This document shows, piece after piece, positions 1 to 64,000 of a DNA stretch of 64,000 nucleotides. The DNA comes from Saccharopolyspora ipomoeae. GTDB taxonomy: Bacteria > Actinomycetota > Actinomycetes > Mycobacteriales > Pseudonocardiaceae. The first letter of the stretch is position 1. The number at the start of each line of letters is the position of its first letter. Location of the stretch: NCBI RefSeq assembly GCF_029952525.1, contig NZ_JASAOF010000006.1:1-64000 (forward strand). The letters are read 5' to 3'. Under the pieces are notes generated by a model, which was not told where the DNA came from, did no database searches, and saw only the letters and a list, made by a program, of their open reading frames with translations. The translations under genes were made by a program, and so were the position numbers.

Positions 1-210
1 GTCACCGCCCTCGTGCGGTGACCACCCCCGGTTCCCGCGAAAGTCGGTGAGCCCGGGGACGTTCCACATCGGACGTTCCCGGGAACGCCGGCCTCGTCGG
101 AAAAACCTTCCTGAAATGAAAACGGTCCCTGCCGCAAGGTGCAGGTTCGCAGGCGTGTCTAGCGAGCGCTGCGGTGACCGAAGTCGACAGAAGGAATACC
201 TGAGGCCGAC
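1..210. other. Upstream region of the MTHFR gene
   Basis: Frame 1 is open from base 1 and stops at the TGA at 19-21, so the first bases may be the tail of a plus-strand gene cut by the window edge. This is too short to identify. A perfect 14-bp palindrome, CGTTCCCGGGAACG, lies at 74-87. I see no convincing riboswitch or promoter hexamers. A TGAGG Shine-Dalgarno lies just before the ATG at 211. Confidence 0.4.
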
Positions 211-1098
211 ATGACCACCATCGCACTCGAACTGGTTCCGCCCGACCTCGACGGCGGTGTGCAGAGGGCCGTTGAAGAAGGACAGAAGATCGCCGAGCTC
301 AGCCGCCAATTCGGGCTGACCGGCCGCATCCGGCACGTGATGATCCCCGGGATCATCCAGGAGGACAGCGACCGCCCGGTCGACTTCCGCCCCAAGATGG
401 ACACCATCGACTTCTGGCGCACCATCCGCCCGGAACTCGGCGGCGACGTCCGCGGCCTGTGCACGCAGGTCACCGCCTTCCACGACGAGCCCGCCCTGAC
501 CGAGCGCCTGCAGGCCCTGCGCGACGCCGACATGGACGGCATCGCCTTCGTCGGCGTCCCGCGCACCATGGCCGATGGCGAGGGCCCCGGCGTGGCGCCC
601 GTCGACGCGCTCACCAAGTTCCAGGACGTCGTCCCGCACCGCGGCTCGATCCTCATCCCCACTCGCGAGGGCGAGCAGGGCCGCTTCGGGTTCAAGTGCG
701 AGCGCGGCGCCACCTACGGCATGACGCAGCTGCTCTACTCCGATGCGATCGTGGACTTCCTCGAGGAGTTCGCGCGCACCACGCCGCACCGCCCCGAGAT
801 CCTGCTGTCGTTCGGGTTCATCCCCGGCGTGGAGAGCAAGAAGAAGCTCATCCAGTGGCTGATCCAGGACCCGGGCAACGCGGCCGTGGCCGCCGAGCAG
901 GAGTTCGTCGCCCGCACCGCCGAGCTCGGCTTCGAGCAGCGCAAGCAGGCGGTCGTCGACCTCTACAAGCGGGTCATCGACGGCGTGCACGACCTCGGAT
1001 TCCCGATCAGCGTCCACCTCGAAGCGCCCTACGGCTACAACGCCCCGGCGTTCGAGACCTTCGCCGCCCTGCTCGACCACTGGGAGCCCGGCGAGTAA
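211..1098 (+). CDS. Mycobacterial-type methylenetetrahydrofolate reductase
   Basis: This 295-residue protein closely resembles, from memory, the Rv2172c family of actinobacteria, a noncanonical methylenetetrahydrofolate reductase that makes 5-methyl-THF for methionine synthesis in the cytoplasm. Supporting stretches are IALELVPP at the N-terminus, RIRHVMIPGII near residue 43, KPKMD-like PKMDTIDFW near 64, GVPRTMADGEG near 113, FGFKCERGATYGMTQLLYSD around 155-175 and LIQDPGNAAVAAEQEF near 215. The start has a TGAGG ribosome site seven bases upstream. The gene stands alone, followed by a hairpin terminator. It lacks obvious similarity to E. coli MetF motifs, so an annotation as a plain MetF would be imprecise; the functional call rests on family recognition rather than on visible active-site residues. 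Confidence 0.75.
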   Translation: MTTIALELVPPDLDGGVQRAVEEGQKIAELSRQFGLTGRIRHVMIPGIIQEDSDRPVDFRPKMDTIDFWRTIRPELGGDVRGLCTQVTAFHDEPALTERLQALRDADMDGIAFVGVPRTMADGEGPGVAPVDALTKFQDVVPHRGSILIPTREGEQGRFGFKCERGATYGMTQLLYSDAIVDFLEEFARTTPHRPEILLSFGFIPGVESKKKLIQWLIQDPGNAAVAAEQEFVARTAELGFEQRKQAVVDLYKRVIDGVHDLGFPISVHLEAPYGYNAPAFETFAALLDHWEPGE

Positions 1099-1122
1099 CG
1101 ACCACCCGGCTGGGAATCGCGG

Positions 1123-1164
1123 AGCCCCGCCACCGCAGCGCGACACGCCTGCGGCGGCGGGGCT
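1123..1164 (+). terminator. Hairpin terminator after MTHFR gene
   Basis: Two 16-base arms, 1123-1138 and 1149-1164, pair with one mismatch around a 10-base loop. The stem is very GC-rich and is followed by only a short TTCG, which is usual for actinobacterial terminators that lack a U tract. Confidence 0.65.
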
Positions 1165-1706
1165 TCGTGCTGCCCGGACCAGCGTTCGAGTGAGAATCCG
1201 AAGACGTAGTCGCCACCGGGCCGGTGCGGGGCGTCATCGCCGTCCGCTACACGAGTCCACCGGAGAGACGTCAGCATCCGTTCGGGTGATCGCGAATGTC
1301 GGAACAGGTACCGAACGAAGCGATCAAAACCCTTCCGAGTTTCGGCGTGGCCGATCGCGGTCGTTCTCAACCGATCATTTCTTCGCTAAGGTCGATGCGC
1401 TGGTCAGCGGTTACCCTGACCCATTGTGCAACGGTGCACCGGTTTGCGAATAAACCACACGTGCGCCGACCCGAAAACACTCACTGCTGCGGTGATCGGT
1501 GCCCGCACGCCGACTGCCGGCAGCACCGGAAGGAACCCGTCGATGTCCTTGTCACCTGCAGGTTCGGGCCCGCTCGCGGGGTCGCCGATTCACCGGAACG
1601 TCCGATTGCGAACCGGGTTCGGATTGGATTCCAGTGCGCTGCGAGAGCAAATCGGAAACTGATGCGTAACGCGAACGACCAATTCGTCGTTGACGGGAAA
1701 TAGGCG
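1165..1706. other. Gene-free, relatively AT-rich stretch
   Basis: About 540 bases between the MTHFR terminator and the acyltransferase gene. Base composition is visibly lower in GC than the flanking genes. The open frames crossing it have poor third-position GC and rare codons, so I do not call them genes. A GTGCA-ACGG-TGCAC inverted repeat is at 1426-1439. The region probably holds the promoter and a long leader of the acyltransferase gene, but I cannot place hexamers with confidence. Confidence 0.5.
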
Positions 1707-3056
1707 ATGAACGGAACCGAAACGTCCACCCGGAGTGAACTCACACCGCTCGACTGGGCATTTCTGTGCATGGAGCAGGAGGACACGCCCATGCACGTCG
1801 GCGCGGTCGCGGTGTTCCGCGCCGACGGCCCGGTCGACCGCGACCGGCTGCGGCGGCTGCTCGCCGAACGCGCCCAGCGCATCGGCCGGCTGCGGATGCG
1901 GCTGGAACGCTCGTGGCTGCAACCCCACTGGCGCGAAGCCCGCGACTTCGACGCCGCCGAGCACGTCCACGACCACGAGGTGCCCAGCCCCGGAGGCCGC
2001 GAGGAACTCGCGGTCCTGACCTCCGAGCTGATCGCCGACCCCCTCGACCAGCGGCGCCCGCTGTGGGAGCTGCACCTGATCACCGGCCTGGCCGACAACC
2101 GGTTCGCGGTGCTGATGAAGTTCCACCACTCGCTGGTCGACGGGCACGACGCCGTCGAGGTCGGGGTGCGGCTGCTCGACGAGTTCACCGACCTCACCGA
2201 CACGCCCGCGACACCCCCGGGCCACCCGATCGAGGAAGCGCTCGGACTCCTCGGCAAACCGGACAAGCTGGTCGGGGCGCTGCGCGGCACGCTGGCGAAG
2301 TCCGGTGAGTCGCTGGGCATCGCCGCCTCGGTGGTGCGCAACATGCGGATCCCGGCGCAGTCCTCCCCGATGCACGCCCCGACCTCACCGGCCCGCAGGC
2401 TCGCGCTGGTGCCCGTCGACCTGGCCGACATCCGCCGCATCCGCTCCCGGCACGGCGGCGGCACCACCAACGACGTCGTGCTCGCGGTGATCACCGGAGC
2501 CCTGCGCCGGTGGATGGCCGACCGCGGCACCGACGTCGCCGAGGTGCCGGTGCGCGTGCTGATCCCGGTGTGCCGACGGCGCCGCAACCAGCCGCGCACC
2601 GGCAACAACCAGCTCTCCGGCTACCTGTGCGGGCTGCCGATCGACGAGCCCGACCCGGGCGCGCGCCTGAAGTCCCTCCGCGACGAGATGAGCGCCAACA
2701 AGAGCGGCGGTCCGCTGCGCGGCCCGGGAGCGTTCCCGGTGCTGGCGGGGAGGCTGCCGCAGCTGCTGCACCACGTCGCCACGCCGCTGGTCTCCCAGGG
2801 CGCGCCGCTGCTGTTCGACACGATGGTCACCAACGTGCCGCTGCCGAGGTTCCACGCGGCCCTCGACGGCGCCGAGGTCACCGAGCTGTTCCCGCTCGCA
2901 CCGCTGGCCGCCGGCCACTCGCTGTCGATCGCCGTCTCGCAGTTCCGCGACACCGTGCACATCGGGGTCCAGGCGAACCGGGCCGCGCTGCCCGACATGG
3001 AGAAGCTCGCCGAGGCGCTGCCGCAGGCGGTCGCCGAACTCTGCGACGGGACGTGA
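1707..3056 (+). CDS. WS/DGAT family wax ester synthase/diacylglycerol acyltransferase
   Basis: A 449-residue member of the bifunctional wax ester synthase/acyl-CoA:diacylglycerol acyltransferase family, which esterifies fatty acyl-CoA with diacylglycerol or fatty alcohols for storage lipid at the membrane-lipid interface. The catalytic HHxxxDG motif is present as HHSLVDG at about residues 140-146. The N-terminal LTPLDWAFLCMEQEDTPMHVGAV stretch and the C-terminal NVPLPRFH and SQFRDTVHIGVQANR segments are typical of the family, and the length is normal. The ATG at 1707 follows an AAATAGGCG stretch. Three bases separate the stop from a carboxylesterase gene, so the two are probably co-transcribed, suggesting a linked acyl-ester synthesis and hydrolysis role. 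Confidence 0.9.
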   Translation: MNGTETSTRSELTPLDWAFLCMEQEDTPMHVGAVAVFRADGPVDRDRLRRLLAERAQRIGRLRMRLERSWLQPHWREARDFDAAEHVHDHEVPSPGGREELAVLTSELIADPLDQRRPLWELHLITGLADNRFAVLMKFHHSLVDGHDAVEVGVRLLDEFTDLTDTPATPPGHPIEEALGLLGKPDKLVGALRGTLAKSGESLGIAASVVRNMRIPAQSSPMHAPTSPARRLALVPVDLADIRRIRSRHGGGTTNDVVLAVITGALRRWMADRGTDVAEVPVRVLIPVCRRRRNQPRTGNNQLSGYLCGLPIDEPDPGARLKSLRDEMSANKSGGPLRGPGAFPVLAGRLPQLLHHVATPLVSQGAPLLFDTMVTNVPLPRFHAALDGAEVTELFPLAPLAAGHSLSIAVSQFRDTVHIGVQANRAALPDMEKLAEALPQAVAELCDGT

Positions 3057-3059
3057 GAG

Positions 3060-4571
3060 ATGGTCGAGGAGAACTCGTCCGCGTTATCCGGTTTCCAGTG
3101 GCTCTACGGTGGCGTGGACCTCATCGTCCGCACCGAGCACGGCGCCGTCCGGGGCGTCGCCGACGGCGACGTCATGGCGTTCAAGGGAATCCCGTACGCG
3201 GCGCCGCTGGACGGCCCGCGCCGGTTCCAGGCGCCGGTGGCGCCGCCGAGGTGGGACGGGCTGCGCGACGCCTCCCGGCACAGCGCGTCGGTGCCGCAGG
3301 CGCCGATCCCGCCGCTGCCCGCGATCTGGCGTCCCGGCGACGCGACCGACTGCCTGACGGTCAACGTCTGGACGCCGGATCGCGGCGGGCACCTGCCGGT
3401 GATGGTGTGGTTCCACGGCGGCGCGTTCCTCGGCGGAACGGCCTCCACCGACGGTTTCGACGGCGCGGTGCTGGCGCGCGACGGCGTGGTCGTGGTGACC
3501 GTCAACTACCGCGTCGGCTACGAGGGGTTCGGCTGGGTCGAGGACGCGCCGTCCAACCGCGGCATCCTCGACCAGCTCGCGGCGCTGCGCTGGGTCCGCG
3601 ACAACATCATCTCCTTCGGCGGGAACCCGGACAACGTCACGATCTTCGGCGAATCGGCCGGGGGAGTGTCGGTGGCGACGCTGGTCGCCGGTTCCGGGCG
3701 ACGCGGGCTGTTCCGCCGCGCCATCGCGCAGAGCCCGGCGGCGATGTACGTCGACGAGGACGAGGCCCGCAAGCTCGGCGAGCTCATCACCGGCCCGCTC
3801 GGGATCCCGCCGACCGCGAGCGGGCTCGCCGGGATCCCGCCCGAGGCCCTGCACGCCGCGCAGGCCCCGGCGATGGCCGAGATCAGCGCGAACCGCGAGG
3901 TGTGGACCAACAACCTGCCCTACAACGTCGTCCTCGACGGCGAGGTGCTCGCCGAACTGCCGTGGGTGGCGATGCGCGGCAGCGCGGCCCACGGCATCGA
4001 CGTGATCGCCGGGTTCAACCGCGACGAGGCGACGAGCTTCACGGCCGACCTGCCCGCCGAGGCCCGCGACGTCGAGAGCTTGGCGCGCGCCCTGCACCTG
4101 CCGGGATCGACGGCCGCCGAGTACCGCTCGGCCTACCCGGGCGCGTCCGACTCCGATTTGCACACGATTCTGCTCAGCGACCAGCTGTTCCGGATGCCCG
4201 CCGTCTGGATGGCGGAAGCCGTGGCGACCGCCGGTGGGCGCGGGTTCCTCTACGAGTTCACCTGGGAGACCCCGCAGCGCGACGGGGTGCTCGGCGCGAC
4301 GCACGGGCTGGACGTGCCGTTCACCTTCGGCCGGTGCGACGACCCGCTGGCGGTGCAGATGCTCGGCGAGGAGCCCGCCGGGTTCGACGCGCTGTCGGCG
4401 GAGATCCGCCGGTCCTGGACGGCCTTCGCCGCGACCGGCGACCCCGGGTGGCCGCTGTACCGCCTGGCGGAGCGGCAGACGCGGATCTTCGACGACCCGG
4501 TCTCGGTGGCCGCCGACCCGATCCGCGGGTCCCGGCAGATCTGGGCGCACCGGTTCCCCGAACTTGGTTGA
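3060..4571 (+). CDS. Type B carboxylesterase
   Basis: A 503-residue alpha/beta-hydrolase of the carboxylesterase/para-nitrobenzyl esterase family. The oxyanion-hole segment FHGGAF is near residue 120, the nucleophile elbow FGESAGG is at about 195-201 (catalytic Ser near 198), and ATHGLDVPF near 417 supplies the histidine. No signal peptide is visible, so a cytoplasmic enzyme is expected. It lies three bases after the WS/DGAT gene. The start is uncertain: ATG 3060 has a GAGAG site but adds about 18 residues that the paralogue at 8499 lacks, and codon 9 of that extension is a rare TTA; a GTG at 3114 would remove both. The protein is strongly similar over its whole length to the esterase at 8499-9953. 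Confidence 0.88.
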   Translation: MVEENSSALSGFQWLYGGVDLIVRTEHGAVRGVADGDVMAFKGIPYAAPLDGPRRFQAPVAPPRWDGLRDASRHSASVPQAPIPPLPAIWRPGDATDCLTVNVWTPDRGGHLPVMVWFHGGAFLGGTASTDGFDGAVLARDGVVVVTVNYRVGYEGFGWVEDAPSNRGILDQLAALRWVRDNIISFGGNPDNVTIFGESAGGVSVATLVAGSGRRGLFRRAIAQSPAAMYVDEDEARKLGELITGPLGIPPTASGLAGIPPEALHAAQAPAMAEISANREVWTNNLPYNVVLDGEVLAELPWVAMRGSAAHGIDVIAGFNRDEATSFTADLPAEARDVESLARALHLPGSTAAEYRSAYPGASDSDLHTILLSDQLFRMPAVWMAEAVATAGGRGFLYEFTWETPQRDGVLGATHGLDVPFTFGRCDDPLAVQMLGEEPAGFDALSAEIRRSWTAFAATGDPGWPLYRLAERQTRIFDDPVSVAADPIRGSRQIWAHRFPELG

Positions 4572-4639
4572 GGCCTCAAGCTGTTCGGCTCGTCCGCCGG
4601 GTTAGTGTGTGGGCGGTTCGTGCAGCGGGAGGTAGAGCG

Positions 4640-6040
4640 ATGGTGGACAACTCGGACAACGCGGCGCTGCGGGCCCTGCGGGCCGCTCTGCCGGACGAGG
4701 TGCTGCTCACCGATCCGGACTCCACCGGGCGCTTCTCCCACGACGAGGCCGAGTGGGCGCCCTACGGCAAGCCGCTCGCCGTCGTGCGCGCCCGCGGCAC
4801 CGACGACGTCGTCGCCGCGGTCCGGGTCTGCGCCGAGCACCGGGTTCCCGTCGTGCCGCGCGGCGCCGGGACCGGCCTGTCGGGTGGCGCGAACGCCGTG
4901 GACGGCTGCGTGCTGATCTCGCTGGAGGGCATGAACGAGATCCTGGAGATCAACCCGCGCGAGCAGCTGGCCGTGGTGCAGCCCGGCGTCGTCAACGACG
5001 ACCTGCGCGCCGCCTGCCGCGAGCACGGCGCGTGGTACCCGCCCGACCCGGCGAGCTCGCCCTGGTCGACCATCGGCGGCAACGTCTCCACCAACGCCGG
5101 TGGAGTGTGCTGCGTGAAGTACGGCGTGACCAGGGACTACGTGCTCGGTCTCGAAGCCGTCGTGGGCTCGGGCGAGGTCGTGCGGCTCGGGAGGCGCACC
5201 GCCAAGGGCGTCGCCGGGTACGACCTGTGCGGGCTGTTCGTCGGATCCGAGGGCACGCTCGGCATCGTCACCGAGGTGACGGTGAAGCTGCTGCCGGGCC
5301 TGCGCGCGCCCGAGCGCACCGTGGTGGGCTACTTCGACTCGCTGGTCGCCGCCGGGGAGGCGGTGGCCGCCGTCGCGGCCTCCGGCGTGGTGCCCTCGGC
5401 GCTGGAACTGCTCGACCAGCACTGCCTGCGCGCGGTCGACGACTGGAAGAACATGGGCCTGTCCGCCGAGGCCAACGTGCTGCTGCTGGGCCGCTCCGAC
5501 ACACCGGGGCAGGCGGGCGAGCAGGAGGTCGACACCCTGGTGCGCTGCTTCGACGAGGCCGGCGCGACCTGGAGCGCCCGCTCCACCGACGAGCAGGAGG
5601 CCGACGCGCTGTTCTCGGCCCGCCGCCTCGCCTACCCGGCGCTGGAGCGCCTCGGCCCGCTGCTCACCGAGGACGTCTGCGTCCCGCGCGCCCTGGTTCC
5701 CGACATGCTCGCGCGCATCGAAGCCGCGGCGCAGCGGCACGACACCCAGATCGCCAACATCGCCCACGCCGGCGACGGCAACCTGCACCCGCTGATCATC
5801 ACCCCGCCCGGGGACGACGACGCCCGCCTGCGCGCCCAGCGCGCCTTCGACGACATCGTCACCGACGCCATCGAGCTCGGCGGCACGGTCACCGGTGAGC
5901 ACGGCGTCGGCCTGCTCAAGCGCAAGGGCCTGCACGCCGAGCTCTCGCCCAAGGTCATCGACATGCACCACGACGTCAAGAACGCCCTCGACCCCACCGG
6001 AATCTTCAACCCCGGCAAGGTCTTCGGCGACCCCTCCTGA
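4640..6040 (+). CDS. FAD-linked oxidase, GlcD/D-lactate dehydrogenase type
   Basis: A 466-residue oxidoreductase with an N-terminal FAD_binding_4 (VAO/PCMH) domain and C-terminal FAD-oxidase_C domain. The FAD loop PRGAGTGLSGGAN is near residue 74, STIGGNVSTNAGG near 145, and the C-terminal GEHGVGLLKR near 420 is characteristic. Such enzymes oxidise 2-hydroxy acids (glycolate, D-lactate, 2-hydroxyglutarate). The ATG at 4640 has a good GGGAGGTAG site; the same frame stays open far upstream but that part is only a shadow of the neighbouring genes. It is a paralogue of the gene at 33488-34858. No GlcE or GlcF subunit follows, so it is likely a single-subunit D-2-hydroxyacid dehydrogenase; the substrate cannot be read from sequence. 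Confidence 0.87.
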   Translation: MVDNSDNAALRALRAALPDEVLLTDPDSTGRFSHDEAEWAPYGKPLAVVRARGTDDVVAAVRVCAEHRVPVVPRGAGTGLSGGANAVDGCVLISLEGMNEILEINPREQLAVVQPGVVNDDLRAACREHGAWYPPDPASSPWSTIGGNVSTNAGGVCCVKYGVTRDYVLGLEAVVGSGEVVRLGRRTAKGVAGYDLCGLFVGSEGTLGIVTEVTVKLLPGLRAPERTVVGYFDSLVAAGEAVAAVAASGVVPSALELLDQHCLRAVDDWKNMGLSAEANVLLLGRSDTPGQAGEQEVDTLVRCFDEAGATWSARSTDEQEADALFSARRLAYPALERLGPLLTEDVCVPRALVPDMLARIEAAAQRHDTQIANIAHAGDGNLHPLIITPPGDDDARLRAQRAFDDIVTDAIELGGTVTGEHGVGLLKRKGLHAELSPKVIDMHHDVKNALDPTGIFNPGKVFGDPS

Positions 6041-6077
6041 TCCGAGGCCGCCTCACGCGAGGTGGGGCTCCGGGAAC

Positions 6078-6149
6078 GGGACAGTTCTAGCCATAATTGA
6101 CCGGACAAAAGGGACGCCAACCCCGGGTGATTCTGGCTAAAACTGTCCC
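6078..6149. repeat. 72-bp MITE-like inverted repeat element
   Basis: Terminal arms GGGACAGTTCTAGCCA (6078-6093) and TGGCTAAAACTGTCCC (6134-6149) are inverted with one mismatch in 16 bases, and weaker pairing continues inward for about ten more. The core is AT-richer than its surroundings. The element sits between the convergent ends of the glcD-like gene and the EamA gene. It could be a miniature transposable element, a solo remnant of an insertion sequence end pair, or a bidirectional terminator; it encodes nothing. Confidence 0.6.
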
Positions 6150-6186
6150 CCTCCAGGAACTCCTCGCCCAGGAGCGCACCTCGGGG

Positions 6187-7098
6187 CTAGTGGGGGAGGC
6201 GGGTGCGGACCGAGAGGGCGGCGAAGGCCACGACCGCCAGGCCGCCGAGCAGCGTCGACCAGGTCAGCGGTTCGGCCAGCAGCAGCGCCGCCCAGAGGAT
6301 GGTCATCACGGGTTGGGTGAGCTGGATCTGGCTGACCTGGGTCATCGGCCCGATCGCCAGCCCCCGGTACCAGGCCAGGAACCCGGTGTACTGGCTGACC
6401 ACCGCCAGGTAGCCGAAGGACGCCCACTGGATCGGCGTCGCGGCGGGCGGCTGCTCGGCCAGCGCGGCGGCGGTGAGCGCGATCATCACCGGAGCGGCCA
6501 CCACCAGGGACCACGAGATGGTCTGCCACGCGCCGAGTTCCCGCGCCAGCAGGCCGCCTTCGGCGTAGCCGATCGCCGCCGACACCACCGCTCCGAACAG
6601 CAGCAGGTCCGCGAGGTGCAGCCCGCCCAGGCCCTGCAGCGCGGCGAAGGACACCGCGGCGACCGCTCCCAGCGCGGCCAGGACCCAGAAGGCCTTCGGC
6701 GGGCGTTCGTGCCCGCGCAGCACCGCCATCACGGCGGTGGCGGCGGGAAGCACGCCGATCACGACCGCGCCGTGGGTGGCCGGCGTGGTGGTCAGGGCGT
6801 ACGAGGTGAGGAACGGGAACCCGACGACCACCCCGCCCGAGACCACCGCGACCCGCGCCCACTGGGTCCCTCGCGGCAGCCGCTGCCGCAGGGCCAGAAG
6901 CGCTGCGGCGGCGAGGATCCCGGCGACGGCGCCGCGACCGGCGGCGATGAGCAGCGGCGAGAGCCCGCCGACGGCGATGCGCGTGAACGGGACGGTGAAG
7001 GAGAACGCCAGGACGCCGAGGAACCCCCAGCCCAACCCCGCCCGAGACGGTGATAGCGCCGGTGGTGCGACTGCGATAGCGCTACTATTGTTTCTCAT
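6187..7098 (-). CDS. EamA/DMT family transporter
   Basis: A 303-residue inner-membrane protein with about ten hydrophobic segments arranged as two EamA repeats, typical of drug/metabolite exporters of the RhaT/YdcZ-like group that export amino acids or related metabolites. The first repeat opens with GWGFLGVLAFSFTVPFTR and the second contains GYLAVVSQYTGFLAWYRGLA. The ATG at 7098 is the only reasonable start and lacks a Shine-Dalgarno; a TATCGT -10 box on the same strand (plus coordinates 7104-7109) would put transcription at or near the A of ATG, suggesting a leaderless mRNA. It is divergent from, and overlaps by two bases, a MocR regulator that probably controls it. The exported substrate is unknown. 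Confidence 0.85.
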   Translation of the reverse strand: MRNNSSAIAVAPPALSPSRAGLGWGFLGVLAFSFTVPFTRIAVGGLSPLLIAAGRGAVAGILAAAALLALRQRLPRGTQWARVAVVSGGVVVGFPFLTSYALTTTPATHGAVVIGVLPAATAVMAVLRGHERPPKAFWVLAALGAVAAVSFAALQGLGGLHLADLLLFGAVVSAAIGYAEGGLLARELGAWQTISWSLVVAAPVMIALTAAALAEQPPAATPIQWASFGYLAVVSQYTGFLAWYRGLAIGPMTQVSQIQLTQPVMTILWAALLLAEPLTWSTLLGGLAVVAFAALSVRTRLPH

Positions 7099-7110
7099 GG
7101 TCGACGATAG
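7051..7110. promoter_or_regulatory. Divergent leaderless promoters and MocR operator candidates
   Basis: The plus-strand -10 candidate TACTAT is at 7083-7088 and the minus-strand candidate TATCGT is at 7104-7109; each lies five to eight bases before the opposing start codons at 7097 and 7098. GATAGCGC occurs twice in the same orientation (about 7052-7059 and 7075-7082), the second copy inside a TAGCGCTA palindrome. MocR proteins often bind direct repeats, so these are likely operator halves. The -35 boxes are not clear. Confidence 0.5.
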
Positions 7111-8473
7111 CAGTGGCCGGATCGTGGCGGAACTCCGCGCGTGGATGGCGACCGCGAAACCCGGGGCGAAGCTGCCCTCCACCCGCGAGCTGGCCGCGCG
7201 GCACGGGGCTGGTCCGGTGACGGTCCAGAAGGCGCTGCGCACCCTGAGCTCCCAGGGTTTGGTCGAAAGCAGGCCGGGCGTGGGCACTTTCGTGCGCTCG
7301 ACGAGAACGGCCCGACCGAACGACTACGGCTGGCAGACCGCAGCGCTGGGGTCGCCGCGGAACACGCGGCCCACGTTGCCCGCCGCGATGCGTCCCGCGC
7401 CCAACGACGTCATCGCGCTGCACTCCGGGTACCCGTGCCGCGAACTGCTACCCGAGCGGCTGGTCCGCTCCGCGTTCACCCGCGCCGCGCGCAGCGACGC
7501 GGTCGTCGACCGTCCCCCGTCAGCGGGCGTTCCGGAGCTGCAGGCCTGGTTCGCCGCCGAGCTCGGCACGGCTGTTCCCGGTGACGTGGTCGTCTTCCCC
7601 GGCAGCCAGAGCGGTTTGAGCGCGCTCTTCCGGGCGCTCGTCGGAGCCGGTCGGCCGCTGCTGGTGGAATCGCCCACCTACTGGGGTGCGATCGTCGCCG
7701 CCGCCCAGGTGGGGGTGCGGACGGTGCCCGTGCCGACCGGTCCGGACGGGCCGGACCCGGAGCAGCTGTCGCGGGCCTTCGAGACCACCGGTGCGCGCGC
7801 CTTCTACGCCCAGCCGAACTACGCCAATCCCACGGGGGTGCAGTGGTCCTCGCGGCTGGCCGAGGAGGTGCTCGACATCGCGCGCCGGCACGGCGCGTTC
7901 CTGATCGAGGACGACTGGGCCCACGACCTGGGCATCACCACCGATCCGACCCCGGTCGCCGCGCGCGACGAGGACGGGCACGTCGTCCACCTGCGGTCGC
8001 TGACCAAGACCGTGGCGCCGTCGGTGCGCGTGGCCGGGGTCATCGCGCGCGGACCGGCGCGCGAGCGGATCCTCGCCGACACGCAATCGGAGGCGGTCTA
8101 CGTCAGCGGCATGCTGCAGGCCGTGGCGCTCGACGTGGTGACCCAGCCCGCCTGGCGCACCTACCTGCGCGATCTCCGCGAGCAGCTCGCGGCCCGGCGC
8201 GACCTGCTCGCCGAAGCCGTCCGCGAGCACGTGCCCGGGGCGCACCTGGAGGTCCCGGCGGGTGGGCTCAACCTGTGGGTGCGCCTGCCCGACAGCACCG
8301 ATCTGCCCCGGCTCGTGCGCGACTGCGAGGACCGCGGGGTCGTGGTCGCCCCGGGTGACGAGTGGTTCCCCGCCGAGCCGACCGGGCGCTTCCTGCGCTT
8401 GAACTACGCGGGGCCGAACCCCGGGGCCTACCCCGAAGCGGCGCGGATCATCGGTGCGGCGGTGGTCGGATGA
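7097..8473 (+). CDS. MocR-type PLP-dependent transcriptional regulator
   Basis: A 458-residue fusion of an N-terminal GntR winged helix (about residues 10-75, with GAGPVTVQKALRTLSSQGLV as recognition helix region and VGTFV wing) to a class I aminotransferase-like domain. The PLP lysine is in RSLTKTVAPSVR near residue 303. Such proteins sense an amino compound or PLP itself and control vitamin B6, amino acid or exporter genes. I choose ATG 7097 because the protein begins at the helix-turn-helix from there and because a TACTAT -10 box fits a leaderless start; the frame remains open further upstream without homology. It probably regulates the divergent EamA exporter, and possibly the esterase that starts 25 bases downstream. 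Confidence 0.88.
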   Translation: MVDDSSGRIVAELRAWMATAKPGAKLPSTRELAARHGAGPVTVQKALRTLSSQGLVESRPGVGTFVRSTRTARPNDYGWQTAALGSPRNTRPTLPAAMRPAPNDVIALHSGYPCRELLPERLVRSAFTRAARSDAVVDRPPSAGVPELQAWFAAELGTAVPGDVVVFPGSQSGLSALFRALVGAGRPLLVESPTYWGAIVAAAQVGVRTVPVPTGPDGPDPEQLSRAFETTGARAFYAQPNYANPTGVQWSSRLAEEVLDIARRHGAFLIEDDWAHDLGITTDPTPVAARDEDGHVVHLRSLTKTVAPSVRVAGVIARGPARERILADTQSEAVYVSGMLQAVALDVVTQPAWRTYLRDLREQLAARRDLLAEAVREHVPGAHLEVPAGGLNLWVRLPDSTDLPRLVRDCEDRGVVVAPGDEWFPAEPTGRFLRLNYAGPNPGAYPEAARIIGAAVVG

Positions 8474-8498
8474 CCCCGTCTGATGGTTGTATGGATAC

Positions 8499-9953
8499 AT
8501 GCAATTCGTGGTGCGGGCCGAGAGCGGGGCGGTGCAGGGCGCCGCTGCGGGTGATGTGCAGGTGTTCAAGGGGATCCCGTTCGCGGCCCCGCTGGACGGG
8601 CCTCGGCGGTTCCAGGCTCCGGCCGAGCCGGAGCGCTGGGACGGGGTGCGCGACGCCACGCGCTTCAGCCCGGCGGTCCCGCAACCGCCGATGGCCGACG
8701 GGCTGCCGTCGTCGTGGAAGCCGGGTGACGGCACCGACAGCCTCACGCTCAACGTCTGGACACCCGACCCGTCCGCGAACCTGCCCGTCATGGTGTGGTT
8801 CCACGGCGGCGCCTACCTGGCGGGCAGCCCGTCGGAGAGCAGCTACGACGGGGCGCGGCTGGCGAGCTCCGGCGTGGTCGTGGTGACCGCCGGGTACCGG
8901 GTCGGCTACGAGGGGTTCGGCTGGGTCGACGACGCGCCCGCCAACCGCGGCATCCTCGACCACCTCGCCGCGCTGCGCTGGGTGCGGGAGAACATCGCCG
9001 CCTTCGGCGGAAATCCCGACAACGTCACCATCTTCGGCGAGTCCGCCGGGGGCACCTCCATCGCCACCCTGGTCGCCGGGTCCGCGCGCACCGGGCTGTT
9101 CCACCGCGCGATCGCGCAGAGCCCGGCGGCGATGTACCGGGGTGAGGACGAAGCGCGCAAGGCCGCCGAGCTGATCACCGGTCCCGTCGGGGTGCGCCCG
9201 ACCGTCGCCGAGCTCGCGAAGGTCCCGGCCGAGCAGCTGCACGCCGCGCAGCGCGACGCCGCGGCCGAGATGACCCGCAACCGGGCGGCCTGGTCCGACA
9301 CCACGCCCTACGGCGTGGTCCTCGACGGCGAGACGCTCGGCGAACTCCCGTGGGTCGCGCTGCGCGGCGGCGCCGCCAGGGGAGTGGACCTCATCGCGGG
9401 CTTCACCGCGGAGGAGGCCACGCTGTTCACGGCGATGATGCGCCGCGAGCGCCTCGACCCCGATCGGCTGGCCGCCGACCTGCACCTGCGCGACGGCGTG
9501 ATGGACCAGTACCGCGCCGCGCACCCCGATCTCGACGACGCCGGGCTCTACAACACGCTGCTCAGCGACAAGCTGTTCCGGGTGCCCGCGCAGTGGATCG
9601 CCGAGGCGCACGCGGCGGCGGGGGAGCGCAGCTACCTCTACGAGCTCACCCTCCAGGCTCCCAACGGGCTGGGCGCCTGCCACGCGCTGGACATCCCGTT
9701 CACCTTCGGCAACACCGACGGCCCGCTGCTGGAGCTGCTGCTCGGCGGCGTGCCGGACGGGTTCGAGGAGCTCTCCGGCGAGTTCCGCCGCTCCTGGACG
9801 TCGTTCGCCGCCACCGGCGACCCCGGCTGGGACCGCTACCAGCCCACCGACCGCCGCACCCGCGTCCTGGACATCCCCAGCTCCACCGTCTCCGACCCGA
9901 TCGCCGCCTCCCGGGAGATCTGGGCGCACCGCTTCCCGGAGCTCACCGCGTGA
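8499..9953 (+). CDS. Type B carboxylesterase, paralogue
   Basis: A 484-residue carboxylesterase with the same layout as the gene at 3060: FKGIPFAAPLDGPRRFQAP, oxyanion-hole FHGGAY, nucleophile FGESAGG (Ser about residue 183) and ACHALDIPFTFG for the histidine. ATG 8499 is chosen because MQFVVRAESGAVQG matches the family N-terminus; no Shine-Dalgarno is present, so translation may be coupled to mocR or leaderless. Its last 11 bases overlap the 3' end of the convergent E1 gene. No signal peptide is seen. Natural substrate is unknown; broad ester or carbamate hydrolysis is known for the family. Confidence 0.87.
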   Translation: MQFVVRAESGAVQGAAAGDVQVFKGIPFAAPLDGPRRFQAPAEPERWDGVRDATRFSPAVPQPPMADGLPSSWKPGDGTDSLTLNVWTPDPSANLPVMVWFHGGAYLAGSPSESSYDGARLASSGVVVVTAGYRVGYEGFGWVDDAPANRGILDHLAALRWVRENIAAFGGNPDNVTIFGESAGGTSIATLVAGSARTGLFHRAIAQSPAAMYRGEDEARKAAELITGPVGVRPTVAELAKVPAEQLHAAQRDAAAEMTRNRAAWSDTTPYGVVLDGETLGELPWVALRGGAARGVDLIAGFTAEEATLFTAMMRRERLDPDRLAADLHLRDGVMDQYRAAHPDLDDAGLYNTLLSDKLFRVPAQWIAEAHAAAGERSYLYELTLQAPNGLGACHALDIPFTFGNTDGPLLELLLGGVPDGFEELSGEFRRSWTSFAATGDPGWDRYQPTDRRTRVLDIPSSTVSDPIAASREIWAHRFPELTA

Positions 9954-12126
9954 GCTTGAGCGCGGCGGCTTCGACCGCGTCCTCGTCGAGCAGCACGTGG
10001 TAGGCCGCCGCGCCGAGCGGGATGAAGCTGTCCTCGCTGGTCACCCGACTGATCGGACCGGTGAACCCGGCGTCCACCAGTGAGGTGATCACGGGCTCGG
10101 ACACGCCTCCGCTTCGGCGGGTCTCGTCGACGACGAGCACCCGGCCGGTGGCCTCGGCCGCGGCCAGCAGGTCCTCGGCGGGCAGCGGTGCGAGCCAGCG
10201 CAGGTCGAGGACGCGAGCGGCCACGCCGTGCCGCCGGAGCCGTTCGGCGACGCGCAGGCTCATCGGAACGCCGTTGCCGAAGCTCACCAGCGTCAGGTCG
10301 GTGCCGTCGCCGTAGGTGCGGGCACGGCCGATCGGGACGCGGTGCTCGCCCGGCACCGGGTAGTCGGCCAGCCAGCCGTCGTCGCCGGGTTCGTGCAGGT
10401 CGCGGGTGTGGTAGAGGGCGATGGGTTCGAGGAACGCGCACACCCGGCCGTCGACGCGGGCCGCCGCGACGCAGGTGCGCAGCATCGCCGCCGCGTCGTC
10501 GGGGCGCGACGGGGAGGCCAGGACCACGCCGGGCAGGTCGCGCAGGGCGGCGACGCTGTCGTCGTTGTGGAAGTGCCCGCCGAACCCCTTCTGGTAGCCG
10601 TAACCGGCGATGCGCACGACCATCGGGTTGGTGTAGCGGCCGTCGGAGAAGAAGCTGAGCGTGCTCGCCTCGCCGCGCAGCTGGTCGGCGGCGTTGTGCA
10701 GGTAGGCGAGGTACTGGATCTCCGGGATGGGCAGCAGGCCGGCCAGGCCGGCGCCGAGCGCGGTGCCGAGGATGCTCTGCTCGTCGAGCAGCGTGTCGAA
10801 AACCCTGCTGCCGCCGTACTTCTTGCGCAACCCCCGGGTCACGCCGTACACGCCGCCCTTGCGGGCGACGTCCTCGCCGAAGACGACGACGCGGTTGTCG
10901 CGGCCGAGCTCGTCGGCCAGCGAGCGGTTGATCGACTGCGCCAGCGTCAGCGGACCGCCGGAATCCGCGCGGCTCGGCGAGTTCTCGGCTGCTGCGGCGG
11001 CGATGGCGTCGGGGGAGTGGCGGTGCAGGGACGCCATGACCTCGCCCGCGCTGCCCAGCTTGCGGCGGCCCAGCGCCTCCTCGGCGAGCGCGTCGACCTC
11101 GGCCCGCTTGGCCTCGTAGCGGTCCAGGACCTCCTGGGCGGTGAGGGTCCCCCGTGAGATCAGTGCTCTCGCGGTTCCGAGCAGCGGGTCGCGGTCCTGG
11201 TCGCCGGTGATCTCGGTGCGCGACCGGTACGCCGACTCGACGTCGGACCCGGCGTGACCCATCAGCCGCACCGTGCGCAGGTGCAGGAACGCGGGCGCCC
11301 GGTGTTCCCGGACCCAGTCCGCCGACTCTCGCGAAACGCGAAGGCACTCAACGGGATCGGATCCGTCAGCGGTGAAGTAGCGGAGTCCCGGGCGGTTCCC
11401 GTAGGCGGTGGCGATCCAGCCGGACGGCGTGCGCACGCTGATGCCGATCCCGTTGTCCTCGCAGACCAGCAGCAGCGGCATCGGCAGGTCCTGGAAGGCG
11501 CAGTGCAGCGCCGAGTTGATCGCGCCGGTGGCCGTCGAGTGGTTCGCCGAGGCGTCGCCGAAGCTGCACACCACCACCGAATCCGCCGGCCACTCGGCCT
11601 CGACGCCGAGCCGCGCGCCCCGCTCCAGGGCGAACGCCAACCCGACCGAGCGCGGCAGGTGCGAGGCGATCGTCGAGGTCTGCGGGATCACCGCGAGGTC
11701 GCCGTGCCCGAAGACCTTGTGCCGACCGGCCGAGATCGGCTCGTCGGCAGAGGCCACGATCCCCAGCAGCACGTCCAGCAGCGGCGTGCTCCCGGCGACC
11801 TGCCGCGCCCGCTCCAGGTAGAACGCCCCGGACCGGTAGTGCAGCAGCGCCGGATCGCTCGACCGCAGCGCCGCCGCCACGGCCGCGTTCGACTCGTGCC
11901 CCGACGACCCGATGCTGTAGAAGCCCGCACCCCGCTTCCCCAGCTCACGTGCCTTGAGGTCGAGATGCCGACTCCCGATCTGCGAGTCGAACAACCCCAC
12001 CAGATCCGCGGCCGAGGCCGGGTCCGACCCGATTTCAATGGAACTCGGAGATCCGACTTCCATTGAAATCGCGGTACCGAGGTCGGGGACGGTGCGGACG
12101 AAGTGCTCGTCGACGGGTTCGGTCAT
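9943..12126 (-). CDS. Fused thiamine diphosphate-dependent E1 alpha/beta dehydrogenase
   Basis: A 727-residue protein joining an E1-alpha-like domain (about residues 40-380; thiamine-diphosphate motif starting at SFGDASANHS and ending at CEDNGIGIS) to an E1-beta/transketolase-C domain (about 390-727; VVFGEDVARKGGVYGVT, DTLLDEQSILGTALG). Such fusions act as the decarboxylating component of branched-chain or other 2-oxoacid dehydrogenase complexes. It is the last gene of a five-gene operon, overlapping the LysR gene by four bases (ATGA). No E2 or E3 gene is in the window, so a lipoyl partner must come from elsewhere. Residues 20-32 are encoded by a 40-bp hairpin repeat also found at 33.3 kb. 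From context it may act on 2-oxoadipate, but the substrate is inference. Confidence 0.83.
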   Translation of the reverse strand: MTEPVDEHFVRTVPDLGTAISMEVGSPSSIEIGSDPASAADLVGLFDSQIGSRHLDLKARELGKRGAGFYSIGSSGHESNAAVAAALRSSDPALLHYRSGAFYLERARQVAGSTPLLDVLLGIVASADEPISAGRHKVFGHGDLAVIPQTSTIASHLPRSVGLAFALERGARLGVEAEWPADSVVVCSFGDASANHSTATGAINSALHCAFQDLPMPLLLVCEDNGIGISVRTPSGWIATAYGNRPGLRYFTADGSDPVECLRVSRESADWVREHRAPAFLHLRTVRLMGHAGSDVESAYRSRTEITGDQDRDPLLGTARALISRGTLTAQEVLDRYEAKRAEVDALAEEALGRRKLGSAGEVMASLHRHSPDAIAAAAAENSPSRADSGGPLTLAQSINRSLADELGRDNRVVVFGEDVARKGGVYGVTRGLRKKYGGSRVFDTLLDEQSILGTALGAGLAGLLPIPEIQYLAYLHNAADQLRGEASTLSFFSDGRYTNPMVVRIAGYGYQKGFGGHFHNDDSVAALRDLPGVVLASPSRPDDAAAMLRTCVAAARVDGRVCAFLEPIALYHTRDLHEPGDDGWLADYPVPGEHRVPIGRARTYGDGTDLTLVSFGNGVPMSLRVAERLRRHGVAARVLDLRWLAPLPAEDLLAAAEATGRVLVVDETRRSGGVSEPVITSLVDAGFTGPISRVTSEDSFIPLGAAAYHVLLDEDAVEAAALKLTR
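12031..12070. repeat. 40-bp hairpin repeat inside the E1 gene
   Basis: Arms GATTTCAATGGAACTCGG (12031-12048) and CCGACTTCCATTGAAATC (12053-12070) pair with one mismatch around the 4-base loop AGAT. The same 18-4-18 architecture and consensus recur at 33333-33372. Here the element lies within codons 19-32 of the E1 gene and keeps its frame. Confidence 0.85.
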
Positions 12127-13037
12127 GACTGCTCCCACTCGGACGCGGCCGCTGTGCAGGACGAGGCCAGGAATTCCAGGGCGATCGGTAGCAGCGGGTT
12201 GGTGTTCTGCTTGCGGTAGAGGACCTTGACCCGGCGTCGCGGCTGGAAGCCGGAGATGCGGACGATGCCGGGCTGGTCCCGGGGGATGGCCAGCGCGGGC
12301 AGGACGGCGACGCCGAGCTCCCGGGAGACCAGGTCGCGGATCACGGTGTAGTCGTTGCTGCGGAAGGTGATGCGCGGGACGAACCCGGCCGCGGCGGCGA
12401 GCCGGATCAGCGACCGCGCGCCCGCGGTGTCCTCGCGGGTGCAGATCCAGTTGTCGTCGGCCAGGTCCGCCAGCTCCACGCGGTGGCGCCCGGCGAGGCG
12501 GTGCGAGGCGGGCAGGACCACGTGCAGCGGTTCGGCGAGCAGCTCCTCGGCGCACAGGTCGAGGGGCCACTGGCGCGGGTCCAGGTCGTACTCGAAGACC
12601 AGCGCCGCGTCGAGCACCCCGTCGAGGACGCCGTCGACGACCTCGTCGGGTTCGCCCTCGTCGAGTTGCACCTCGGCGTGCGGGCGCTGCGAGATCACCG
12701 CCGCCAGCACGTCCGGCAGCACCCGCGAGTTGGCGGTGGCGAACGAGGCCAGCCGCAGGCTGCCCTCGTCGCCGACGACCATCGCCCGCACCTCGCGCTC
12801 CAGCGAGTCCAGGGCGCCGAGCGCGTCGCGGCTGCGCTCGGCCAGCCGCAGCGCGAGCGCGGTGCTGCGGGCCGACCGGGCCGAGCGCTCGAACAGCGGT
12901 GCGCCGATCGCCCGCTCCAGCAGCACCATCTGCTGCGACACCGCCGAGGCCGTGTAGCCCAGCGCGCGCCCGGCCTCGGCGAACGAGCCGGTGCGCACGC
13001 ACTCCTGCAGCGTGCGCAGGTGAATCGGGTTGAGCAC
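12123..13037 (-). CDS. LysR family transcriptional regulator
   Basis: A 304-residue LysR regulator: winged helix-turn-helix at residues 4-63 (LRTLQECVRTGSFAEAGRALGYTASAVSQQ split over helix 1-3) and a type 2 periplasmic-binding-like effector domain from about residue 90. GTG 13037 has a perfect AGGAGG site overlapping the stop of the upstream dehydrogenase gene, nine bases away, and its own stop overlaps the E1 start. It is therefore embedded in the operon it presumably regulates, possibly with an amino acid or oxoacid as effector. The divergent region at 16928-17088 is the likeliest binding site. Confidence 0.9.
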   Translation of the reverse strand: MLNPIHLRTLQECVRTGSFAEAGRALGYTASAVSQQMVLLERAIGAPLFERSARSARSTALALRLAERSRDALGALDSLEREVRAMVVGDEGSLRLASFATANSRVLPDVLAAVISQRPHAEVQLDEGEPDEVVDGVLDGVLDAALVFEYDLDPRQWPLDLCAEELLAEPLHVVLPASHRLAGRHRVELADLADDNWICTREDTAGARSLIRLAAAAGFVPRITFRSNDYTVIRDLVSRELGVAVLPALAIPRDQPGIVRISGFQPRRRVKVLYRKQNTNPLLPIALEFLASSCTAAASEWEQS

Positions 13038-13046
13038 GCCGCCTCC

Positions 13047-14198
13047 TCAGGCGGGGACGGGCAGCCGGCCGCGCAGCCGCATCGCCTCGCGGACCCGCTG
13101 CTCGGCCATCGCCAGCGCCGCCGCGTGCGGCAGCACGCCCTCGCGCGCGGCGGCGTCGAGCACCAGCAGGGTGTTGCGCCGGGTGCGGGCCGCGACCTCG
13201 TCGAGGATGCGGGCCGGTTCGGGCCGGAACGCGGAGCGCCGGGCGTCCATCGCGAACCCGGCCGCGATCGCCCCACCGGCGTTGGCGATGAAGTCCGGCA
13301 CGATCTCCACCCCCCGCGCGCCCAGCGCCTCCCGGGCGCGCGGCGTGGTCGGCAGGTTGGCGCCCTCCACGATCAGCCCGGCCCTGATCCGCTCGGCCAC
13401 CGTCGGGTCGATGACGTCCTGCCGGGCCGCCGGGATCAGCACGTCGCAGTCCACGGTGAGCTCCTCGCCCTGGGCGATCCGCTGCGCGGGTGCGGCTTTG
13501 GCGACGCAGGCGTCGCCGAACTCCGCCCGCGCGGCCAGCCACTCGGGCACGTCGAGCCCGTTCGCGTCGTGCACCGAACCGTCCACGGTGGACAGCGCGA
13601 CGAGCTGGGCGCCGAACTCGTGCAGCCGCGCGGCGGTGGCCGCGCCGACCGCGCCGAAGCCCTGCACCGCGATCCGCGCCCCGGCCACCGGTTTCCCGGC
13701 GCGCTCCAGCGCGGCCAGCGCCGCCTCGGCGACACCGTGCCCGGTCACCCCGAGCTGGTCGTAGGGCACCCCGCCGAGGGCTTCCGGGACGCCGACGGCC
13801 GCGCCGCGATCGGCGAGCTCGTCCTGGATGATCGCCGCGTCGTGCTCGGTCATCCCCATGTCCAGCCCGGCGACGTAGCTGGCCGGGATCTGGTCGGCCA
13901 GCCGCCGCGCGAACGCGCGCACCACGGCTTCCTTGTCGGGCGAGTCCGGGTCGGCGACGATCCCGGCCTTCGCGCCGCCGTGGAAGAGGTCGACCGCCGC
14001 CCACTTCCAGGTCATCACGCGCGCCAGCCGCGCGACCTCGCCGACGGTCACCGTCGGCGCCATGCGGGTGCCGCCCTTGCCGGTGCCGCGCGCGGTGTTG
14101 TCGATGACCAGCACGCCCCGCATCCCGGTGCGAGCGTCGGAGACGCAGACGACCTTCTCCGGGCCCCACTCGTCGATCTCCTGCAACAGGTCGACCAC
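13047..14198 (-). CDS. Glu/Leu/Phe/Val dehydrogenase family amino acid dehydrogenase
   Basis: A 383-residue NAD(P)-dependent amino acid dehydrogenase. The catalytic-lysine region reads FHGGAKAGI near residue 78 and the Rossmann motif VQGFGAVGAATAARL is near residue 190. Members interconvert an L-amino acid with its 2-oxoacid and ammonia. It is the third gene of the operon, 12 bases after the FAD oxidase. The genomic setting next to an ALDH7-like gene suggests a substrate such as 2-aminoadipate, but leucine, valine or glutamate cannot be excluded. It differs clearly from the second family member at 25115. Confidence 0.85.
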   Translation of the reverse strand: MVDLLQEIDEWGPEKVVCVSDARTGMRGVLVIDNTARGTGKGGTRMAPTVTVGEVARLARVMTWKWAAVDLFHGGAKAGIVADPDSPDKEAVVRAFARRLADQIPASYVAGLDMGMTEHDAAIIQDELADRGAAVGVPEALGGVPYDQLGVTGHGVAEAALAALERAGKPVAGARIAVQGFGAVGAATAARLHEFGAQLVALSTVDGSVHDANGLDVPEWLAARAEFGDACVAKAAPAQRIAQGEELTVDCDVLIPAARQDVIDPTVAERIRAGLIVEGANLPTTPRAREALGARGVEIVPDFIANAGGAIAAGFAMDARRSAFRPEPARILDEVAARTRRNTLLVLDAAAREGVLPHAAALAMAEQRVREAMRLRGRLPVPA

Positions 14199-14210
14199 GG
14201 TTGTCCCTTC

Positions 14211-15347
14211 CTAGACGCAGTTGTGCTCGGGCCGGACCTCGGCGCCGTCGAAGCGGCGCACGTCGAGACCGGAGACGTCGATCGGTGGTGTGCGGCCCAG
14301 CACCAGGTCGCGCATCACCTCGCCGACCGCCGGGCTCTGCAGGAAGCCGTGCCCGGAGAAGCCGGTGGCGTAGAAGAACCGGCCGGAGTTGCCGATCAGC
14401 GCGTTGTGGTCCGGGGTGATCTCGTAGAGCCCGGCCCAGCCGTGCGCCACGCCCGCCTCGGCGACCCGCGGAGCCCGCCGAGCGACGGCTTCGCTGAGCC
14501 GCCCCAACCAGCGGTCGTCGGTGCCGAGCCGGAACCCGAACTCCTCGTCCGGATCCGACATGCCCACCAGCAGGCCGGGTCCTTCCTCGTGGAAGTAGAA
14601 GCTGGTGGCGAAGTCGATGGTGAACGGCAGCTTCGGCGGCAGGTCCGGCATCGGCTCGGTGACCAGGATCTGCCTGCGCAGCGGGCGCACCGGCAGCCGC
14701 ACCCCGGCGAGCTCGCCGACCTCCGCCGACCAGGCCCCGGCCGCGCACACCACCGTCGAGGTGCGCACCTCGCCCTGATCGGTGAGCACACCGCTGATCT
14801 CACCGCCGTGCGTCTCGATGCCGGTCACCGAAACCCCGCGCCGCAGCACCGCCCCGTGCTCGCGGGCCGCCCTGGCGTAGCCCTGCACCACGCCCTCGGG
14901 CGTGCAGTGCCCGTCGGTGGGGGAGAAGGCCGCGGCCAGCAGGCCCTCCGGCGACACCAGCGGCGACAGCTCGCACGCCTCGGCGACGGTCAGCATCCGG
15001 CTCGGCACGCCCAGCGAGTTCTGCAGCGCCACGCTGCCCTCGAACGCGGCGACGTCGGCCGGATCCGACAGCAGGAACAGGTACCCCTGCTGCTTGAGAT
15101 CGATGTCGCCACCGGGCCGCCGCGCGAAGTCCTCGAAGGCCCGCAGACTGCGCTGCCCGAGCTCGATGTTGACCGGATCGGAGAACTGCGCCCGGACACC
15201 GCCGGCCGCCTTGCTGGTGCTGCCCGAACCGAGTTCGTCGCGCTCCAGCAACAGCACGTCCGCGCCGGCTTCGGCGAGGTGGAAGGCGGTGCTCACGCCC
15301 ACCGCCCCGCCGCCGACGACCACCACTTCCGCAGCGGCCGGGAGCAC
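14211..15347 (-). CDS. FAD-dependent amine/amino acid oxidase (DadA/SoxB family)
   Basis: A 378-residue flavoprotein of the DAO superfamily (glycine/D-amino acid oxidase, sarcosine oxidase beta). The dinucleotide fold VVVVGGGAVGVSTAFHLAEAG is at residues 8-29 with the ribose acid ERDELGSGST following; HGWAGLYEITPDHNALIG and GFSGHGFLQSPAVGE near the C-terminus are typical flavin-contact segments. It starts with GTG 15347, overlapping the stop of the aldehyde dehydrogenase gene by one base, so the two are translationally coupled. Pipecolate, saccharopine, sarcosine and proline-type amines are all possible substrates; pairing with an ALDH7-like gene favours pipecolate or saccharopine. Confidence 0.85.
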   Translation of the reverse strand: MLPAAAEVVVVGGGAVGVSTAFHLAEAGADVLLLERDELGSGSTSKAAGGVRAQFSDPVNIELGQRSLRAFEDFARRPGGDIDLKQQGYLFLLSDPADVAAFEGSVALQNSLGVPSRMLTVAEACELSPLVSPEGLLAAAFSPTDGHCTPEGVVQGYARAAREHGAVLRRGVSVTGIETHGGEISGVLTDQGEVRTSTVVCAAGAWSAEVGELAGVRLPVRPLRRQILVTEPMPDLPPKLPFTIDFATSFYFHEEGPGLLVGMSDPDEEFGFRLGTDDRWLGRLSEAVARRAPRVAEAGVAHGWAGLYEITPDHNALIGNSGRFFYATGFSGHGFLQSPAVGEVMRDLVLGRTPPIDVSGLDVRRFDGAEVRPEHNCV

Positions 15348-16927
15348 TAGTTCCCGCCCAATTCCGGGGGCAGCCGGTAGTCGAGCTCGGGCTCGACGGT
15401 GTCGACGTCCATCTGGGCCTTCTGCAGCTTGCCGGAGAAGTCCCAGTTCAACGACTGCCAGCGGGTGAACTGGTCGAGCACCCAGATGCCCGACTGGCGA
15501 CTTCCGTTGCCGGACTTGCCGTTCCCGCCGAACGGCAGGTGCGCCTCGGCACCGGAGGTCGAGTTGTTCACGCTGAGCATGCCCGCCCCGATACCCTGCC
15601 GGAACCGGAACGCCTTGGCCGGATCGGTGGTGTAGATCGCCGCCGACAGCCCGTAGCCGGGCGCGTTGCCGAGCTCGATGGCCTCGTCGAGCGTGTCGTA
15701 GGCGGTGATGCCGACGATCGGGCCGAAGGTCTCGTTGCGGAAGATGTGGTCGTCGGTGCGCATCCCGTCGACCAGCACCGGGTGGTAGTACAGCCCGGTG
15801 GCCGGATCGCCGTGGAAACCCTTGCGCGGCTTGTCGTTCCCGATCCGGCCGACGGCGTCCGAGCCCAGCGTGGTGTGGTGCGGCTGCAGGGTGTCCAAGA
15901 TGGACTCGAAGTTGTCGGCGAACTTCTGGTCCAGCATCGGCCCGTAGAGCACGTCGCCGCCGGGCTCGCCGACGGTGGCCGCGCGCAGCGCCTCGTCCAG
16001 GCGCCGGGTGAACTCGTCCTTGACGTCGCGGTGCACGATCAGGTTGCCCAGCGAGGTGCAGCGCTGACCGGCCGTGCCCCAGCCGGAGAACAGCGCGCCC
16101 TCCACGGCCAGGTCCAGGTCGGCGTCCTCGGTGACGATCATCGGGTTCTTCCCGCCCAGCTCCAGGCACGGGTTCTGCAGGTGGCGGCCGCACAGCTCGC
16201 CGACCCGAGTGCCGACGGCGCTGGACCCGGTGAAGCCGACCTTGTTGACCGTGCCCGCTTCGAGCGAGGCCTCCAGGCCCTTGAAGGTCGCCTCGCCGTC
16301 GGTGTAGACGAGGTTGAGGACGCCCTTGGGGACCCCGGCCTTCCACGCGAGCTCGGCGACCGCGCGGGCCGCACCGGCCGCGTACTCGGCGGGCTTCCAC
16401 ACGACCGCGTTGCCGCACAGCAGCGCCGGCACCAGGTACCAGGACGGGACCGCCACCGGGAAGTTGCCCGCGGTGATCACCACGGCCACGCCGACCGGCA
16501 CGCGGAAGGTGAACAGCTGCTTGTCGGGCATCTCCGAGGGCACGGTCTGCCCGTAGAGCCTGCGGCCCTCGCCGAGGAAGAAGTCGCAGGTGTCGACGAT
16601 CTCCTGGACCTCGCCGAGCGCTTCGGCGTACGGCTTGCCGATCTCGCGGGTCACCAGCTTCGCGAGGGATTCCTTGTTCGCCTCGACCAGGCGGCCGAGC
16701 CCGGCGATGACGCGACCGCGGACCGGCGCGGGCACCTGGGACCACTCCTTCTGCGCCCGCTGGGCCTGCTCGGTGGCGGCCACCAGCGTGTCGGGGGTGC
16801 CCAGGGCGACCTTGGCGACGACGTCGTCGAGGTTCGCGGGGTTCTTCGAGAGGTACTCGCCTCCGCCGTCGACCACCTCCGGGGCGTCCGGGCCGATCAC
16901 GGAGCTCAACGTCGCCTGCACCGCCAT
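15347..16927 (-). CDS. Aldehyde dehydrogenase, ALDH7-like
   Basis: A 526-residue NAD(P)-dependent aldehyde dehydrogenase. The catalytic cysteine is in GTAGQRCTS (about residue 313), the general-base glutamate in LELGGKNP (about 279), and the cofactor segment in NFPVAVPSWY (about 155). RLYGQTVPSEMP and NFPVAVPSW resemble the ALDH7/alpha-aminoadipate-semialdehyde dehydrogenase branch, which oxidises piperideine-6-carboxylate/aminoadipate semialdehyde in lysine breakdown. The N-terminus is about 25 residues longer than most ALDHs. It is first in a five-gene operon and its promoter lies in 16928-17088. The lysine assignment is an inference from motif likeness and neighbours. Confidence 0.85.
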   Translation of the reverse strand: MAVQATLSSVIGPDAPEVVDGGGEYLSKNPANLDDVVAKVALGTPDTLVAATEQAQRAQKEWSQVPAPVRGRVIAGLGRLVEANKESLAKLVTREIGKPYAEALGEVQEIVDTCDFFLGEGRRLYGQTVPSEMPDKQLFTFRVPVGVAVVITAGNFPVAVPSWYLVPALLCGNAVVWKPAEYAAGAARAVAELAWKAGVPKGVLNLVYTDGEATFKGLEASLEAGTVNKVGFTGSSAVGTRVGELCGRHLQNPCLELGGKNPMIVTEDADLDLAVEGALFSGWGTAGQRCTSLGNLIVHRDVKDEFTRRLDEALRAATVGEPGGDVLYGPMLDQKFADNFESILDTLQPHHTTLGSDAVGRIGNDKPRKGFHGDPATGLYYHPVLVDGMRTDDHIFRNETFGPIVGITAYDTLDEAIELGNAPGYGLSAAIYTTDPAKAFRFRQGIGAGMLSVNNSTSGAEAHLPFGGNGKSGNGSRQSGIWVLDQFTRWQSLNWDFSGKLQKAQMDVDTVEPELDYRLPPELGGN

Positions 16928-17088
16928 GCACCTCTTCCAGGTCGGGGATCACCCTGCTCGGGAATAACGCTGAGATCACCGTAGAACGACGGAGCGTGTT
17001 CTGTTGAGGATCAGAAGAGTGATTTCTCGTCGGGCTGAGCACCAGTGATGCTGGGGCTTCCCGTGAGGCGGGTGGTGTGCCACCGTCG
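16928..17088. promoter_or_regulatory. Divergent control region of the putative lysine cluster
   Basis: This 161-base gap separates the operon start (16927, minus) from the cyclodeaminase gene (plus) and must hold both promoters. GATCACC is repeated directly at 16949-16955 and 16973-16979, and TTCTG/CAGAA arms flank TTGAGGAT around 17000-17018. These are candidate LysR sites; no clear hexamers were found. Confidence 0.45.
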
Positions 17089-18033
17089 ATGCGCATGGAG
17101 CTGCTCACCGACGCGGACGTGGCCGCCGTCCTCGACTACGACACCGCGATCGCCTCGCAACGCCTGGCCTTCGAGTCCCTGGGCAGGCGAGAGGCGCAGC
17201 AGGCCGCGAAGACGGCGATCCGCACAGGTCAGGACACCGCCCTGTCGTACCTGTGCCGACTCTCGCCTCGGCACGGTCCGGTCGCCAAGCTGGTCTCGGT
17301 CAACCCCGGCAACGCCGAGCGCGGACTGGCTTCGATCAACGCCACGGTCCTGGTGCTCGACGCGGAGACCGGGGCGTTGGCCGCGACGATGTCGGGCACC
17401 GCGCTCACCGAGATCCGCACCGCCGCGGGCAGCGCCGTCGCGATCGACGCCCTCGCCCGGGCTGAGGCGGACGTGCTGGCGGTGATCGGCTCCGGCGTCC
17501 AGGCCCGCGCCCACGTCCGCGCGATCTCCCGGGTCCGCCCGCTGGCCGAGGTCCGCATCCACAGCCGCGACGCGACCCGCCGCGAGACCGCGGCCGCCGA
17601 GCTGTCCAGCGAACTCGACCTGAACGTCCGCCCGGCCGCCACGCCCGCCGACGCGGTCCGGGATGCGGCGATGGTCGTCGCCTGCACCCTCAGCCCGGAC
17701 CCCGTCGTCCCCACCTCGGATCTGGCCCCGGGTGCAACGGTGGTCAGCGTCGGCAGCTTCGAACCGCACCGCCGCGAAGTCGACGCCGACCTCCTGCGCA
17801 CCGCCACCACGATCGTCGTCGACGACGTCGACACGGCCACCCACCACGCAGGCCCGATCATGACGGCCCTCGACTCCGGCGACCTCACCCCCGACGCCCT
17901 GATCCCGCTCGGCGCAGTCCTCACCGGCGATCACCCGGCCCGAGAATCCCCGCAAGACCGCATCTTCTACAACAGCGTCGGCATCGCAGCCCAAGACGCA
18001 GCAGCAGCCCTCGCGGTCCTGGGAAGGCTGTAA
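17089..18033 (+). CDS. Ornithine cyclodeaminase/mu-crystallin family protein
   Basis: A 314-residue member of the OCD/mu-crystallin family. The Rossmann motif VIGSGVQARAHVRAI lies near residue 130 and the substrate-side segment GTALTEIRTAAGSAVA near 100. Family members cyclise ornithine to proline or lysine to pipecolate with loss of ammonia, or reduce cyclic ketimines such as piperideine-2-carboxylate to pipecolate. It is divergent from the FAD oxidase/ALDH operon, which fits a role in supplying pipecolate. The start is uncertain among GTG 17077, ATG 17089 and ATG 17095; none has a strong ribosome site and I choose 17089. Confidence 0.82.
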   Translation: MRMELLTDADVAAVLDYDTAIASQRLAFESLGRREAQQAAKTAIRTGQDTALSYLCRLSPRHGPVAKLVSVNPGNAERGLASINATVLVLDAETGALAATMSGTALTEIRTAAGSAVAIDALARAEADVLAVIGSGVQARAHVRAISRVRPLAEVRIHSRDATRRETAAAELSSELDLNVRPAATPADAVRDAAMVVACTLSPDPVVPTSDLAPGATVVSVGSFEPHRREVDADLLRTATTIVVDDVDTATHHAGPIMTALDSGDLTPDALIPLGAVLTGDHPARESPQDRIFYNSVGIAAQDAAAALAVLGRL

Positions 18034-18135
18034 TGCGCCTTCCGAGCGGCTCAAGCGGGTGATCGTTACCCAACATCGTGCATAAGACGCGTACGAGCTT
18101 GATCGATAGCGTCACCTCCGCAAATCTGTGGAGCC

Positions 18136-18336
18136 ATGAAGCTATCCAAGGTTGCGGGATGCGAGTTCGACAACTGTCCGGTGGTGTACCTCTCCGATGC
18201 GGGAATGGCGGTTGTGCAGGGATTCCCCGTGCGCGCTGCTGACGGACTCGAACTCGGGGTGGGCGAGATCGCCGTCGAAGTGCCGCCAGAGATCGTCCTC
18301 GCGTCGGTAGAAGCACTCCAGGGAGCCAAGAAATGA
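18136..18336 (+). CDS. Small protein of unknown function, partner of DUF6879 protein
   Basis: A 66-residue protein starting MKLSKVAGCEFDNCPVVYL with a GTGGAG site before ATG 18136. It overlaps the next gene by four bases (ATGA), so the two are co-translated. The spacing and sequence style match the short proteins that accompany DUF6879/DUF397 genes in actinomycetes. It has no transmembrane segment and two N-terminal cysteines. Function is unknown. Confidence 0.65.
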   Translation: MKLSKVAGCEFDNCPVVYLSDAGMAVVQGFPVRAADGLELGVGEIAVEVPPEIVLASVEALQGAKK

Positions 18337-18842
18337 TCGTGCCCGACCTGCTGCAGAACTTTGACGAGTGTGAGCGCACCGCGTGGCGGTTCGAGTGCCA
18401 GCCGACTTACACGATGCCCAGGGAGAGAGCCGGTTTCGATCGGTGGAAGGCCGGAGAGCCCAAACCCGAGGGCCACAACTCCGCCTGGCATGAGCGAGTC
18501 AGGGGTTACCTCGCGGCTGGTAAGGCACTTGGGCGCGTCCGCGTGGTGCGCCGACCGTTCACCATCTACCAGCGATACCAGATGGCCTGGGGCATCCCCG
18601 GCAACATCGAGGCCGGAGAAGACATCCGGATGCTCGACTCGACCGATCTTGAGCTGGATCTGCCGAACCAGGACTTCTGGTTGTTCGATGATAAGACCGT
18701 CGTCCATCTCAACTTCGAAGAGGATGGAACTCTGATCAACCTGGAGCAGCTGGAGGACCCCGACCTGTCGTTGTACCGGAAGTGGCGGGACACGGCGCTC
18801 GCTCATGCGGTGCCGTTCAGCGAGTTTGATGCTCGAAGCTGA
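18333..18842 (+). CDS. DUF6879 family protein
   Basis: A 169-residue soluble protein of the actinobacterial DUF6879 family, recognised by the FDECERTAWRFECQPTY opening, RVRVVRRPFTIYQRYQM near residue 70, NIEAGEDIRML and the QDFWLFDDKTVV strand near 110. These proteins often lie beside DUF397 and XRE-type regulators in streptomycete-like genomes, in modules linked to development, but their biochemical role is not established. Here the XRE and DUF397 partners are missing. The start overlaps the preceding 66-codon gene. Confidence 0.75.
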   Translation: MIVPDLLQNFDECERTAWRFECQPTYTMPRERAGFDRWKAGEPKPEGHNSAWHERVRGYLAAGKALGRVRVVRRPFTIYQRYQMAWGIPGNIEAGEDIRMLDSTDLELDLPNQDFWLFDDKTVVHLNFEEDGTLINLEQLEDPDLSLYRKWRDTALAHAVPFSEFDARS

Positions 18843-18942
18843 TGATGAGCGGCGTGACCGCCAGGATCTGGCGTGGGACGCGCTTGAGGTGCACGTGGAG
18901 AACCACTTGTCGGCGTGCGCGTGTCCGTGTTGCGGGCGTTGA
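18829..18942 (+). CDS. Possible 37-codon cysteine-rich small ORF
   Basis: ATG 18829 opens a 37-codon frame overlapping the end of the DUF6879 gene by 14 bases. The product is charged and helical-looking (DDERRDRQDLAWDALEVHV) and ends with a cysteine cluster of pattern C-A-C-P-C-C. Codon use is normal for this genome. The ribosome site is weak (AGCGAG), so expression would depend on coupling to the upstream gene. No family is recognised; it could be chance. Confidence 0.35.
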   Translation: MLEADDERRDRQDLAWDALEVHVENHLSACACPCCGR

Positions 18943-18993
18943 GGTCGGGGTCCGTGTGCTTTGCTGGTGGGAGAGTCGGTCAGGAGGTCATGA

Positions 18994-21968
<2,975 letters not shown>

Positions 21969-22096
21969 TCAGCGGCCTCCCAAGGGATGTGCACCGTCGC
22001 CGCAGACGCAACCAGTCCCGCGCAGCGCGGCCAATGCCTGCCCGCGGTTGGCACACGATCGGGATGTGACATCGCCCGGCCGGCCCAGTCCCAAGA

Positions 22097-23695
22097 TCAC
22101 CGATGGTGCACGATCACACCGTCCACCATCGTCAGATCCACCCCGCAGGACGCGATCTCCGCCGCAGGCAGCGCGAACGGATCGGCGTCGAGCAGCACCA
22201 GGTCGGCGGCCTTGCCGACCTCGATCGTGCCGGTGCTGCCCTCGACGTGGTTCACCCACGCCCCGCCCGCCGTGCAGGCCGCCAGCGCGTCGACGAGCTG
22301 CAGCGATTCGCCCGGGCAGAGGGCATCGTCCGAGCCGGGCTCGCAGCGGTTGACCGCCACGTGGACGCCCAGCATCGGATCGGCCTCCGACACCGGCCAG
22401 TCGCTGCCCACCGCCAGCACCGCGCCCGCCGCGCGCAGCGAGCGGAACGGGTACTGCCACGAGGTGCGGGTGTGGCCGAGCCGGGGCGCGGTCAGCTCTG
22501 TCATCGCCGCGTCCTGGACCGCCCAGCGCGGCTGGATCGTCGCGGCCACCCCGAGTTCCCGGAAGCGGGGGAGATCGCCCGGATGGACCACCTGGACGTG
22601 AGCGATCTGGTGACGCAGCGCGGGATCGCTCCCGCGGACCGCGTCCAGCGCGTCGCGCACCGCTCGATCGCCGACCGCGTGGAAGTGCAGCTGGAAGCCC
22701 TCGGCGGTCAGCGCGGGCACCACCTCCGCCAGCGCCTCCGGGGACACGAACGACAGACCACGACCATCCCGCCCCAGGTAGGGCAGGCGCAGCGCGGCCG
22801 TGGCGTTCTCGCACACCCCGTCCTGCATGATCTTGACCGTCTCGGCCCGGAACCGCTTGCCCCGCGCCCGCTTGCGGCGCTCCACCAGATCCGGCACCTG
22901 CTCCGGGCCGCGATCGCGGTCCCACCACAGCGCGCCCCGCACCTTGCCGGTCAGCAGCCCCCGCTCGTCCGCGGTGACGTACGTGCTCAGCAGGTCGTCG
23001 TAGCCCAGGTAGCGGCCGATGATCGCGTCGTGCCACGACGTCACCCCGCGCGCGTGCAGGTGCCGCTGCCCCTCGGCCAGGGCGTCGAGGTGCTCCTGGG
23101 CGCCGGTGACCGGCAGCACGTGCTCCATCAGGCGGGTCGCGCCCTCGTGCAGGGTGCCGTCGGGACGCCCGGCCGGGTCGCGTTCGATGCGCCCGTCCGG
23201 CGGATCCGGCGTGTCCCGGCCGATGCCGGCCAGCCGCAGCGCCACCGAGTTCACCCACGCACCGTGGTGATCGCGGTTGACCAGGTACGCGGGCCGGTCC
23301 CCGGTCACCGAGTCCAGCGCCCGCCGCGTCGGCGTCCCGCCCGGGAACTGCGCCACGTCCCAGCCGCCGCCGAGCAGCCACGGCGAGTCCGGGCGGGCGG
23401 CGAGGTGCTCGGCGATCAGCCGCAGGCAATCGGCCGCCGACTCGGCCCCCGAGAGGTCGCAGCGCCCGTGCAGCAGGCCGCCGAAGACCGGGTGCACGTG
23501 CGCGTCGTGGAACCCCGGCAGCAGCAACCGGCCGCGCAGCGAGATCACGTCGGTGCGCGGGCCGATCCGCTCGCGCACCGCCTCCGCACCGACGGCCGCG
23601 ATCCGGCCGTCGCGCACCAGCACCGCATCGGTGAACGACCGCGCGGCGTCCATCGTGGCCACCGGGCCACCCAAGAACGCCACCTCACCGACCAT
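22097..23695 (-). CDS. YtcJ-like metal-dependent amidohydrolase
   Basis: A 532-residue amidohydrolase of the YtcJ/N-substituted formamide deformylase group. Metal ligands are visible in GFHDAHVHP near residue 62 (HxH) and in LHFHAVGDRAVRDAL near residue 314; SDWPVSEADPMLGVHVAVNR near 430 supplies the late aspartate. The carboxylated-lysine segment is not obvious. The C-terminal GKAADLVLLDADPF is typical of the composite beta-sandwich. No signal peptide. It is monocistronic between geosmin synthase and the YezG-like gene. Substrates in this group are diverse, so only an amide or imide hydrolase role is claimed. Confidence 0.83.
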   Translation of the reverse strand: MVGEVAFLGGPVATMDAARSFTDAVLVRDGRIAAVGAEAVRERIGPRTDVISLRGRLLLPGFHDAHVHPVFGGLLHGRCDLSGAESAADCLRLIAEHLAARPDSPWLLGGGWDVAQFPGGTPTRRALDSVTGDRPAYLVNRDHHGAWVNSVALRLAGIGRDTPDPPDGRIERDPAGRPDGTLHEGATRLMEHVLPVTGAQEHLDALAEGQRHLHARGVTSWHDAIIGRYLGYDDLLSTYVTADERGLLTGKVRGALWWDRDRGPEQVPDLVERRKRARGKRFRAETVKIMQDGVCENATAALRLPYLGRDGRGLSFVSPEALAEVVPALTAEGFQLHFHAVGDRAVRDALDAVRGSDPALRHQIAHVQVVHPGDLPRFRELGVAATIQPRWAVQDAAMTELTAPRLGHTRTSWQYPFRSLRAAGAVLAVGSDWPVSEADPMLGVHVAVNRCEPGSDDALCPGESLQLVDALAACTAGGAWVNHVEGSTGTIEVGKAADLVLLDADPFALPAAEIASCGVDLTMVDGVIVHHR

Positions 23696-23752
23696 GAGCT
23701 GATTGTCGCAGCAGGTCGGTGCGGTGGCGCCGGTCAGTTCCGGACAGACGGC

Positions 23753-24601
23753 CTAGACGCGCTCGCCGGTGATGGCGGCGACGGCGCGTTCGCGCTGCGG
23801 TTCGGTGACCTCCGGGAGCTGGAAGCCCCGGGCGCGGATGTGGTTGAGCAGGTCGGGCTCCGGCGCCACGCCGTGCTGACGCAGGTAGTAGGCCACCGCG
23901 CCCGGCCAGATCCAGGTCCCGTCGGTGTGGAAGGTCATCGGCACCGCGCCGGTGCGCTGCCGGTCCAGCCGGTCGTCGTCGTAGCTGCGCGCGGCCAGCA
24001 CGACCGGGGCCGTCTCCAAGTACTCCGCCACTCGATCGGCCTCCGCGCGACCGATCTCGGCACGCTCGGTGATCGGGTTGCCGCGGTCGTCGAAGACCTC
24101 CGCGGTGCGCAGCTGCGGGCCACCGGCCTGCGGGGGCCCGGGTTGCGGCGATCCGACCTGCGGGGCGGCCTCGCCGGCGAGCCACTGCGGGGTGGCGGCC
24201 GCCGGGCGCGGGTGCAGCCGCAGCTCCTCCGCGCGGGCTGAGGGTGGGGGAGGGGTCTGCCATTCGGGTTCGCGGTCGCCGTTGAAGTCGACCGCGTAGC
24301 TGCCGGGCCGCTGCAGCCGGTAGACCGCGCTGACCCAGGTGCCCCGATCGGGCTGGTACATGCCGCGCCGCAGCCGCTCGAACAGCGGACCCGCTTCCGG
24401 GGGCGCGGCGAGCGGGATCGCGCTGCCGTTGGGCGCGATCAACCGGCACACCGTCTCGACGTGGCCGCCGAGGGAGCGGTACTCCGTCGTGGACTCGTGC
24501 CAGCCGGGTGGAAGCGCGCGCACGATCACCCGGCCGATCTCCTGGATCAACTGCTGCTGCGTGGCTTCATCCAGCGATCCCGGCGGCTCAGGTTGGCTCA
24601 T
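23753..24601 (-). CDS. Protein with YezG/DUF600-like N-terminal domain
   Basis: A 282-residue soluble protein. Residues 15-115 resemble the YezG/DUF600 immunity-protein fold: an amphipathic first helix, RRGMYQPDRGTWVSAVYRL and GSYAVDFNGDREPEW. A proline/glutamine-rich linker (about 115-165) leads to a C-terminal domain with FDDRGNPITERAEIGR and MTFHTDGTWIWPGAVAYYLRQHG, which I do not recognise beyond similar actinobacterial hypotheticals. ATG 24601 is preferred over ATG 24610 because GGAAGG lies nine bases before it. DUF600 proteins act as immunity or antitoxin partners, but no toxin gene is adjacent, so the role is open. Confidence 0.6.
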   Translation of the reverse strand: MSQPEPPGSLDEATQQQLIQEIGRVIVRALPPGWHESTTEYRSLGGHVETVCRLIAPNGSAIPLAAPPEAGPLFERLRRGMYQPDRGTWVSAVYRLQRPGSYAVDFNGDREPEWQTPPPPSARAEELRLHPRPAAATPQWLAGEAAPQVGSPQPGPPQAGGPQLRTAEVFDDRGNPITERAEIGRAEADRVAEYLETAPVVLAARSYDDDRLDRQRTGAVPMTFHTDGTWIWPGAVAYYLRQHGVAPEPDLLNHIRARGFQLPEVTEPQRERAVAAITGERV

Positions 24602-24862
24602 GACTCCCATCCTTCCAGTCGTGCAGCGAGGCGGTGCACGCCGTTCCCCGAGTCCGGATTCGACCCTTCCGCTCCGGGATGTCGGATTCGCGGAATCGGG
24701 GGCGAAGGCATCACGAGCGCCTTCGGGGGGAAGCTTAGGACCAACGCGGCGCCAGCGGGGGCCGGTTGAGTTGATCTCGTTACGCAGCAACCGGATACGC
24801 CCGTTTTACCGGCCGTCATGCACCCGTTCCGACGTCGTAACGGTTGTCCGAACCGACGATTG
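24602..24862. other. Gene-free region between YezG-like gene and leader
   Basis: No gene is supported here. Third-position composition of the frames is poor and the DNA is AT-richer toward 24780-24860. It must contain the minus-strand promoter of the YezG-like gene, but no hexamer pair stands out. Confidence 0.4.
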
Positions 24863-24892
24863 TTGACAATCTCTCACCCCCGGCCTTAGCTT
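24863..24892 (+). promoter_or_regulatory. Housekeeping-type promoter of the leader/dehydrogenase unit
   Basis: A consensus -35 TTGACA is at 24863-24868 and a TA-N3-T -10 box, TAGCTT, at 24887-24892, with an 18-base spacer. Transcription would begin near 24899, about 26 bases before the small leader ORF. Confidence 0.6.
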
Positions 24893-24924
24893 CGAGCCAT
24901 TGGGCGGACGCGGGAGGTGGACTC

Positions 24925-25014
24925 ATGCGAACCGAGTTGAAGAGCTTTCCGCGTCCGACCCGGTCTGCGGACCTTCTCCTCACGATCAGACTCCTCGAAT
25001 TAGCACGTAGCTGA
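24925..25014 (+). CDS. Leucine-rich 29-codon leader peptide
   Basis: ATG 24925 has a strong GGGAGGTG site and opens a 29-codon frame ending at TGA 25012-25014. Residues 17-26 are DLLLTIRLLELA-like: six of ten codons there encode leucine, and the last of these is TTA, the rare bldA-type codon. It lies between a consensus promoter and a perfect palindrome ahead of a Leu/Val/Glu-type amino acid dehydrogenase gene. This is the classic layout of a ribosome-mediated attenuator, in which stalling at leucine codons would change the downstream RNA fold. Expression and attenuation are inferred; the peptide itself has no recognised family. Confidence 0.6.
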   Translation: MRTELKSFPRPTRSADLLLTIRLLELARS

Positions 25015-25021
25015 TCGGCTT

Positions 25022-25061
25022 CGACGAACCACACAGGGCGGATATCCGCCCTATCTCGTCG
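25022..25061 (+). promoter_or_regulatory. Palindromic hairpin between leader peptide and dehydrogenase gene
   Basis: AGGGCGGATATCCGCCCT at 25035-25052 is a perfect 18-bp palindrome, and CGACGA (25022-25027) pairs with TCGTCG (25056-25061) outside it. No U tract follows. It can act as an attenuator hairpin in RNA or as a dyad operator in DNA. A competing hairpin, GTCCG/CGGAC, lies inside the leader ORF at 24953-24972. Confidence 0.55.
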
Positions 25062-25114
25062 TTGCCCGATCGCGTTACCCCGTCTCGTATGCGCTCTGAA
25101 AGGAGGTATCGCCC

Positions 25115-26308
25115 ATGGGACTCGTCGGCGGCGAACCGCTCATGAAGGTGACCTGGACGGATCCGGTGACAGGCAGCAACGGCTTCCTCGTCGTGCACAG
25201 CCTGGTGTCGGGTCTCGCCACCGGCGGGACCAGGATGCGTGCCGGTTGCACGATGGAAGAGGTCGAGCACCTGGCGCGCGGCATGGCCCGCAAGACCGCT
25301 GTCTTCGAGTTGCCCGTGGGCGGGGCGAAGGGCGGCATCGACTGCGACCCGAAGGACCCGCAGGCCAAGGGAGTGCTCCGGCGCTACCTCCAGGCGATGC
25401 GCCCGTGGCTGGACGCGCACTGGGTGACCGCCGAGGACCTCGGCGTGCCGCAGCACCTGATCGACGACGCGTTCGAGGAGCTGGGGATGCACCAGTCCTA
25501 CCACGCGGCCATCCGCCGGTCCCCGGACGTGGAGCGCACGCTGCGCCGGGTGCGGGCCGGGCTCAACGCACCGGTGCCGGGCGGACTGCTGCTCGGTGAC
25601 GTCGTCGGCGGTTACGGCGTCGCCCAGTGCTGCCTGGGCGTGGTGCACGCCCGCGACTGGGCCGCGGAGGAGACCACCGTGGCCGTGCAGGGCGTGGGCA
25701 CGATGGGTGGCGGCGCCGCCTTCTACCTGCACGAGGCGGGGCTGAAGGTGGTGGCGATGGCCGACGCGGCCGGAACCCTCTACCACCCGGACGGGCTGGA
25801 CGTCCCGACGCTGCTGGAGGCCCGCGACCGGTTCGGCGAGATCGACCGCGACCAGGTCCCGGCCGGTGTGGAGCTGCTGCCGCGCGACGCGGTGCTCTCC
25901 CAGGAGGTCGACGTCCTGATCCCGGCGGCGGTGTCCTTCGCGATCGGCACCGACCGGGTGCCGGACGTGGCGGCGCGGGTGATCGTCGAGGCGGCCAACA
26001 ACCCGGTCACGCCCGAGGCGGAGGAACTGCTGGCCACCCGCGGGATTCCGGTCATCCCGGACTTCGTGGCCAACGCCGGTGCCGCGGCGTGGGCGTGGTG
26101 GCTGCTGCTCGGGCGGGTCGACGCCGATCCCGTGCTGTCCTTCCAGGTGCTGCGCGAGGAGATGCTGGCCAAGATCCCGCTGCTGCTGGCGGCCTGGGAC
26201 ACCGAGGGGCACACGCCGCGCGACGCGGCGCTGATGCTGGCCGAGCAGCGCACCGAGCAGAACCGGGTCGCCGAGGAGAGCGGGGAGGCCCTGCTGAGCA
26301 TTCCGTGA
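25115..26308 (+). CDS. Glu/Leu/Phe/Val dehydrogenase
   Basis: A 397-residue NAD-dependent amino acid dehydrogenase. GGAKGGI near residue 70 carries the catalytic lysine region; VQGVGTMGGGAAFYL near 195 is the Rossmann glycine motif; FVANAGAAAWAWW near 315 is typical of the C-terminal half. Reductive deamination of leucine, valine or glutamate is the family reaction, feeding branched-chain oxoacids to catabolism or precursor supply. ATG 25115 has an excellent AAGGAGG site. The leucine-rich leader and palindrome upstream suggest control by leucine or charged leucyl-tRNA, favouring a branched-chain substrate. A hairpin terminator follows, so it is monocistronic. Confidence 0.85.
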   Translation: MGLVGGEPLMKVTWTDPVTGSNGFLVVHSLVSGLATGGTRMRAGCTMEEVEHLARGMARKTAVFELPVGGAKGGIDCDPKDPQAKGVLRRYLQAMRPWLDAHWVTAEDLGVPQHLIDDAFEELGMHQSYHAAIRRSPDVERTLRRVRAGLNAPVPGGLLLGDVVGGYGVAQCCLGVVHARDWAAEETTVAVQGVGTMGGGAAFYLHEAGLKVVAMADAAGTLYHPDGLDVPTLLEARDRFGEIDRDQVPAGVELLPRDAVLSQEVDVLIPAAVSFAIGTDRVPDVAARVIVEAANNPVTPEAEELLATRGIPVIPDFVANAGAAAWAWWLLLGRVDADPVLSFQVLREEMLAKIPLLLAAWDTEGHTPRDAALMLAEQRTEQNRVAEESGEALLSIP

Positions 26309-26319
26309 CGACCAGCGGT

Positions 26320-26352
26320 GCGGTCCCCGGGTTCACGCGACCCGGGGACCGC
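26320..26352 (+). terminator. Hairpin terminator after dehydrogenase gene
   Basis: Perfect 13-bp arms GCGGTCCCCGGGT (26320-26332) and ACCCGGGGACCGC (26340-26352) enclose a 7-base loop, 12 bases after the stop codon. Confidence 0.75.
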
Positions 26353-26421
26353 GTCGTTCGAACTCGAAAAGTCTTGTGGCGGACCGGGTACGGTCTCATG
26401 CTGACCGCCTGCGATCAACGT

Positions 26422-26450
26422 GTGACAACCTGCTACCACGGTGCTAGCGT
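26422..26450 (+). promoter_or_regulatory. Promoter of the cold-shock leader
   Basis: GTGACA at 26422-26427 and TAGCGT (TA-N3-T) at 26445-26450 are 17 bases apart. Transcription would start near 26457 and produce a leader of about 160 bases before the cold-shock gene. Confidence 0.5.
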
Positions 26451-26490
26451 GACTCGTGGTTGCGGTTTTGGTCCTTGCAGTACTGGAAGA

Positions 26491-26519
26491 GTGCCTGCCA
26501 GAACGCAGGCGCTTTTTTT
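26491..26519 (+). terminator. Intrinsic terminator within the cspA leader
   Basis: An 8-bp stem, GTGCCTGC (26491-26498) with GCAGGCGC (26505-26512) including one G-U pair, is followed directly by seven T residues (26513-26519). This is a textbook Rho-independent terminator, unusual for this genome, placed 100 bases before the cold-shock ATG and about 60 bases after the predicted transcription start. It could end a short RNA or act as a temperature- or factor-sensitive attenuator. Confidence 0.75.
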
Positions 26520-26619
26520 GTGCCGCGGTGCCTGGCTCCGCGCGCTGCCGGTGATCAGCACTGCCAACCAGGGGTCTGCGCGGTGTTGACCCCGGCCAGC
26601 AGAAACGGGAGAACAAGGA
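26520..26619. other. Distal part of cspA 5' region
   Basis: The segment between the terminator and the ATG holds TTGACC (26585-26590), which could be a second -35 box, and an AAGGA ribosome site before ATG 26620. Together with 26353-26490 this makes a gene-free stretch of about 300 bases. Confidence 0.4.
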
Positions 26620-26823
26620 ATGGCTAGCGGTACGGTCAAGTGGTTCAACGCTGAGAAGGGCTACGGGTTCATCACCCCCGACGGCGGTGGCTCTGACGTC
26701 TTCGCCCACTACTCCGCCATCGACGCCACCGGTTTCCGCACGCTGGAGGAGAACCAGCGCGTGGAGTTCGAGATCGCGCAGGGCCCCAAGGGTCCTCAGG
26801 CGGCGGGCATCCGCACCGTCTGA
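26620..26823 (+). CDS. Cold-shock protein CspA family
   Basis: A 67-residue single-domain OB-fold nucleic-acid chaperone. RNP1 reads KGYGFI near residues 15-20 and RNP2 reads DVFAHY near 28-33; [14 protein letters not shown] is the family start and GPQAAGI the end. It melts RNA secondary structure in the cytoplasm, and many actinobacterial copies are constitutive. An AAGGA site precedes the ATG. The long leader with an internal intrinsic terminator suggests post-initiation control. Confidence 0.95.
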
Positions 26824-26842
26824 CTCGCTGCAGTCCTCGACG

Positions 26843-26873
26843 AGCGGCGGGCCGTGACCGCCGGTCCGCCGCT
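26843..26873 (+). terminator. Terminator after cspA
   Basis: AGCGGCGG (26843-26850) pairs perfectly with CCGCCGCT (26866-26873) about 20 bases after the stop; no U tract. Confidence 0.6.
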
Positions 26874-26988
26874 CACCGCAGATGATCTTCCTCTCGCCGA
26901 TCACCGGCGAGTTTCACCCGATGGGGCAGGGTGTCGCGGGGTAGCCTCGGGGCTCGCTGACGTTTGACCAGATGCGAGGTTCCGGGGA

Positions 26989-27927
26989 ATGCCCCTGCGT
27001 GTGGTTGTCGCCGGTGCGTCCGGTGTGGTCGGAAGAGCTCTGCTGCCGCAGCTGCGGGAGCGCGGTCACCACGTGACGGCGCTGGCGCGCAGAGCCGACC
27101 GGCTGAACGAGCTGTCCGCCGACGAGGTCGTGGCCGTCGACCTGCTCGAACCCGATGCGCTGCGGATCCAGCTGCGCCGGTGCGCTCCCGACGTGGTGAT
27201 CGACCAGACCTCGGCGTTCGGCGCCGCCGATCCGCAGGAGGCGTTGCGGCGCACCGCGAAACTCCGCGAGCGCGGCTGCAAGAACCTCCTCGACGCCGCC
27301 GTGGCGGCCGGGGCCCGCCGGTTCATCGCCCAGGGCATGACCGCGGCCTACCGCGCGCACGGGCACGACGTGCTCGACGAGGAATCCCCGCTGTGGATCG
27401 ACGCCCCCGGAGCCTGGGGCGAGCTGGTGCGGGCGCTGGCCTCGATGGAGGAGGAGCTGTTCACCCGCTCCGGCATCGAGGGCGTCTCGCTGCGCTACGG
27501 CGCCCTGTACGGCCCGGACACCCAGTACGCGCCCGGTGGTGATGTGCACGCGCGGGTCGTCGGCAGCGAGCTGCCGCTGGTCGGCGACGGGGTCGGGCTC
27601 ACCTCCTTCACCCACGTGGAGGACGCCGCAGGGGTGATCCTGGAACTGCTCGAAGGCGGCGATCCGGGCGCCTACAACGTCGTCGACAACGAGCCGGCCG
27701 AGTCCTGCGAATGGCTGCCGGCCTACGCCCGCATGGCCGGAGCCCCGGCCCCGGTCGCGCTGACCCTGGAGCAGGCCCAGTCCCAGCTGGACTGGCTGAC
27801 CGTCCACCAGCTCACCGAGCAGCGCGGCGCGACGAACTTCCGCCTCCGCGAAACCCTGGGCTGGAAGCCCACCTGGCCCAGCTGGCGCGAAGGCTTCGCC
27901 GCCCTCTTCGGCCTCTGGCCCTCCTGA
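26989..27927 (+). CDS. NAD(P)-dependent epimerase/dehydratase family protein
   Basis: A 312-residue extended short-chain dehydrogenase fold. The cofactor motif VVVAGASGVVGRALLPQL is at residues 5-22; YGALYGPDTQYAPGG near 170 and FTHVEDAAGVILELLEGG near 205 are typical of NAD-epimerase/dehydratases. The catalytic YxxxK is not evident, the expected position reading AYRAHGHD, so it may be an atypical member or a redox-sensing NmrA-like protein. It stands alone after cspA and is convergent with the large FAD/Fe-S gene. Substrate unknown. Confidence 0.78.
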   Translation: MPLRVVVAGASGVVGRALLPQLRERGHHVTALARRADRLNELSADEVVAVDLLEPDALRIQLRRCAPDVVIDQTSAFGAADPQEALRRTAKLRERGCKNLLDAAVAAGARRFIAQGMTAAYRAHGHDVLDEESPLWIDAPGAWGELVRALASMEEELFTRSGIEGVSLRYGALYGPDTQYAPGGDVHARVVGSELPLVGDGVGLTSFTHVEDAAGVILELLEGGDPGAYNVVDNEPAESCEWLPAYARMAGAPAPVALTLEQAQSQLDWLTVHQLTEQRGATNFRLRETLGWKPTWPSWREGFAALFGLWPS

Positions 27928-28087
27928 CCCACGACACCACCGCGACGCCGCCGCTCCGACGACGCCGCTGCGGAGCTCTCGCGCGGGGGTGGTGCTCGGC
28001 AGAGGGCGGTATTTCCTCGAATCACCCGAGATCCATGTCCGTTTTGTCCGGACGGTTCGAGGAAAAATGGTCCCCTGCCGGGGCGGC

Positions 28088-30985
28088 TCACCCGAAGACG
28101 GCGTCGTGGAGGAGTTCCACGGGGTGCCGTGCCTGGCGCCCGGTTCCGTGGGCGACCTGCTGGCGGCAGGAGACGCCGGTGGCCGCCACGGTCGCTTCGG
28201 GAGCGCCCTCGATGGCCGGGAACAGGCGTTGGCCGCCGATGGTCATCGACAGCTCGTAGTGCTCGGTCTCGAAGCCGAACGAACCCGCCATCCCGCAGCA
28301 CCCGGCGTCGAGCACCTCGACCTCCGACAGCGACCGCAGCAGCCGGGCCGACGACGCCGTGCCCAGCACCGCCTTCTGGTGGCAGTGCCCGTGGAACAGG
28401 ACCTTCTCCGGTCCGCGCCGGGGCGTGAGCGTGCCGTCGTCGAGGGCTTCGGCCAGCAGGTCCTCGACGAGGCCCGCGCTGCCCGCCACCCGGGAATCGC
28501 CCAGCAGCTTCGGGTGCTCGTCGCGCAGCGTCGACACGCACGAGGGCTCGCAGCCCACGATCCGCACGCCCCGCTCGGCCTCCGGCGCGAGCGTCGACAC
28601 CAGCTTCCCGGCGACCTTCTCCGCCCGGGGGAGAAGGCCTTTCGAGATCTGCGGCCGCGCGCAGCACACCCCCGACTCGACCCGGACCCGCCACCCGGCG
28701 TGCTCCAGCAGCCGGATCGCCGCCCGCCCGATGTCCGGCTCGGTGTGGCTGGTGAACGAGTCGGCCAGGAACACCACCTCGCCCCGCTCGCCCGGGGTGA
28801 CGCCCGCAGCGGTGGGCGTGGCCGGCCGGGAGCGGTTCCAGCGCAGCAGGTCGTCCCGGCGGAAGGAGGGGAGCGGACGGCGGCCGTCGATGCCGACGAC
28901 CTTCTGCATCAGCGCCCGCACCGGCCCGGGCCGGGCGAGCAGGTTGGTCAGCGGTGCGGCCATCGCGCCCAGCCGGTAGAGCCGCCGGGTGGCGCCGAAG
29001 GCCCGGCTCCGCAGGTCGGTGCCGTGCTGGGCGTGGTGGTGGGCCAGCGCCTCGCTCTTGAGCGTCGCCATGTCCACCGACATCGGGCACTCGTGCTGGC
29101 AGGCCTTGCACTCCAGGCACAGGTCGAGCACCTCCTTGAGCCGCTCGTCGCCCAGCGCCGCGCGCGGATCGGGTTCCGACAGCGCCAGCACCAGCGCGTT
29201 GGCGCGGCCCCGGGTGGAGTGCTCCTCGTCGCGGGTGGCCATGAACGAGGGGCACATCGCCCCGCCCGAGGTCTCGGGCTTGCGGCAGGCGCCGATGCGC
29301 TGGCAGCGCTCGGCCTCGCCGCGCATCCCGCCGTAGCGGGTGAAGTCGAAGTGGGTGTCCAGCGACGCGGCCACCGGGATCGTGGGCTCGCGCAGGTTGT
29401 CGGTCATCGGCGGCGCGTCGACGATCTTGCCCGGGTTCATGATGCCCTCGGGGTCGAACAGCGCCTTGACCTCCCGCATCGCCTCGTAGACGGTGTCGCC
29501 GAAGATCTTGCGGTTGAACTCGCTGCGGGCGTAGCCGTCTCCGTGCTCGCTGGAGTTGACCCCGCCGTAGGACAGCGCCAGGTCGCAGACCTCCTCGGCG
29601 ACCGCGCGCATGGTGGCGACCTGGTCGGGGCGGGTGAGGTCCATGAACGGCCGCACGTGCAGGCACCCGGCGGAGGCGTGGCCGTAGAACCCGGCGCGCA
29701 GCCCGTGGTCGTCCAGGATCTGGGCGAACTTGGTCGTGTACTCGGCGAGGTGCTCCGGCGGCACGGCGGTGTCCTCGACGAAGGCCACCGAGCGCTCGGT
29801 GGAGCGGCCCGCGGCCATCAGCAGGCCGAGGCCGGACTTGCGCAGCGCGCGCAGCGGGGCCAGTTCGGCGTCGGTGGCGGCCAGCCGGGTGGCGTAGCCG
29901 TGGCCCTCGGTGCGCCAGGTGGCCACGAGCGCCTCGGCTCCCGCGCGGGCCTCCTCGATCGTGTCGCCGTAGAACTCGGCGAACATCAGCGCCCGCGGAT
30001 CGCCGTCCAGCGCGTCGAAGAGGTGCGCGTGCTGCGGTGATTTCCGGGCCAGGTCGAGGATGAAGTTGTCCACCATCTCGATCCCGGCGGCGCCGGTGCG
30101 CATCGCCGCGTCGGTCCCGGCGATGCAGGTGGCGGTGGAGTGGAAGTGCCCGACGACCATCACGGTCGCCTTCGGTTTCGGGGTGAGCCGCACCAGCGCC
30201 TCGGTGACGGTGACCAGCGTGCCCTCGGCGCCCACGACGAACTTCGCCAGGTCGAACGGTCCCTCGGCCAGCCGGTCGAGCCGGTAGCCGCCGGCGCGGC
30301 GCCAGAACTGCTGGGACTGCTCGGCCAGGCCTGGGCGGGCGGAGTCGACGATCTCCGGGAGCCGCCGGTGGATCCGGCCCTCCAGGGTGTCCGAAGTGGA
30401 CTTGGCCAGTCGGTCGGACTCCGAGATCTCGCCCAGCCGCACCGGGTTTCCGTCGGAGAGCACGACTTCCAGACCTTCGACGTGGTCGATGGTCATGCCG
30501 TAGCGGGCCGAGCGCGAACCGCAGGAGTTGTTGCCGATCATGCCGCCGAGCGTGGCCCGGTTGCTGGTCGAGGTGTCCGGCGCGAAGAACAGGTCGTGCG
30601 CGCCGGCCGCGAGGTTCAGCTCGTCCTGCACCAGCCCGGGTTGCACCCGCGCCACCCTGCGTTCCGGGTCCAGCTCCAGGATTCGGTTCATGTGGCGGGA
30701 GAAGTCGAGCACCACGGCCTCGCCGACGGTCTGCCCGCAGTGGCTCGTCCCGGCACCGCGCGGGAGCACGGCGACCCCGGCCTGCGCGCACAGCCGCACG
30801 GTGGTCGCGACGTCCTCGGCGTGGCGCGGGAACACGACGCCGAGCGGCCGGACCCGGTACATGCTGGCGTCGGTGGAGTAGAGGTGGCGGGAGTAGTCGT
30901 CGAACCGGACGTTCCCGTCCAGGTTCCGGGCCAGTTCGGTGGCCAGCCCGGAAGCGGCTGTCCGGGTGGTGGCTTCGTTGCGCAC
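28088..30985 (-). CDS. FAD-binding and (Fe-S)-binding oxidoreductase, YdiJ-like
   Basis: A 965-residue fusion. The N-terminal half (about 1-480) is a FAD_binding_4/FAD-oxidase_C unit: PRGAGTSHCGQTV, GGMIGNNSCGSRS and YGGVNSSEHGDGYARSEF. The C-terminal half holds a ferredoxin-like pair of 4Fe-4S sites (RCQRIGACRKP, then CLECKACQHECPMSVD) and cysteine-rich CCG segments (SGVCCARPQ, GCEPSC, HGHCHQKA, CCGMAGSFG). This layout resembles YdiJ-type D-2-hydroxyglutarate/D-lactate dehydrogenases, which pass electrons to the respiratory chain. GTG 30985 has GGGAAGGA six bases upstream. It is divergent from a class V aminotransferase gene, hinting at 2-hydroxyacid/glyoxylate metabolism. Confidence 0.85.
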   Translation of the reverse strand: MRNEATTRTAASGLATELARNLDGNVRFDDYSRHLYSTDASMYRVRPLGVVFPRHAEDVATTVRLCAQAGVAVLPRGAGTSHCGQTVGEAVVLDFSRHMNRILELDPERRVARVQPGLVQDELNLAAGAHDLFFAPDTSTSNRATLGGMIGNNSCGSRSARYGMTIDHVEGLEVVLSDGNPVRLGEISESDRLAKSTSDTLEGRIHRRLPEIVDSARPGLAEQSQQFWRRAGGYRLDRLAEGPFDLAKFVVGAEGTLVTVTEALVRLTPKPKATVMVVGHFHSTATCIAGTDAAMRTGAAGIEMVDNFILDLARKSPQHAHLFDALDGDPRALMFAEFYGDTIEEARAGAEALVATWRTEGHGYATRLAATDAELAPLRALRKSGLGLLMAAGRSTERSVAFVEDTAVPPEHLAEYTTKFAQILDDHGLRAGFYGHASAGCLHVRPFMDLTRPDQVATMRAVAEEVCDLALSYGGVNSSEHGDGYARSEFNRKIFGDTVYEAMREVKALFDPEGIMNPGKIVDAPPMTDNLREPTIPVAASLDTHFDFTRYGGMRGEAERCQRIGACRKPETSGGAMCPSFMATRDEEHSTRGRANALVLALSEPDPRAALGDERLKEVLDLCLECKACQHECPMSVDMATLKSEALAHHHAQHGTDLRSRAFGATRRLYRLGAMAAPLTNLLARPGPVRALMQKVVGIDGRRPLPSFRRDDLLRWNRSRPATPTAAGVTPGERGEVVFLADSFTSHTEPDIGRAAIRLLEHAGWRVRVESGVCCARPQISKGLLPRAEKVAGKLVSTLAPEAERGVRIVGCEPSCVSTLRDEHPKLLGDSRVAGSAGLVEDLLAEALDDGTLTPRRGPEKVLFHGHCHQKAVLGTASSARLLRSLSEVEVLDAGCCGMAGSFGFETEHYELSMTIGGQRLFPAIEGAPEATVAATGVSCRQQVAHGTGRQARHPVELLHDAVFG

Positions 30986-31042
30986 TGCGTGTCCTTCCCG
31001 CGTTTTCCTGCCGATTTCGCGGCGGTGGCCAGCTGGAACAGG

Positions 31043-31070
31043 TGTCAAGGCGGAAGTGAGCCACTTGACA
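31043..31070. promoter_or_regulatory. Inverted repeat and -35 box in the divergent aminotransferase region
   Basis: TGTCAAG (31043-31049) and CTTGACA (31064-31070) are perfect inverted repeats 14 bases apart. The right arm contains a consensus TTGACA -35 (31065-31070) for the plus-strand aminotransferase; a -10 such as TACAGA follows near 31087. A repressor bound to the repeat would block that promoter. Confidence 0.45.
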
Positions 31071-31154
31071 TGATCGGCTCGCTGTCTACAGAATTCAACC
31101 CACTGGAACGCGGTTTTCACATGCCGGAAGATCGTCCTCACCGTGGAGGATCGA

Positions 31155-32345
31155 ATGTCCGTTGCCAGCAGTCGCCACTTCCTGCAGATCCCGGGGCCGA
31201 GCAACGTTCCCGACCGGGTGCTGCACGCGATCGCCAACCCCACCATCGACCACCGGGGGCCGGATTTCGCCGACCTCGCCCTGGAGGTCTTCGACAAGCT
31301 CCGCGCCGTGGCGCGCACTTCCGCCGACGTCGTGCTCTACCCCTCCTCGGGCACCGGGGCGTGGGAGGCCGCCCTGGTCAACACGCTCTCGCCAGGCGAC
31401 GAGGTGCTGATGTACGAGACCGGGCACTTCGCCGATCAGTGGTCCGAGCTGGCGAGCTCGCTGGGCCTGCGCCCCGAGGCGATCCCGGGCGACTGGCGCA
31501 GCGGCGTCGACCCGGGCGCCGTCGAGGAACGGCTGCGGGCCGACGCCGAGCACCGGATCAAGGCCGTGGCCGTGGTGCACAACGAGACCTCCACCGGCGT
31601 GGTCAGCGACATCGCCGCGGTGCGCGCCGCCCTCGACGCCGCCGACCACCCGGCGCTGCTGCTGGTCGACACGATCTCCTCGCTGGGCTCGGTCGACTAC
31701 CGGCACGACGAGTGGGGCGTGGACGTCACGATCGGCTGCTCGCAGAAGGGCCTGATGCTGCCGCCCGGCATCGGCCTCAACGTGATCAGCGCCAAGGCGC
31801 TGCTGGCCTCGCAGTCGGCGACGCTGACCAAGTCCTACTGGGACTGGCAGCCGCTGCTGGCCGCGGGAAAGCAGGGCTACTTCCGCTACACCCCGCCGAC
31901 CAACATGCTCTTCGGGATGCGCGAAGCCCTGTCGATGCTGCTCGACGAAGGGCTCGACGAGGTCTACGCGCGCCACGCCCGGCACGCCGCCGCCACCCGC
32001 GCCGCCGTGCGCGCCTGGGGGCTCGAAATCCTGTGCCGCGACCCGGGAACCGCGCCCGGCACCGACTACAGCAGCGTGCTGACCGCGGTGCTGATGCCCG
32101 GCGAGCACGACGCCGACCACCTGCGGGAGGTCATCCTGGAGCGCTTCGACACCTCGCTCGGCGCCGGACTGTCCAAAGTGGCCAAGAAGGTGTTCCGCAT
32201 CGGGCACCTCGGCGCGTTCAACGACGCCACGCTGCTGGGCACCCTCGGCGTCGTCGAAGCCGGGCTGGGGCTGGCCGGGGTGCCGCACCGGCCGGGCGGG
32301 GTCACCGCCGCGATCGCCGAGCTGACCGGCAGATCGGGGGCGTGA
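31155..32345 (+). CDS. Class V aminotransferase (serine/alanine-glyoxylate type)
   Basis: A 396-residue PLP enzyme of the alanine-glyoxylate/serine-glyoxylate/aspartate-glyoxylate aminotransferase branch. FLQIPGPSNVPDRVLHA opens the fold, SSGTGAWEAALVN near 66 contacts phosphate, and GCSQKGLMLPPG near 197 supplies the Schiff-base lysine; the C-terminal FRIGHLGAFND is diagnostic. These enzymes transfer amino groups to glyoxylate. ATG 31155 has GGAGGA four bases before it. It is followed two bases later by a MatC-like carrier gene, and flanked by 2-hydroxyacid dehydrogenases, consistent with glyoxylate or related C2/C4 metabolism. Confidence 0.87.
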   Translation: MSVASSRHFLQIPGPSNVPDRVLHAIANPTIDHRGPDFADLALEVFDKLRAVARTSADVVLYPSSGTGAWEAALVNTLSPGDEVLMYETGHFADQWSELASSLGLRPEAIPGDWRSGVDPGAVEERLRADAEHRIKAVAVVHNETSTGVVSDIAAVRAALDAADHPALLLVDTISSLGSVDYRHDEWGVDVTIGCSQKGLMLPPGIGLNVISAKALLASQSATLTKSYWDWQPLLAAGKQGYFRYTPPTNMLFGMREALSMLLDEGLDEVYARHARHAAATRAAVRAWGLEILCRDPGTAPGTDYSSVLTAVLMPGEHDADHLREVILERFDTSLGAGLSKVAKKVFRIGHLGAFNDATLLGTLGVVEAGLGLAGVPHRPGGVTAAIAELTGRSGA

Positions 32346-32347
32346 CC

Positions 32348-33295
32348 ATGTCCGCCGAACTGATCTCGATCCTGGCGCTGGTGGCCATCTTCGTCGTCAC
32401 CGGCGTGTTCTCGGTCAACATGGGGGCGCTGGCCTTCGCCGCCGCGTTCCTCGTCGGCACCCTCGCCGGCGGCATGACCTCCGACGACATCCTCGGCGGA
32501 TTCCCCGGCGACATCTTCATGGTGCTGGTCGGCGTCACCTACCTGTTCGCCATCGCGCGCGCCAACGGCACCATCGACTGGCTGGTCTACCGATCGGTGC
32601 TGTTCGCGCTGCTGAGCAGGCGCAGGAGCGTCGAGGCACCGGTTCCCGCCGATGCTCCCGGGGCCGCTCGCGACGACGCGCTGCTGGAGCGGGTGGAGCT
32701 CAGCCGCGACAAGGTGCTGACCCTCGTCGGCATCCTGACGATGGTCGTGCTGACGCTGTTCCTGGAGCTCGACATCGGTCTGGTGGCCATCACCGTGGCC
32801 GTGGTGCTCGGCGTCATCTCCCCGCAGGCGCACCGCGACGCGGTCAAGAACGTCACCTGGCCGACCGTGCTGCTCATCTGCGGCGTGCTCACCTACGTCG
32901 GCGTCCTGCAGGAGCTGGGCACCGTCGACTACGTCAGCCACGCGGTCAGCAGCATCGGCGTCCCTCTGCTGTCGGCGTTCCTGCTGTGCCTGATCGGCGC
33001 GGTCGTCTCGGCGTTCGCGTCCTCCACCGGCCTGCTCGGCGCGCTCATCCCGCTGGCGGTCCCGCTCATGGCGGGCGGTCAGGTCGGTGTCGCGGGCATG
33101 GTCGCCGCTCTGGCGATCGCCTCCACGGTCGTCGACATCAGCCCGTTCTCCACCAGCGGCGCCATCATGCTCGCGAACTCCCGCGAGTCGGAACGGGACT
33201 CCGTCTTCAAGGGCCTGGCCCTCTACGGCGGCACCATGGTCGTCATCGCCCCGGTCGTCGTCTGGCTCACCATGATCGCCCCGGGCATCACCTGA
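32348..33295 (+). CDS. MatC/DASS-like dicarboxylate carrier, internally shortened
   Basis: A 315-residue membrane protein. The N-terminus (SILALVAIFVVTGVFSVNMG, then GFPGDIFMVLVGVTYLFAIA) matches the MatC N-terminal domain, and the C-terminal half (TWPTVLLICGVLTYVGVLQELG, SAFASSTGLLGALIPLAVPL split by short gaps, ASTVVDISPFSTSGA) matches the second half of dicarboxylate carriers. Relatives recalled from actinobacteria are about 430-470 residues; here NGTIDWLV at residues 76-83 joins almost directly to a short basic loop and then DKVLTLVGIL, so about 120 residues holding the middle membrane spans seem absent. The frame is intact. It could be nonfunctional or a diverged short form. Malonate or succinate would be the expected substrate. 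Confidence 0.7.
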   Translation: MSAELISILALVAIFVVTGVFSVNMGALAFAAAFLVGTLAGGMTSDDILGGFPGDIFMVLVGVTYLFAIARANGTIDWLVYRSVLFALLSRRRSVEAPVPADAPGAARDDALLERVELSRDKVLTLVGILTMVVLTLFLELDIGLVAITVAVVLGVISPQAHRDAVKNVTWPTVLLICGVLTYVGVLQELGTVDYVSHAVSSIGVPLLSAFLLCLIGAVVSAFASSTGLLGALIPLAVPLMAGGQVGVAGMVAALAIASTVVDISPFSTSGAIMLANSRESERDSVFKGLALYGGTMVVIAPVVVWLTMIAPGIT

Positions 33296-33308
33296 CCCGG
33301 GTGCGGAC

Positions 33309-33372
33309 GATTTCGATGGAAGTCGGGTACCGGATTTCGATGGAAATCGGGGACCCGACTTCCATCGAAATC
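33309..33372. repeat. Hairpin repeat cluster, three 18-mers
   Basis: GATTTCGATGGAAGTCGG (33309-33326), GATTTCGATGGAAATCGG (33333-33350) and the inverted CCGACTTCCATCGAAATC (33355-33372). The second and third form the same 18-4-18 hairpin as at 12031-12070. The cluster lies 14 bases after the carrier gene and may also terminate its transcript. Confidence 0.85.
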
Positions 33373-33487
33373 CGGTCTCCGAGGGCGGGAGGAGCGGAGA
33401 AGGTCACTCCGGGGTGGGATGCGGACGTTCGGCGGTTTAGGTTTGCCGTGGTAAGAGCCCTGTTCGAAGCCTGGGAGAGACGAGGCG

Positions 33488-34858
33488 ATGATCCCCACCG
33501 ACGCACTGCGGGAGCTGCTGCCCGAGGGGCGGGTGTTCGACGATCCGGACGTGCTGGCGGCGCACAGCCGGGACCGGGCCACGTTCTGCCCGGCCGGGAC
33601 GCCGGCGGCGCTGGTCCGGGCGCGCGACACCGACGACGTGGCGGCGGTGCTGAAGTGGGCCCACGCCCACCGGGTTCCGGTGGTGCCGCAGGGCGCGCGC
33701 TCCGGCCTGTCCGGCGCGGCCAACGCGCTGGACGGCTGCGTGCTGCTGTCGCTGGAGAAGATGGACGCCATCGTCGACATCGACGTCGACGAGCAGCTGG
33801 CCGTGGTGCAGCCCGGCGTGGTCAACGGGGTGCTCGCCGCCGCCGTCGCCGAGAAGGGCCTCTTCTACCCGCCGGACCCCGGCTCGCGCAGCATCTCCAC
33901 CATCGGCGGCAACGTCTCCACCAACGCGGGCGGCATGTGCTGCGTGAAGTACGGCGTGACCGGCGACTTCGTGCGCGGCCTGGAGGTCGTGCTGGCCGAC
34001 GGCAGGGTGATGCGCACCGGGCGCCGCACCGCCAAGGGCGTCGCGGGCTACGACCTGACCCGCCTGATCGTCGGCGCCGAGGGAACGCTCGGCGTGGTCA
34101 CCGAGGTGACCGTGGCGCTGCGCCCGGCCTCCGCCCAGCCGCTGACCGCCGTCGCGTTCTTCCCGCGCGTCGCCGACTCGGCGCGCACCGTCTCCGGCTA
34201 CCTCGCGGAAGGGCACCGGCCCTCGGTGCTGGAGTTCATGGACGCCTCCTCGGTCGCCGCCGTCCAGCAGATCGCCGACCTCGGCTTCCCCGACGGCATG
34301 GCCGCCATGCTGCTGGTGCAGTCCGACCGCGGCGACGAGGCCCCGGCCGACCTGGCCGCCTTCGAGAAGGTGGCGCGCGCGATGGGCGCGGCCGAGGTCG
34401 TGGTCTCCGACAGCCCCGCCGAGGGCGAGATGCTCATGCAGGCCCGCCGGCTCGTCGGCGACGCCCACGAGAAGCTCGGCAAGGCGCTGCTCATCGACGA
34501 CGTCTGCGTCCCGCGCCGCCACCTGGTCGACCTGGTCGACGGCATGGAGCGCATCGCCGAGCAGCACCGGGTGCAGGTGCTGTGCTCCGGGCACGCCGGT
34601 GACGGCAACATGCACCCCGTCGTCGCGTTCGACGACTCCGACGCCGAGGAGACCGAACGCGCCCAGCAGGCCTTCGACGCGATCATGCAGCTGGGCCTGG
34701 ACCTGGGCGGCACGATCACCGGCGAGCACGGCGTCGGTCAGCTCAAGCGCGCCTGGCTCGGCCGCGAGCTCGACGAGGCTGGGCTGTGGGCCTCGCGCGC
34801 GATCAAGGACGCGCTGGACCCGCACCACGTCCTCAACCCCACCCGCGTCCTGCCGTGA
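33488..34858 (+). CDS. FAD-linked oxidase, GlcD/D-lactate dehydrogenase type, paralogue
   Basis: A 456-residue FAD_binding_4/FAD-oxidase_C protein: PQGARSGLSGAAN near residue 68, STIGGNVSTNAGGMCCVKYG near 139, GTLGVVTEVTV near 198 and the C-terminal GTITGEHGVGQLKR. It shares long identical stretches with the gene at 4640-6040, including VCVPR and HAGDGN-type motifs. Oxidation of glycolate, D-lactate or another 2-hydroxyacid is expected. The ATG at 33488 follows GAGACGAGGCG. A bidirectional hairpin terminator follows. With the upstream aminotransferase it may handle glycolate/glyoxylate. Confidence 0.87.
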   Translation: MIPTDALRELLPEGRVFDDPDVLAAHSRDRATFCPAGTPAALVRARDTDDVAAVLKWAHAHRVPVVPQGARSGLSGAANALDGCVLLSLEKMDAIVDIDVDEQLAVVQPGVVNGVLAAAVAEKGLFYPPDPGSRSISTIGGNVSTNAGGMCCVKYGVTGDFVRGLEVVLADGRVMRTGRRTAKGVAGYDLTRLIVGAEGTLGVVTEVTVALRPASAQPLTAVAFFPRVADSARTVSGYLAEGHRPSVLEFMDASSVAAVQQIADLGFPDGMAAMLLVQSDRGDEAPADLAAFEKVARAMGAAEVVVSDSPAEGEMLMQARRLVGDAHEKLGKALLIDDVCVPRRHLVDLVDGMERIAEQHRVQVLCSGHAGDGNMHPVVAFDDSDAEETERAQQAFDAIMQLGLDLGGTITGEHGVGQLKRAWLGRELDEAGLWASRAIKDALDPHHVLNPTRVLP

Positions 34859-34865
34859 ACGCGAA

Positions 34866-34896
34866 CGCGCCGGGCCCCGAAGCGGAGCCCGGCGCG
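34866..34896. terminator. Bidirectional hairpin terminator
   Basis: Perfect 10-bp arms CGCGCCGGGC (34866-34875) and GCCCGGCGCG (34887-34896) with an 11-base loop, between convergent genes; TTTC follows on the plus strand. Confidence 0.75.
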
Positions 34897-34906
34897 TTTC
34901 AGCAGG

Positions 34907-35074
34907 TCAGCGGTCGTACTCGTCGTCGACCGGGACCGTGCGGTACTGCTCGGAGACGTCGGCCGGATCCGCGTCGAGCGGGATCTCGACCGCCGCGGAC
35001 TCGTCCTCGTCGGGCAGGTCCTCGGCTCGGCGCGCCTGCTCGACCGCGTCGGCTTCGGGCGTCTCGGGATTCAT
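34907..35074 (-). CDS. Small acidic conserved protein, function unknown
   Basis: A 55-residue, strongly acidic protein (MNPETPEADAVEQARR..., ending in VPVDDEYDR). The start at 35074 has a GGGAGG site five bases upstream and codon use is typical, so it is likely expressed. The pattern EADAVEQ followed by DADPADVSEQ and an acidic tail recurs in short actinobacterial hypothetical proteins that I recognise only as a class. No domain, membrane segment or cysteine is present. It lies between glcD-like and permease genes, oriented with the permease. Confidence 0.65.
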   Translation of the reverse strand: MNPETPEADAVEQARRAEDLPDEDESAAVEIPLDADPADVSEQYRTVPVDDEYDR

Positions 35075-35139
35075 CGAACCTCCCGTGATGGTGGGTTCCG
35101 GTACCAGCGACCGTAGCTCCGATTGTGCCCGCGCGTCGG

Positions 35140-36597
35140 TCAGCCCTCGACCCGCTGCGCGTCGCGCCGCCCCAGCAGCGCGTGCCCGCGCCCGTAGCCG
35201 AAGTAGATCAGCAGGCCGATGAGGAGCCACGCGGCGAACCGCAGCCAGGTCACCACGTCCAGGTTCGCCATCAGGTACAGGCAGGCCAGCGCGGTGATCA
35301 CCGGCAGCACCGGGGACAGCGGCATCCGGAACGGGCGCTCCAGCTCGGGCTTGGTGCGGCGCAGCACCGGCACCGCCAGCGCCACGATGAGGAACCCGGA
35401 CAGCGCGCCGATGCTGACCATGTCCGACAGCTCCGAGATCGGGATGAACCCGGCCAGCAGCATGATCACCACCGCACCGCCGATGGTCATCCGGTGCGGG
35501 GTGCCCCAGCGCGGGTGCACCTGGGAGAGCTTGGGCGGCAGCAGCCCGTCGCGGCTCATCGCGAAACCGATGCGGCCGATGGTCACCAGCTCCACCATCA
35601 TCACCGAGGTCAGGCCGGTCACCGCGCCCAGCGAGATCACCGCGGCCACCCACGGCTGGCCGACCGACTGGAACGCCGCCGCCAGCGGTGCGCCCTCGTC
35701 GATCTGCCGGTAGTCGACCATCGCGGCCAGCACGAACGCCACCAGCACGTACAGCAGCGTGCAGACGATGAGACTGCCCAGCAGGCCCACGGGCAGGTCC
35801 CGGCGGGGCCGCCTGGTCTCCTCGCCGAGGTTGGCCAGCGCCTCGAAACCGGTGTAGGCGAAGAACACGATGGCCGCGGCCGTGAGCACGCCGCCGAAGC
35901 CGTACACCGACTGCTCCATGCCCAGCACCGCCGACACCAGCGGCTGCTCCAGGGCGCTCGCGCTGCTCTCGGCGGGCTGCGCCGGCGGGATGAACGGGTG
36001 CAGGTTCGCGCCGGTGACGAAGAACAGCCCGGCGACGATCACCAGCACGCACACCGCGACCTTGACCACGACCAGCGCGTTGGTCACCCACGAGGACTCG
36101 CGGATGCCGACCACCGCCACCACCGTGAGCACCGCGATGATGAGCACGGCGCCGACGTTGACGGTCGCGTCCTCGCCGAACCAGGCCTGCGGCAGACCCA
36201 GCAGGTTGGCGATGTAGCCCGACCAGCTCCGCGAGACCACCGCGGCGCCGAGCGCGAACTCCAGCAGCAGGTCCCAGCCGATGATCCAGGCGAACAGCTC
36301 GCCCAGGGTCGCGTAGGCGTAGGTGTAGGCGCTGCCCGCCGTGGGGACCGAGGAGGCCAGCTCGGCGTAGGCCAGCGCCGCTAGGGCGGCCACCACACCG
36401 CCGATGACGAAGGACAGCACCACGGCGGGCCCCGCGTGGTCCTTCGCCTCGATGCCGGCGAGGGTGAACACACCGGTGCCGATGATGATGCCGATGCCGA
36501 ACCCGATGAGGTCCTTGCCGGTGAGCCTGCGGACCAGGCCGCTGCGCTCACCCCGGGAGAGGATGTCCTCGACGGGCATCGTTCGCAGAAAGTTCAC
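35140..36597 (-). CDS. APC family amino acid permease (CAT-type)
   Basis: A 485-residue cytoplasmic-membrane permease of the amino acid-polyamine-organocation superfamily, with about 12-14 hydrophobic segments. GFGIGIIIGTGVFTLAG near residue 33 is the unwound TM1 motif, and FFAYTGFEALANLGEE near 225 is TM6. The basic residues before TM1 and the overall pattern resemble the cationic amino acid transporter branch (YfnA/CAT). GTG 36597 is used; a second candidate is the ATG at codon 7. A TAACGT -10 (plus coordinates 36606-36611) would make a nearly leaderless transcript. Substrate unknown. Confidence 0.87.
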   Translation of the reverse strand: MNFLRTMPVEDILSRGERSGLVRRLTGKDLIGFGIGIIIGTGVFTLAGIEAKDHAGPAVVLSFVIGGVVAALAALAYAELASSVPTAGSAYTYAYATLGELFAWIIGWDLLLEFALGAAVVSRSWSGYIANLLGLPQAWFGEDATVNVGAVLIIAVLTVVAVVGIRESSWVTNALVVVKVAVCVLVIVAGLFFVTGANLHPFIPPAQPAESSASALEQPLVSAVLGMEQSVYGFGGVLTAAAIVFFAYTGFEALANLGEETRRPRRDLPVGLLGSLIVCTLLYVLVAFVLAAMVDYRQIDEGAPLAAAFQSVGQPWVAAVISLGAVTGLTSVMMVELVTIGRIGFAMSRDGLLPPKLSQVHPRWGTPHRMTIGGAVVIMLLAGFIPISELSDMVSIGALSGFLIVALAVPVLRRTKPELERPFRMPLSPVLPVITALACLYLMANLDVVTWLRFAAWLLIGLLIYFGYGRGHALLGRRDAQRVEG

Positions 36598-36743
36598 GGG
36601 TGGGCACGTTAGAAGATCTCATCCGCGACAGCTCACCCACCTCGCGGAGTGTGACCTCACCGGTACTCAAAGTGACTCTGGGTGCACGGCGGACTCGGCC
36701 GGGTGATCATCGCAGAACGCCCGAATCGGGTGAGAACCGCAGA

Positions 36744-37226
36744 TCAGGAGCCCAGCCAGGTCACCAGCTCCGGCGCTCCGGCGACGAGCAGGAAGTGCCC
36801 GATCCGGCCGACGAGGCTCGCCGCGAGGTAGCCGAGCAGGGGGAGTCCGGCCGCGCCGGACAGCAGCGACATCAGGCTGAACGGCGGGATGCCGGGAACC
36901 GCGCTGACCGCCAGCACGGCCATGCCCCACCACGGGTGCTCCTGGGTGCGCTGGTGGAACCGCTCGACCCAGGCGGCCCACCGGCCGGTGCGCTCCTTCT
37001 GCACCCGCTTGGTCAACCGCTCGCCGAGCGCGAAACCGCCCTTGCCCGCGAGGAAGAACAGCGTCTTGGCGGCGACCTGGCCGATCGCGGCGGCGAGCGC
37101 GAACGCCCACCACGGCACCGAGTGCACGGTGGGGACGACGCCGAGCAGGTAGAGCTCGATGTTCACCAGCGGGAAGACCGCGCCCAGCGCGGCGGTGCCC
37201 GCCGTGCCCAACAACCACCCGATCAC
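36744..37226 (-). CDS. YqaA/DedA-like small membrane protein
   Basis: A 160-residue membrane protein with about four hydrophobic segments. VPGIPPFSLMSLLSGAAG near residue 108 is the SNARE-associated/VTT-type motif with the reentrant proline pair, and GQVAAKTLFFLAGKGG near 50 is also typical of YqaA proteins. DedA-superfamily proteins are linked to lipid scrambling and membrane homeostasis. The GTG at 37226 is the best start. It appears monocistronic, 147 bases after the permease start on the same strand. Confidence 0.78.
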   Translation of the reverse strand: MIGWLLGTAGTAALGAVFPLVNIELYLLGVVPTVHSVPWWAFALAAAIGQVAAKTLFFLAGKGGFALGERLTKRVQKERTGRWAAWVERFHQRTQEHPWWGMAVLAVSAVPGIPPFSLMSLLSGAAGLPLLGYLAASLVGRIGHFLLVAGAPELVTWLGS

Positions 37227-37333
37227 TGCAGCGCCGACCCCCAGGAGAGAAAACCTGCGGCAGCCTATCGGGGGATGGCCGGATCAGGCCCCCGGGCCCC
37301 GTTCAGGCGGTCCTGCTCAGGCGTCGGTCCTGC

Positions 37334-38035
37334 TCAGGCTTCGGGGTCCCAGTCCAGCAGCCGCACCCGGCTGACGGTGCGCAGGTGCCGCGCCATCGCG
37401 GAGGCCGCGGCCTTCGCCTCGCCGTTGCGGATGGCCTCGGCGATGCGTTCGTGCTGGGCCAGCGACTTCGGGGGCCTGCGCGGCTGCCGCAGCGATTCGC
37501 TGCGGCTCTCGGCGATCTCGCGGGCGATGGTGCGCATGAACTCCGCCAGCAGCGCGCTGTGCGCGGCGGCGGTCACCGCCGCGTGGAAGCGCCGGTCGCC
37601 GTCCTCGCCGACCTCGCCCGCCTCGATCTCGGCGCGCATCGCGTCCAGCGCCGCGTCGATCTCGGCCATGTCGGAGTCGGTGCGCCGCTGCGCGGCCAGC
37701 TCGGCGAGCTTGGTCTCCAGGCCCTCGCGGGCGTCGAGCACGTCGGGCAGCCGCCGCTTGCGCTCCACCAGCTCCTCGACCGGCTCGACTTCGAGGGATT
37801 CGCGCAGCAGGTAGGTGCCGCCGCCGTGGCGCACCTCGACCAGGCCCTGGACCTCCAGCACCACGATCGCCTGCTTCACCGAGGCGCGGCTGACGCCGAG
37901 CTGCTCGGCGAGGGTGCGCTCGGGCGGCAGCCGGTCGCCCGCGCGCAGGCCCGAGTCGGCGACGTGCTCGCGCAGCCGCTGCACGACCTGCTCGTACAGG
38001 CGCGGGCGGTTCAGCGGTCGGAGGGAGTCGGACAC
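37334..38035 (-). CDS. FadR-type GntR transcriptional regulator
   Basis: A 233-residue GntR regulator: winged helix at residues 10-78 (LYEQVVQRLREHVADSGLR, GDRLPPERTLAEQLGVSRAS) and an all-helical FCD ligand-binding domain from about 95, with the usual metal-binding histidines (RRFHAAVTAAAHSALL near 150 and ERIAEAIRNGEA). It is divergent from the malonyl-CoA synthetase gene, and the gap carries two identical dyads, so repression of matB relieved by malonate or malonyl-CoA is the simplest model. GTG 38035 is the start. Confidence 0.88.
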   Translation of the reverse strand: MSDSLRPLNRPRLYEQVVQRLREHVADSGLRAGDRLPPERTLAEQLGVSRASVKQAIVVLEVQGLVEVRHGGGTYLLRESLEVEPVEELVERKRRLPDVLDAREGLETKLAELAAQRRTDSDMAEIDAALDAMRAEIEAGEVGEDGDRRFHAAVTAAAHSALLAEFMRTIAREIAESRSESLRQPRRPPKSLAQHERIAEAIRNGEAKAAASAMARHLRTVSRVRLLDWDPEA

Positions 38036-38063
38036 CGGCGCGCTCCAGGATCGTCAAGAGGCA

Positions 38064-38137
38064 AACTGGCTGAGCCAATTCTGCCACATTCCCTTGACGC
38101 CCCTCGTTCCGGACGGCAAAAGTTGGCTCAGCCAGTT
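38064..38137. promoter_or_regulatory. Twin GntR operators between the regulator and matB
   Basis: AACTGGCTGAGCCAA (38064-38078) and TTGGCTCAGCCAGTT (38123-38137) are perfect 15-bp inverted copies of each other; each contains the dyad TGGCT-N-AGCCA. Their centres are 59 bp apart, close to whole helical turns. A TTGACG -35-like box (38093-38098) lies between them. Confidence 0.7.
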
Positions 38138-38206
38138 GACCACTGCCGTCCGGCGGTGGCCTGCGGGCGGTGAGAGATTTGCCCGGAGAGAACCCGGAGG
38201 TAGCAG

Positions 38207-39649
38207 GTGCTGTTCCCGAAGTTGCGCGAACCCGACGACACCGAGGCGCTGCGGTTCGGAACCCGCGCCCTGACCTACCGGGAGCTGGCCGGTCTCGCCG
38301 GTGCGATCGCCGAGCGCGTCGCGGGCAAGAGCCGCGTCGCGGTGTGGGCGACCAACACCCTGGAGACCGCCGCCGCCGTGATCGGCGGACTGGCCGCCGG
38401 CGTCGCGGTGGTGCCGGTGAACCCGAAGGTGGGGGAGCGGGAGCTCGCCCACATCCTCGGTGACAGCGCCCCCGAGCTCCTGCTCGCCGCACCGGGTTTC
38501 GCCCCGCCCGCCGGGCTCGACGGCGTGGAGATCGCCGAGGTCGACCTGGCCGCCCGCGGCGGCGCGCTGCCGCCCGAGGCGCCCGCCGACGCGCCCGCGC
38601 TGATCGTCTACACCTCCGGCACCACCGGGCCGCCCAAGGGCGTCGTGCTGCCGCGCCGCGCGCTGAGCGCGAACCTCGACGCCCTGGCCGAGGCCTGGGA
38701 GTGGACCTCGGCCGACGTGCTCGCCCACGCCCTGCCGCTGTTCCACGTGCACGGCCTCATCCTCGGCACGCTGGGCCCGGTCCGGCTCGGCGGAACGGTG
38801 CACCACCTGGGCAAGTTCTCCTCGCAGGCCATCGCAGACGAGCTCTCCGGCCCGGCCACGATGATGTTCGGCGTGCCGACCATGTACCACCGGCTCGCCG
38901 AGGACGCCGAGGCCGACCCGAAGATCGGCCAGTCCGTCGGCAAGGCCCGGCTGCTGGTCTCGGGCTCGGCGGCGCTGCCCGCCGTGGAGCACGAGCGCAT
39001 CGAGCGGCTCACCGGTCAGCGGGTCGTGGAGCGCTACGGCATGAGCGAGACGATCATGAACTGCGGCGTGCGCGCCGACGGCGACCGCAGGCCCGGCTAC
39101 GTCGGCAAGCCCTTCGCCGGTGTCGAGCTCAAGCTCGTCGACGAGCAGGGCGCCGAGATCACCGTCAGCGACGACGAGACCGTCGGCGAGATCCTGGTGC
39201 GCGGCGACAACCTGTTCAGCGGGTACCTCAACCGCCCGGACGCCACCGAGGCCGCCTTCGCCGACGGCTGGTTCCGCACCGGTGACGTGGCCACCCGCGC
39301 GCCCGACGGCTACATCCGCATCGTGGGTCGCAAGGCCACCGACATCATCAAGAGCGGCGGCTACAAGATCGGCGCGGGCGAGATCGAGAACTGCCTGCTG
39401 GAGCACCCGGCCGTGGCCGAGGTCGCCGTCACCGGCGAGGCCGACGTGGACCTGGGCGAGCGGATCATCGCCTGGGTGGTGCGCGCCCCCGGCGCCGAGG
39501 TCGCCGACGCCGAGCTGGTCGACCACGTCGCCCGGTTGCTCACCCCGCACAAGCGCCCGCGCGAGGTCCGCTTCCGCGACGCGCTGCCGCGCAACGAGAT
39601 GGGCAAGGTCCAGAAGAAGGCACTCCAGGCCGGGCCGGGCAATGGGTGA
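38207..39649 (+). CDS. matB: Malonyl-CoA synthetase (MatB-type)
   Basis: A 480-residue adenylate-forming ligase. The P-loop-like motif YTSGTTGPPKG is near residues 133-143, ERYGMSETIMN near 277 and GYIRIVGRKATDIIKSGGYKIGAGEIE near 365 (A8 hinge, in two parts), with the A10 lysine in NEMGKVQKKAL near the end. The short length, LFPKLREPD start and MYHRLAEDA segment fit MatB, which makes malonyl- or methylmalonyl-CoA from the free diacid and supplies extender units. GTG 38207 has GGAGGT upstream. It overlaps the carboxyltransferase gene by eight bases and is controlled from the twin operators upstream. Confidence 0.83.
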   Translation: MLFPKLREPDDTEALRFGTRALTYRELAGLAGAIAERVAGKSRVAVWATNTLETAAAVIGGLAAGVAVVPVNPKVGERELAHILGDSAPELLLAAPGFAPPAGLDGVEIAEVDLAARGGALPPEAPADAPALIVYTSGTTGPPKGVVLPRRALSANLDALAEAWEWTSADVLAHALPLFHVHGLILGTLGPVRLGGTVHHLGKFSSQAIADELSGPATMMFGVPTMYHRLAEDAEADPKIGQSVGKARLLVSGSAALPAVEHERIERLTGQRVVERYGMSETIMNCGVRADGDRRPGYVGKPFAGVELKLVDEQGAEITVSDDETVGEILVRGDNLFSGYLNRPDATEAAFADGWFRTGDVATRAPDGYIRIVGRKATDIIKSGGYKIGAGEIENCLLEHPAVAEVAVTGEADVDLGERIIAWVVRAPGAEVADAELVDHVARLLTPHKRPREVRFRDALPRNEMGKVQKKALQAGPGNG

Positions 39650-40991
39650 GCCCAGCCCGGCGAGCGAGTCCAGCGCCGTGCGAGAGCTGGTCGAGGCGAT
39701 CGGCTCGGACTTCGCCGAGTTCGACCCGCCGCCGCGGCGCACCGCCGCCGACGGCCCGCTCGGCTGGCCCGGCTACGCCGACCAGCGCGCCCGCGCGCAC
39801 GACCGCACCGACACCGGGGAATCGGTGCTCTGCGGTCGGGCGCGCCTCGGGGGTCGGGAGGCGGTGCTCATCGCCTTCGACTTCGCCTTCCTCGGCGGTT
39901 CGGTCGGCGAGGAGGCCGGGGCCCGCGTGGTGGGCGCCTTCGCCCGCGCCCGCGAGCTGCGGCTGCCGGTGATCTCGCTGGTGGCCTCCGGCGGCAGCCG
40001 GATGCAGGAGGGCATCCGCGCCCTGCAGCAGCTGCAGGCGATCACCCGCGCCTGCCTGCTGGCGGGGCAGGACGGCATCCCGCACATCACGGTGCTGCGC
40101 GACCCCACCACCGGCGGCATGTGGGCCGCGTTGGGCGCCGCCGCCGACGTCGTGCTGGCAGCGCCCGGCGCCCGCGTCTCCTTCGGCGGCGCGCGGGTGC
40201 GCTCGGCGGGCGAGGACGGCGACGACTTCCGCGCCGAGGGCAAGTTCGCGGACGGCCAGGTGGACCGCATCGTCGAGGAGTCCGCGCTGCCGGAGGTGCT
40301 CGCCGAGCTGGTCGCGCTGCTGCACCCGGACCGGAGCGGGCCGGAAGCCGCTCCGGTCCCGGCCGCGCTCGGCGCTCGGACCCCGCCGGAGACGGGGATG
40401 CGGGCAGTCGAGCGCGCCCGCGCGGCCGAGCGGCCTCGTGCCCGGGACTACCTCGACGCCCACTTCAGCACCCGGTTCGAGATCAGCGGCGATCGCGCCG
40501 GGGGCCGTGACGAGGGCATGCTCTGCGGTTTCGGCGAGCACGACGGCCGCGTCACGGCGTTCGCCGCCCAGACCGGAACGGCCAACACGCCGGCTGGATT
40601 CCGCACCGCCGCGCGGCTGATCCGGCTCGCGGACCGGCTGGGCCTCCCGGTGCTCACCCTGGTCGACACCCCCGGCGCCGCCAACGATGCCGCCGCCGAG
40701 CGCGGCGGCGTCGGACCGGCCATCGCGGAGGTCTTCGGCGCGGTCGCGGCCGCCCGGGTCCCGGTGACCACCCTGGTCATCGGCGAAGGGGGCTCCGGCG
40801 GCGCGCTGGCGCTGGCGGCCCCGGAGGACACCTGGGTCACCGCCGACGCCTACTTCGCGGTGATCGCCCCCGAATCGGCCGCCGCGATCCTCAAGCGCGC
40901 CCCGGCCGAGGTCCCGCGACTGGCCGACCACCTCAAGCTGCGCCCACAGGACCTGGTGGAACTCGGCTTCGCCCGCGGAATCGTCCGCTGA
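39642..40991 (+). CDS. Fused acyl-CoA carboxyltransferase beta/alpha (AccD-AccA-like)
   Basis: A 449-residue protein with two crotonase-type carboxyltransferase halves. The N-half (about 60-240) has SLVASGGSRMQEG and RDPTTGGMWAALG like AccD; the C-half (about 270-445) has GFRTAARLIRLADRLGLPVLTLVDTPGA in two strands and VIGEGGSGGALAL like AccA. Both oxyanion-hole glycine pairs are intact. The AccD zinc-finger cysteines are absent. It overlaps matB by eight bases. Without a biotin carboxylase or BCCP gene nearby, the reaction is unclear: it could transfer carboxyl to or from malonyl-CoA with partners encoded elsewhere. Confidence 0.8.
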   Translation: MGEPSPASESSAVRELVEAIGSDFAEFDPPPRRTAADGPLGWPGYADQRARAHDRTDTGESVLCGRARLGGREAVLIAFDFAFLGGSVGEEAGARVVGAFARARELRLPVISLVASGGSRMQEGIRALQQLQAITRACLLAGQDGIPHITVLRDPTTGGMWAALGAAADVVLAAPGARVSFGGARVRSAGEDGDDFRAEGKFADGQVDRIVEESALPEVLAELVALLHPDRSGPEAAPVPAALGARTPPETGMRAVERARAAERPRARDYLDAHFSTRFEISGDRAGGRDEGMLCGFGEHDGRVTAFAAQTGTANTPAGFRTAARLIRLADRLGLPVLTLVDTPGAANDAAAERGGVGPAIAEVFGAVAAARVPVTTLVIGEGGSGGALALAAPEDTWVTADAYFAVIAPESAAAILKRAPAEVPRLADHLKLRPQDLVELGFARGIVR

Positions 40992-41117
40992 TCGCCGGTT
41001 CGCCCGGGTCCTGCCGCTACTCCTGTGCGAGCAGCGGATTCGTCCGATGACCGTGCGTCGTCGGTGATCAATGCCACCTCATCAGCGGGAGATTCGCGTC
41101 CACTTCATGTTCTAAAC

Positions 41118-41151
41118 TCAGGCTCGCCTGACAAAGGTTAGGCTAGCCTCA
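41118..41151. promoter_or_regulatory. Tandem iron-box-like sites (IdeR/DmdR)
   Basis: TCAGGCTCGCCTGA (41118-41131) has 6-bp arms around TC, and TTAGGCTAGCCTCA (41138-41151) contains the perfect palindrome AGGCTAGCCT. The second, within AAGGTTAGGCTAGCCTCAG, agrees well with the DtxR/IdeR consensus TTAGGTTAGGCTAACCTAA. They lie just before the dihydroxybenzoate operon, so iron repression is expected. Confidence 0.75.
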
Positions 41152-41168
41152 GTTGAGTGAAGGGCGAG

Positions 41169-41954
41169 ATGAACCGGACGGGGATCAGCGGCGAGGTCGC
41201 CATCGTGACCGGCGCCGGCCAGGGGATCGGCGCAGCCGTGGCGAGAGCGCTCGCCGAGGAAGGCGCCGAGGTCGCGGCCGTGGACCGCAACGGCGACAAG
41301 GCCACCGAGACGGCCGAGGGGCTCGCCGCCGAAGGGCACCGGGTGCGCGCCTACCGCGCCGACGTCGCCGACCCGGCCGCGGTCACCGAGGTCGTCACCC
41401 GGGTCGAGGCCGAGCAGGGCCCGATCGCGGTGCTCGCCAACGTCGCGGGCGTGCTGCAGGTCGGCACCGTGCAGGAGCTCACCGACGCCGAGTGGCAGCG
41501 CACCTTCGCCGTCAACACCACCGGCGTGTTCAACGTCTGCCGCGAGGTCTCGAAGCACATGATCTCGCGGCGCCGCGGTGCCATCGTCACGGTCGGGTCC
41601 AACGCCGCGGGAGTGCCGCGCCATTCCATGGCCGCCTACGCCGCCTCCAAGGCCGCCGCCACGATGTTCACCAAATCCCTCGGCCTGGAGCTGGCCGAGC
41701 ACGGCATCCGCTGCAACATCGTCGCGCCCGGGTCCACCGACACCGACATGCAGCGCGGGATGTGGACCGACGGCAACGGACCCGAGCGGGTCATCGCCGG
41801 CACGCCCGAGACCTACAAGACGGGCATCCCGCTGCGCAAGCTCGCCACCCCGGAGGACGTCGCCCACGCCGTCGTCTTCCTGGCCTCCGACGAGGCCGGG
41901 CACATCACGATGCACGACCTGTACGTCGACGGCGGCGCGACGCTGCGCGCCTGA
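41169..41954 (+). CDS. dhbA: 2,3-dihydro-2,3-dihydroxybenzoate dehydrogenase
   Basis: A 261-residue classical short-chain dehydrogenase: [15 protein letters not shown] near residue 13 binds [12 protein letters not shown] follows near 85, and the catalytic Y-A-A-S-K motif appears as [19 protein letters not shown] near 155. [20 protein letters not shown] is typical of EntA/DhbA. It oxidises 2,3-dihydro-DHB to 2,3-dihydroxybenzoate. ATG 41169 is preferred (AAGGGCGAG site); a GTG at 41157 is possible. It leads the operon dhbA-C-E-B-ArCP downstream of two iron boxes; the order of neighbours makes the substrate assignment firm. Confidence 0.88.
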
Positions 41955-41981
41955 CCTCCCGCGATTCGCCGAAAGGTTGTC

Positions 41982-43238
41982 ATGACCACGATCGAGACCG
42001 ACGGGCACGTCGACGCCGTCGACGACGCTCTCGCCGACGACGCCGCGGCACGCCTGCTGGCCGCCTACGAGCAGGGCCGGTCGTTCCTGTTCTCCAGCCC
42101 GCGCGGGGTGCTGCTGGCCCGCGGCGTGGCCGCGACCATGTCCAAGACCATGTGCGCGCGCTCGGACTTACCCGCGCGGATGCAGGAATTCCTCGACGGC
42201 GCCGTCGAATTCGGTCGTCGCAACCCGATGGTCGTCGGAGCGGTTCCCTTCGGCGGCACCCTGCCCGCGCACCTCGTGCTGCCCGAGGAGGTGGTGCGCG
42301 CCGAACCGCTGAACGTCCTGGTCCCGCAGCGCACACCGGTCTCCACCCCGACCTACTCGGTGCGCCCGGTGCCCGCCCCCGAGGAGTACGAGCGCGGCGT
42401 GGCGCGAGCGCTGCGCCGGATGGACGACGGCGATCTCACCAAGGCCGTGCTGGCCCGCAGTCTGGAGCTGACCTCGACGGAATCGATCGACGTCCGCGAG
42501 GTGCTGCGGAACCTGGCGATGGCGGACCCCGCCAGCTACACCTTCGCCGTCGACCTGCCGCGCCGCGGCGAGGACGGCACCCGCGACAGCTACGGCCCGC
42601 AACCGGCGCTGGACCGCACCTTCCTGGGGGCCAGCCCGGAACTGCTGGTGTCCCGGCGCGGCACGCAGGTCCGCTCCAACCCGATGGCCGGATCGCGGCC
42701 GCGCAGCAGCGACCCGGCCGAGGACCAGCGCCGCGCCGCCGAACTCGCCGCCTCCGAGAAGGACCACCGCGAGCACGCGATGGTCGTCGAGGCCGTGGCC
42801 GACGCGCTGCGCCCGTTCTGCACCGACCTGCACGTGCCGCAGGCGCCGAGCGTGATCAGCACCAACGCCATGTGGCACCTGGCCACCGAGATCACCGGCG
42901 AGCTGCGCGACGCCGCCACGACCTCGCTGCACCTGGCCGACGCGCTGCACCCGACCCCGGCGGTGTGCGGCACGCCGATCGACCGGGCGCGCGAGGTCAT
43001 CGCCGAGACCGAGCCGTTCGAGCGCGGCTACTACGCGGGCATGGTCGGCTGGTGCGACGCCGCCGGTGACGGCGAGTGGGTCGTGGCCATCCGCTGCGCC
43101 GAGGTCGAGGACGACGCGATGCGCCTGTTCGCCGGCGCCGGCATCGTGCCCGGCTCCGACCCGGCCGACGAACTCGCCGAGACCTCGGCGAAGTTCCGCA
43201 CCGCGCTCACCGCGATGGGCCTGGACCAGGCCCTCTGA
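41982..43238 (+). CDS. dhbC: Isochorismate synthase
   Basis: A 418-residue chorismate-utilising enzyme (EntC/DhbC/MenF fold). Typical segments are [26 protein letters not shown] (with the lysine general base), [40 protein letters not shown] and [14 protein letters not shown] near the C-terminus, which hold the magnesium glutamates and chorismate contacts. It converts chorismate to isochorismate for 2,3-dihydroxybenzoate. ATG 41982 has an AAAGG site. Codon 63 (42168-42170) is TTA, the rarest leucine codon in such genomes, so translation may depend on the bldA tRNA and thus on development. Confidence 0.92.
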
Positions 43239-43251
43239 GGGGACAATCACC

Positions 43252-44877
43252 ATGATCGCGAATCTGCCAGGCGTGACGCTCTGGCCCGACGAGTTCGCCG
43301 AGCGGTACCGCGCCGCAGGGTACTGGCAGGGCTACACCTTCGGCCAGATGCTGCGGGTGCGCGCCACCAAGCACCCCGACCGGGTCGCCGTCGTCGAGGG
43401 CGAGCGCCGGATCACCTACGGCGAGCTGGACTCCCGCGCCGACCGGCTGGCCGCCGGGCTGCGCGAGCGCGGCATCGGCAAGGGCGACCGGGTCGTCGTG
43501 CAGCTGCCCAACGTCGCCGAGTTCTTCGAGGTCTGCTTCGGCCTGTTCCGGCTCGGCGCGGTCCCGGTGTTCGCGCTGCCGTCGCACCGGATGACCGAGA
43601 TCTCCTACTTCTGCGAGTTCAGCGAGGCCGCCGCCTACATCACCGTCGACGCCGAAGCCGGGTTCGACCACCGCGCGCTGGCCGCCGACGTCGTCGCCAA
43701 GCAGGAGGGCCTGCAGGTGTTCGTCGTGGGCGACGCGGGCGAGTTCACCGCGCTGTCCGAAGTGGACGCAGATCCGGCCGAGCTGGACGAACCCGTCCCC
43801 GGCGACGTCGCGTTCCTGCAGCTCTCCGGTGGCAGCACCGGCGTGCCCAAGCTGATCCCGCGCACCCACGACGACTACATCTACTCGTTCCGCGCCAGCA
43901 ACGACCTCTGCGGCGTCACCGAGGACACCGTCTACCTGGTGGCGCTGCCCGCCGCGCACAACTTCCCGATGAGCTCGCCCGGCACCTTCGGCGTGCTGCA
44001 CGCGGGTGGCCGCGTCGTGCTCGCCCGGCGGCCCAGCCCCGACGAGGTGTTCCCGCTCGTCGAGAGCGAGCGGGTGACGCTGACCGCCGCCGTGCCGCCG
44101 CTGGCGCTGCTGTGGCTCGACGCCGCCGCCGAGACCTCGCACGACCTGTCCAGCCTGGAGGTGCTGCAGGTCGGCGGCGCCAAGTGCAGCGAGGAGGTCG
44201 CCCGCCGGGTGCGCCCGGTGCTCGGCGCGACGCTGCAGCAGGTGTTCGGGATGGCCGAGGGCCTGGTCAACTACACGCGGCTGGACGATCCCGAGGACGT
44301 CATCGTCAGCACGCAGGGACGGCCCATCTCGGCCGACGACGAGGTGCTGGTCGTCGACGACGAGGACAACCCGGTCCCGGCGGGCGAGACCGGGCACCTG
44401 CTGACCCGCGGCCCTTACACCATCCGCGGCTACTACCGGGCCGACGAGCACAACGCGCGCGCCTTCACGCCCGAGGGCTTCTACCGCACCGGTGACGTCG
44501 TCCGGTTCACCGCCGAGGGCAACATCGTCGTCGAGGGCCGCGCGAAGGACCAGATCAACCGCGGTGGCGAGAAGGTCGCCGCCGAGGAGGTGGAGAACCA
44601 CCTGCTGGCCCACCCCGCCGTGCACGACGCCGCCGTGGTGTCCATGCCGGACGACTACCTGGGGGAGCGGACCTGCGCGTTCGTCGTGCCGCGCGGCACC
44701 GCGCCCAAGGCGCGGGAGCTCATCAAGTTCGTCCGCGAGCGCGGCCTGGCCGGGTACAAGGTGCCCGACCGCGTGGTGTTCGTCGAGCAGTTCCCGCAGA
44801 CCGGCGTCGGCAAGGTCTCCAAGCGCGACCTGCGCGAGGCCATCAGCCGCGAGCTCGTGCCGAAGCTCGGCCGCTGA
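43252..44877 (+). CDS. dhbE: 2,3-dihydroxybenzoate-AMP ligase
   Basis: A 541-residue stand-alone aryl-acid adenylation enzyme (EntE/DhbE). [18 protein letters not shown] near residue 188 is the P-loop; [14 protein letters not shown] near 228 carries the aryl-acid pocket, where the asparagine in HNFP and the serines of SSPG match DHB-specific enzymes rather than the ACPG pattern of salicylate ligases. [17 protein letters not shown] and the A10 lysine in [13 protein letters not shown] complete the set. It activates DHB as adenylate and loads it on the carrier protein encoded two genes downstream. ATG 43252 follows GAGGGGACAATCACC. Confidence 0.93.
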
Positions 44878-44916
44878 CAACGACTTTCCACGCAACAGAT
44901 TGTGAAGGGGGAGCCC

Positions 44917-45570
44917 GTGGCGCTTCCGAGCATCGCACCCTACCGCGTTCCGCAGGCCGAGGAGCTGCCCGCCAACAAGGTCTCCTGGCGGCCGGACCCG
45001 GCACGCGCGGTGCTGCTGATCCACGACATGGAGCGGCACTTCGTCAACGCCTTCGCCCCCGGCACCGACCCGCTGATCCAGGTCGTGCCGAACATCGCGC
45101 TGCTGCGCGAACGCGCCCGCGCCGCAGGTGTTCCGGTGGTCTACTGCGCCCAGCCCGGCGGGCAGACCCCCGAGCAGCGCGGGCTGCAGCTGGAGTGGTG
45201 GGGGCCCGGAGTCGCCGATCCCGCGATGGAGGCGATCATCGACGAGCTGGCGCCCGGCGCCGGTGACGTCCAGCTGACCAAGTGGCGCTACAGCGCCTTC
45301 CAGCGCACCGACCTGCGCGAGCGGATGCGGGAGTGGGGCCGCGACCAGCTGATCATCACCGGCATCTACGCCCACATCGGCTGCCTGATGACGGCCTCGG
45401 AGGCCTTCCAGCAGGAGGTCCAGGCGTTCTTCGTCGCCGACGCGGTCGCCGACTTCTCCCGCGCCGACCACGACATGGCCGTCTCCTACGCGGCCCGCAA
45501 CTGCGGTGTCGTCGACACCACCCGGAACCTGGTCGGCGACCTCGTCGCGCCGGAATCCGAAGTCGCCTGA
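44917..45570 (+). CDS. dhbB: Isochorismatase, stand-alone
   Basis: A 217-residue isochorismatase (EntB/DhbB N-terminal domain). LLIHDMERHFVNAF near residue 33 holds the catalytic aspartate, TKWRYSAFQRTDL near 110 the lysine, and TGIYAHIGCLMTASEAF near 145 the cap. It cleaves isochorismate to pyruvate and 2,3-dihydro-DHB. GTG 44917 is preferred over GTG 44902 because AAGGGGGAG lies right before it and ALPSIAPYRVPQAEELPANK aligns with the DhbB start. Unlike EntB or DhbB it ends after the hydrolase domain; the carrier domain is encoded by the next gene. Confidence 0.92.
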   Translation: MALPSIAPYRVPQAEELPANKVSWRPDPARAVLLIHDMERHFVNAFAPGTDPLIQVVPNIALLRERARAAGVPVVYCAQPGGQTPEQRGLQLEWWGPGVADPAMEAIIDELAPGAGDVQLTKWRYSAFQRTDLRERMREWGRDQLIITGIYAHIGCLMTASEAFQQEVQAFFVADAVADFSRADHDMAVSYAARNCGVVDTTRNLVGDLVAPESEVA

Positions 45571-45602
45571 AACCGACCACCACAGCAGGAGAATCCCGGA
45601 AG

Positions 45603-45839
45603 ATGCCCGACAAACTCACCCTCGAAGCGGTCCGCGAGCAGGTCGCCGAACTCCTCTACGAGGACCCCGCCGAACTGGCCGACGACGAAGACCTCATCGA
45701 CTGGGGCCTGGACTCGGTCCGGATCATGACGCTGGTGGAGCAGTGGCGCAAGCAGGGCGTCCAGATCACCTTCGCCGACCTCGCCGAGCGCCCCACCCTG
45801 GCCGACTGGTGGCAGGTCATCGAGCCGAAGATCGGCTGA
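45603..45839 (+). CDS. Stand-alone aryl carrier protein
   Basis: A 78-residue phosphopantetheine carrier. The attachment serine is Ser38 in DWGLDSVRIM, and the sequence LLYEDPAELADDEDLIDWGLDSVR matches the ArCP domain normally fused to the C-terminus of EntB/DhbB. It would carry 2,3-dihydroxybenzoyl for transfer to an NRPS. ATG 45603 follows GGAGAATCCCGGAAG. It ends the operon; a strong bidirectional terminator is eight bases beyond. No condensation or NRPS gene lies in the window. Confidence 0.9.
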   Translation: MPDKLTLEAVREQVAELLYEDPAELADDEDLIDWGLDSVRIMTLVEQWRKQGVQITFADLAERPTLADWWQVIEPKIG

Positions 45840-45846
45840 CCGCGCT

Positions 45847-45881
45847 CGCGGGAGTCGGCGGGGAGGAGGCCGACTCCCGCG
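45847..45881. terminator. Bidirectional terminator after the DHB operon
   Basis: Perfect 13-bp arms CGCGGGAGTCGGC (45847-45859) and GCCGACTCCCGCG (45869-45881) with a 9-base loop, between the convergent carrier-protein and hexosaminidase genes. Confidence 0.8.
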
Positions 45882-45896
45882 GCGGTGCCGCTGGGC

Positions 45897-47504
45897 CTAC
45901 TGGGCCCAGGGGATCTGCGGGCTCCGGTAGAAGTCCTGGCCGGCGGCCTGCCAGCGCGGGCCTTGCGCGGCCAGCCTGCCCCGGAACGACTCCCAGTTCA
46001 GGGATCGCTTCGGGGACCAGCCGAGCTCTGCGATGGCCGGGAGGCGCGGGAAGGCCATGAACTCGATGTGCTGCGAGGTCTCCAGGGTCTCGCTGAACAT
46101 CGGCGCCTCCACGCCGAGGACCGACTCCTCCGGCACGCCCAGGTGGTCGGCCGGGTCCCAGCCGTAGGCGTCGGCGACCTCGATGAACCCGGCCCACTCC
46201 AGGCCCAGCGGCGTGTTCTCGTCGTACTTCATGTCCATGTAGGACTTGTTCGCCGGCGACGCCAGGACCTTGTTGCCGCGCGCCACCGCCTCGTCGAGCA
46301 GCGGATCACCGTTGGTGGTGCCCCAGAACTGCAGCGCCGCGTCGCCCCGCGGGGCGGCCTTGCCGTACTCGTGCCAGCCCAGCGGCTTCTTGCCGTACTT
46401 CTCCACCAGCGGCAGCACCTTCGACATGAAGGCCACGTAGTCCTCGTCGGTGGTGGAGTGCGCCTCGTCGCCGCCGATGTGCAGGTACGGGCCGGGGGTC
46501 AGCGCCGCGACCTCGCGGATGACGTCCTCGACGAACCGGTAGGTCACGTCCTTGTTCACGCACAGCGAGCTGAACCCGACGTCGATGCCGGTGTAGGGCG
46601 GCGGTGCCACCCCGTCGCAGTTGAGCTCCGCGTAGGAGGTCAGCGCGGCGTTGGTGTGCCCCGGCATGTCGATCTCGGGGATGACGGTCATGTGCCGGGA
46701 CGCGGCGTAGTCGACGATCTCGGAGTAGTCCTGCTGCGTGTAGAACCCGCCGGGCGTGCCGCCGACCTCCGTCCGGCCACCGACCTCGGTCAGCCGCGGC
46801 CAGCTGTTGATCTGCAGCCGCCAGCCCTGGTCGTCGGTCAGGTGCAGGTGCAGCCGGTTGATCTTGTACTTGGCGATCTGGTCGATGTAGCGCTTGACCA
46901 TGTCGACGGTGAAGAAGTGCCGCGCGGGGTCCAGCTGCGCCGAGCGGTGCCCGAAGCGCGGCTTGTCGGTGATCTCGCCACCGGGCACCGTCCACGGACC
47001 CGGCTGCGCCGTCGCGCTCTCGACGCTCGCGGGCAGCAGCTGCCGCAGCGTCTGCACCGCGTTGAACAGCCCGTCCGGGCTGGTCGCGCGCACCCGCACG
47101 GCGTCGTCGGCGACCTGCAGCCGGTAGCCCTCCGGGCCCAGCGCCGGGTCGCCGTCGAGCGCCAGCGCGATGTCACCGGTGCCGGCCAGGGGGGAGTTGG
47201 GCAGTGCGGGGTCGGGCAGGGCGGGGTTGACCGGCACGGGGAATCCGGTCGAGGGCCGCAGCACGCCCGCCAGGTACTCGCCGACCTCGGCGGCCTCGCC
47301 CGGCGCCAGGATCGCGGTCCGCTCGGACAGCGCGAACTCGGCCGCCGGGTCCGGCGTCACCGATTCCGGCGCGGGCACGATGTTCTCCATCGCGGAGGGC
47401 GCCGGTTCGGCACCGGCCGGAACGACACCTCCCGCGGCCAGCAGAGCTCCGGCGACGACGGCCAGTCCGGCCCTCGCCGCCCTCGATCGGGGTCGTGCGC
47501 TCAT
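45897..47504 (-). CDS. Secreted GH20 beta-N-acetylhexosaminidase
   Basis: A 535-residue glycoside hydrolase family 20 enzyme. A signal peptide is clear: basic MSARPRSRAARAG, a hydrophobic core and an AGA cleavage site near residue 31. The GH20b domain (about 45-165) precedes the catalytic barrel, whose Asp-Glu pair is in HIGGDEAHS near residue 330; HLHLTDDQGWRLQI and EIDMPGHTNAAL are further barrel motifs. It releases N-acetylglucosamine from chitooligosaccharides outside the cell. A DasR-like site overlaps a TATACC -10 box about 36 bases before the ATG, matching the known chitin/GlcNAc regulon of actinomycetes. Confidence 0.92.
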   Translation of the reverse strand: MSARPRSRAARAGLAVVAGALLAAGGVVPAGAEPAPSAMENIVPAPESVTPDPAAEFALSERTAILAPGEAAEVGEYLAGVLRPSTGFPVPVNPALPDPALPNSPLAGTGDIALALDGDPALGPEGYRLQVADDAVRVRATSPDGLFNAVQTLRQLLPASVESATAQPGPWTVPGGEITDKPRFGHRSAQLDPARHFFTVDMVKRYIDQIAKYKINRLHLHLTDDQGWRLQINSWPRLTEVGGRTEVGGTPGGFYTQQDYSEIVDYAASRHMTVIPEIDMPGHTNAALTSYAELNCDGVAPPPYTGIDVGFSSLCVNKDVTYRFVEDVIREVAALTPGPYLHIGGDEAHSTTDEDYVAFMSKVLPLVEKYGKKPLGWHEYGKAAPRGDAALQFWGTTNGDPLLDEAVARGNKVLASPANKSYMDMKYDENTPLGLEWAGFIEVADAYGWDPADHLGVPEESVLGVEAPMFSETLETSQHIEFMAFPRLPAIAELGWSPKRSLNWESFRGRLAAQGPRWQAAGQDFYRSPQIPWAQ

Positions 47505-47539
47505 CGTCGTGGCTCCATCCTCGGGGGAACGGTGACCAC

Positions 47540-47555
47540 AAAGGTATAGACCAAA
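47540..47555. promoter_or_regulatory. DasR-responsive-element-like site
   Basis: On the minus strand the 16-mer TTTGGTCTATACCTTT matches the dre consensus AGTGGTCTAGACCACT at 11 of 16 positions, including the whole GGTCTA core. It overlaps a plausible TATACC -10 box of the hexosaminidase gene, as expected for a repressor site. Confidence 0.6.
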
Positions 47556-47622
47556 ACAGACCGCGGAAGCGCCCGAACGGACGTATCGGACTGGCCGTAC
47601 GCGCAGCGCCGGACGCGGCGGG

Positions 47623-48477
47623 TCACGCGGCGATGGTCTCCGCGAGCCGCTCGGCGACCGTGCGGGGTGCACGTCCGAGGAGTTCGGACAGCAGCGGATC
47701 GGCGTCCGCGAAGTGCCCGGCGCGGGCGGCCTCGTACCAGCTGAGCATGAACTCGGCGGCCTCCGGCGGCGTGCCGTTCGCGACCTGGTCGGCGATCCAC
47801 TGCTGGTCGTCCAACACGACGCGCTCGACGGTGCGACCGGTGAGTTCGGAGGCGATCTCGGCCAGATCGTCCAAGGTGACGGCGGTCGGTGCGCTGAGCG
47901 TGACCGGGCCGTCGTGGTGGTGCTCGGCTGCCAGCACGATCGCGGTGGCCTCGGCGATGTCGGCCCGGTCGGTGTAGGGGACGGGGCCGTCGGCCGGCTG
48001 GGCGATCCTCCCGGTGCTCGACCACGGGCCGAGCACGTCGCCGAGCGGGCCGTAGGCGGCGTTGCGCAGGGAGGTCCAGGCGAGCCCGGAGTCGGCGAGC
48101 ATCGCCTCGGTGGCGACGTGGATCTGCGACGCCGGGTAGGGGTTGTCCGGGGTGGCGGCGTGCTGACCGGTGTAGATCACCCGCTGGACGCCTGCGGCGA
48201 CAGCGGCCTCGATCGCGTTGCCGTGCAGGTCGACGAGATCGGCCGTCGGGTCGTTGCCGGACACCACCAACACCTGTTCCGCGCCCTCGAACGAGTCCCG
48301 CAGCGACGCCGGGTCCTCGTAGGAGCCCCGCCGCACGCGGACTCCGCCGTCGGCGAGGTGGCCGGCCCTGCCGGGGTCGCGGACGCTGACGCCGACCCGC
48401 TCGGCGCCCAGGCGCTGGAGGAGGTGTTCGACGGTCGCGCCGCCCAACCCGCCGGTGGCACCGGTGACAACGATCAT
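47623..48477 (-). CDS. NmrA-like NAD(P)-binding oxidoreductase
   Basis: A 284-residue atypical short-chain dehydrogenase of the NmrA/QOR2 group. IVVTGATGGLGGATVEHLL at residues 2-20 is the cofactor motif; VIYTGQHAATPDNPYPASQIH near 100 (in two parts) and WTSLRNAAYGPLGD near 135 are typical of NAD(P)H:quinone reductase-like members. No YxxxK is needed in this group. It is divergent from a TetR repressor with two shared operators, a frequent arrangement for electrophile- or quinone-inducible reductases. Confidence 0.83.
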   Translation of the reverse strand: MIVVTGATGGLGGATVEHLLQRLGAERVGVSVRDPGRAGHLADGGVRVRRGSYEDPASLRDSFEGAEQVLVVSGNDPTADLVDLHGNAIEAAVAAGVQRVIYTGQHAATPDNPYPASQIHVATEAMLADSGLAWTSLRNAAYGPLGDVLGPWSSTGRIAQPADGPVPYTDRADIAEATAIVLAAEHHHDGPVTLSAPTAVTLDDLAEIASELTGRTVERVVLDDQQWIADQVANGTPPEAAEFMLSWYEAARAGHFADADPLLSELLGRAPRTVAERLAETIAA

Positions 48478-48501
48478 GGGCTTGCCCTTCCGCTCTCTAA
48501 G

Positions 48502-48563
48502 TTGACCACATGGGTCAATTTCGCCTCCGCCGCGACCGTAGGTAGATTGACCCATCGAGTCAA
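48502..48563. promoter_or_regulatory. Twin TetR operators
   Basis: TTGACCACATGGGTCAA (48502-48518) and TTGACCCATCGAGTCAA (48547-48563) are two 17-bp dyads with TTGAC/GTCAA half-sites, 45 bp apart centre to centre, in the gap between the divergent nmrA-like and tetR genes. Flanking bases TAAG and CTTA extend the symmetry between the sites. Confidence 0.75.
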
Positions 48564-48596
48564 CTTAGGGTCGCGACGGCGAGGGGCGGTGCGGGG

Positions 48597-49178
48597 ATGA
48601 GCGGTGGAGCGCCTTCGACACCACGGCTGCGCGCCGACGCCCGGCGCAACGCCGACCAGATCCGGCGTGCCGCGATCGACTCCTTCCAGGGCCGTGGCCT
48701 CACGGTGCCGCTGGAGGAGGTCGCCAAAGCGGCCGGGGTGAGCAAAGCGACGATCTTCAACCGGTTCGGCGGGCGGATCGGACTCATCGACGCCGTCATC
48801 GAAGAGGTCGTCGCGGTCGAGCTGCAGGGCATCGTCGATCGGACGCGCGCCCTCGACGATCCCTGGGAACGGCTCGCGCACTACATCACCGCGATCCGCG
48901 ACCTGCAGTACCGCCAACCCGCCTTCAACGACGCCATGCTGCAGGTCTACCCCGACGCGCAGAGCCTGGTGGAGATCTGCCGCATCGGAAGCGAGATCAA
49001 CGACGAACTCATCGCGTCGGGCCGCGCTTCGGGGGCGGTGCGCGCGGAGTTCACCGCGGCCGACCTCCAAGCGCTGGTGCACGACAACGCGCTCGCCCTC
49101 AAGCACGGAACCCGCCCCCGCCGGGAGGACTACGACCGCCGCACCACCTTCCTGCTCGACGGGATCCGTGCGCGGTAG
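48597..49178 (+). CDS. TetR family transcriptional regulator
   Basis: A 193-residue TetR repressor. The helix-turn-helix spans residues 20-65, with TVPLEEVAKAAGVSKATIFNRFGG as the diagnostic segment; the C-terminal ligand domain has no special feature. It starts at ATG 48597 behind GCGGGG. It probably represses itself and the divergent oxidoreductase through the twin operators. The stop is 12 bases from the convergent stop of the propionyl-CoA synthetase gene. Confidence 0.9.
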   Translation: MSGGAPSTPRLRADARRNADQIRRAAIDSFQGRGLTVPLEEVAKAAGVSKATIFNRFGGRIGLIDAVIEEVVAVELQGIVDRTRALDDPWERLAHYITAIRDLQYRQPAFNDAMLQVYPDAQSLVEICRIGSEINDELIASGRASGAVRAEFTAADLQALVHDNALALKHGTRPRREDYDRRTTFLLDGIRAR

Positions 49179-49190
49179 GGCCGGCCGGGA

Positions 49191-51071
49191 CTACCCGTCC
49201 CCGCGCAGCGCCGGGCGCAGCTGGTCCAGCACCGACGGGTCCTCGATGGTCGAGGGGACGTTGGTGTCACCGCGGTCGGCGATCTCGCGCATCGACTTGC
49301 GCAGGATCTTGCCCGAGCGGGTCTTGGGCAGGCCGTCGACGACCGCCACGTCGCGGAACGCCGCCACCGGGCCGATCTGCTCGCGCACCGCCGCCACCAG
49401 CTCCTCGCGCAGCGTCTCGGTCGCGATGTCCACACCGGACTTGAGCACCACGAACCCGCGCGGCACTTGACCTTTCAGCTGATCGTGCACGCCGATCACC
49501 GCGCACTCGGCCACCGCCGGGTGCGCCGCCAGCACCGCCTCCATCGAACCCGTCGACAACCGGTGCCCGGCCACGTTGATCACGTCATCGGTGCGGCCCA
49601 TGACGAACACGTAGCCGTCGGCGTCGACGTAGCCGTTGTCGCCGGTGAGGTAGTAGCCGTCGTAGCGCGACAGGTAGGACTCGCGGAACCGTGCGTCGTC
49701 GCCCCACAACGTCGGCAGGGTGCCCGGGGGCAGCGGCAGCTTCAAGCAGATCGCGCCGTCGGTCTCCGGCGGCAGCGGGTTGCCCGCCTGGTCCAGCACC
49801 TCGACCTCGAAACCCGGCACCGGCACCGTCGGCGACCCCGCCTTGACCGGCATCGGCTCCAGCCCGCGCAGGTTCGCGCAGATCGGCCAGCCCGTCTCGG
49901 TCTGCCACCAGTGGTCGATCACCGGTACGCCCAGCTGCTGCGCGGCCCAGTGGTAGGTCTCCGGGTCCAGCCGCTCACCGGCCAGGAACAGCGTCTCCAG
50001 GCAGGAGAGGTCGTGCTCGGCCATGAGGCTGCCGTCCGGGTCGACCCGCTTGATCGCCCGCAGCGCCGTCGGTGCCGTGAACAGCGCCTTCACCCGGTGC
50101 TGGGCGATGACCCGCCAGAACGCGCCCGCGTCCGGCGTGCCCACCGGCTTGCCCTCGTAGACCACCGTCGTCGCCCCGGTCAGCAGCGGCGCGTAGACGA
50201 TGTAGGAGTGGCCGACCACCCAGCCCACGTCCGAGGCCGTCCAGAAGACCTCGCCGGGGGAGATGTCGTAGATGTTGGCCATCGACCAGCGCAGCGCCAC
50301 CGCGTGCCCGCCGTTGTCGCGGACCACGCCCTTGGGCTTGCCGGTGGTGCCCGAGGTGTAGAGCACGTAGAGCGGATCGGTCGCGGCGACCGGAACGCAC
50401 TCGGCCGGTTCGGCGTCGGCGATCGCGTCCTGCCAGTCGACGTCGCGCGCGCCCATCTCGGCGCGCGCCTGATCGCGCTGCAGCACGATCACCCGGCCCG
50501 GCTGGTGCTCGGTGAGCCGCAGCGCCTCGTCGACGATCGGCTTGTACTCCACGACCCGGTTCGGCTCCAGCCCGCAGGAGGCCGCCACGACCACGCTGGG
50601 CCGGGCGTCGTCGATGCGCGCCGCCAGCTCCCTGGGGGCGAAACCGCCGAAGACCACCGAGTGCACCGCGCCGATGCGGGCGCACGCCAGCATCGCGATC
50701 GCCGCCTCCGGGATCATCGGCAGGTAGAGGACTACCCGGTCACCCCGGTTCACGCCCTGCGCGCGCAGCGCCCCGGCGAAGCGGGCGACCGCGTCCAGCA
50801 GCTCGCGGTAGGTCCAGGTCCGCACCACACCGGTCATCGCCGAGTCCCAGATCAGCGCGGGCTGCTCGCCCCGGCCGTCGCGCACGTGCCGGTCAAGCGC
50901 GTTGAAGCAGGTGTTGAGCTCGCCGTCCGGGAACCAGCGGTACATCGGCGCGGCGGAGTCGTCCAGCGCTCGCGTCGGCTCGCGGTCCCACTCGATGGCC
51001 GTCGCCGCGTCGAGCCAGAAGCCCTCGCGGTCGGTCAGGCTCCGCCGGTAGTTCTCCGCGTACTCACCCAT
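49191..51071 (-). CDS. prpE: Propionyl-CoA synthetase (PrpE type)
   Basis: A 626-residue acyl-CoA synthetase of the acetyl/propionyl branch. The N-terminal ACAS signature YRRSLTDREGFWLDAATAIEWD and the FPDGELNTCFNALDRHV segment favour PrpE over Acs. YTSGTTGKPKGVV near residue 243, WWQTETGWP near 410 and TRSGKILRKSMREIAD near 590 (catalytic, acetylatable lysine) are intact. It activates propionate, and less efficiently acetate, to the CoA ester. The ATG at 51071 has GGGAGGTAG upstream. Gene is monocistronic. In this organism propionyl-CoA would feed methylmalonyl-CoA pools. Confidence 0.87.
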   Translation of the reverse strand: MGEYAENYRRSLTDREGFWLDAATAIEWDREPTRALDDSAAPMYRWFPDGELNTCFNALDRHVRDGRGEQPALIWDSAMTGVVRTWTYRELLDAVARFAGALRAQGVNRGDRVVLYLPMIPEAAIAMLACARIGAVHSVVFGGFAPRELAARIDDARPSVVVAASCGLEPNRVVEYKPIVDEALRLTEHQPGRVIVLQRDQARAEMGARDVDWQDAIADAEPAECVPVAATDPLYVLYTSGTTGKPKGVVRDNGGHAVALRWSMANIYDISPGEVFWTASDVGWVVGHSYIVYAPLLTGATTVVYEGKPVGTPDAGAFWRVIAQHRVKALFTAPTALRAIKRVDPDGSLMAEHDLSCLETLFLAGERLDPETYHWAAQQLGVPVIDHWWQTETGWPICANLRGLEPMPVKAGSPTVPVPGFEVEVLDQAGNPLPPETDGAICLKLPLPPGTLPTLWGDDARFRESYLSRYDGYYLTGDNGYVDADGYVFVMGRTDDVINVAGHRLSTGSMEAVLAAHPAVAECAVIGVHDQLKGQVPRGFVVLKSGVDIATETLREELVAAVREQIGPVAAFRDVAVVDGLPKTRSGKILRKSMREIADRGDTNVPSTIEDPSVLDQLRPALRGDG

Positions 51072-51396
51072 TGCCCGACTACCTCCCGAGCGCGTCCACT
51101 GTGACAACGCCTGTGTAGTACCCCAGATCGGATCACTGCGCCAGAGGCCCGGGCGTCCGTTCGGCCGAAACGCGTTCGTCACGAGCGAAACATCGACGTT
51201 CGGATGAACGGACGAACGGAGTTCGGTCGCGCTCACCCCCGCTGCGGTTCGGCGACGCCGCGCGGCCGCTGGGCGCGGCGGGTGCGTTCTCGGCGCGACA
51301 GCACGACTTCCAGACCCCACAATCGGCGGCGAGCCGATGGCCGGGCTAACACCGAGGTGTCCCGCGCCGACAAATGAATCGGAGGTGCTACGAACT
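51072..51396. other. Gene-free divergent region upstream of prpE
   Basis: About 325 bases. GTTCGG/CGAAC half-palindromes recur around 51150-51230 (for example GTTCGGCCGAAAC and CGGACGAACGG) but do not form one clear operator. A minus-strand TACTAC near 51115 could be the prpE -10. No ORF with good codon use fits. Confidence 0.4.
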
Positions 51397-51651
51397 ATGG
51401 GCACGATGGAACCGGCAGAACCCTCCAAGACCACGCGGTCGGCGACCGCCACGCTCGACGGCGCGCCGACCGCTGAGGAGTCGCACGATCTCCCGACCGC
51501 GCCGTGCAGCGTGGTGTGGAGCGGCGGTCACTCCTACGTCCGCGAGGGGAGCGCGGGCGCCCGCTGGGCGGGCGTGGACGATCGCGGCAGAGCCCGGTTC
51601 CTCACCGATGCCGAGTTGCGACGGCGCGGCTGGAGCCGCACGCGGGACTGA
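51397..51651 (+). CDS. Hypothetical small protein
   Basis: An 84-residue protein with no recognised domain. The first half is low-complexity and acidic; the second half, from PCSVVWSGGHSYVREG to FLTDAELRRRGW, looks folded and resembles short C-terminal segments of actinobacterial hypotheticals. A GGAGGT site lies ten bases before ATG 51397; ATG 51406 is an alternative. Third-position GC is high, supporting a gene. No membrane segment. It precedes the phosphatidyltransferase gene by 150 bases. Confidence 0.5.
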   Translation: MGTMEPAEPSKTTRSATATLDGAPTAEESHDLPTAPCSVVWSGGHSYVREGSAGARWAGVDDRGRARFLTDAELRRRGWSRTRD

Positions 51652-51804
51652 CGTGCACCGGATCTTCCCGCGTCGCGGGACCTCCGGGCACCGGCTGGCC
51701 GCCAGGTGGGTTGTGCTGCCGATATGAGACCCTGATCGGGTCAGGATGCACAGGTGTGCACCCGTTGCGGGACAGCGCGCACAACCATTCAGGGGAGGCT
51801 CGTG

Positions 51805-52485
51805 GTGCAGGACGCCGAGCGCACCACGGAAAACACCACGAGCGGCTCGCAGGCCGAGACGGGTGGACCCGGCGATCCGGGCCTGGACCGGATCCGCGAG
51901 GTCGCCCGCGGGGTGTGGGCCGATCCCTGGTGGACGCTGCCGAACCTGCTCAGCGTGATCCGCCTGGCCGGCGTGCCGGTCTTCCTCTGGCTGCTGCTCG
52001 GGCCGCAGGCCGACCTGCTGGCGCTGCTGGTCCTGGTGGTCAGCGGCGCCACCGACTGGCTGGACGGCAAGCTGGCCCGCTGGCTCAACCAGTACAGCCG
52101 CATCGGCGAGCTGCTCGACCCGGCCGCCGACCGGCTCTACATCGTCGCCACCCTGATCGCCTTCGTGCTGCGCGACGTCATCCCGTGGTGGGTCGCGGTC
52201 GCCCTGGTCGGCCGCGACGTCGTGCTCACCCTGTGCCTGCCGGTGCTGCGCTGGCACGGCTACGAGCCGCCGGAGGTGCACTACCTCGGCAAGGCCGCCA
52301 CGTTCTGCCTGATGTACGCGTTCCCGCTGCTCCTGCTGGTGCAGGACGACTTCACCGGGGCCGACGTGGTCCGGCCCATCGCCTACGCCTTCACCGCCTG
52401 GGGCGGGGCGCTGTACGTGTGGGCGGGCATCCTCTACCTGGGCCAGGTCATCGCCGCCGTGCGGGGAGCCCGCACGCGGACCTGA
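51805..52485 (+). CDS. CDP-alcohol phosphatidyltransferase (PgsA2-like)
   Basis: A 226-residue inner-membrane enzyme with about five to six hydrophobic segments. The full CDP-OH-P signature is present: DWLDGKLARWLNQYSRIGEL followed by LDPAADR near residues 78-105, giving D-G-x2-A-R-x8-G-x3-D-x3-D. It transfers a phosphatidyl group to an alcohol such as glycerol-3-phosphate. The position before gcvH and garA equals that of pgsA2 (Rv1822) in mycobacteria. I choose GTG 51805 by its spacing from GGGGAGG; GTG 51802 is equally in frame. The exact alcohol acceptor is not determined. Confidence 0.85.
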   Translation: MQDAERTTENTTSGSQAETGGPGDPGLDRIREVARGVWADPWWTLPNLLSVIRLAGVPVFLWLLLGPQADLLALLVLVVSGATDWLDGKLARWLNQYSRIGELLDPAADRLYIVATLIAFVLRDVIPWWVAVALVGRDVVLTLCLPVLRWHGYEPPEVHYLGKAATFCLMYAFPLLLLVQDDFTGADVVRPIAYAFTAWGGALYVWAGILYLGQVIAAVRGARTRT

Positions 52486-52585
52486 TCTTGCCTGCGCGTC
52501 GTCTTGCGGCCGTCGGCGGCCGGTGAATACGCTCGCCGCGTCGATCACTCGGCACCTTGCACACGGCGGACGAAAGGCGGGACCA

Positions 52586-52969
52586 GTGGCGGCCCCGGAG
52601 ATCAAGTACACCGAAGAGCACGAGTGGGTCCAGCGCGTCGGTGAGGACACCGTGCGCATCGGCATCACCGACTACGCCCAGCAGCAGCTCGGCGACGTGG
52701 TGTTCGTCCAGCTTCCGGAGACGGGGCAGCAGGTCGCCGCCGGTGACTCGATGGGCGAGGTGGAGTCGACCAAGAGCGTCTCCGACATCTACGCCCCGGT
52801 GACCGGTGAGGTCACGGCGGGCAACACCGCGCTGGAGGAGCAGCCGGAGTTGGTCAACTCGGATGCCGCGGGTGACGGCTGGATGGTCGAGATCCGGCTC
52901 GCCGACCCGGACCAACTGGCGGGTCTGCTCGACGCCGAGGCCTATCAGAACCTGATCGACCAGGCATGA
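52586..52969 (+). CDS. gcvH: Glycine cleavage system H protein
   Basis: A 127-residue lipoyl carrier. The lipoylated lysine is Lys63 in GEVESTKSVSDIY; KYTEEHEWV at the N-terminus and GDGWMVEIRL near the C-terminus are family hallmarks. It shuttles the aminomethyl group between GcvP, GcvT and GcvL. GTG 52586 has an AAAGGCGGG site and gives the expected start. It lies 100 bases after the phosphatidyltransferase gene and upstream of garA, a conserved actinobacterial order; gcvP is 2.7 kb further on, gcvT and lpd are not in the window. Confidence 0.95.
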   Translation: MAAPEIKYTEEHEWVQRVGEDTVRIGITDYAQQQLGDVVFVQLPETGQQVAAGDSMGEVESTKSVSDIYAPVTGEVTAGNTALEEQPELVNSDAAGDGWMVEIRLADPDQLAGLLDAEAYQNLIDQA

Positions 52970-53087
52970 TCGTCCGACGCGGCGGCGTTCGTGCGACGAT
53001 GTCGGGAGTCGCTCGTCACGGGGCTGTCCAGGCACGGTACGTTGGGCGCATACTTGGCACGATCTATCCGCGTAGAGGAGAGCTCAG

Positions 53088-53555
53088 GTGAGCCAAAACA
53101 GCGGCTTCGGCGATGTTCCGCCGGAGCAGTCACCGGAGACCACCTCGGTCTTCAGGCCCTTCCTCTCGGAGCAGGAGAGCACCGAGAGCGCGGCCCCGGA
53201 GCCTGCCGCCGCGTCCGGGGTCGATGCGCTGCCCGCGGGTTCCGCCCTGCTGGTGGTCAAGCGCGGTCCCAACGCGGGTTCGCGGTTCCTCCTGGACCGC
53301 GAGACCACCAGCGCCGGACGCCACCCGGACAGCGACATCTTCCTGGATGACGTGACGGTGTCCCGGCGGCACGCCGAGTTCCGCCGCGAGGGCAACGACT
53401 TCGTGGTCGTGGACGTGGGCAGCCTCAACGGCACCTACGTGAACCGGGAACCGGTGGACACCTCGGTGCTCGCCAACGGCGACGAGGTGCAGATCGGGAA
53501 GTTCCGCCTGGTGTTCCTGACCGGGCCGATCGATGGGGGCCAGGGCGGCCGCTGA
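53088..53555 (+). CDS. garA: FHA-domain metabolic regulator GarA
   Basis: A 155-residue protein with a flexible N-terminus holding the phosphoacceptor motif ETTSVFRP (residues 17-24, Thr18/Thr19) and an FHA domain at about 55-145 (SAGRHPDSDIFLDDVTVSRRHAEF in two parts, VVDVGSLNGTYVNREP). In mycobacteria and corynebacteria (OdhI) phosphorylation by PknB/PknG switches it between binding 2-oxoglutarate-handling enzymes and self-inhibition, tuning glutamate and TCA flux. GTG 53088 has AGGAGAG upstream. A perfect 17-bp hairpin terminates the transcript 28 bases later. Confidence 0.95.
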   Translation: MSQNSGFGDVPPEQSPETTSVFRPFLSEQESTESAAPEPAAASGVDALPAGSALLVVKRGPNAGSRFLLDRETTSAGRHPDSDIFLDDVTVSRRHAEFRREGNDFVVVDVGSLNGTYVNREPVDTSVLANGDEVQIGKFRLVFLTGPIDGGQGGR

Positions 53556-53582
53556 GGCCGCCGAACAGGGCTTTGTCAACCC

Positions 53583-53620
53583 GTCAGCGGGGCGGCGCCG
53601 AGCGGCGCCGCCCCGCTGAC
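53583..53620 (+). terminator. Strong terminator after garA
   Basis: Perfect 17-bp arms GTCAGCGGGGCGGCGCC (53583-53599) and GGCGCCGCCCCGCTGAC (53604-53620) with a GAGC loop. The rest of the gap up to 53759 holds no supported gene. Confidence 0.85.
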
Positions 53621-53759
53621 GCATGAGGCAACTGCGCCGCCCGCGCGCGGACGTCCTCCCCGCACCGGGAATTTCCCGGGACCACAAGCGGTTTCCACAG
53701 CACAGCGGGGGATTTCCGATGGAGTCGGTGATCTCCCGCGCGGTGTATCGTGCAGGGTA

Positions 53760-53951
53760 ATGCTCGACGACGAGCTCAGCCGGCGGTCCGGGCCGCGAGC
53801 CCCGATTCGCAACGACCGCGACGGTGGGCGGTCCGCTGGGACCGCCGGTGGGAAAGGGCGTGTCCGCCGTATCGCGGGTAGCGTCGGAGGCGTCGGTGCG
53901 GGACCCTCGACGGGGAAGTCACGCTTCGGCGCGCTGGAGGAGGCGATGTGA
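53760..53951 (+). CDS. Possible 63-codon leaderless ORF ahead of DUF151 gene
   Basis: ATG 53760 follows a TATCGT -10-like box (53746-53751) at leaderless distance and opens 63 codons that end in GTGA overlapping the DUF151 start at 53948. The product is basic and glycine-rich with no family. Third-position GC is lower than in neighbouring genes, so it may be only a translated leader that couples initiation of the DUF151 gene, or chance. It occupies the place where mycobacteria carry a MerR gene (Rv1828). Confidence 0.3.
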   Translation: MLDDELSRRSGPRAPIRNDRDGGRSAGTAGGKGRVRRIAGSVGGVGAGPSTGKSRFGALEEAM

Positions 53952-54430
53952 CGATGAGCAGCGAGATGCGCGTCGTCGGCGTGCGAGTGGAACTACCGGC
54001 GAACCAGCCGATCCTGCTGTTGCGCGAGGCCGAGGGCGAGCGCTACCTGCCGATCTGGATCGGGTCGGTGGAGGCGACGGCCATCGCCCTGGAGCAGCAG
54101 GGCGTGCGGCCCCAGCGGCCGCTGACGCACGACCTGCTCAAGGACGTCATCGGCGCCCTGGGTCGCGATCTGGAGCAGGTGCGGATCACGGATCTGCAGG
54201 AGGGCACGTTCTTCGCCGAGCTGGTGTTCGACGGCGATGTGCGGGTGTCGGCGCGACCGAGCGATTCGGTGGCGCTGGCGTTGCGGATCGGCGTGCCGAT
54301 CCACGCCGACGAATCGGTCCTCGACGAGGCGGGGCTGATCATCCCGGACGAGCAGGAGGACGAGGTCGAGAAGTTCCGCGAGTTCCTCGACTCGGTCTCC
54401 CCGGAGGACTTCCGCGGCGCCGACACGTAG
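53948..54430 (+). CDS. Bifunctional nuclease (DUF151/BFN) domain protein
   Basis: A 160-residue protein equivalent to Rv1829. VVGVRVELPANQPILLLREAEGERYLPIWIG (in parts), HDLLKDVIGALG, LQEGTFFAELVF and ARPSDSVALALRIGVPI are the conserved DUF151 segments; DEVEKFREFLDSVSPEDF ends it. Plant members act as nucleases, but the bacterial function is not settled. GTG 53948 has AGGAGG four bases upstream; ATG 53954 is an alternative. It sits between garA and the MerR gene, as in other actinobacteria. Confidence 0.9.
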   Translation: MTMSSEMRVVGVRVELPANQPILLLREAEGERYLPIWIGSVEATAIALEQQGVRPQRPLTHDLLKDVIGALGRDLEQVRITDLQEGTFFAELVFDGDVRVSARPSDSVALALRIGVPIHADESVLDEAGLIIPDEQEDEVEKFREFLDSVSPEDFRGADT

Positions 54431-54477
54431 GCGCCGGCACGCAGCAGGACCAGCCCTGCTGGGCCGAACAGACCACC

Positions 54478-54513
54478 CCGGCCCCCGAGTTGCGCGAGCG
54501 GCTCGGGGGCCGG
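54478..54513 (+). terminator. Terminator after the DUF151 gene
   Basis: Perfect 12-bp arms CCGGCCCCCGAG (54478-54489) and CTCGGGGGCCGG (54502-54513) with a 12-base loop. Confidence 0.75.
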
Positions 54514-54711
54514 ATCTCGTGCGAGGCGAACGCGGGCTCACGTCCCCCGCGCGTCGCGTTGACCCGCCTGCTGAGCGGGCCTACCTTCGGAAGTACGCGA
54601 ATTGCCCCGGTGTGATTCAGCCGGTGTACGGCTTCGCGGCCCTGGATCAGAAGCGGTCCGGGAGCTGGTGATCGTCGTCGTCGGCTGCGGGCCGGACGAG
54701 GGGAGGCAGGC

Positions 54712-55287
54712 GTGGTGGAGCAAGCAGCGAACGCGGATGACGCTGCGGAGCAGGGTGAGCTGTTCCCCGACGCCTCGGCCCCCGACGAGCTGGTCGGTTA
54801 CCGCGGGCCGGCGGCCTGCCAGATCGCGGGCATCACCTACAGGCAGCTGGACTACTGGGCGCGCACCAAGCTCGTCGGCCCGTCCATCCGCGGCGCGGCC
54901 GGATCGGGTTCCCAGCGGCTGTACTCGTTCAAGGACATCCTGGTGCTCAAGGTGGTCAAGCGACTGCTCGACACCGGGGTCTCGCTGCACAACATCCGGG
55001 TCGCGGTGGAGCACCTGCGCAAGCGCGGCGTGCAGGACCTGGCGAAGCTGACGCTGTTCAGCGACGGCACCACGGTCTACGAGTGCACCTCCGCGGAGGA
55101 GGTGGTCGATCTGCTCCAGGGCGGCCAAGGAGTGTTCGGCATCGCCGTCAGCGGCGCGATGCGCGAGATCAGCGGCACGATCCACGAGTTCCCGGCCGAG
55201 CGCGCCGACGGCGGCGAGAACATCGAGTCGTCGATGACCGACGAGCTGGCGGCCCGCCGCCGCGATCGCCAGGCCGAAACCGGCTGA
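54712..55287 (+). CDS. MerR family regulator, Rv1830-like
   Basis: A 191-residue regulator. The MerR helix-turn-helix spans about 25-95: GYRGPAACQIAGITYRQLDYWARTKLV (two helices) and SGSQRLYSFKDILVLKVVKRLLDTG. The C-terminal half, including LTLFSDGTTVYECTSAEEVVDLL and GQGVFGIAVSGAMREI, is almost fixed across actinobacteria in the Rv1830 orthologue group. No metal-binding cysteine set is seen. GTG 54712 has GGGGAGG upstream. Its place before gcvP is conserved; a link to cell division or growth control has been suggested for the family, but targets here are unknown. Confidence 0.92.
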   Translation: MVEQAANADDAAEQGELFPDASAPDELVGYRGPAACQIAGITYRQLDYWARTKLVGPSIRGAAGSGSQRLYSFKDILVLKVVKRLLDTGVSLHNIRVAVEHLRKRGVQDLAKLTLFSDGTTVYECTSAEEVVDLLQGGQGVFGIAVSGAMREISGTIHEFPAERADGGENIESSMTDELAARRRDRQAETG

Positions 55288-55388
55288 ACCCGGTCCGGTC
55301 GCGACCACCCTCGGCCATCTGTGCGGTAGACGACATTGATGGTCTGATAAGCGCGGTTGATCGGGTACTCTGAGCGCCATCGCCGACC

Positions 55389-55600
55389 CCGTGCGGGAGA
55401 GTCCGGTCCTGGCCTCGGCCAGGGCAGGCGCCGAAGGAGCAACTCTCCCCGACAACCTCTCAGGCCACCTGGACCGCACGGGCGAGATACCTCTGGAAAG
55501 CGGGCACACCCACCAGGTGCGCCCCGCCGACGGTGCAAGCCCGGTCCGCCGGGTGAAGCTCTCAGGCGTTCGCTTCGCGAACGGGGACAGAGGGGGAGAG
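55389..55600 (+). promoter_or_regulatory. Tandem glycine riboswitch upstream of gcvP
   Basis: Two glycine aptamers in series. The first (about 55391-55500) has GCGGGAGAG, GCGCCGAAGGAGCAAC, CTCTCAGGC and ACCTCTGGAAAG; the second (about 55501-55598) has GCCGACGGTGCAAG, CTCTCAGGC and GGGGACAGAGG. These are the conserved elements of the gcvT/glycine riboswitch class. A TACTCT -10 box (55366-55371) lies just upstream. The downstream platform (to 55650) can form a GCAGC/GCTGC hairpin followed by CCTTTG. Glycine binding should switch on gcvP. Confidence 0.92.
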
Positions 55601-55650
55601 CAGCGCAGAGCTGCCGCCCTTTGTTCGCCGCGATGAGTGAGGTTTTGGCG

Positions 55651-58536
<2,886 letters not shown>

Positions 58537-58620
58537 GTCGGCGGGTCGGTTTGCGCGCGCGGTCGCGGCGGTGACACGGTGGCCACTTCAACCGACCGGC
58601 TCCGAGAGGAGTTGAGCACC

Positions 58621-58890
58621 ATGCTCACCATCAGTGAGAGCGCCGTGGAGGTCATCAAGCTCGTCCTCGTCGGCGGCGACTCTCCGGCCAGCTCGGGCTT
58701 GCGCATCGCGCCGGCCGGCGAGGGGCTGCAGGCGTCGATCGCCGAGGCACCCCAGGAGGGTGACGAGGTGATCGAGGAGAACGGGGTCCGGGTCTTCCTG
58801 GAGAAGGAGGTCGCCGAGCTCCTCGGTGACAAGACGCTCGACGCCGAGAAGGACAGCAGCGGCGAACTCGCGCTTGCCGTGCGCGACTGA
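58621..58890 (+). CDS. HesB/IscA-like protein lacking cysteines
   Basis: An 89-residue protein with the HesB-like fold: MLTISESAVEVIKLVLV, then SGLRIAPAGEGLQASIAEAP, VIEENGVRVFLEKEVAELLGDKTLDAE in parts. True A-type Fe-S carriers have three conserved cysteines; none is present here, so it cannot bind a cluster in the usual way. Similar cysteine-free HesB-like proteins are common in actinobacteria, with no known role. ATG 58621 has AGAGGAG upstream; an in-frame GTG at 58579 is less likely. It follows gcvP by 84 bases and ends at a strong terminator. Confidence 0.78.
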   Translation: MLTISESAVEVIKLVLVGGDSPASSGLRIAPAGEGLQASIAEAPQEGDEVIEENGVRVFLEKEVAELLGDKTLDAEKDSSGELALAVRD

Positions 58891-58935
58891 TCTGCTCGCG
58901 GGACGGGCCCGCAGAGGGCCTCAGTCCGGTTCTTG

Positions 58936-58976
58936 AGCCGTCGACCCGGGTGGTATGCCCGGGTCGACGGCTTTTT
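58936..58976 (+). terminator. Strong intrinsic terminator
   Basis: Perfect 15-bp arms AGCCGTCGACCCGGG (58936-58950) and CCCGGGTCGACGGCT (58958-58972), 7-base loop, then a T run to 58976. Confidence 0.9.
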
Positions 58977-59094
58977 CGCACAGGATTGCGACGAGCGCCT
59001 CTTGCCAGCACCTGGTGATAGCGGGTGATCGGCAACTACCCTGGACCGGCGGTAGTCCCGGCGGGGGACGTCCGGTTCGGGGAGAGGATGGCCA

Positions 59095-59784
59095 GTGCCG
59101 ACCACGACGCTCGCGATGCACATGAGCGACGGGCTGCTCAACGCTCGGACGGCGGTGCTGTTCGCCGTCGTGGCGATAGCCGGCCTCGCGGTGGCGCTGG
59201 TGCGCGCGCGGGCCGATCTCGACGACCGCACGGCCCCGATGGCCGGGCTGGTGGCGGCGTTCGTGTTCGCCGCCCAGATGATCAACTTCCCGGTGCTGCC
59301 GGGCGTCAGCGGGCACCTGCTGGGCGGGGCGCTCGCCGCGATCCTGGCCGGACCGTGGGTCGGCGCGCTGTGCGTGGCGATCGTGCTGGTCGTGCAATCG
59401 CTGCTGTTCGCCGACGGCGGCCTGACGATGCTCGGCGCGAACATCACCAACATGGCGCTGATCGGCACCGCGGTGGGCTACCTGGTCGCGCTGGCGCTGC
59501 GCCGCTTCGCCGCGCGCAGCCGGGCCGGGCTGCTGACCACCGCGTTCGTCGCCGCCTGGGTCAACACCGTGCTCGCCTCCTGCGGTTTCCTCGTCGAGTA
59601 CGCCATCGGCGGTGACGCCGGGTTCAGCCTGCCCGCGGTGTCGGTGGCGATCGTCGGCGTGCACTGCCTGATCGGACTCGGCGAGGGGCTGATCACCGCG
59701 GCCACCGTCGGCGCCGTGGCCGCCGCCCGCCCTGATCTCGTGCACCTGCTGCGCGGTGCCCGCACCCAGGAGGTCGTCCGATGA
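59095..59784 (+). CDS. cbiM: Cobalt/nickel ECF transporter substrate-binding protein CbiM
   Basis: A 229-residue membrane S-component with six to seven spans. MHMSDGLLNARTAVLF is the metal-binding N-terminus of CbiM/NikM, where the amino group and histidine 2 bind the ion; LGANITNMALIGTAVGYL and VGVHCLIGLGEGLITA are further family motifs. GTG 59095 has a good GGAGAGG site but places seven residues before MHMSDG; ATG 59116 would give the canonical MH start but has no ribosome site. It heads a four-gene operon with a PDGLE protein, CbiQ and CbiO. Cobalt or nickel cannot be told apart, and no B12 riboswitch is visible. Confidence 0.88.
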   Translation: MPTTTLAMHMSDGLLNARTAVLFAVVAIAGLAVALVRARADLDDRTAPMAGLVAAFVFAAQMINFPVLPGVSGHLLGGALAAILAGPWVGALCVAIVLVVQSLLFADGGLTMLGANITNMALIGTAVGYLVALALRRFAARSRAGLLTTAFVAAWVNTVLASCGFLVEYAIGGDAGFSLPAVSVAIVGVHCLIGLGEGLITAATVGAVAAARPDLVHLLRGARTQEVVR

Positions 59785-60116
59785 AGCGGTTCCTGCTGAT
59801 CTTCGCCCTGGTCGTGCTGGTCGTCGCCGGTGGCGTGGCCTACTTCGCCGACTCCGACCCGGACGGCCTCGACTCGGTCACCCAGCAGGGCTGCTCGGTC
59901 GTGCGGACCGAGCAGGGCGAGTCGCTGGAGGGCAAGTGCATCGCCCAGCACGCGGGCGACCACGCGCTCGGCGACGGCCCGCTGGCCGACTACACCGTGG
60001 GCGGCGACGACCGGTTCACCGGCGTCGCCGGGATCATCGGGGCCGCGGTCACGCTGGCCGCGGCCGGAGGCCTGTTCTGGGGGCTGCGCCGCCGATCCGG
60101 GTCGGGGGAGGCCTGA
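59781..60116 (+). CDS. PDGLE-domain protein (CbiN-like)
   Basis: A 111-residue protein with two membrane spans (residues 3-23 and about 80-103) and the PDGLE-type motif SDPDGLDSV near residue 26. Such proteins are small auxiliary subunits of Co/Ni ECF transporters, replacing CbiN or NikN and aiding metal loading of the S-component. The loop holds two cysteines. It overlaps cbiM by four bases and is one base from cbiQ. Confidence 0.82.
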   Translation: MKRFLLIFALVVLVVAGGVAYFADSDPDGLDSVTQQGCSVVRTEQGESLEGKCIAQHAGDHALGDGPLADYTVGGDDRFTGVAGIIGAAVTLAAAGGLFWGLRRRSGSGEA

Positions 60117-60117
60117 G

Positions 60118-60885
60118 ATGGGTGCCGGGCACACCCACGCCCTGCACCTGCCCGGTGCCACGGCGCTGCACCGGCTCGACCCGCACGTCAAGATCACCGC
60201 CGCGTTCCTGCTGGTCCTGTGCGTGGTGGCGACCCCGCGCGAGCACTTCTGGGCCTTCGGCGGTTACGCGGTCGTGCTGGCCGCGCTGGCGGCCGCCGCC
60301 CGGATCCCACCGCGCTGGATGCTGACTCGGCTGCTCATCGAGGTCCCGTTCGTGGTGCTGGCGCTGCTGCTGCCGTTCACCGCGGGCGGTCCGACCACCG
60401 ACTTCGCCGGGTTGGGGCTGTCCACCGAGGGGCTGCTGGCCGGGTTCAACATCCTGGTCAAGGGCACGCTCGGCCTGGGCACCTCGCTGCTGCTGGCGGC
60501 CACCACCGCGCCCCGCGAGATCGTGCTGGGCCTGCAGCGGCTGCGCGCGCCGAAGCTGGTGATCACCATCATCACGCTGATGCTGCGCTACGCCGAGGTG
60601 ATCGTCGCCGAGGCCGGGCGGATGCGCGTCGCCCGGATCTCCCGGGGGCACGACCCGCGCTTCGCCTGGCAGGTCGGGGCGACCGCCCGGGGTGTGGGTA
60701 GCCTGTTCATCCGCTCCTACGAGCGCGGCGAGCGCGTGCACCTGGCGATGCTCTCGCGCGGCTGGAGCGGCGAGATGCCCGAGCTCGAACCGGCTCGCCG
60801 CACCTCGTGGAAGACGTGGAGCCTCGGTCTGACCGCGCCCGCCGCGGCGGCCGTCGTCCTGGGGGTGTCGTGGTGGACCGCGTGA
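60118..60885 (+). CDS. cbiQ: ECF transporter transmembrane protein CbiQ
   Basis: A 255-residue T-component. HRLDPHVKITAAFLLVLCVV near residue 18 is the usual opening, and the coupling-helix motifs with A-R-x-S/R-G appear as MRVARISRGHDP near 165 and RGERVHLAMLSRGW near 205. It links the substrate-binding CbiM to the ATPase CbiO in the membrane. ATG 60118 begins one base after the PDGLE gene, and its stop overlaps the cbiO start. Confidence 0.9.
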   Translation: MGAGHTHALHLPGATALHRLDPHVKITAAFLLVLCVVATPREHFWAFGGYAVVLAALAAAARIPPRWMLTRLLIEVPFVVLALLLPFTAGGPTTDFAGLGLSTEGLLAGFNILVKGTLGLGTSLLLAATTAPREIVLGLQRLRAPKLVITIITLMLRYAEVIVAEAGRMRVARISRGHDPRFAWQVGATARGVGSLFIRSYERGERVHLAMLSRGWSGEMPELEPARRTSWKTWSLGLTAPAAAAVVLGVSWWTA

Positions 60886-61667
60886 CCGAGCAGCCCGCTG
60901 CCGCGGAGCAGCCCGCCGTCGCGGGCGGATCGCCGGCCGCACCGGCCCTGGAGATCAGCGGCCTGGCCCACTCCTACCCGGACGGGCACCGCGCGCTGCG
61001 CGGCGTGGACCTGCGGGTGGAGCCGGGGGAGCGGGTCGCCGTGCTGGGGCCCAACGGCGCGGGCAAGACGACCCTGACGCTGCACCTCAACGGGGTGCTG
61101 CGACCCACCTCCGGGAGCATCCGCGTCGGCGGTCTGCCGGTGGAGACCCGGCACCTCAAGGAGATCCGGCGCCGGGTGGGCCTGGTGTTCCAGGATCCCG
61201 ACGACCAGTTGTTCATGCCCACGGTCCGCGAGGACGTCGCGTTCGGGCCCGCCAACTTCGGCGCCCGGGGAGCCGAGCTGGAGCAGCGCGTCCAGCAGGC
61301 CCTCGACGCCGTCGGGATGGCCGAGCACGCGCACCGCTCGCCGCTGCACCTCTCCGGCGGCCAGCGCAAGCGGGTCGCGCTGGCGGCGGTGCTGGCCTGC
61401 GAGCCGGAGCTGCTGGTGCTCGACGAGCCCTCGGCGAACCTGGAACCGGTGGCGCGCCGCGAGCTCGCGGAGGTCCTGCTCTCGGTCGGCCGGACGATGC
61501 TCATGGTGACCCACGACCTGCCCTACGCGCTGCAGCTGTGCCCGCGCAGCGTGATCATCGACGACGGCCGGGTCGTCGCCGACGCACCCACCGCCGAGCT
61601 GCTGGCCGACGAGGACCTGCTCGCCGAGCACCGGCTGGAGCTGCCGTTCGGGTTCCGGGTGCCGTGA
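60873..61667 (+). CDS. cbiO: ECF transporter ATPase CbiO
   Basis: A 264-residue ABC ATPase. Walker A GPNGAGKTT is near residue 60, the Q-loop FQDPDDQLF near 107, the signature LSGGQRKRVALA near 160 and Walker B LLVLDEPSANLEP near 183; the FQDPDDQLF form is typical of ECF ATPases. It energises Co/Ni uptake together with CbiM and CbiQ. The start is ambiguous among GTG 60870, 60873 and 60882, all overlapping cbiQ; GGGGGTG precedes the first two. The first 25 residues are an alanine-rich extension. Confidence 0.9.
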   Translation: MDRVTEQPAAAEQPAVAGGSPAAPALEISGLAHSYPDGHRALRGVDLRVEPGERVAVLGPNGAGKTTLTLHLNGVLRPTSGSIRVGGLPVETRHLKEIRRRVGLVFQDPDDQLFMPTVREDVAFGPANFGARGAELEQRVQQALDAVGMAEHAHRSPLHLSGGQRKRVALAAVLACEPELLVLDEPSANLEPVARRELAEVLLSVGRTMLMVTHDLPYALQLCPRSVIIDDGRVVADAPTAELLADEDLLAEHRLELPFGFRVP

Positions 61668-61733
61668 GCGCTTGACCCGAATCATCCGGCGGGCGACCGT
61701 GATCGCGGTCGCACCCGACGGGGAGGTCAGGCG

Positions 61734-63233
61734 ATGTTCGACAAGTCCGGCATCGAACGCGACGAGCGGGGCATCGCCCACTACACCGGGCTGCCGGACT
61801 CGCTGGTCGACATGCTGCGCGAGAGCGTCGAGCGGTTCGGCGACCGCGAAGCGCTGGTGGAGGTCGGCGGCGGACGGCTGACCTACCGCGAGCTGTGGCG
61901 CCGGTCCGCCCGGGTCGCCGGCGGGTTGCGCGCCGCCGGGATCTCGCGCGGGGACCGGGTCGCCAACCTGCTTCCCGCGGGCGTGGACTGGGTGCTGGCC
62001 TTCCTCGGCACCCAGCTCGCCGGGGCGGTCGCGGTGCCGGTCAACACCCGCTTCGCCCCGCCCGAGGTCGACTACGTGCTCACCGATTCCGGTGCGGCGT
62101 TCACCTTCCGGCCCGAGGAGCCGCTCCCGGACGGCGAGCCGCACGTCGTCGACGACCTCTCCCGCGACGAGGTCGCGGCGATCTTCTACACCAGCGGCAC
62201 CACCGGGCTGCCCAAGGGGGCGATGACCACCCACGAGAACTTCCTGTCCAACGTGGAGAACGTCTGCCGGGTCAAGGGAATCGATGCTGAAACCGGTTGG
62301 CAGACGCGCAATCTCGTGTCGGTGCCGCTGTTCCACGTCACGGGCTGCAACACGCAGCTGCTGCTGCAGCTGTCCTTCGGCGGGGCGACCGTGGTCATGC
62401 CCAGGTTCGACGTGCGGCAGTTCCTGGAGGTGATCGCGGCCGAGCGGATCACCATGTTCACCACCGTGCCCGCGATCTACGCGCTGGCGCTCAAGCAGCC
62501 CGACTTCGCCGAGTTCGACCTCAGCCAGGTCCGCCACGTCTCCTACGGCGGCGCGCCGATGGCGCCCGCGCTGGTCGAGCGGATCAAGGCCGCGTTCCCG
62601 CAGGCCCGCGTGGGGAACGGGTTCGGGCTCACCGAGACCTCGTCGATCTCCACGTTCCTGCCGCACGAGCACTCGGTGGAGCACGCCGACTCGGTCGGGT
62701 TCCCGGCGCCGGTGGTCGACGTGGCGGTGCGCGAACCCGACCCGGACACCGGCGTCGGCGAGCTGCTGATCCGCGGCCCCAACGTGGTGGCCGGCTACTG
62801 GAACAAGCCGGAGGCCACCGCGGCGACGTTCGTCGACGGCTGGCTGCACACCGGAGACCTCGCGCGCGTGTCCGACGACGGGCTGGTGCACCTGGTCGAC
62901 CGCGCCAAGGACGTCATCAACCGCGGCGGCGAGAACGTCTACTCCGTCGAGGTCGAGAACGCGCTGGCCGCGGTGCCGGGCGTGGTGGAGGCCGCCGTGG
63001 TCGGCGTCCCGGACGACGTGATGGGGGAGAAGGTAGGTGCGGTGATCGTCGCCGACGAGTCCTTCGACGCCGCGCAGCTGCCCGCACGCCTGGCCGACCG
63101 GCTCGCGGACTTCAAGATCCCGCAGTTCGTTCACCTCAGCGACCAGCCGCTGCCGCGCAACCCCGGCGGCAAGCTGCTCAAGCGCGACCTCCGCGGCACC
63201 ACCGACTGGCAGGGCCCGCTCTGGGGCCGCTGA
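61734..63233 (+). CDS. Class I adenylate-forming acyl-CoA ligase
   Basis: A 499-residue acid-CoA ligase of the FadD/medium-chain group. FYTSGTTGLPKGAMTTHENF near residue 147 is the P-loop; GFGLTETSSI near 298, GWLHTGDLARVSDDGLVHLVDRAKDVINRGGENV in parts near 370, and the A10 lysine in NPGGKLLKRDLR near 482 are intact. It activates a carboxylic acid to its CoA ester; chain length cannot be assigned. ATG 61734 has GGAGGT upstream. It follows cbiO by 66 bases with no terminator seen, but functional linkage to metal uptake is unlikely. Confidence 0.87.
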   Translation: MFDKSGIERDERGIAHYTGLPDSLVDMLRESVERFGDREALVEVGGGRLTYRELWRRSARVAGGLRAAGISRGDRVANLLPAGVDWVLAFLGTQLAGAVAVPVNTRFAPPEVDYVLTDSGAAFTFRPEEPLPDGEPHVVDDLSRDEVAAIFYTSGTTGLPKGAMTTHENFLSNVENVCRVKGIDAETGWQTRNLVSVPLFHVTGCNTQLLLQLSFGGATVVMPRFDVRQFLEVIAAERITMFTTVPAIYALALKQPDFAEFDLSQVRHVSYGGAPMAPALVERIKAAFPQARVGNGFGLTETSSISTFLPHEHSVEHADSVGFPAPVVDVAVREPDPDTGVGELLIRGPNVVAGYWNKPEATAATFVDGWLHTGDLARVSDDGLVHLVDRAKDVINRGGENVYSVEVENALAAVPGVVEAAVVGVPDDVMGEKVGAVIVADESFDAAQLPARLADRLADFKIPQFVHLSDQPLPRNPGGKLLKRDLRGTTDWQGPLWGR

Positions 63234-63323
63234 TCGTCTCGTGCGACGAACGACTCATCGCCGTCGTCGTCGGCCCCGGGTTACCGTGACAGTGGTTTGC
63301 GGGGCGAACGATCGAGGGTGGGG

Positions 63324-64000
63324 ATGGCTGAGTCGTCGCGGGCGAAGTTCGCGCTGATCCTGGGCGGGATGTCGGCCTTCGGGCCGTTGTCGATGGACAT
63401 GTACCTGCCCGCGCTCCCGGCGATCGCCGGTGACCTGCACGCCGGGGCCTCCCAGGTGCAGCTCTCGCTGATGGCCTGCACGACCGGTCTCGCGCTGGGG
63501 CAGCTGGTCATGGGCCCGCTGTCGGACACCTACGGCCGCCGCCGCCCGCTGCTGATCGGCGTCGTCGTGTTCGCCCTCGCCTCGCTCGCCTGCGCGCTGG
63601 CGCCGTCGGCCTACGCGCTGGCCGCGTTGCGGCTCGTGCAGGGGTTCGGCGGGGCGGCGGGCATCGTCATCGCTCGCGCCGTGGTGCGCGACCTGTTCTC
63701 CGGGGTCGCCCTCGCCAAGTTCTTCTCGCTGCTGATGCTGGTCAACGGCGTGGTCCCGGTGCTCGCGCCGGTGCTCGGCGGGCAGCTGCTGCGGATCACC
63801 TCCTGGCGCGGGGTGTTCGTGACGCTGTGCGCGATCGGCGCCGCGCTGCTGCTGGCCGCCCTGCTCGCGCTGCCCGAGACGCTGCCGCGCGAGCAGCGCA
63901 GGCCCGGCAGCCTCCCGCAGACGCTGCGCACCTTCGGGAGCCTGGTGCGCGACCGGGTGTTCATCGGCTTCGCCCTGTCCGCGTCCCTGGCCTTCGCCGC
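63324..64000 (+). CDS. Bcr/CflA-type MFS drug exporter (3' truncated by window)
   Basis: At least 225 residues, cut off at the window end. Six hydrophobic spans are visible. SMDMYLPALPAIAGDL at residues 23-38 is the DHA1 Bcr/CflA motif in TM1, GQLVMGPLSDTYGRRRPL near 61 is motif A, and RLVQGFGGAAGIVIARAVVRD near 101 (in two parts) is motif B; PVLAPVLGGQLL near 145 is motif C of antiporters. It should export drugs or metabolites by proton antiport. ATG 63324 follows GAGGGTGGGG. Confidence 0.88.
   Translation, partial: MAESSRAKFALILGGMSAFGPLSMDMYLPALPAIAGDLHAGASQVQLSLMACTTGLALGQLVMGPLSDTYGRRRPLLIGVVVFALASLACALAPSAYALAALRLVQGFGGAAGIVIARAVVRDLFSGVALAKFFSLLMLVNGVVPVLAPVLGGQLLRITSWRGVFVTLCAIGAALLLAALLALPETLPREQRRPGSLPQTLRTFGSLVRDRVFIGFALSASLAFA

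Follow-up and report, generated by a model that had tools for sequence, protein, structure and literature searches.

The window, the whole stretch of 64,000 nucleotides from Saccharopolyspora ipomoeae analyzed here, encodes a 397-residue amino acid dehydrogenase of the Glu/Leu/Phe/Val (ELFV) type (Pfam PF00208 and PF02812) at 25115..26308 on the + strand, for which no NCBIfam model was matched at its cut-off. In an alignment with glutamate dehydrogenase 1b3b, the Lys of the GPAKGG motif is replaced by Thr, which in this family argues against glutamate as substrate. A second ELFV-type dehydrogenase (13083-14150, - strand) is encoded some 11 kb from the first and shares 37% identity with it, and most genomes of the genus hold a 35-39% match on the same contig as the first dehydrogenase gene. 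The window also encodes a 726-residue two-domain terpene cyclase (19785-21965, - strand), whose best NCBIfam match, at 1125 bits and below the cut-off of 1200, is the family 2 encapsulin cargo terpene cyclase and whose length resembles that of geosmin synthase. A cold-shock protein gene (26620-26823, + strand) lies 3' of the dehydrogenase, and between the two, outside the leader, there is a weak sub-threshold match to an L31 leader (26320-26350). The leader itself had no Rfam match in the window (24300-26700 scanned) or in four relatives.

Upstream of the dehydrogenase, all on the + strand, a -35 box TTGACA (24863-24868) is followed after an 18-bp spacer by a -10 box TAGCTT (24887-24892), or alternatively by TTAGCT (24886-24891) at 17-bp spacing, with transcription predicted to start near 24894. 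The -35 box sits inside an inverted repeat, GATTGTTGACAATC (24858..24871; GATTGT-TG-ACAATC). A Shine-Dalgarno (SD) sequence, GGGAGGTG (24912-24919), precedes the 29-codon leader ORF MRTELKSFPRPTRSADLLLTIRLLELARS (24925-25014), which has Leu at codons 17, 18, 19, 23, 24, and 26, the last being TTA (25000-25002), and ends at TGA (25012-25014). Next comes the perfect 18-bp palindrome AGGGCGGATATCCGCCCT (25035-25052), within a longer hairpin and one of three perfect palindromes of at least 18 bp in the window. Direct reading thus bore out what the initial annotation had described: the promoter, the ORF with its good SD, six leucines in codons 17-26 and TTA, and the palindrome with outer pairing.

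The promoter and its proposed operator

A close orthologue of the dehydrogenase (78-100% identity) was found in 21 of 22 genus genomes, G012 having none. The 5' regions of all 21 carry the operator element, as the exact GATTGTTGACAATC in 20 and as GATTGTTGACAATT in one, and the promoter is likewise conserved throughout. Each of these upstream regions also combines GATTGTTGACAAT with a TTA[AG]xTTCGAGC stretch, the leader SD and the leader ORF. Because a promoter scan of 24000-26000 returned 0 sites, the candidate promoter rests on this conservation and not on the scan. The exact 14-mer occurs at least once in 22/22 genus genomes, and reversed-pattern controls gave 0.

Two more exact operator sites were located in the genome of the window, in the gene gaps of a GntR-linked catabolic cluster that encodes a class-III aminotransferase, an aldehyde dehydrogenase, a GntR/FCD regulator, two arylmalonate-decarboxylase-family proteins, a DUF3830 protein, a 2-hydroxyacid dehydrogenase and an amidase. 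At L153:3173-11623 the GntR-linked catabolic cluster, Amdase-family pair included, carries three GATTGTTGACAAT sites. Across the family, the regulator was present in 87 of 140 genomes (E <= 1e-40) and the 13-mer site in 95 of 140. The distance from site to GntR gene was scored in 74 of the 87 regulator genomes (each of the other 13 also has a site); all 74 have a site no more than 10 kb from the gene, and 116 of the 144 sites listed in them were near the regulator. Among regulator-negative genomes, the site was found in 8 of 53. From this distribution we propose that GATTGTTGACAATC is the site of the GntR/FCD regulator, with predicted binding over the -35 box that would set dehydrogenase transcription. 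If so, the catabolic genes of a GntR-type regulon, otherwise uncharacterised, would be linked with the dehydrogenase. Of the open-licence papers holding the operator letters, those listed were on other subjects, one of them on LacI-repressed promoters.

The leader ORF in the clade of the window

The initial annotation read the leader as a candidate leucine attenuator at which the ribosome stalls on Leu codons, in dependence on the bldA tRNA. In the window itself the leucines stand out: when the bases of the ORF were shuffled without stops, six in ten codons arose in 0.06% of cases, and among 12 SD-led window ORFs of 20-40 codons only the leader has such a cluster. TTA is absent from the 3048 codons of five window CDS. 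At least one TTA arose in 25% of the shuffled ORFs. Comparison of the window with its five nearest relatives (the clade) gave no support to the leucine and bldA parts of the proposal. Leu counts across the six leaders were 7, 6, 5, 4, 7, and 3, and TTA occurred in 5/6 of them, against 0/26 of the leaders with a WLSSSS-type end described below. The pN/pS of the clade ORF was 1.17 (2.43 for the first part, 0.80 for the second), computed from the five 29-codon leaders with the one-codon-shorter L007 left out, and such a ratio is distorted where RNA pairing restrains synonymous sites. With that caveat on synonymous sites, no selection on amino acids is visible in the clade leaders. On conservation, therefore, leucine or bldA attenuation is unsupported, and we regard it as very improbable.

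The reading frame fared better. An alignment with related genomes, as the annotation had called for, showed the ORF open in 21/21 genus orthologues, with Leu codons that are not conserved within the clade. Within the clade it is open in 6/6 at 28-29 codons, with a second half unlike that of the other 15 genus leaders. In neutral simulations, a frame that stays open across the clade had P = 0.003 with guessed branch lengths, which were somewhat too long. Once the lengths had been fitted to the differences seen between the leaders, the value for L007 still being guessed, P was 0.009, or 0.049 when the start codon was ignored (0.023 and 0.087 without L007). The L006 leader differs TGA-to-TAA at its stop and so retains a stop. 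The open frame is evidence, if modest, of a role for the reading frame.

The leader ends align in frame, TTA-GCA-CAT-AGC-TGA in L004 with CTG-CGA-CAT-CAC-TGA in L009, a leader outside the clade. In an alignment that is uncertain at this point, the pyrimidine tract ahead of these ends seems to be read with a one-base offset between the two, and this would account for the Leu run.

A conserved peptide end in relatives

In 15 of the 21 genus leaders, the ORF is 25 codons long and its peptide closes with WLSSSSLWLRH and one further residue, M replacing the first L in one row and the last L in another. The exact tail was found in 24 of 297 family genomes, once in each and in 5 of 46 genera (reversed control 0). 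It was found in 0 of 394 class genomes, a set that includes only three members of the family and in which tail variants would be missed. The dehydrogenase itself was matched at E <= 1e-100 in 73 of 140 family genomes. Upstream regions were compared for 60 of the 67 non-genus matches (G121, G039, G070, G155, G142, G127, and G037 left out). Eleven of the 60 have the operator element with a WLSSSS-type leader, one of them with A for the first S, and the exact element was not found in 44.

Over the 11-codon tail of the 26 WLSSSS leaders, from six genera, pS was 0.306 and pN 0.014 (ratio 0.05), against a pN/pS for the head of 0.38 in the genus and 0.47 in other genera. The Ser codons of the tail use all four wobble bases and TCT is common among them, whereas the CGA and CAT codons are fixed in 26/26. 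In the five window CDS (3048 codons), CGA and CAT occur at 2.3 and 1.3 per 1000 and TCT at 0. The low tail pN/pS and the invariant rare CGA and CAT therefore point to selection on the peptide, possibly also on single codons. As judged from sequence comparison, amino-acid selection appears strong toward the peptide end in the 26 WLSSSS leaders and absent in the clade of the window. The conserved leader of the relatives may be an undescribed arrest peptide; in the open-licence literature no paper containing four fragments of the tail was found, none of the titles listed dealt with this leader or this regulator, and a search there for leader peptides with Saccharopolyspora gave, among the matches listed, RiPP papers.

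Folding of the leader RNA

The consensus-fold energy of the six clade leaders was 7.0 sd below that of column shuffles (z = -7.0, 0/100), and that of the other 15 genus leaders was 2.6 sd below shuffles (1/50). Four hairpins, P1-P4, make up the clade fold, with 93.0% of cells paired, compared with 37.5-46.8% when the helices were slid. Of 500 shuffles, 1 reached the covariation score, 4 the cells paired and 10 the cells changed on both sides, in a comparison favored by the derivation of P1-P4 from the same sequences; further pair types were matched in 77 shuffles, and the number of pairs with changes on both sides in 214, so that this last number is not above shuffles.

P1 (24901..24962, +) pairs 24901-24919 with 24943-24962 and encloses the leader SD and start. 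Its consensus fold was strong in the clade (z -4.93, 0/200 column shuffles) and in the 15 other genus members (z -3.85, 0/200), weak in other genera (z -1.29, 21/200) and non-significant over all 26 WLSSSS leaders (z -0.87, 42/200). The single-sequence mean z was -2.04, with 20 of 32 leaders below -1.5. In the WLSSSS leaders, the base of P1 joins the wobble position of the Arg codon to the 5' end, a pairing present in 9/12 distinct arm pairs (shuffle P = 0.053, with one row, L065, mis-anchored).

P2 (24963..24991, +; 24963-24967 with 24987-24991) holds the pyrimidine tract CCTTCTCCTC in its loop; 96.7% of clade cells are paired and one pair is changed on both sides. P3 (25010..25073, +) pairs 25010-25021 with 25063-25073, 25024-25027 with 25056-25059 and 25035-25041 with 25046-25052, so that its 5' arm includes the leader stop codon and the palindrome forms its tip. 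Each of its outer helices has one pair changed on both sides, and 6/7 apical pairs are invariant. A possible antiterminator-like helix (24983..25017, +; 24983-24989 with 25011-25017) would be exclusive with both P2 and P3. In the clade, 83.3% of its cells are paired (14.3-35.7% when slid), but its 7 window pairs show no covariation and 4/6 rows have 1-3 mismatches of 7. P4 (25086..25111, +) pairs the dehydrogenase SD, GGAGG (25102-25106), locally; 98.1% of its clade cells are paired, and with 8/9 pairs invariant it offers no evidence from covariation.

A classical 1:2/2:3/3:4 layout can be drawn from P2, the 24983-24989/25011-25017 helix and P3, and these exclusive helices would count for the leucine/TTA attenuator, as do the leucine cluster of the window and a TTA present in 5/6 clade leaders but in none of the 3048 window codons. 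Against it stand the middle helix without covariation and the want of a terminator: a terminator scan of 24000-26000 gave 0 sites, and P3 has no terminator-like T-run. Of the attenuator layout first proposed, the conserved promoter, the open leader ORF and the hairpins after the ORF, with some compensatory changes, have held up, but no intrinsic terminator was found.

The palindrome might instead be a DNA operator, with the ORF and the RNA folds incidental. In L001, L004 and L006 the DNA is perfectly palindromic over 18 bp. Its center is altered in L005 (by an extra base), L007 and L008, which break the DNA symmetry yet keep the RNA stem, and the palindrome does not show up when the other 15 genus members are aligned. 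We consider an operator at this position disfavored and improbable.

Taken as a whole, the element is real and has the look of a regulatory one; its mechanism is a matter of prediction. Over 32 leaders, predicted pairing of the dehydrogenase SD to the leader ORF averaged 0.54, against 0.27 for synonymous shuffles, and in only 6/32 leaders was the observed pairing reached by at most 1 of 30 such shuffles. Predicted pairing of the SD with the WLSSSS codons had a mean of 0.79 (range 0.43-0.97) in the 15 genus leaders and of 0.22 in the 11 leaders of other genera (0.00-0.14 in g46). In the clade, the SD is predicted to pair with the matching tract at 0.10 and with the spacer at 0.53 (0.76 for the spacer in the window). 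The consensus fold of the 15 joined the flank of the SD to codons 1-4 and not to the tract.

With the last 12 positions masked to simulate a ribosome footprint, predicted access to the SD in the 15 genus leaders was 0.29, up from 0.10 (0.19 with codons 2-8 masked), and in other genera 0.26, up from 0.20 (0.19). In the clade it went from 0.12 to 0.10 (0.11), so that the SD was not freed. By these folding predictions, SD unmasking fits the 15 genus leaders, fits the other genera poorly and does not fit the clade of the window. In translation attenuation of the erm/cat type, the SD of the following gene becomes accessible when a ribosome stalls on the leader; here it is only for the 15 genus leaders that folding predicts such unmasking, and stalling is hypothetical.

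Known leaders offer partial parallels. The LEU element of actinobacterial leuA has a run of leader codons paired with the SD and no settled mechanism (PMC1262725). Both systems are actinobacterial, and the present leader ORF resembles the LEU element in a codon tract that is predicted, mainly in the 15 genus WLSSSS leaders, to pair with the SD of the gene that follows. The LEU element belongs to a biosynthetic gene, leuA, and has a Leu codon run and a pseudoknot (PMC1262725), whereas here the tract is Trp-Leu-Ser, the peptide tail hardly varies, the promoter carries a GntR-type site and the gene encodes an ELFV dehydrogenase. An RNA of the LEU kind, its fold bound by a protein and its translation secondary, would find support in the tract-SD pairing of leuA LEU elements (PMC1262725), which has a predicted counterpart in the 15 genus leaders; with the peptide itself under strong selection in the WLSSSS leaders, we think this extremely unlikely. 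The same source also describes, for Actinobacteria, classical attenuation and leader peptides at trp, ilvB, and leuS (PMC1262725), and a leader ORF is given for Corynebacterium ilvB (PMC11109978). These attenuators share with our locus a leader ORF and successive hairpins; here no intrinsic terminator was found in 24000-26000, and there is no conserved run of one regulatory codon.

The initial annotation had also called a leader peptide before a catabolic dehydrogenase unusual, but such peptides are known ahead of catabolic genes: TnaC of the E. coli tna operon controls tryptophan catabolism as a leader peptide that arrests ribosomes and blocks Rho (PMC10941005). Shared with TnaC are a short peptide, a conserved Trp and conserved last residues, and a position before an amino-acid catabolic gene; the clade of the window is without the conserved tail, and the likeness is drawn as an analogy. 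Control of transcription might follow the same plan, with an arrested ribosome at the leader end blocking Rho and its release letting Rho stop transcripts before the dehydrogenase. The missing intrinsic terminator, the almost invariant peptide end next to the stop, the 98-224 nt between leader stop and gene-start match in 32 leaders and the precedent itself (PMC10941005) speak for this. The region 3' of the stop is predicted to be structured, not open, and we hold such control to be possible but rather unlikely.

The clade ORF could also be a decaying remnant of an ancestral arrest-peptide element. The contrast in pN/pS between the clade ORF (1.17) and the tail of the WLSSSS leaders (0.05), a predicted SD access unlinked to leader occupancy and an open frame that is only modestly unexpected agree with a relic. 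The frame that is open in 6/6, the retained stop of L006 and the strong fold conservation do not, and decay seems doubtful to us.

We tentatively prefer, at well short of even confidence, a GntR-controlled promoter followed by a translation-dependent leader that was ancestrally of the arrest-peptide type and whose peptide code has been lost in the clade of the window. From the conservation patterns, the sites and the predicted folds, we infer translation, stalling and the direction of effect. The transcript would start with the structured leader, and the short ORF would be translated. In most relatives, the nascent WLSSSSLWLRH peptide would stall the ribosome on its own tail, and the stalled ribosome would cover WLSSSS codons that are otherwise paired with the SD in most genus members, turning dehydrogenase translation on. 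In the clade, the tail has probably been scrambled by frame-shifting indels, a history that rests on the uncertain alignment, and a similar pyrimidine tract would now be read as Leu/Pro. Amino-acid selection would have been lost, leaving the folded leader P1-P4 with its open frame; ribosome transit would most likely melt P1 and P2 and end inside P3, with no sensing of leucine. A fuller proposal, less probable and in our view unlikely, would make WLSSSSLWLRH the sensing end of an arrest-peptide family so far undescribed, one that controls the dehydrogenase by unmasking its SD under a GntR regulator, with the sensor code erased in the clade and the leader still folded and open. The clade would then show, as a natural case, the translation of a leader uncoupled from the peptide it encodes.

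The two versions, invariant tail and free tail, make it directly testable what leader ORFs are selected for. If the preferred reading holds, the locus would add a leader peptide without a run of a single regulatory codon to those before amino-acid catabolic genes, in bacteria where simple reporters could serve to study it.

More divergent leaders were seen before the same gene in two other genera and were excluded from every pN/pS and fold count. Three of the 60 non-genus upstream regions (L074, L076, and L079, all g43) combine the operator element with a leader holding AWLCLLRVF, and two (L068 and L069, g37), in which the exact element is absent, have leaders with RAWLYW or RAWSCW. All five keep AW and a Ser-containing end, which reads SLRLR, SSRLQ, SFRL, SLWARQR or SLWDRQR.
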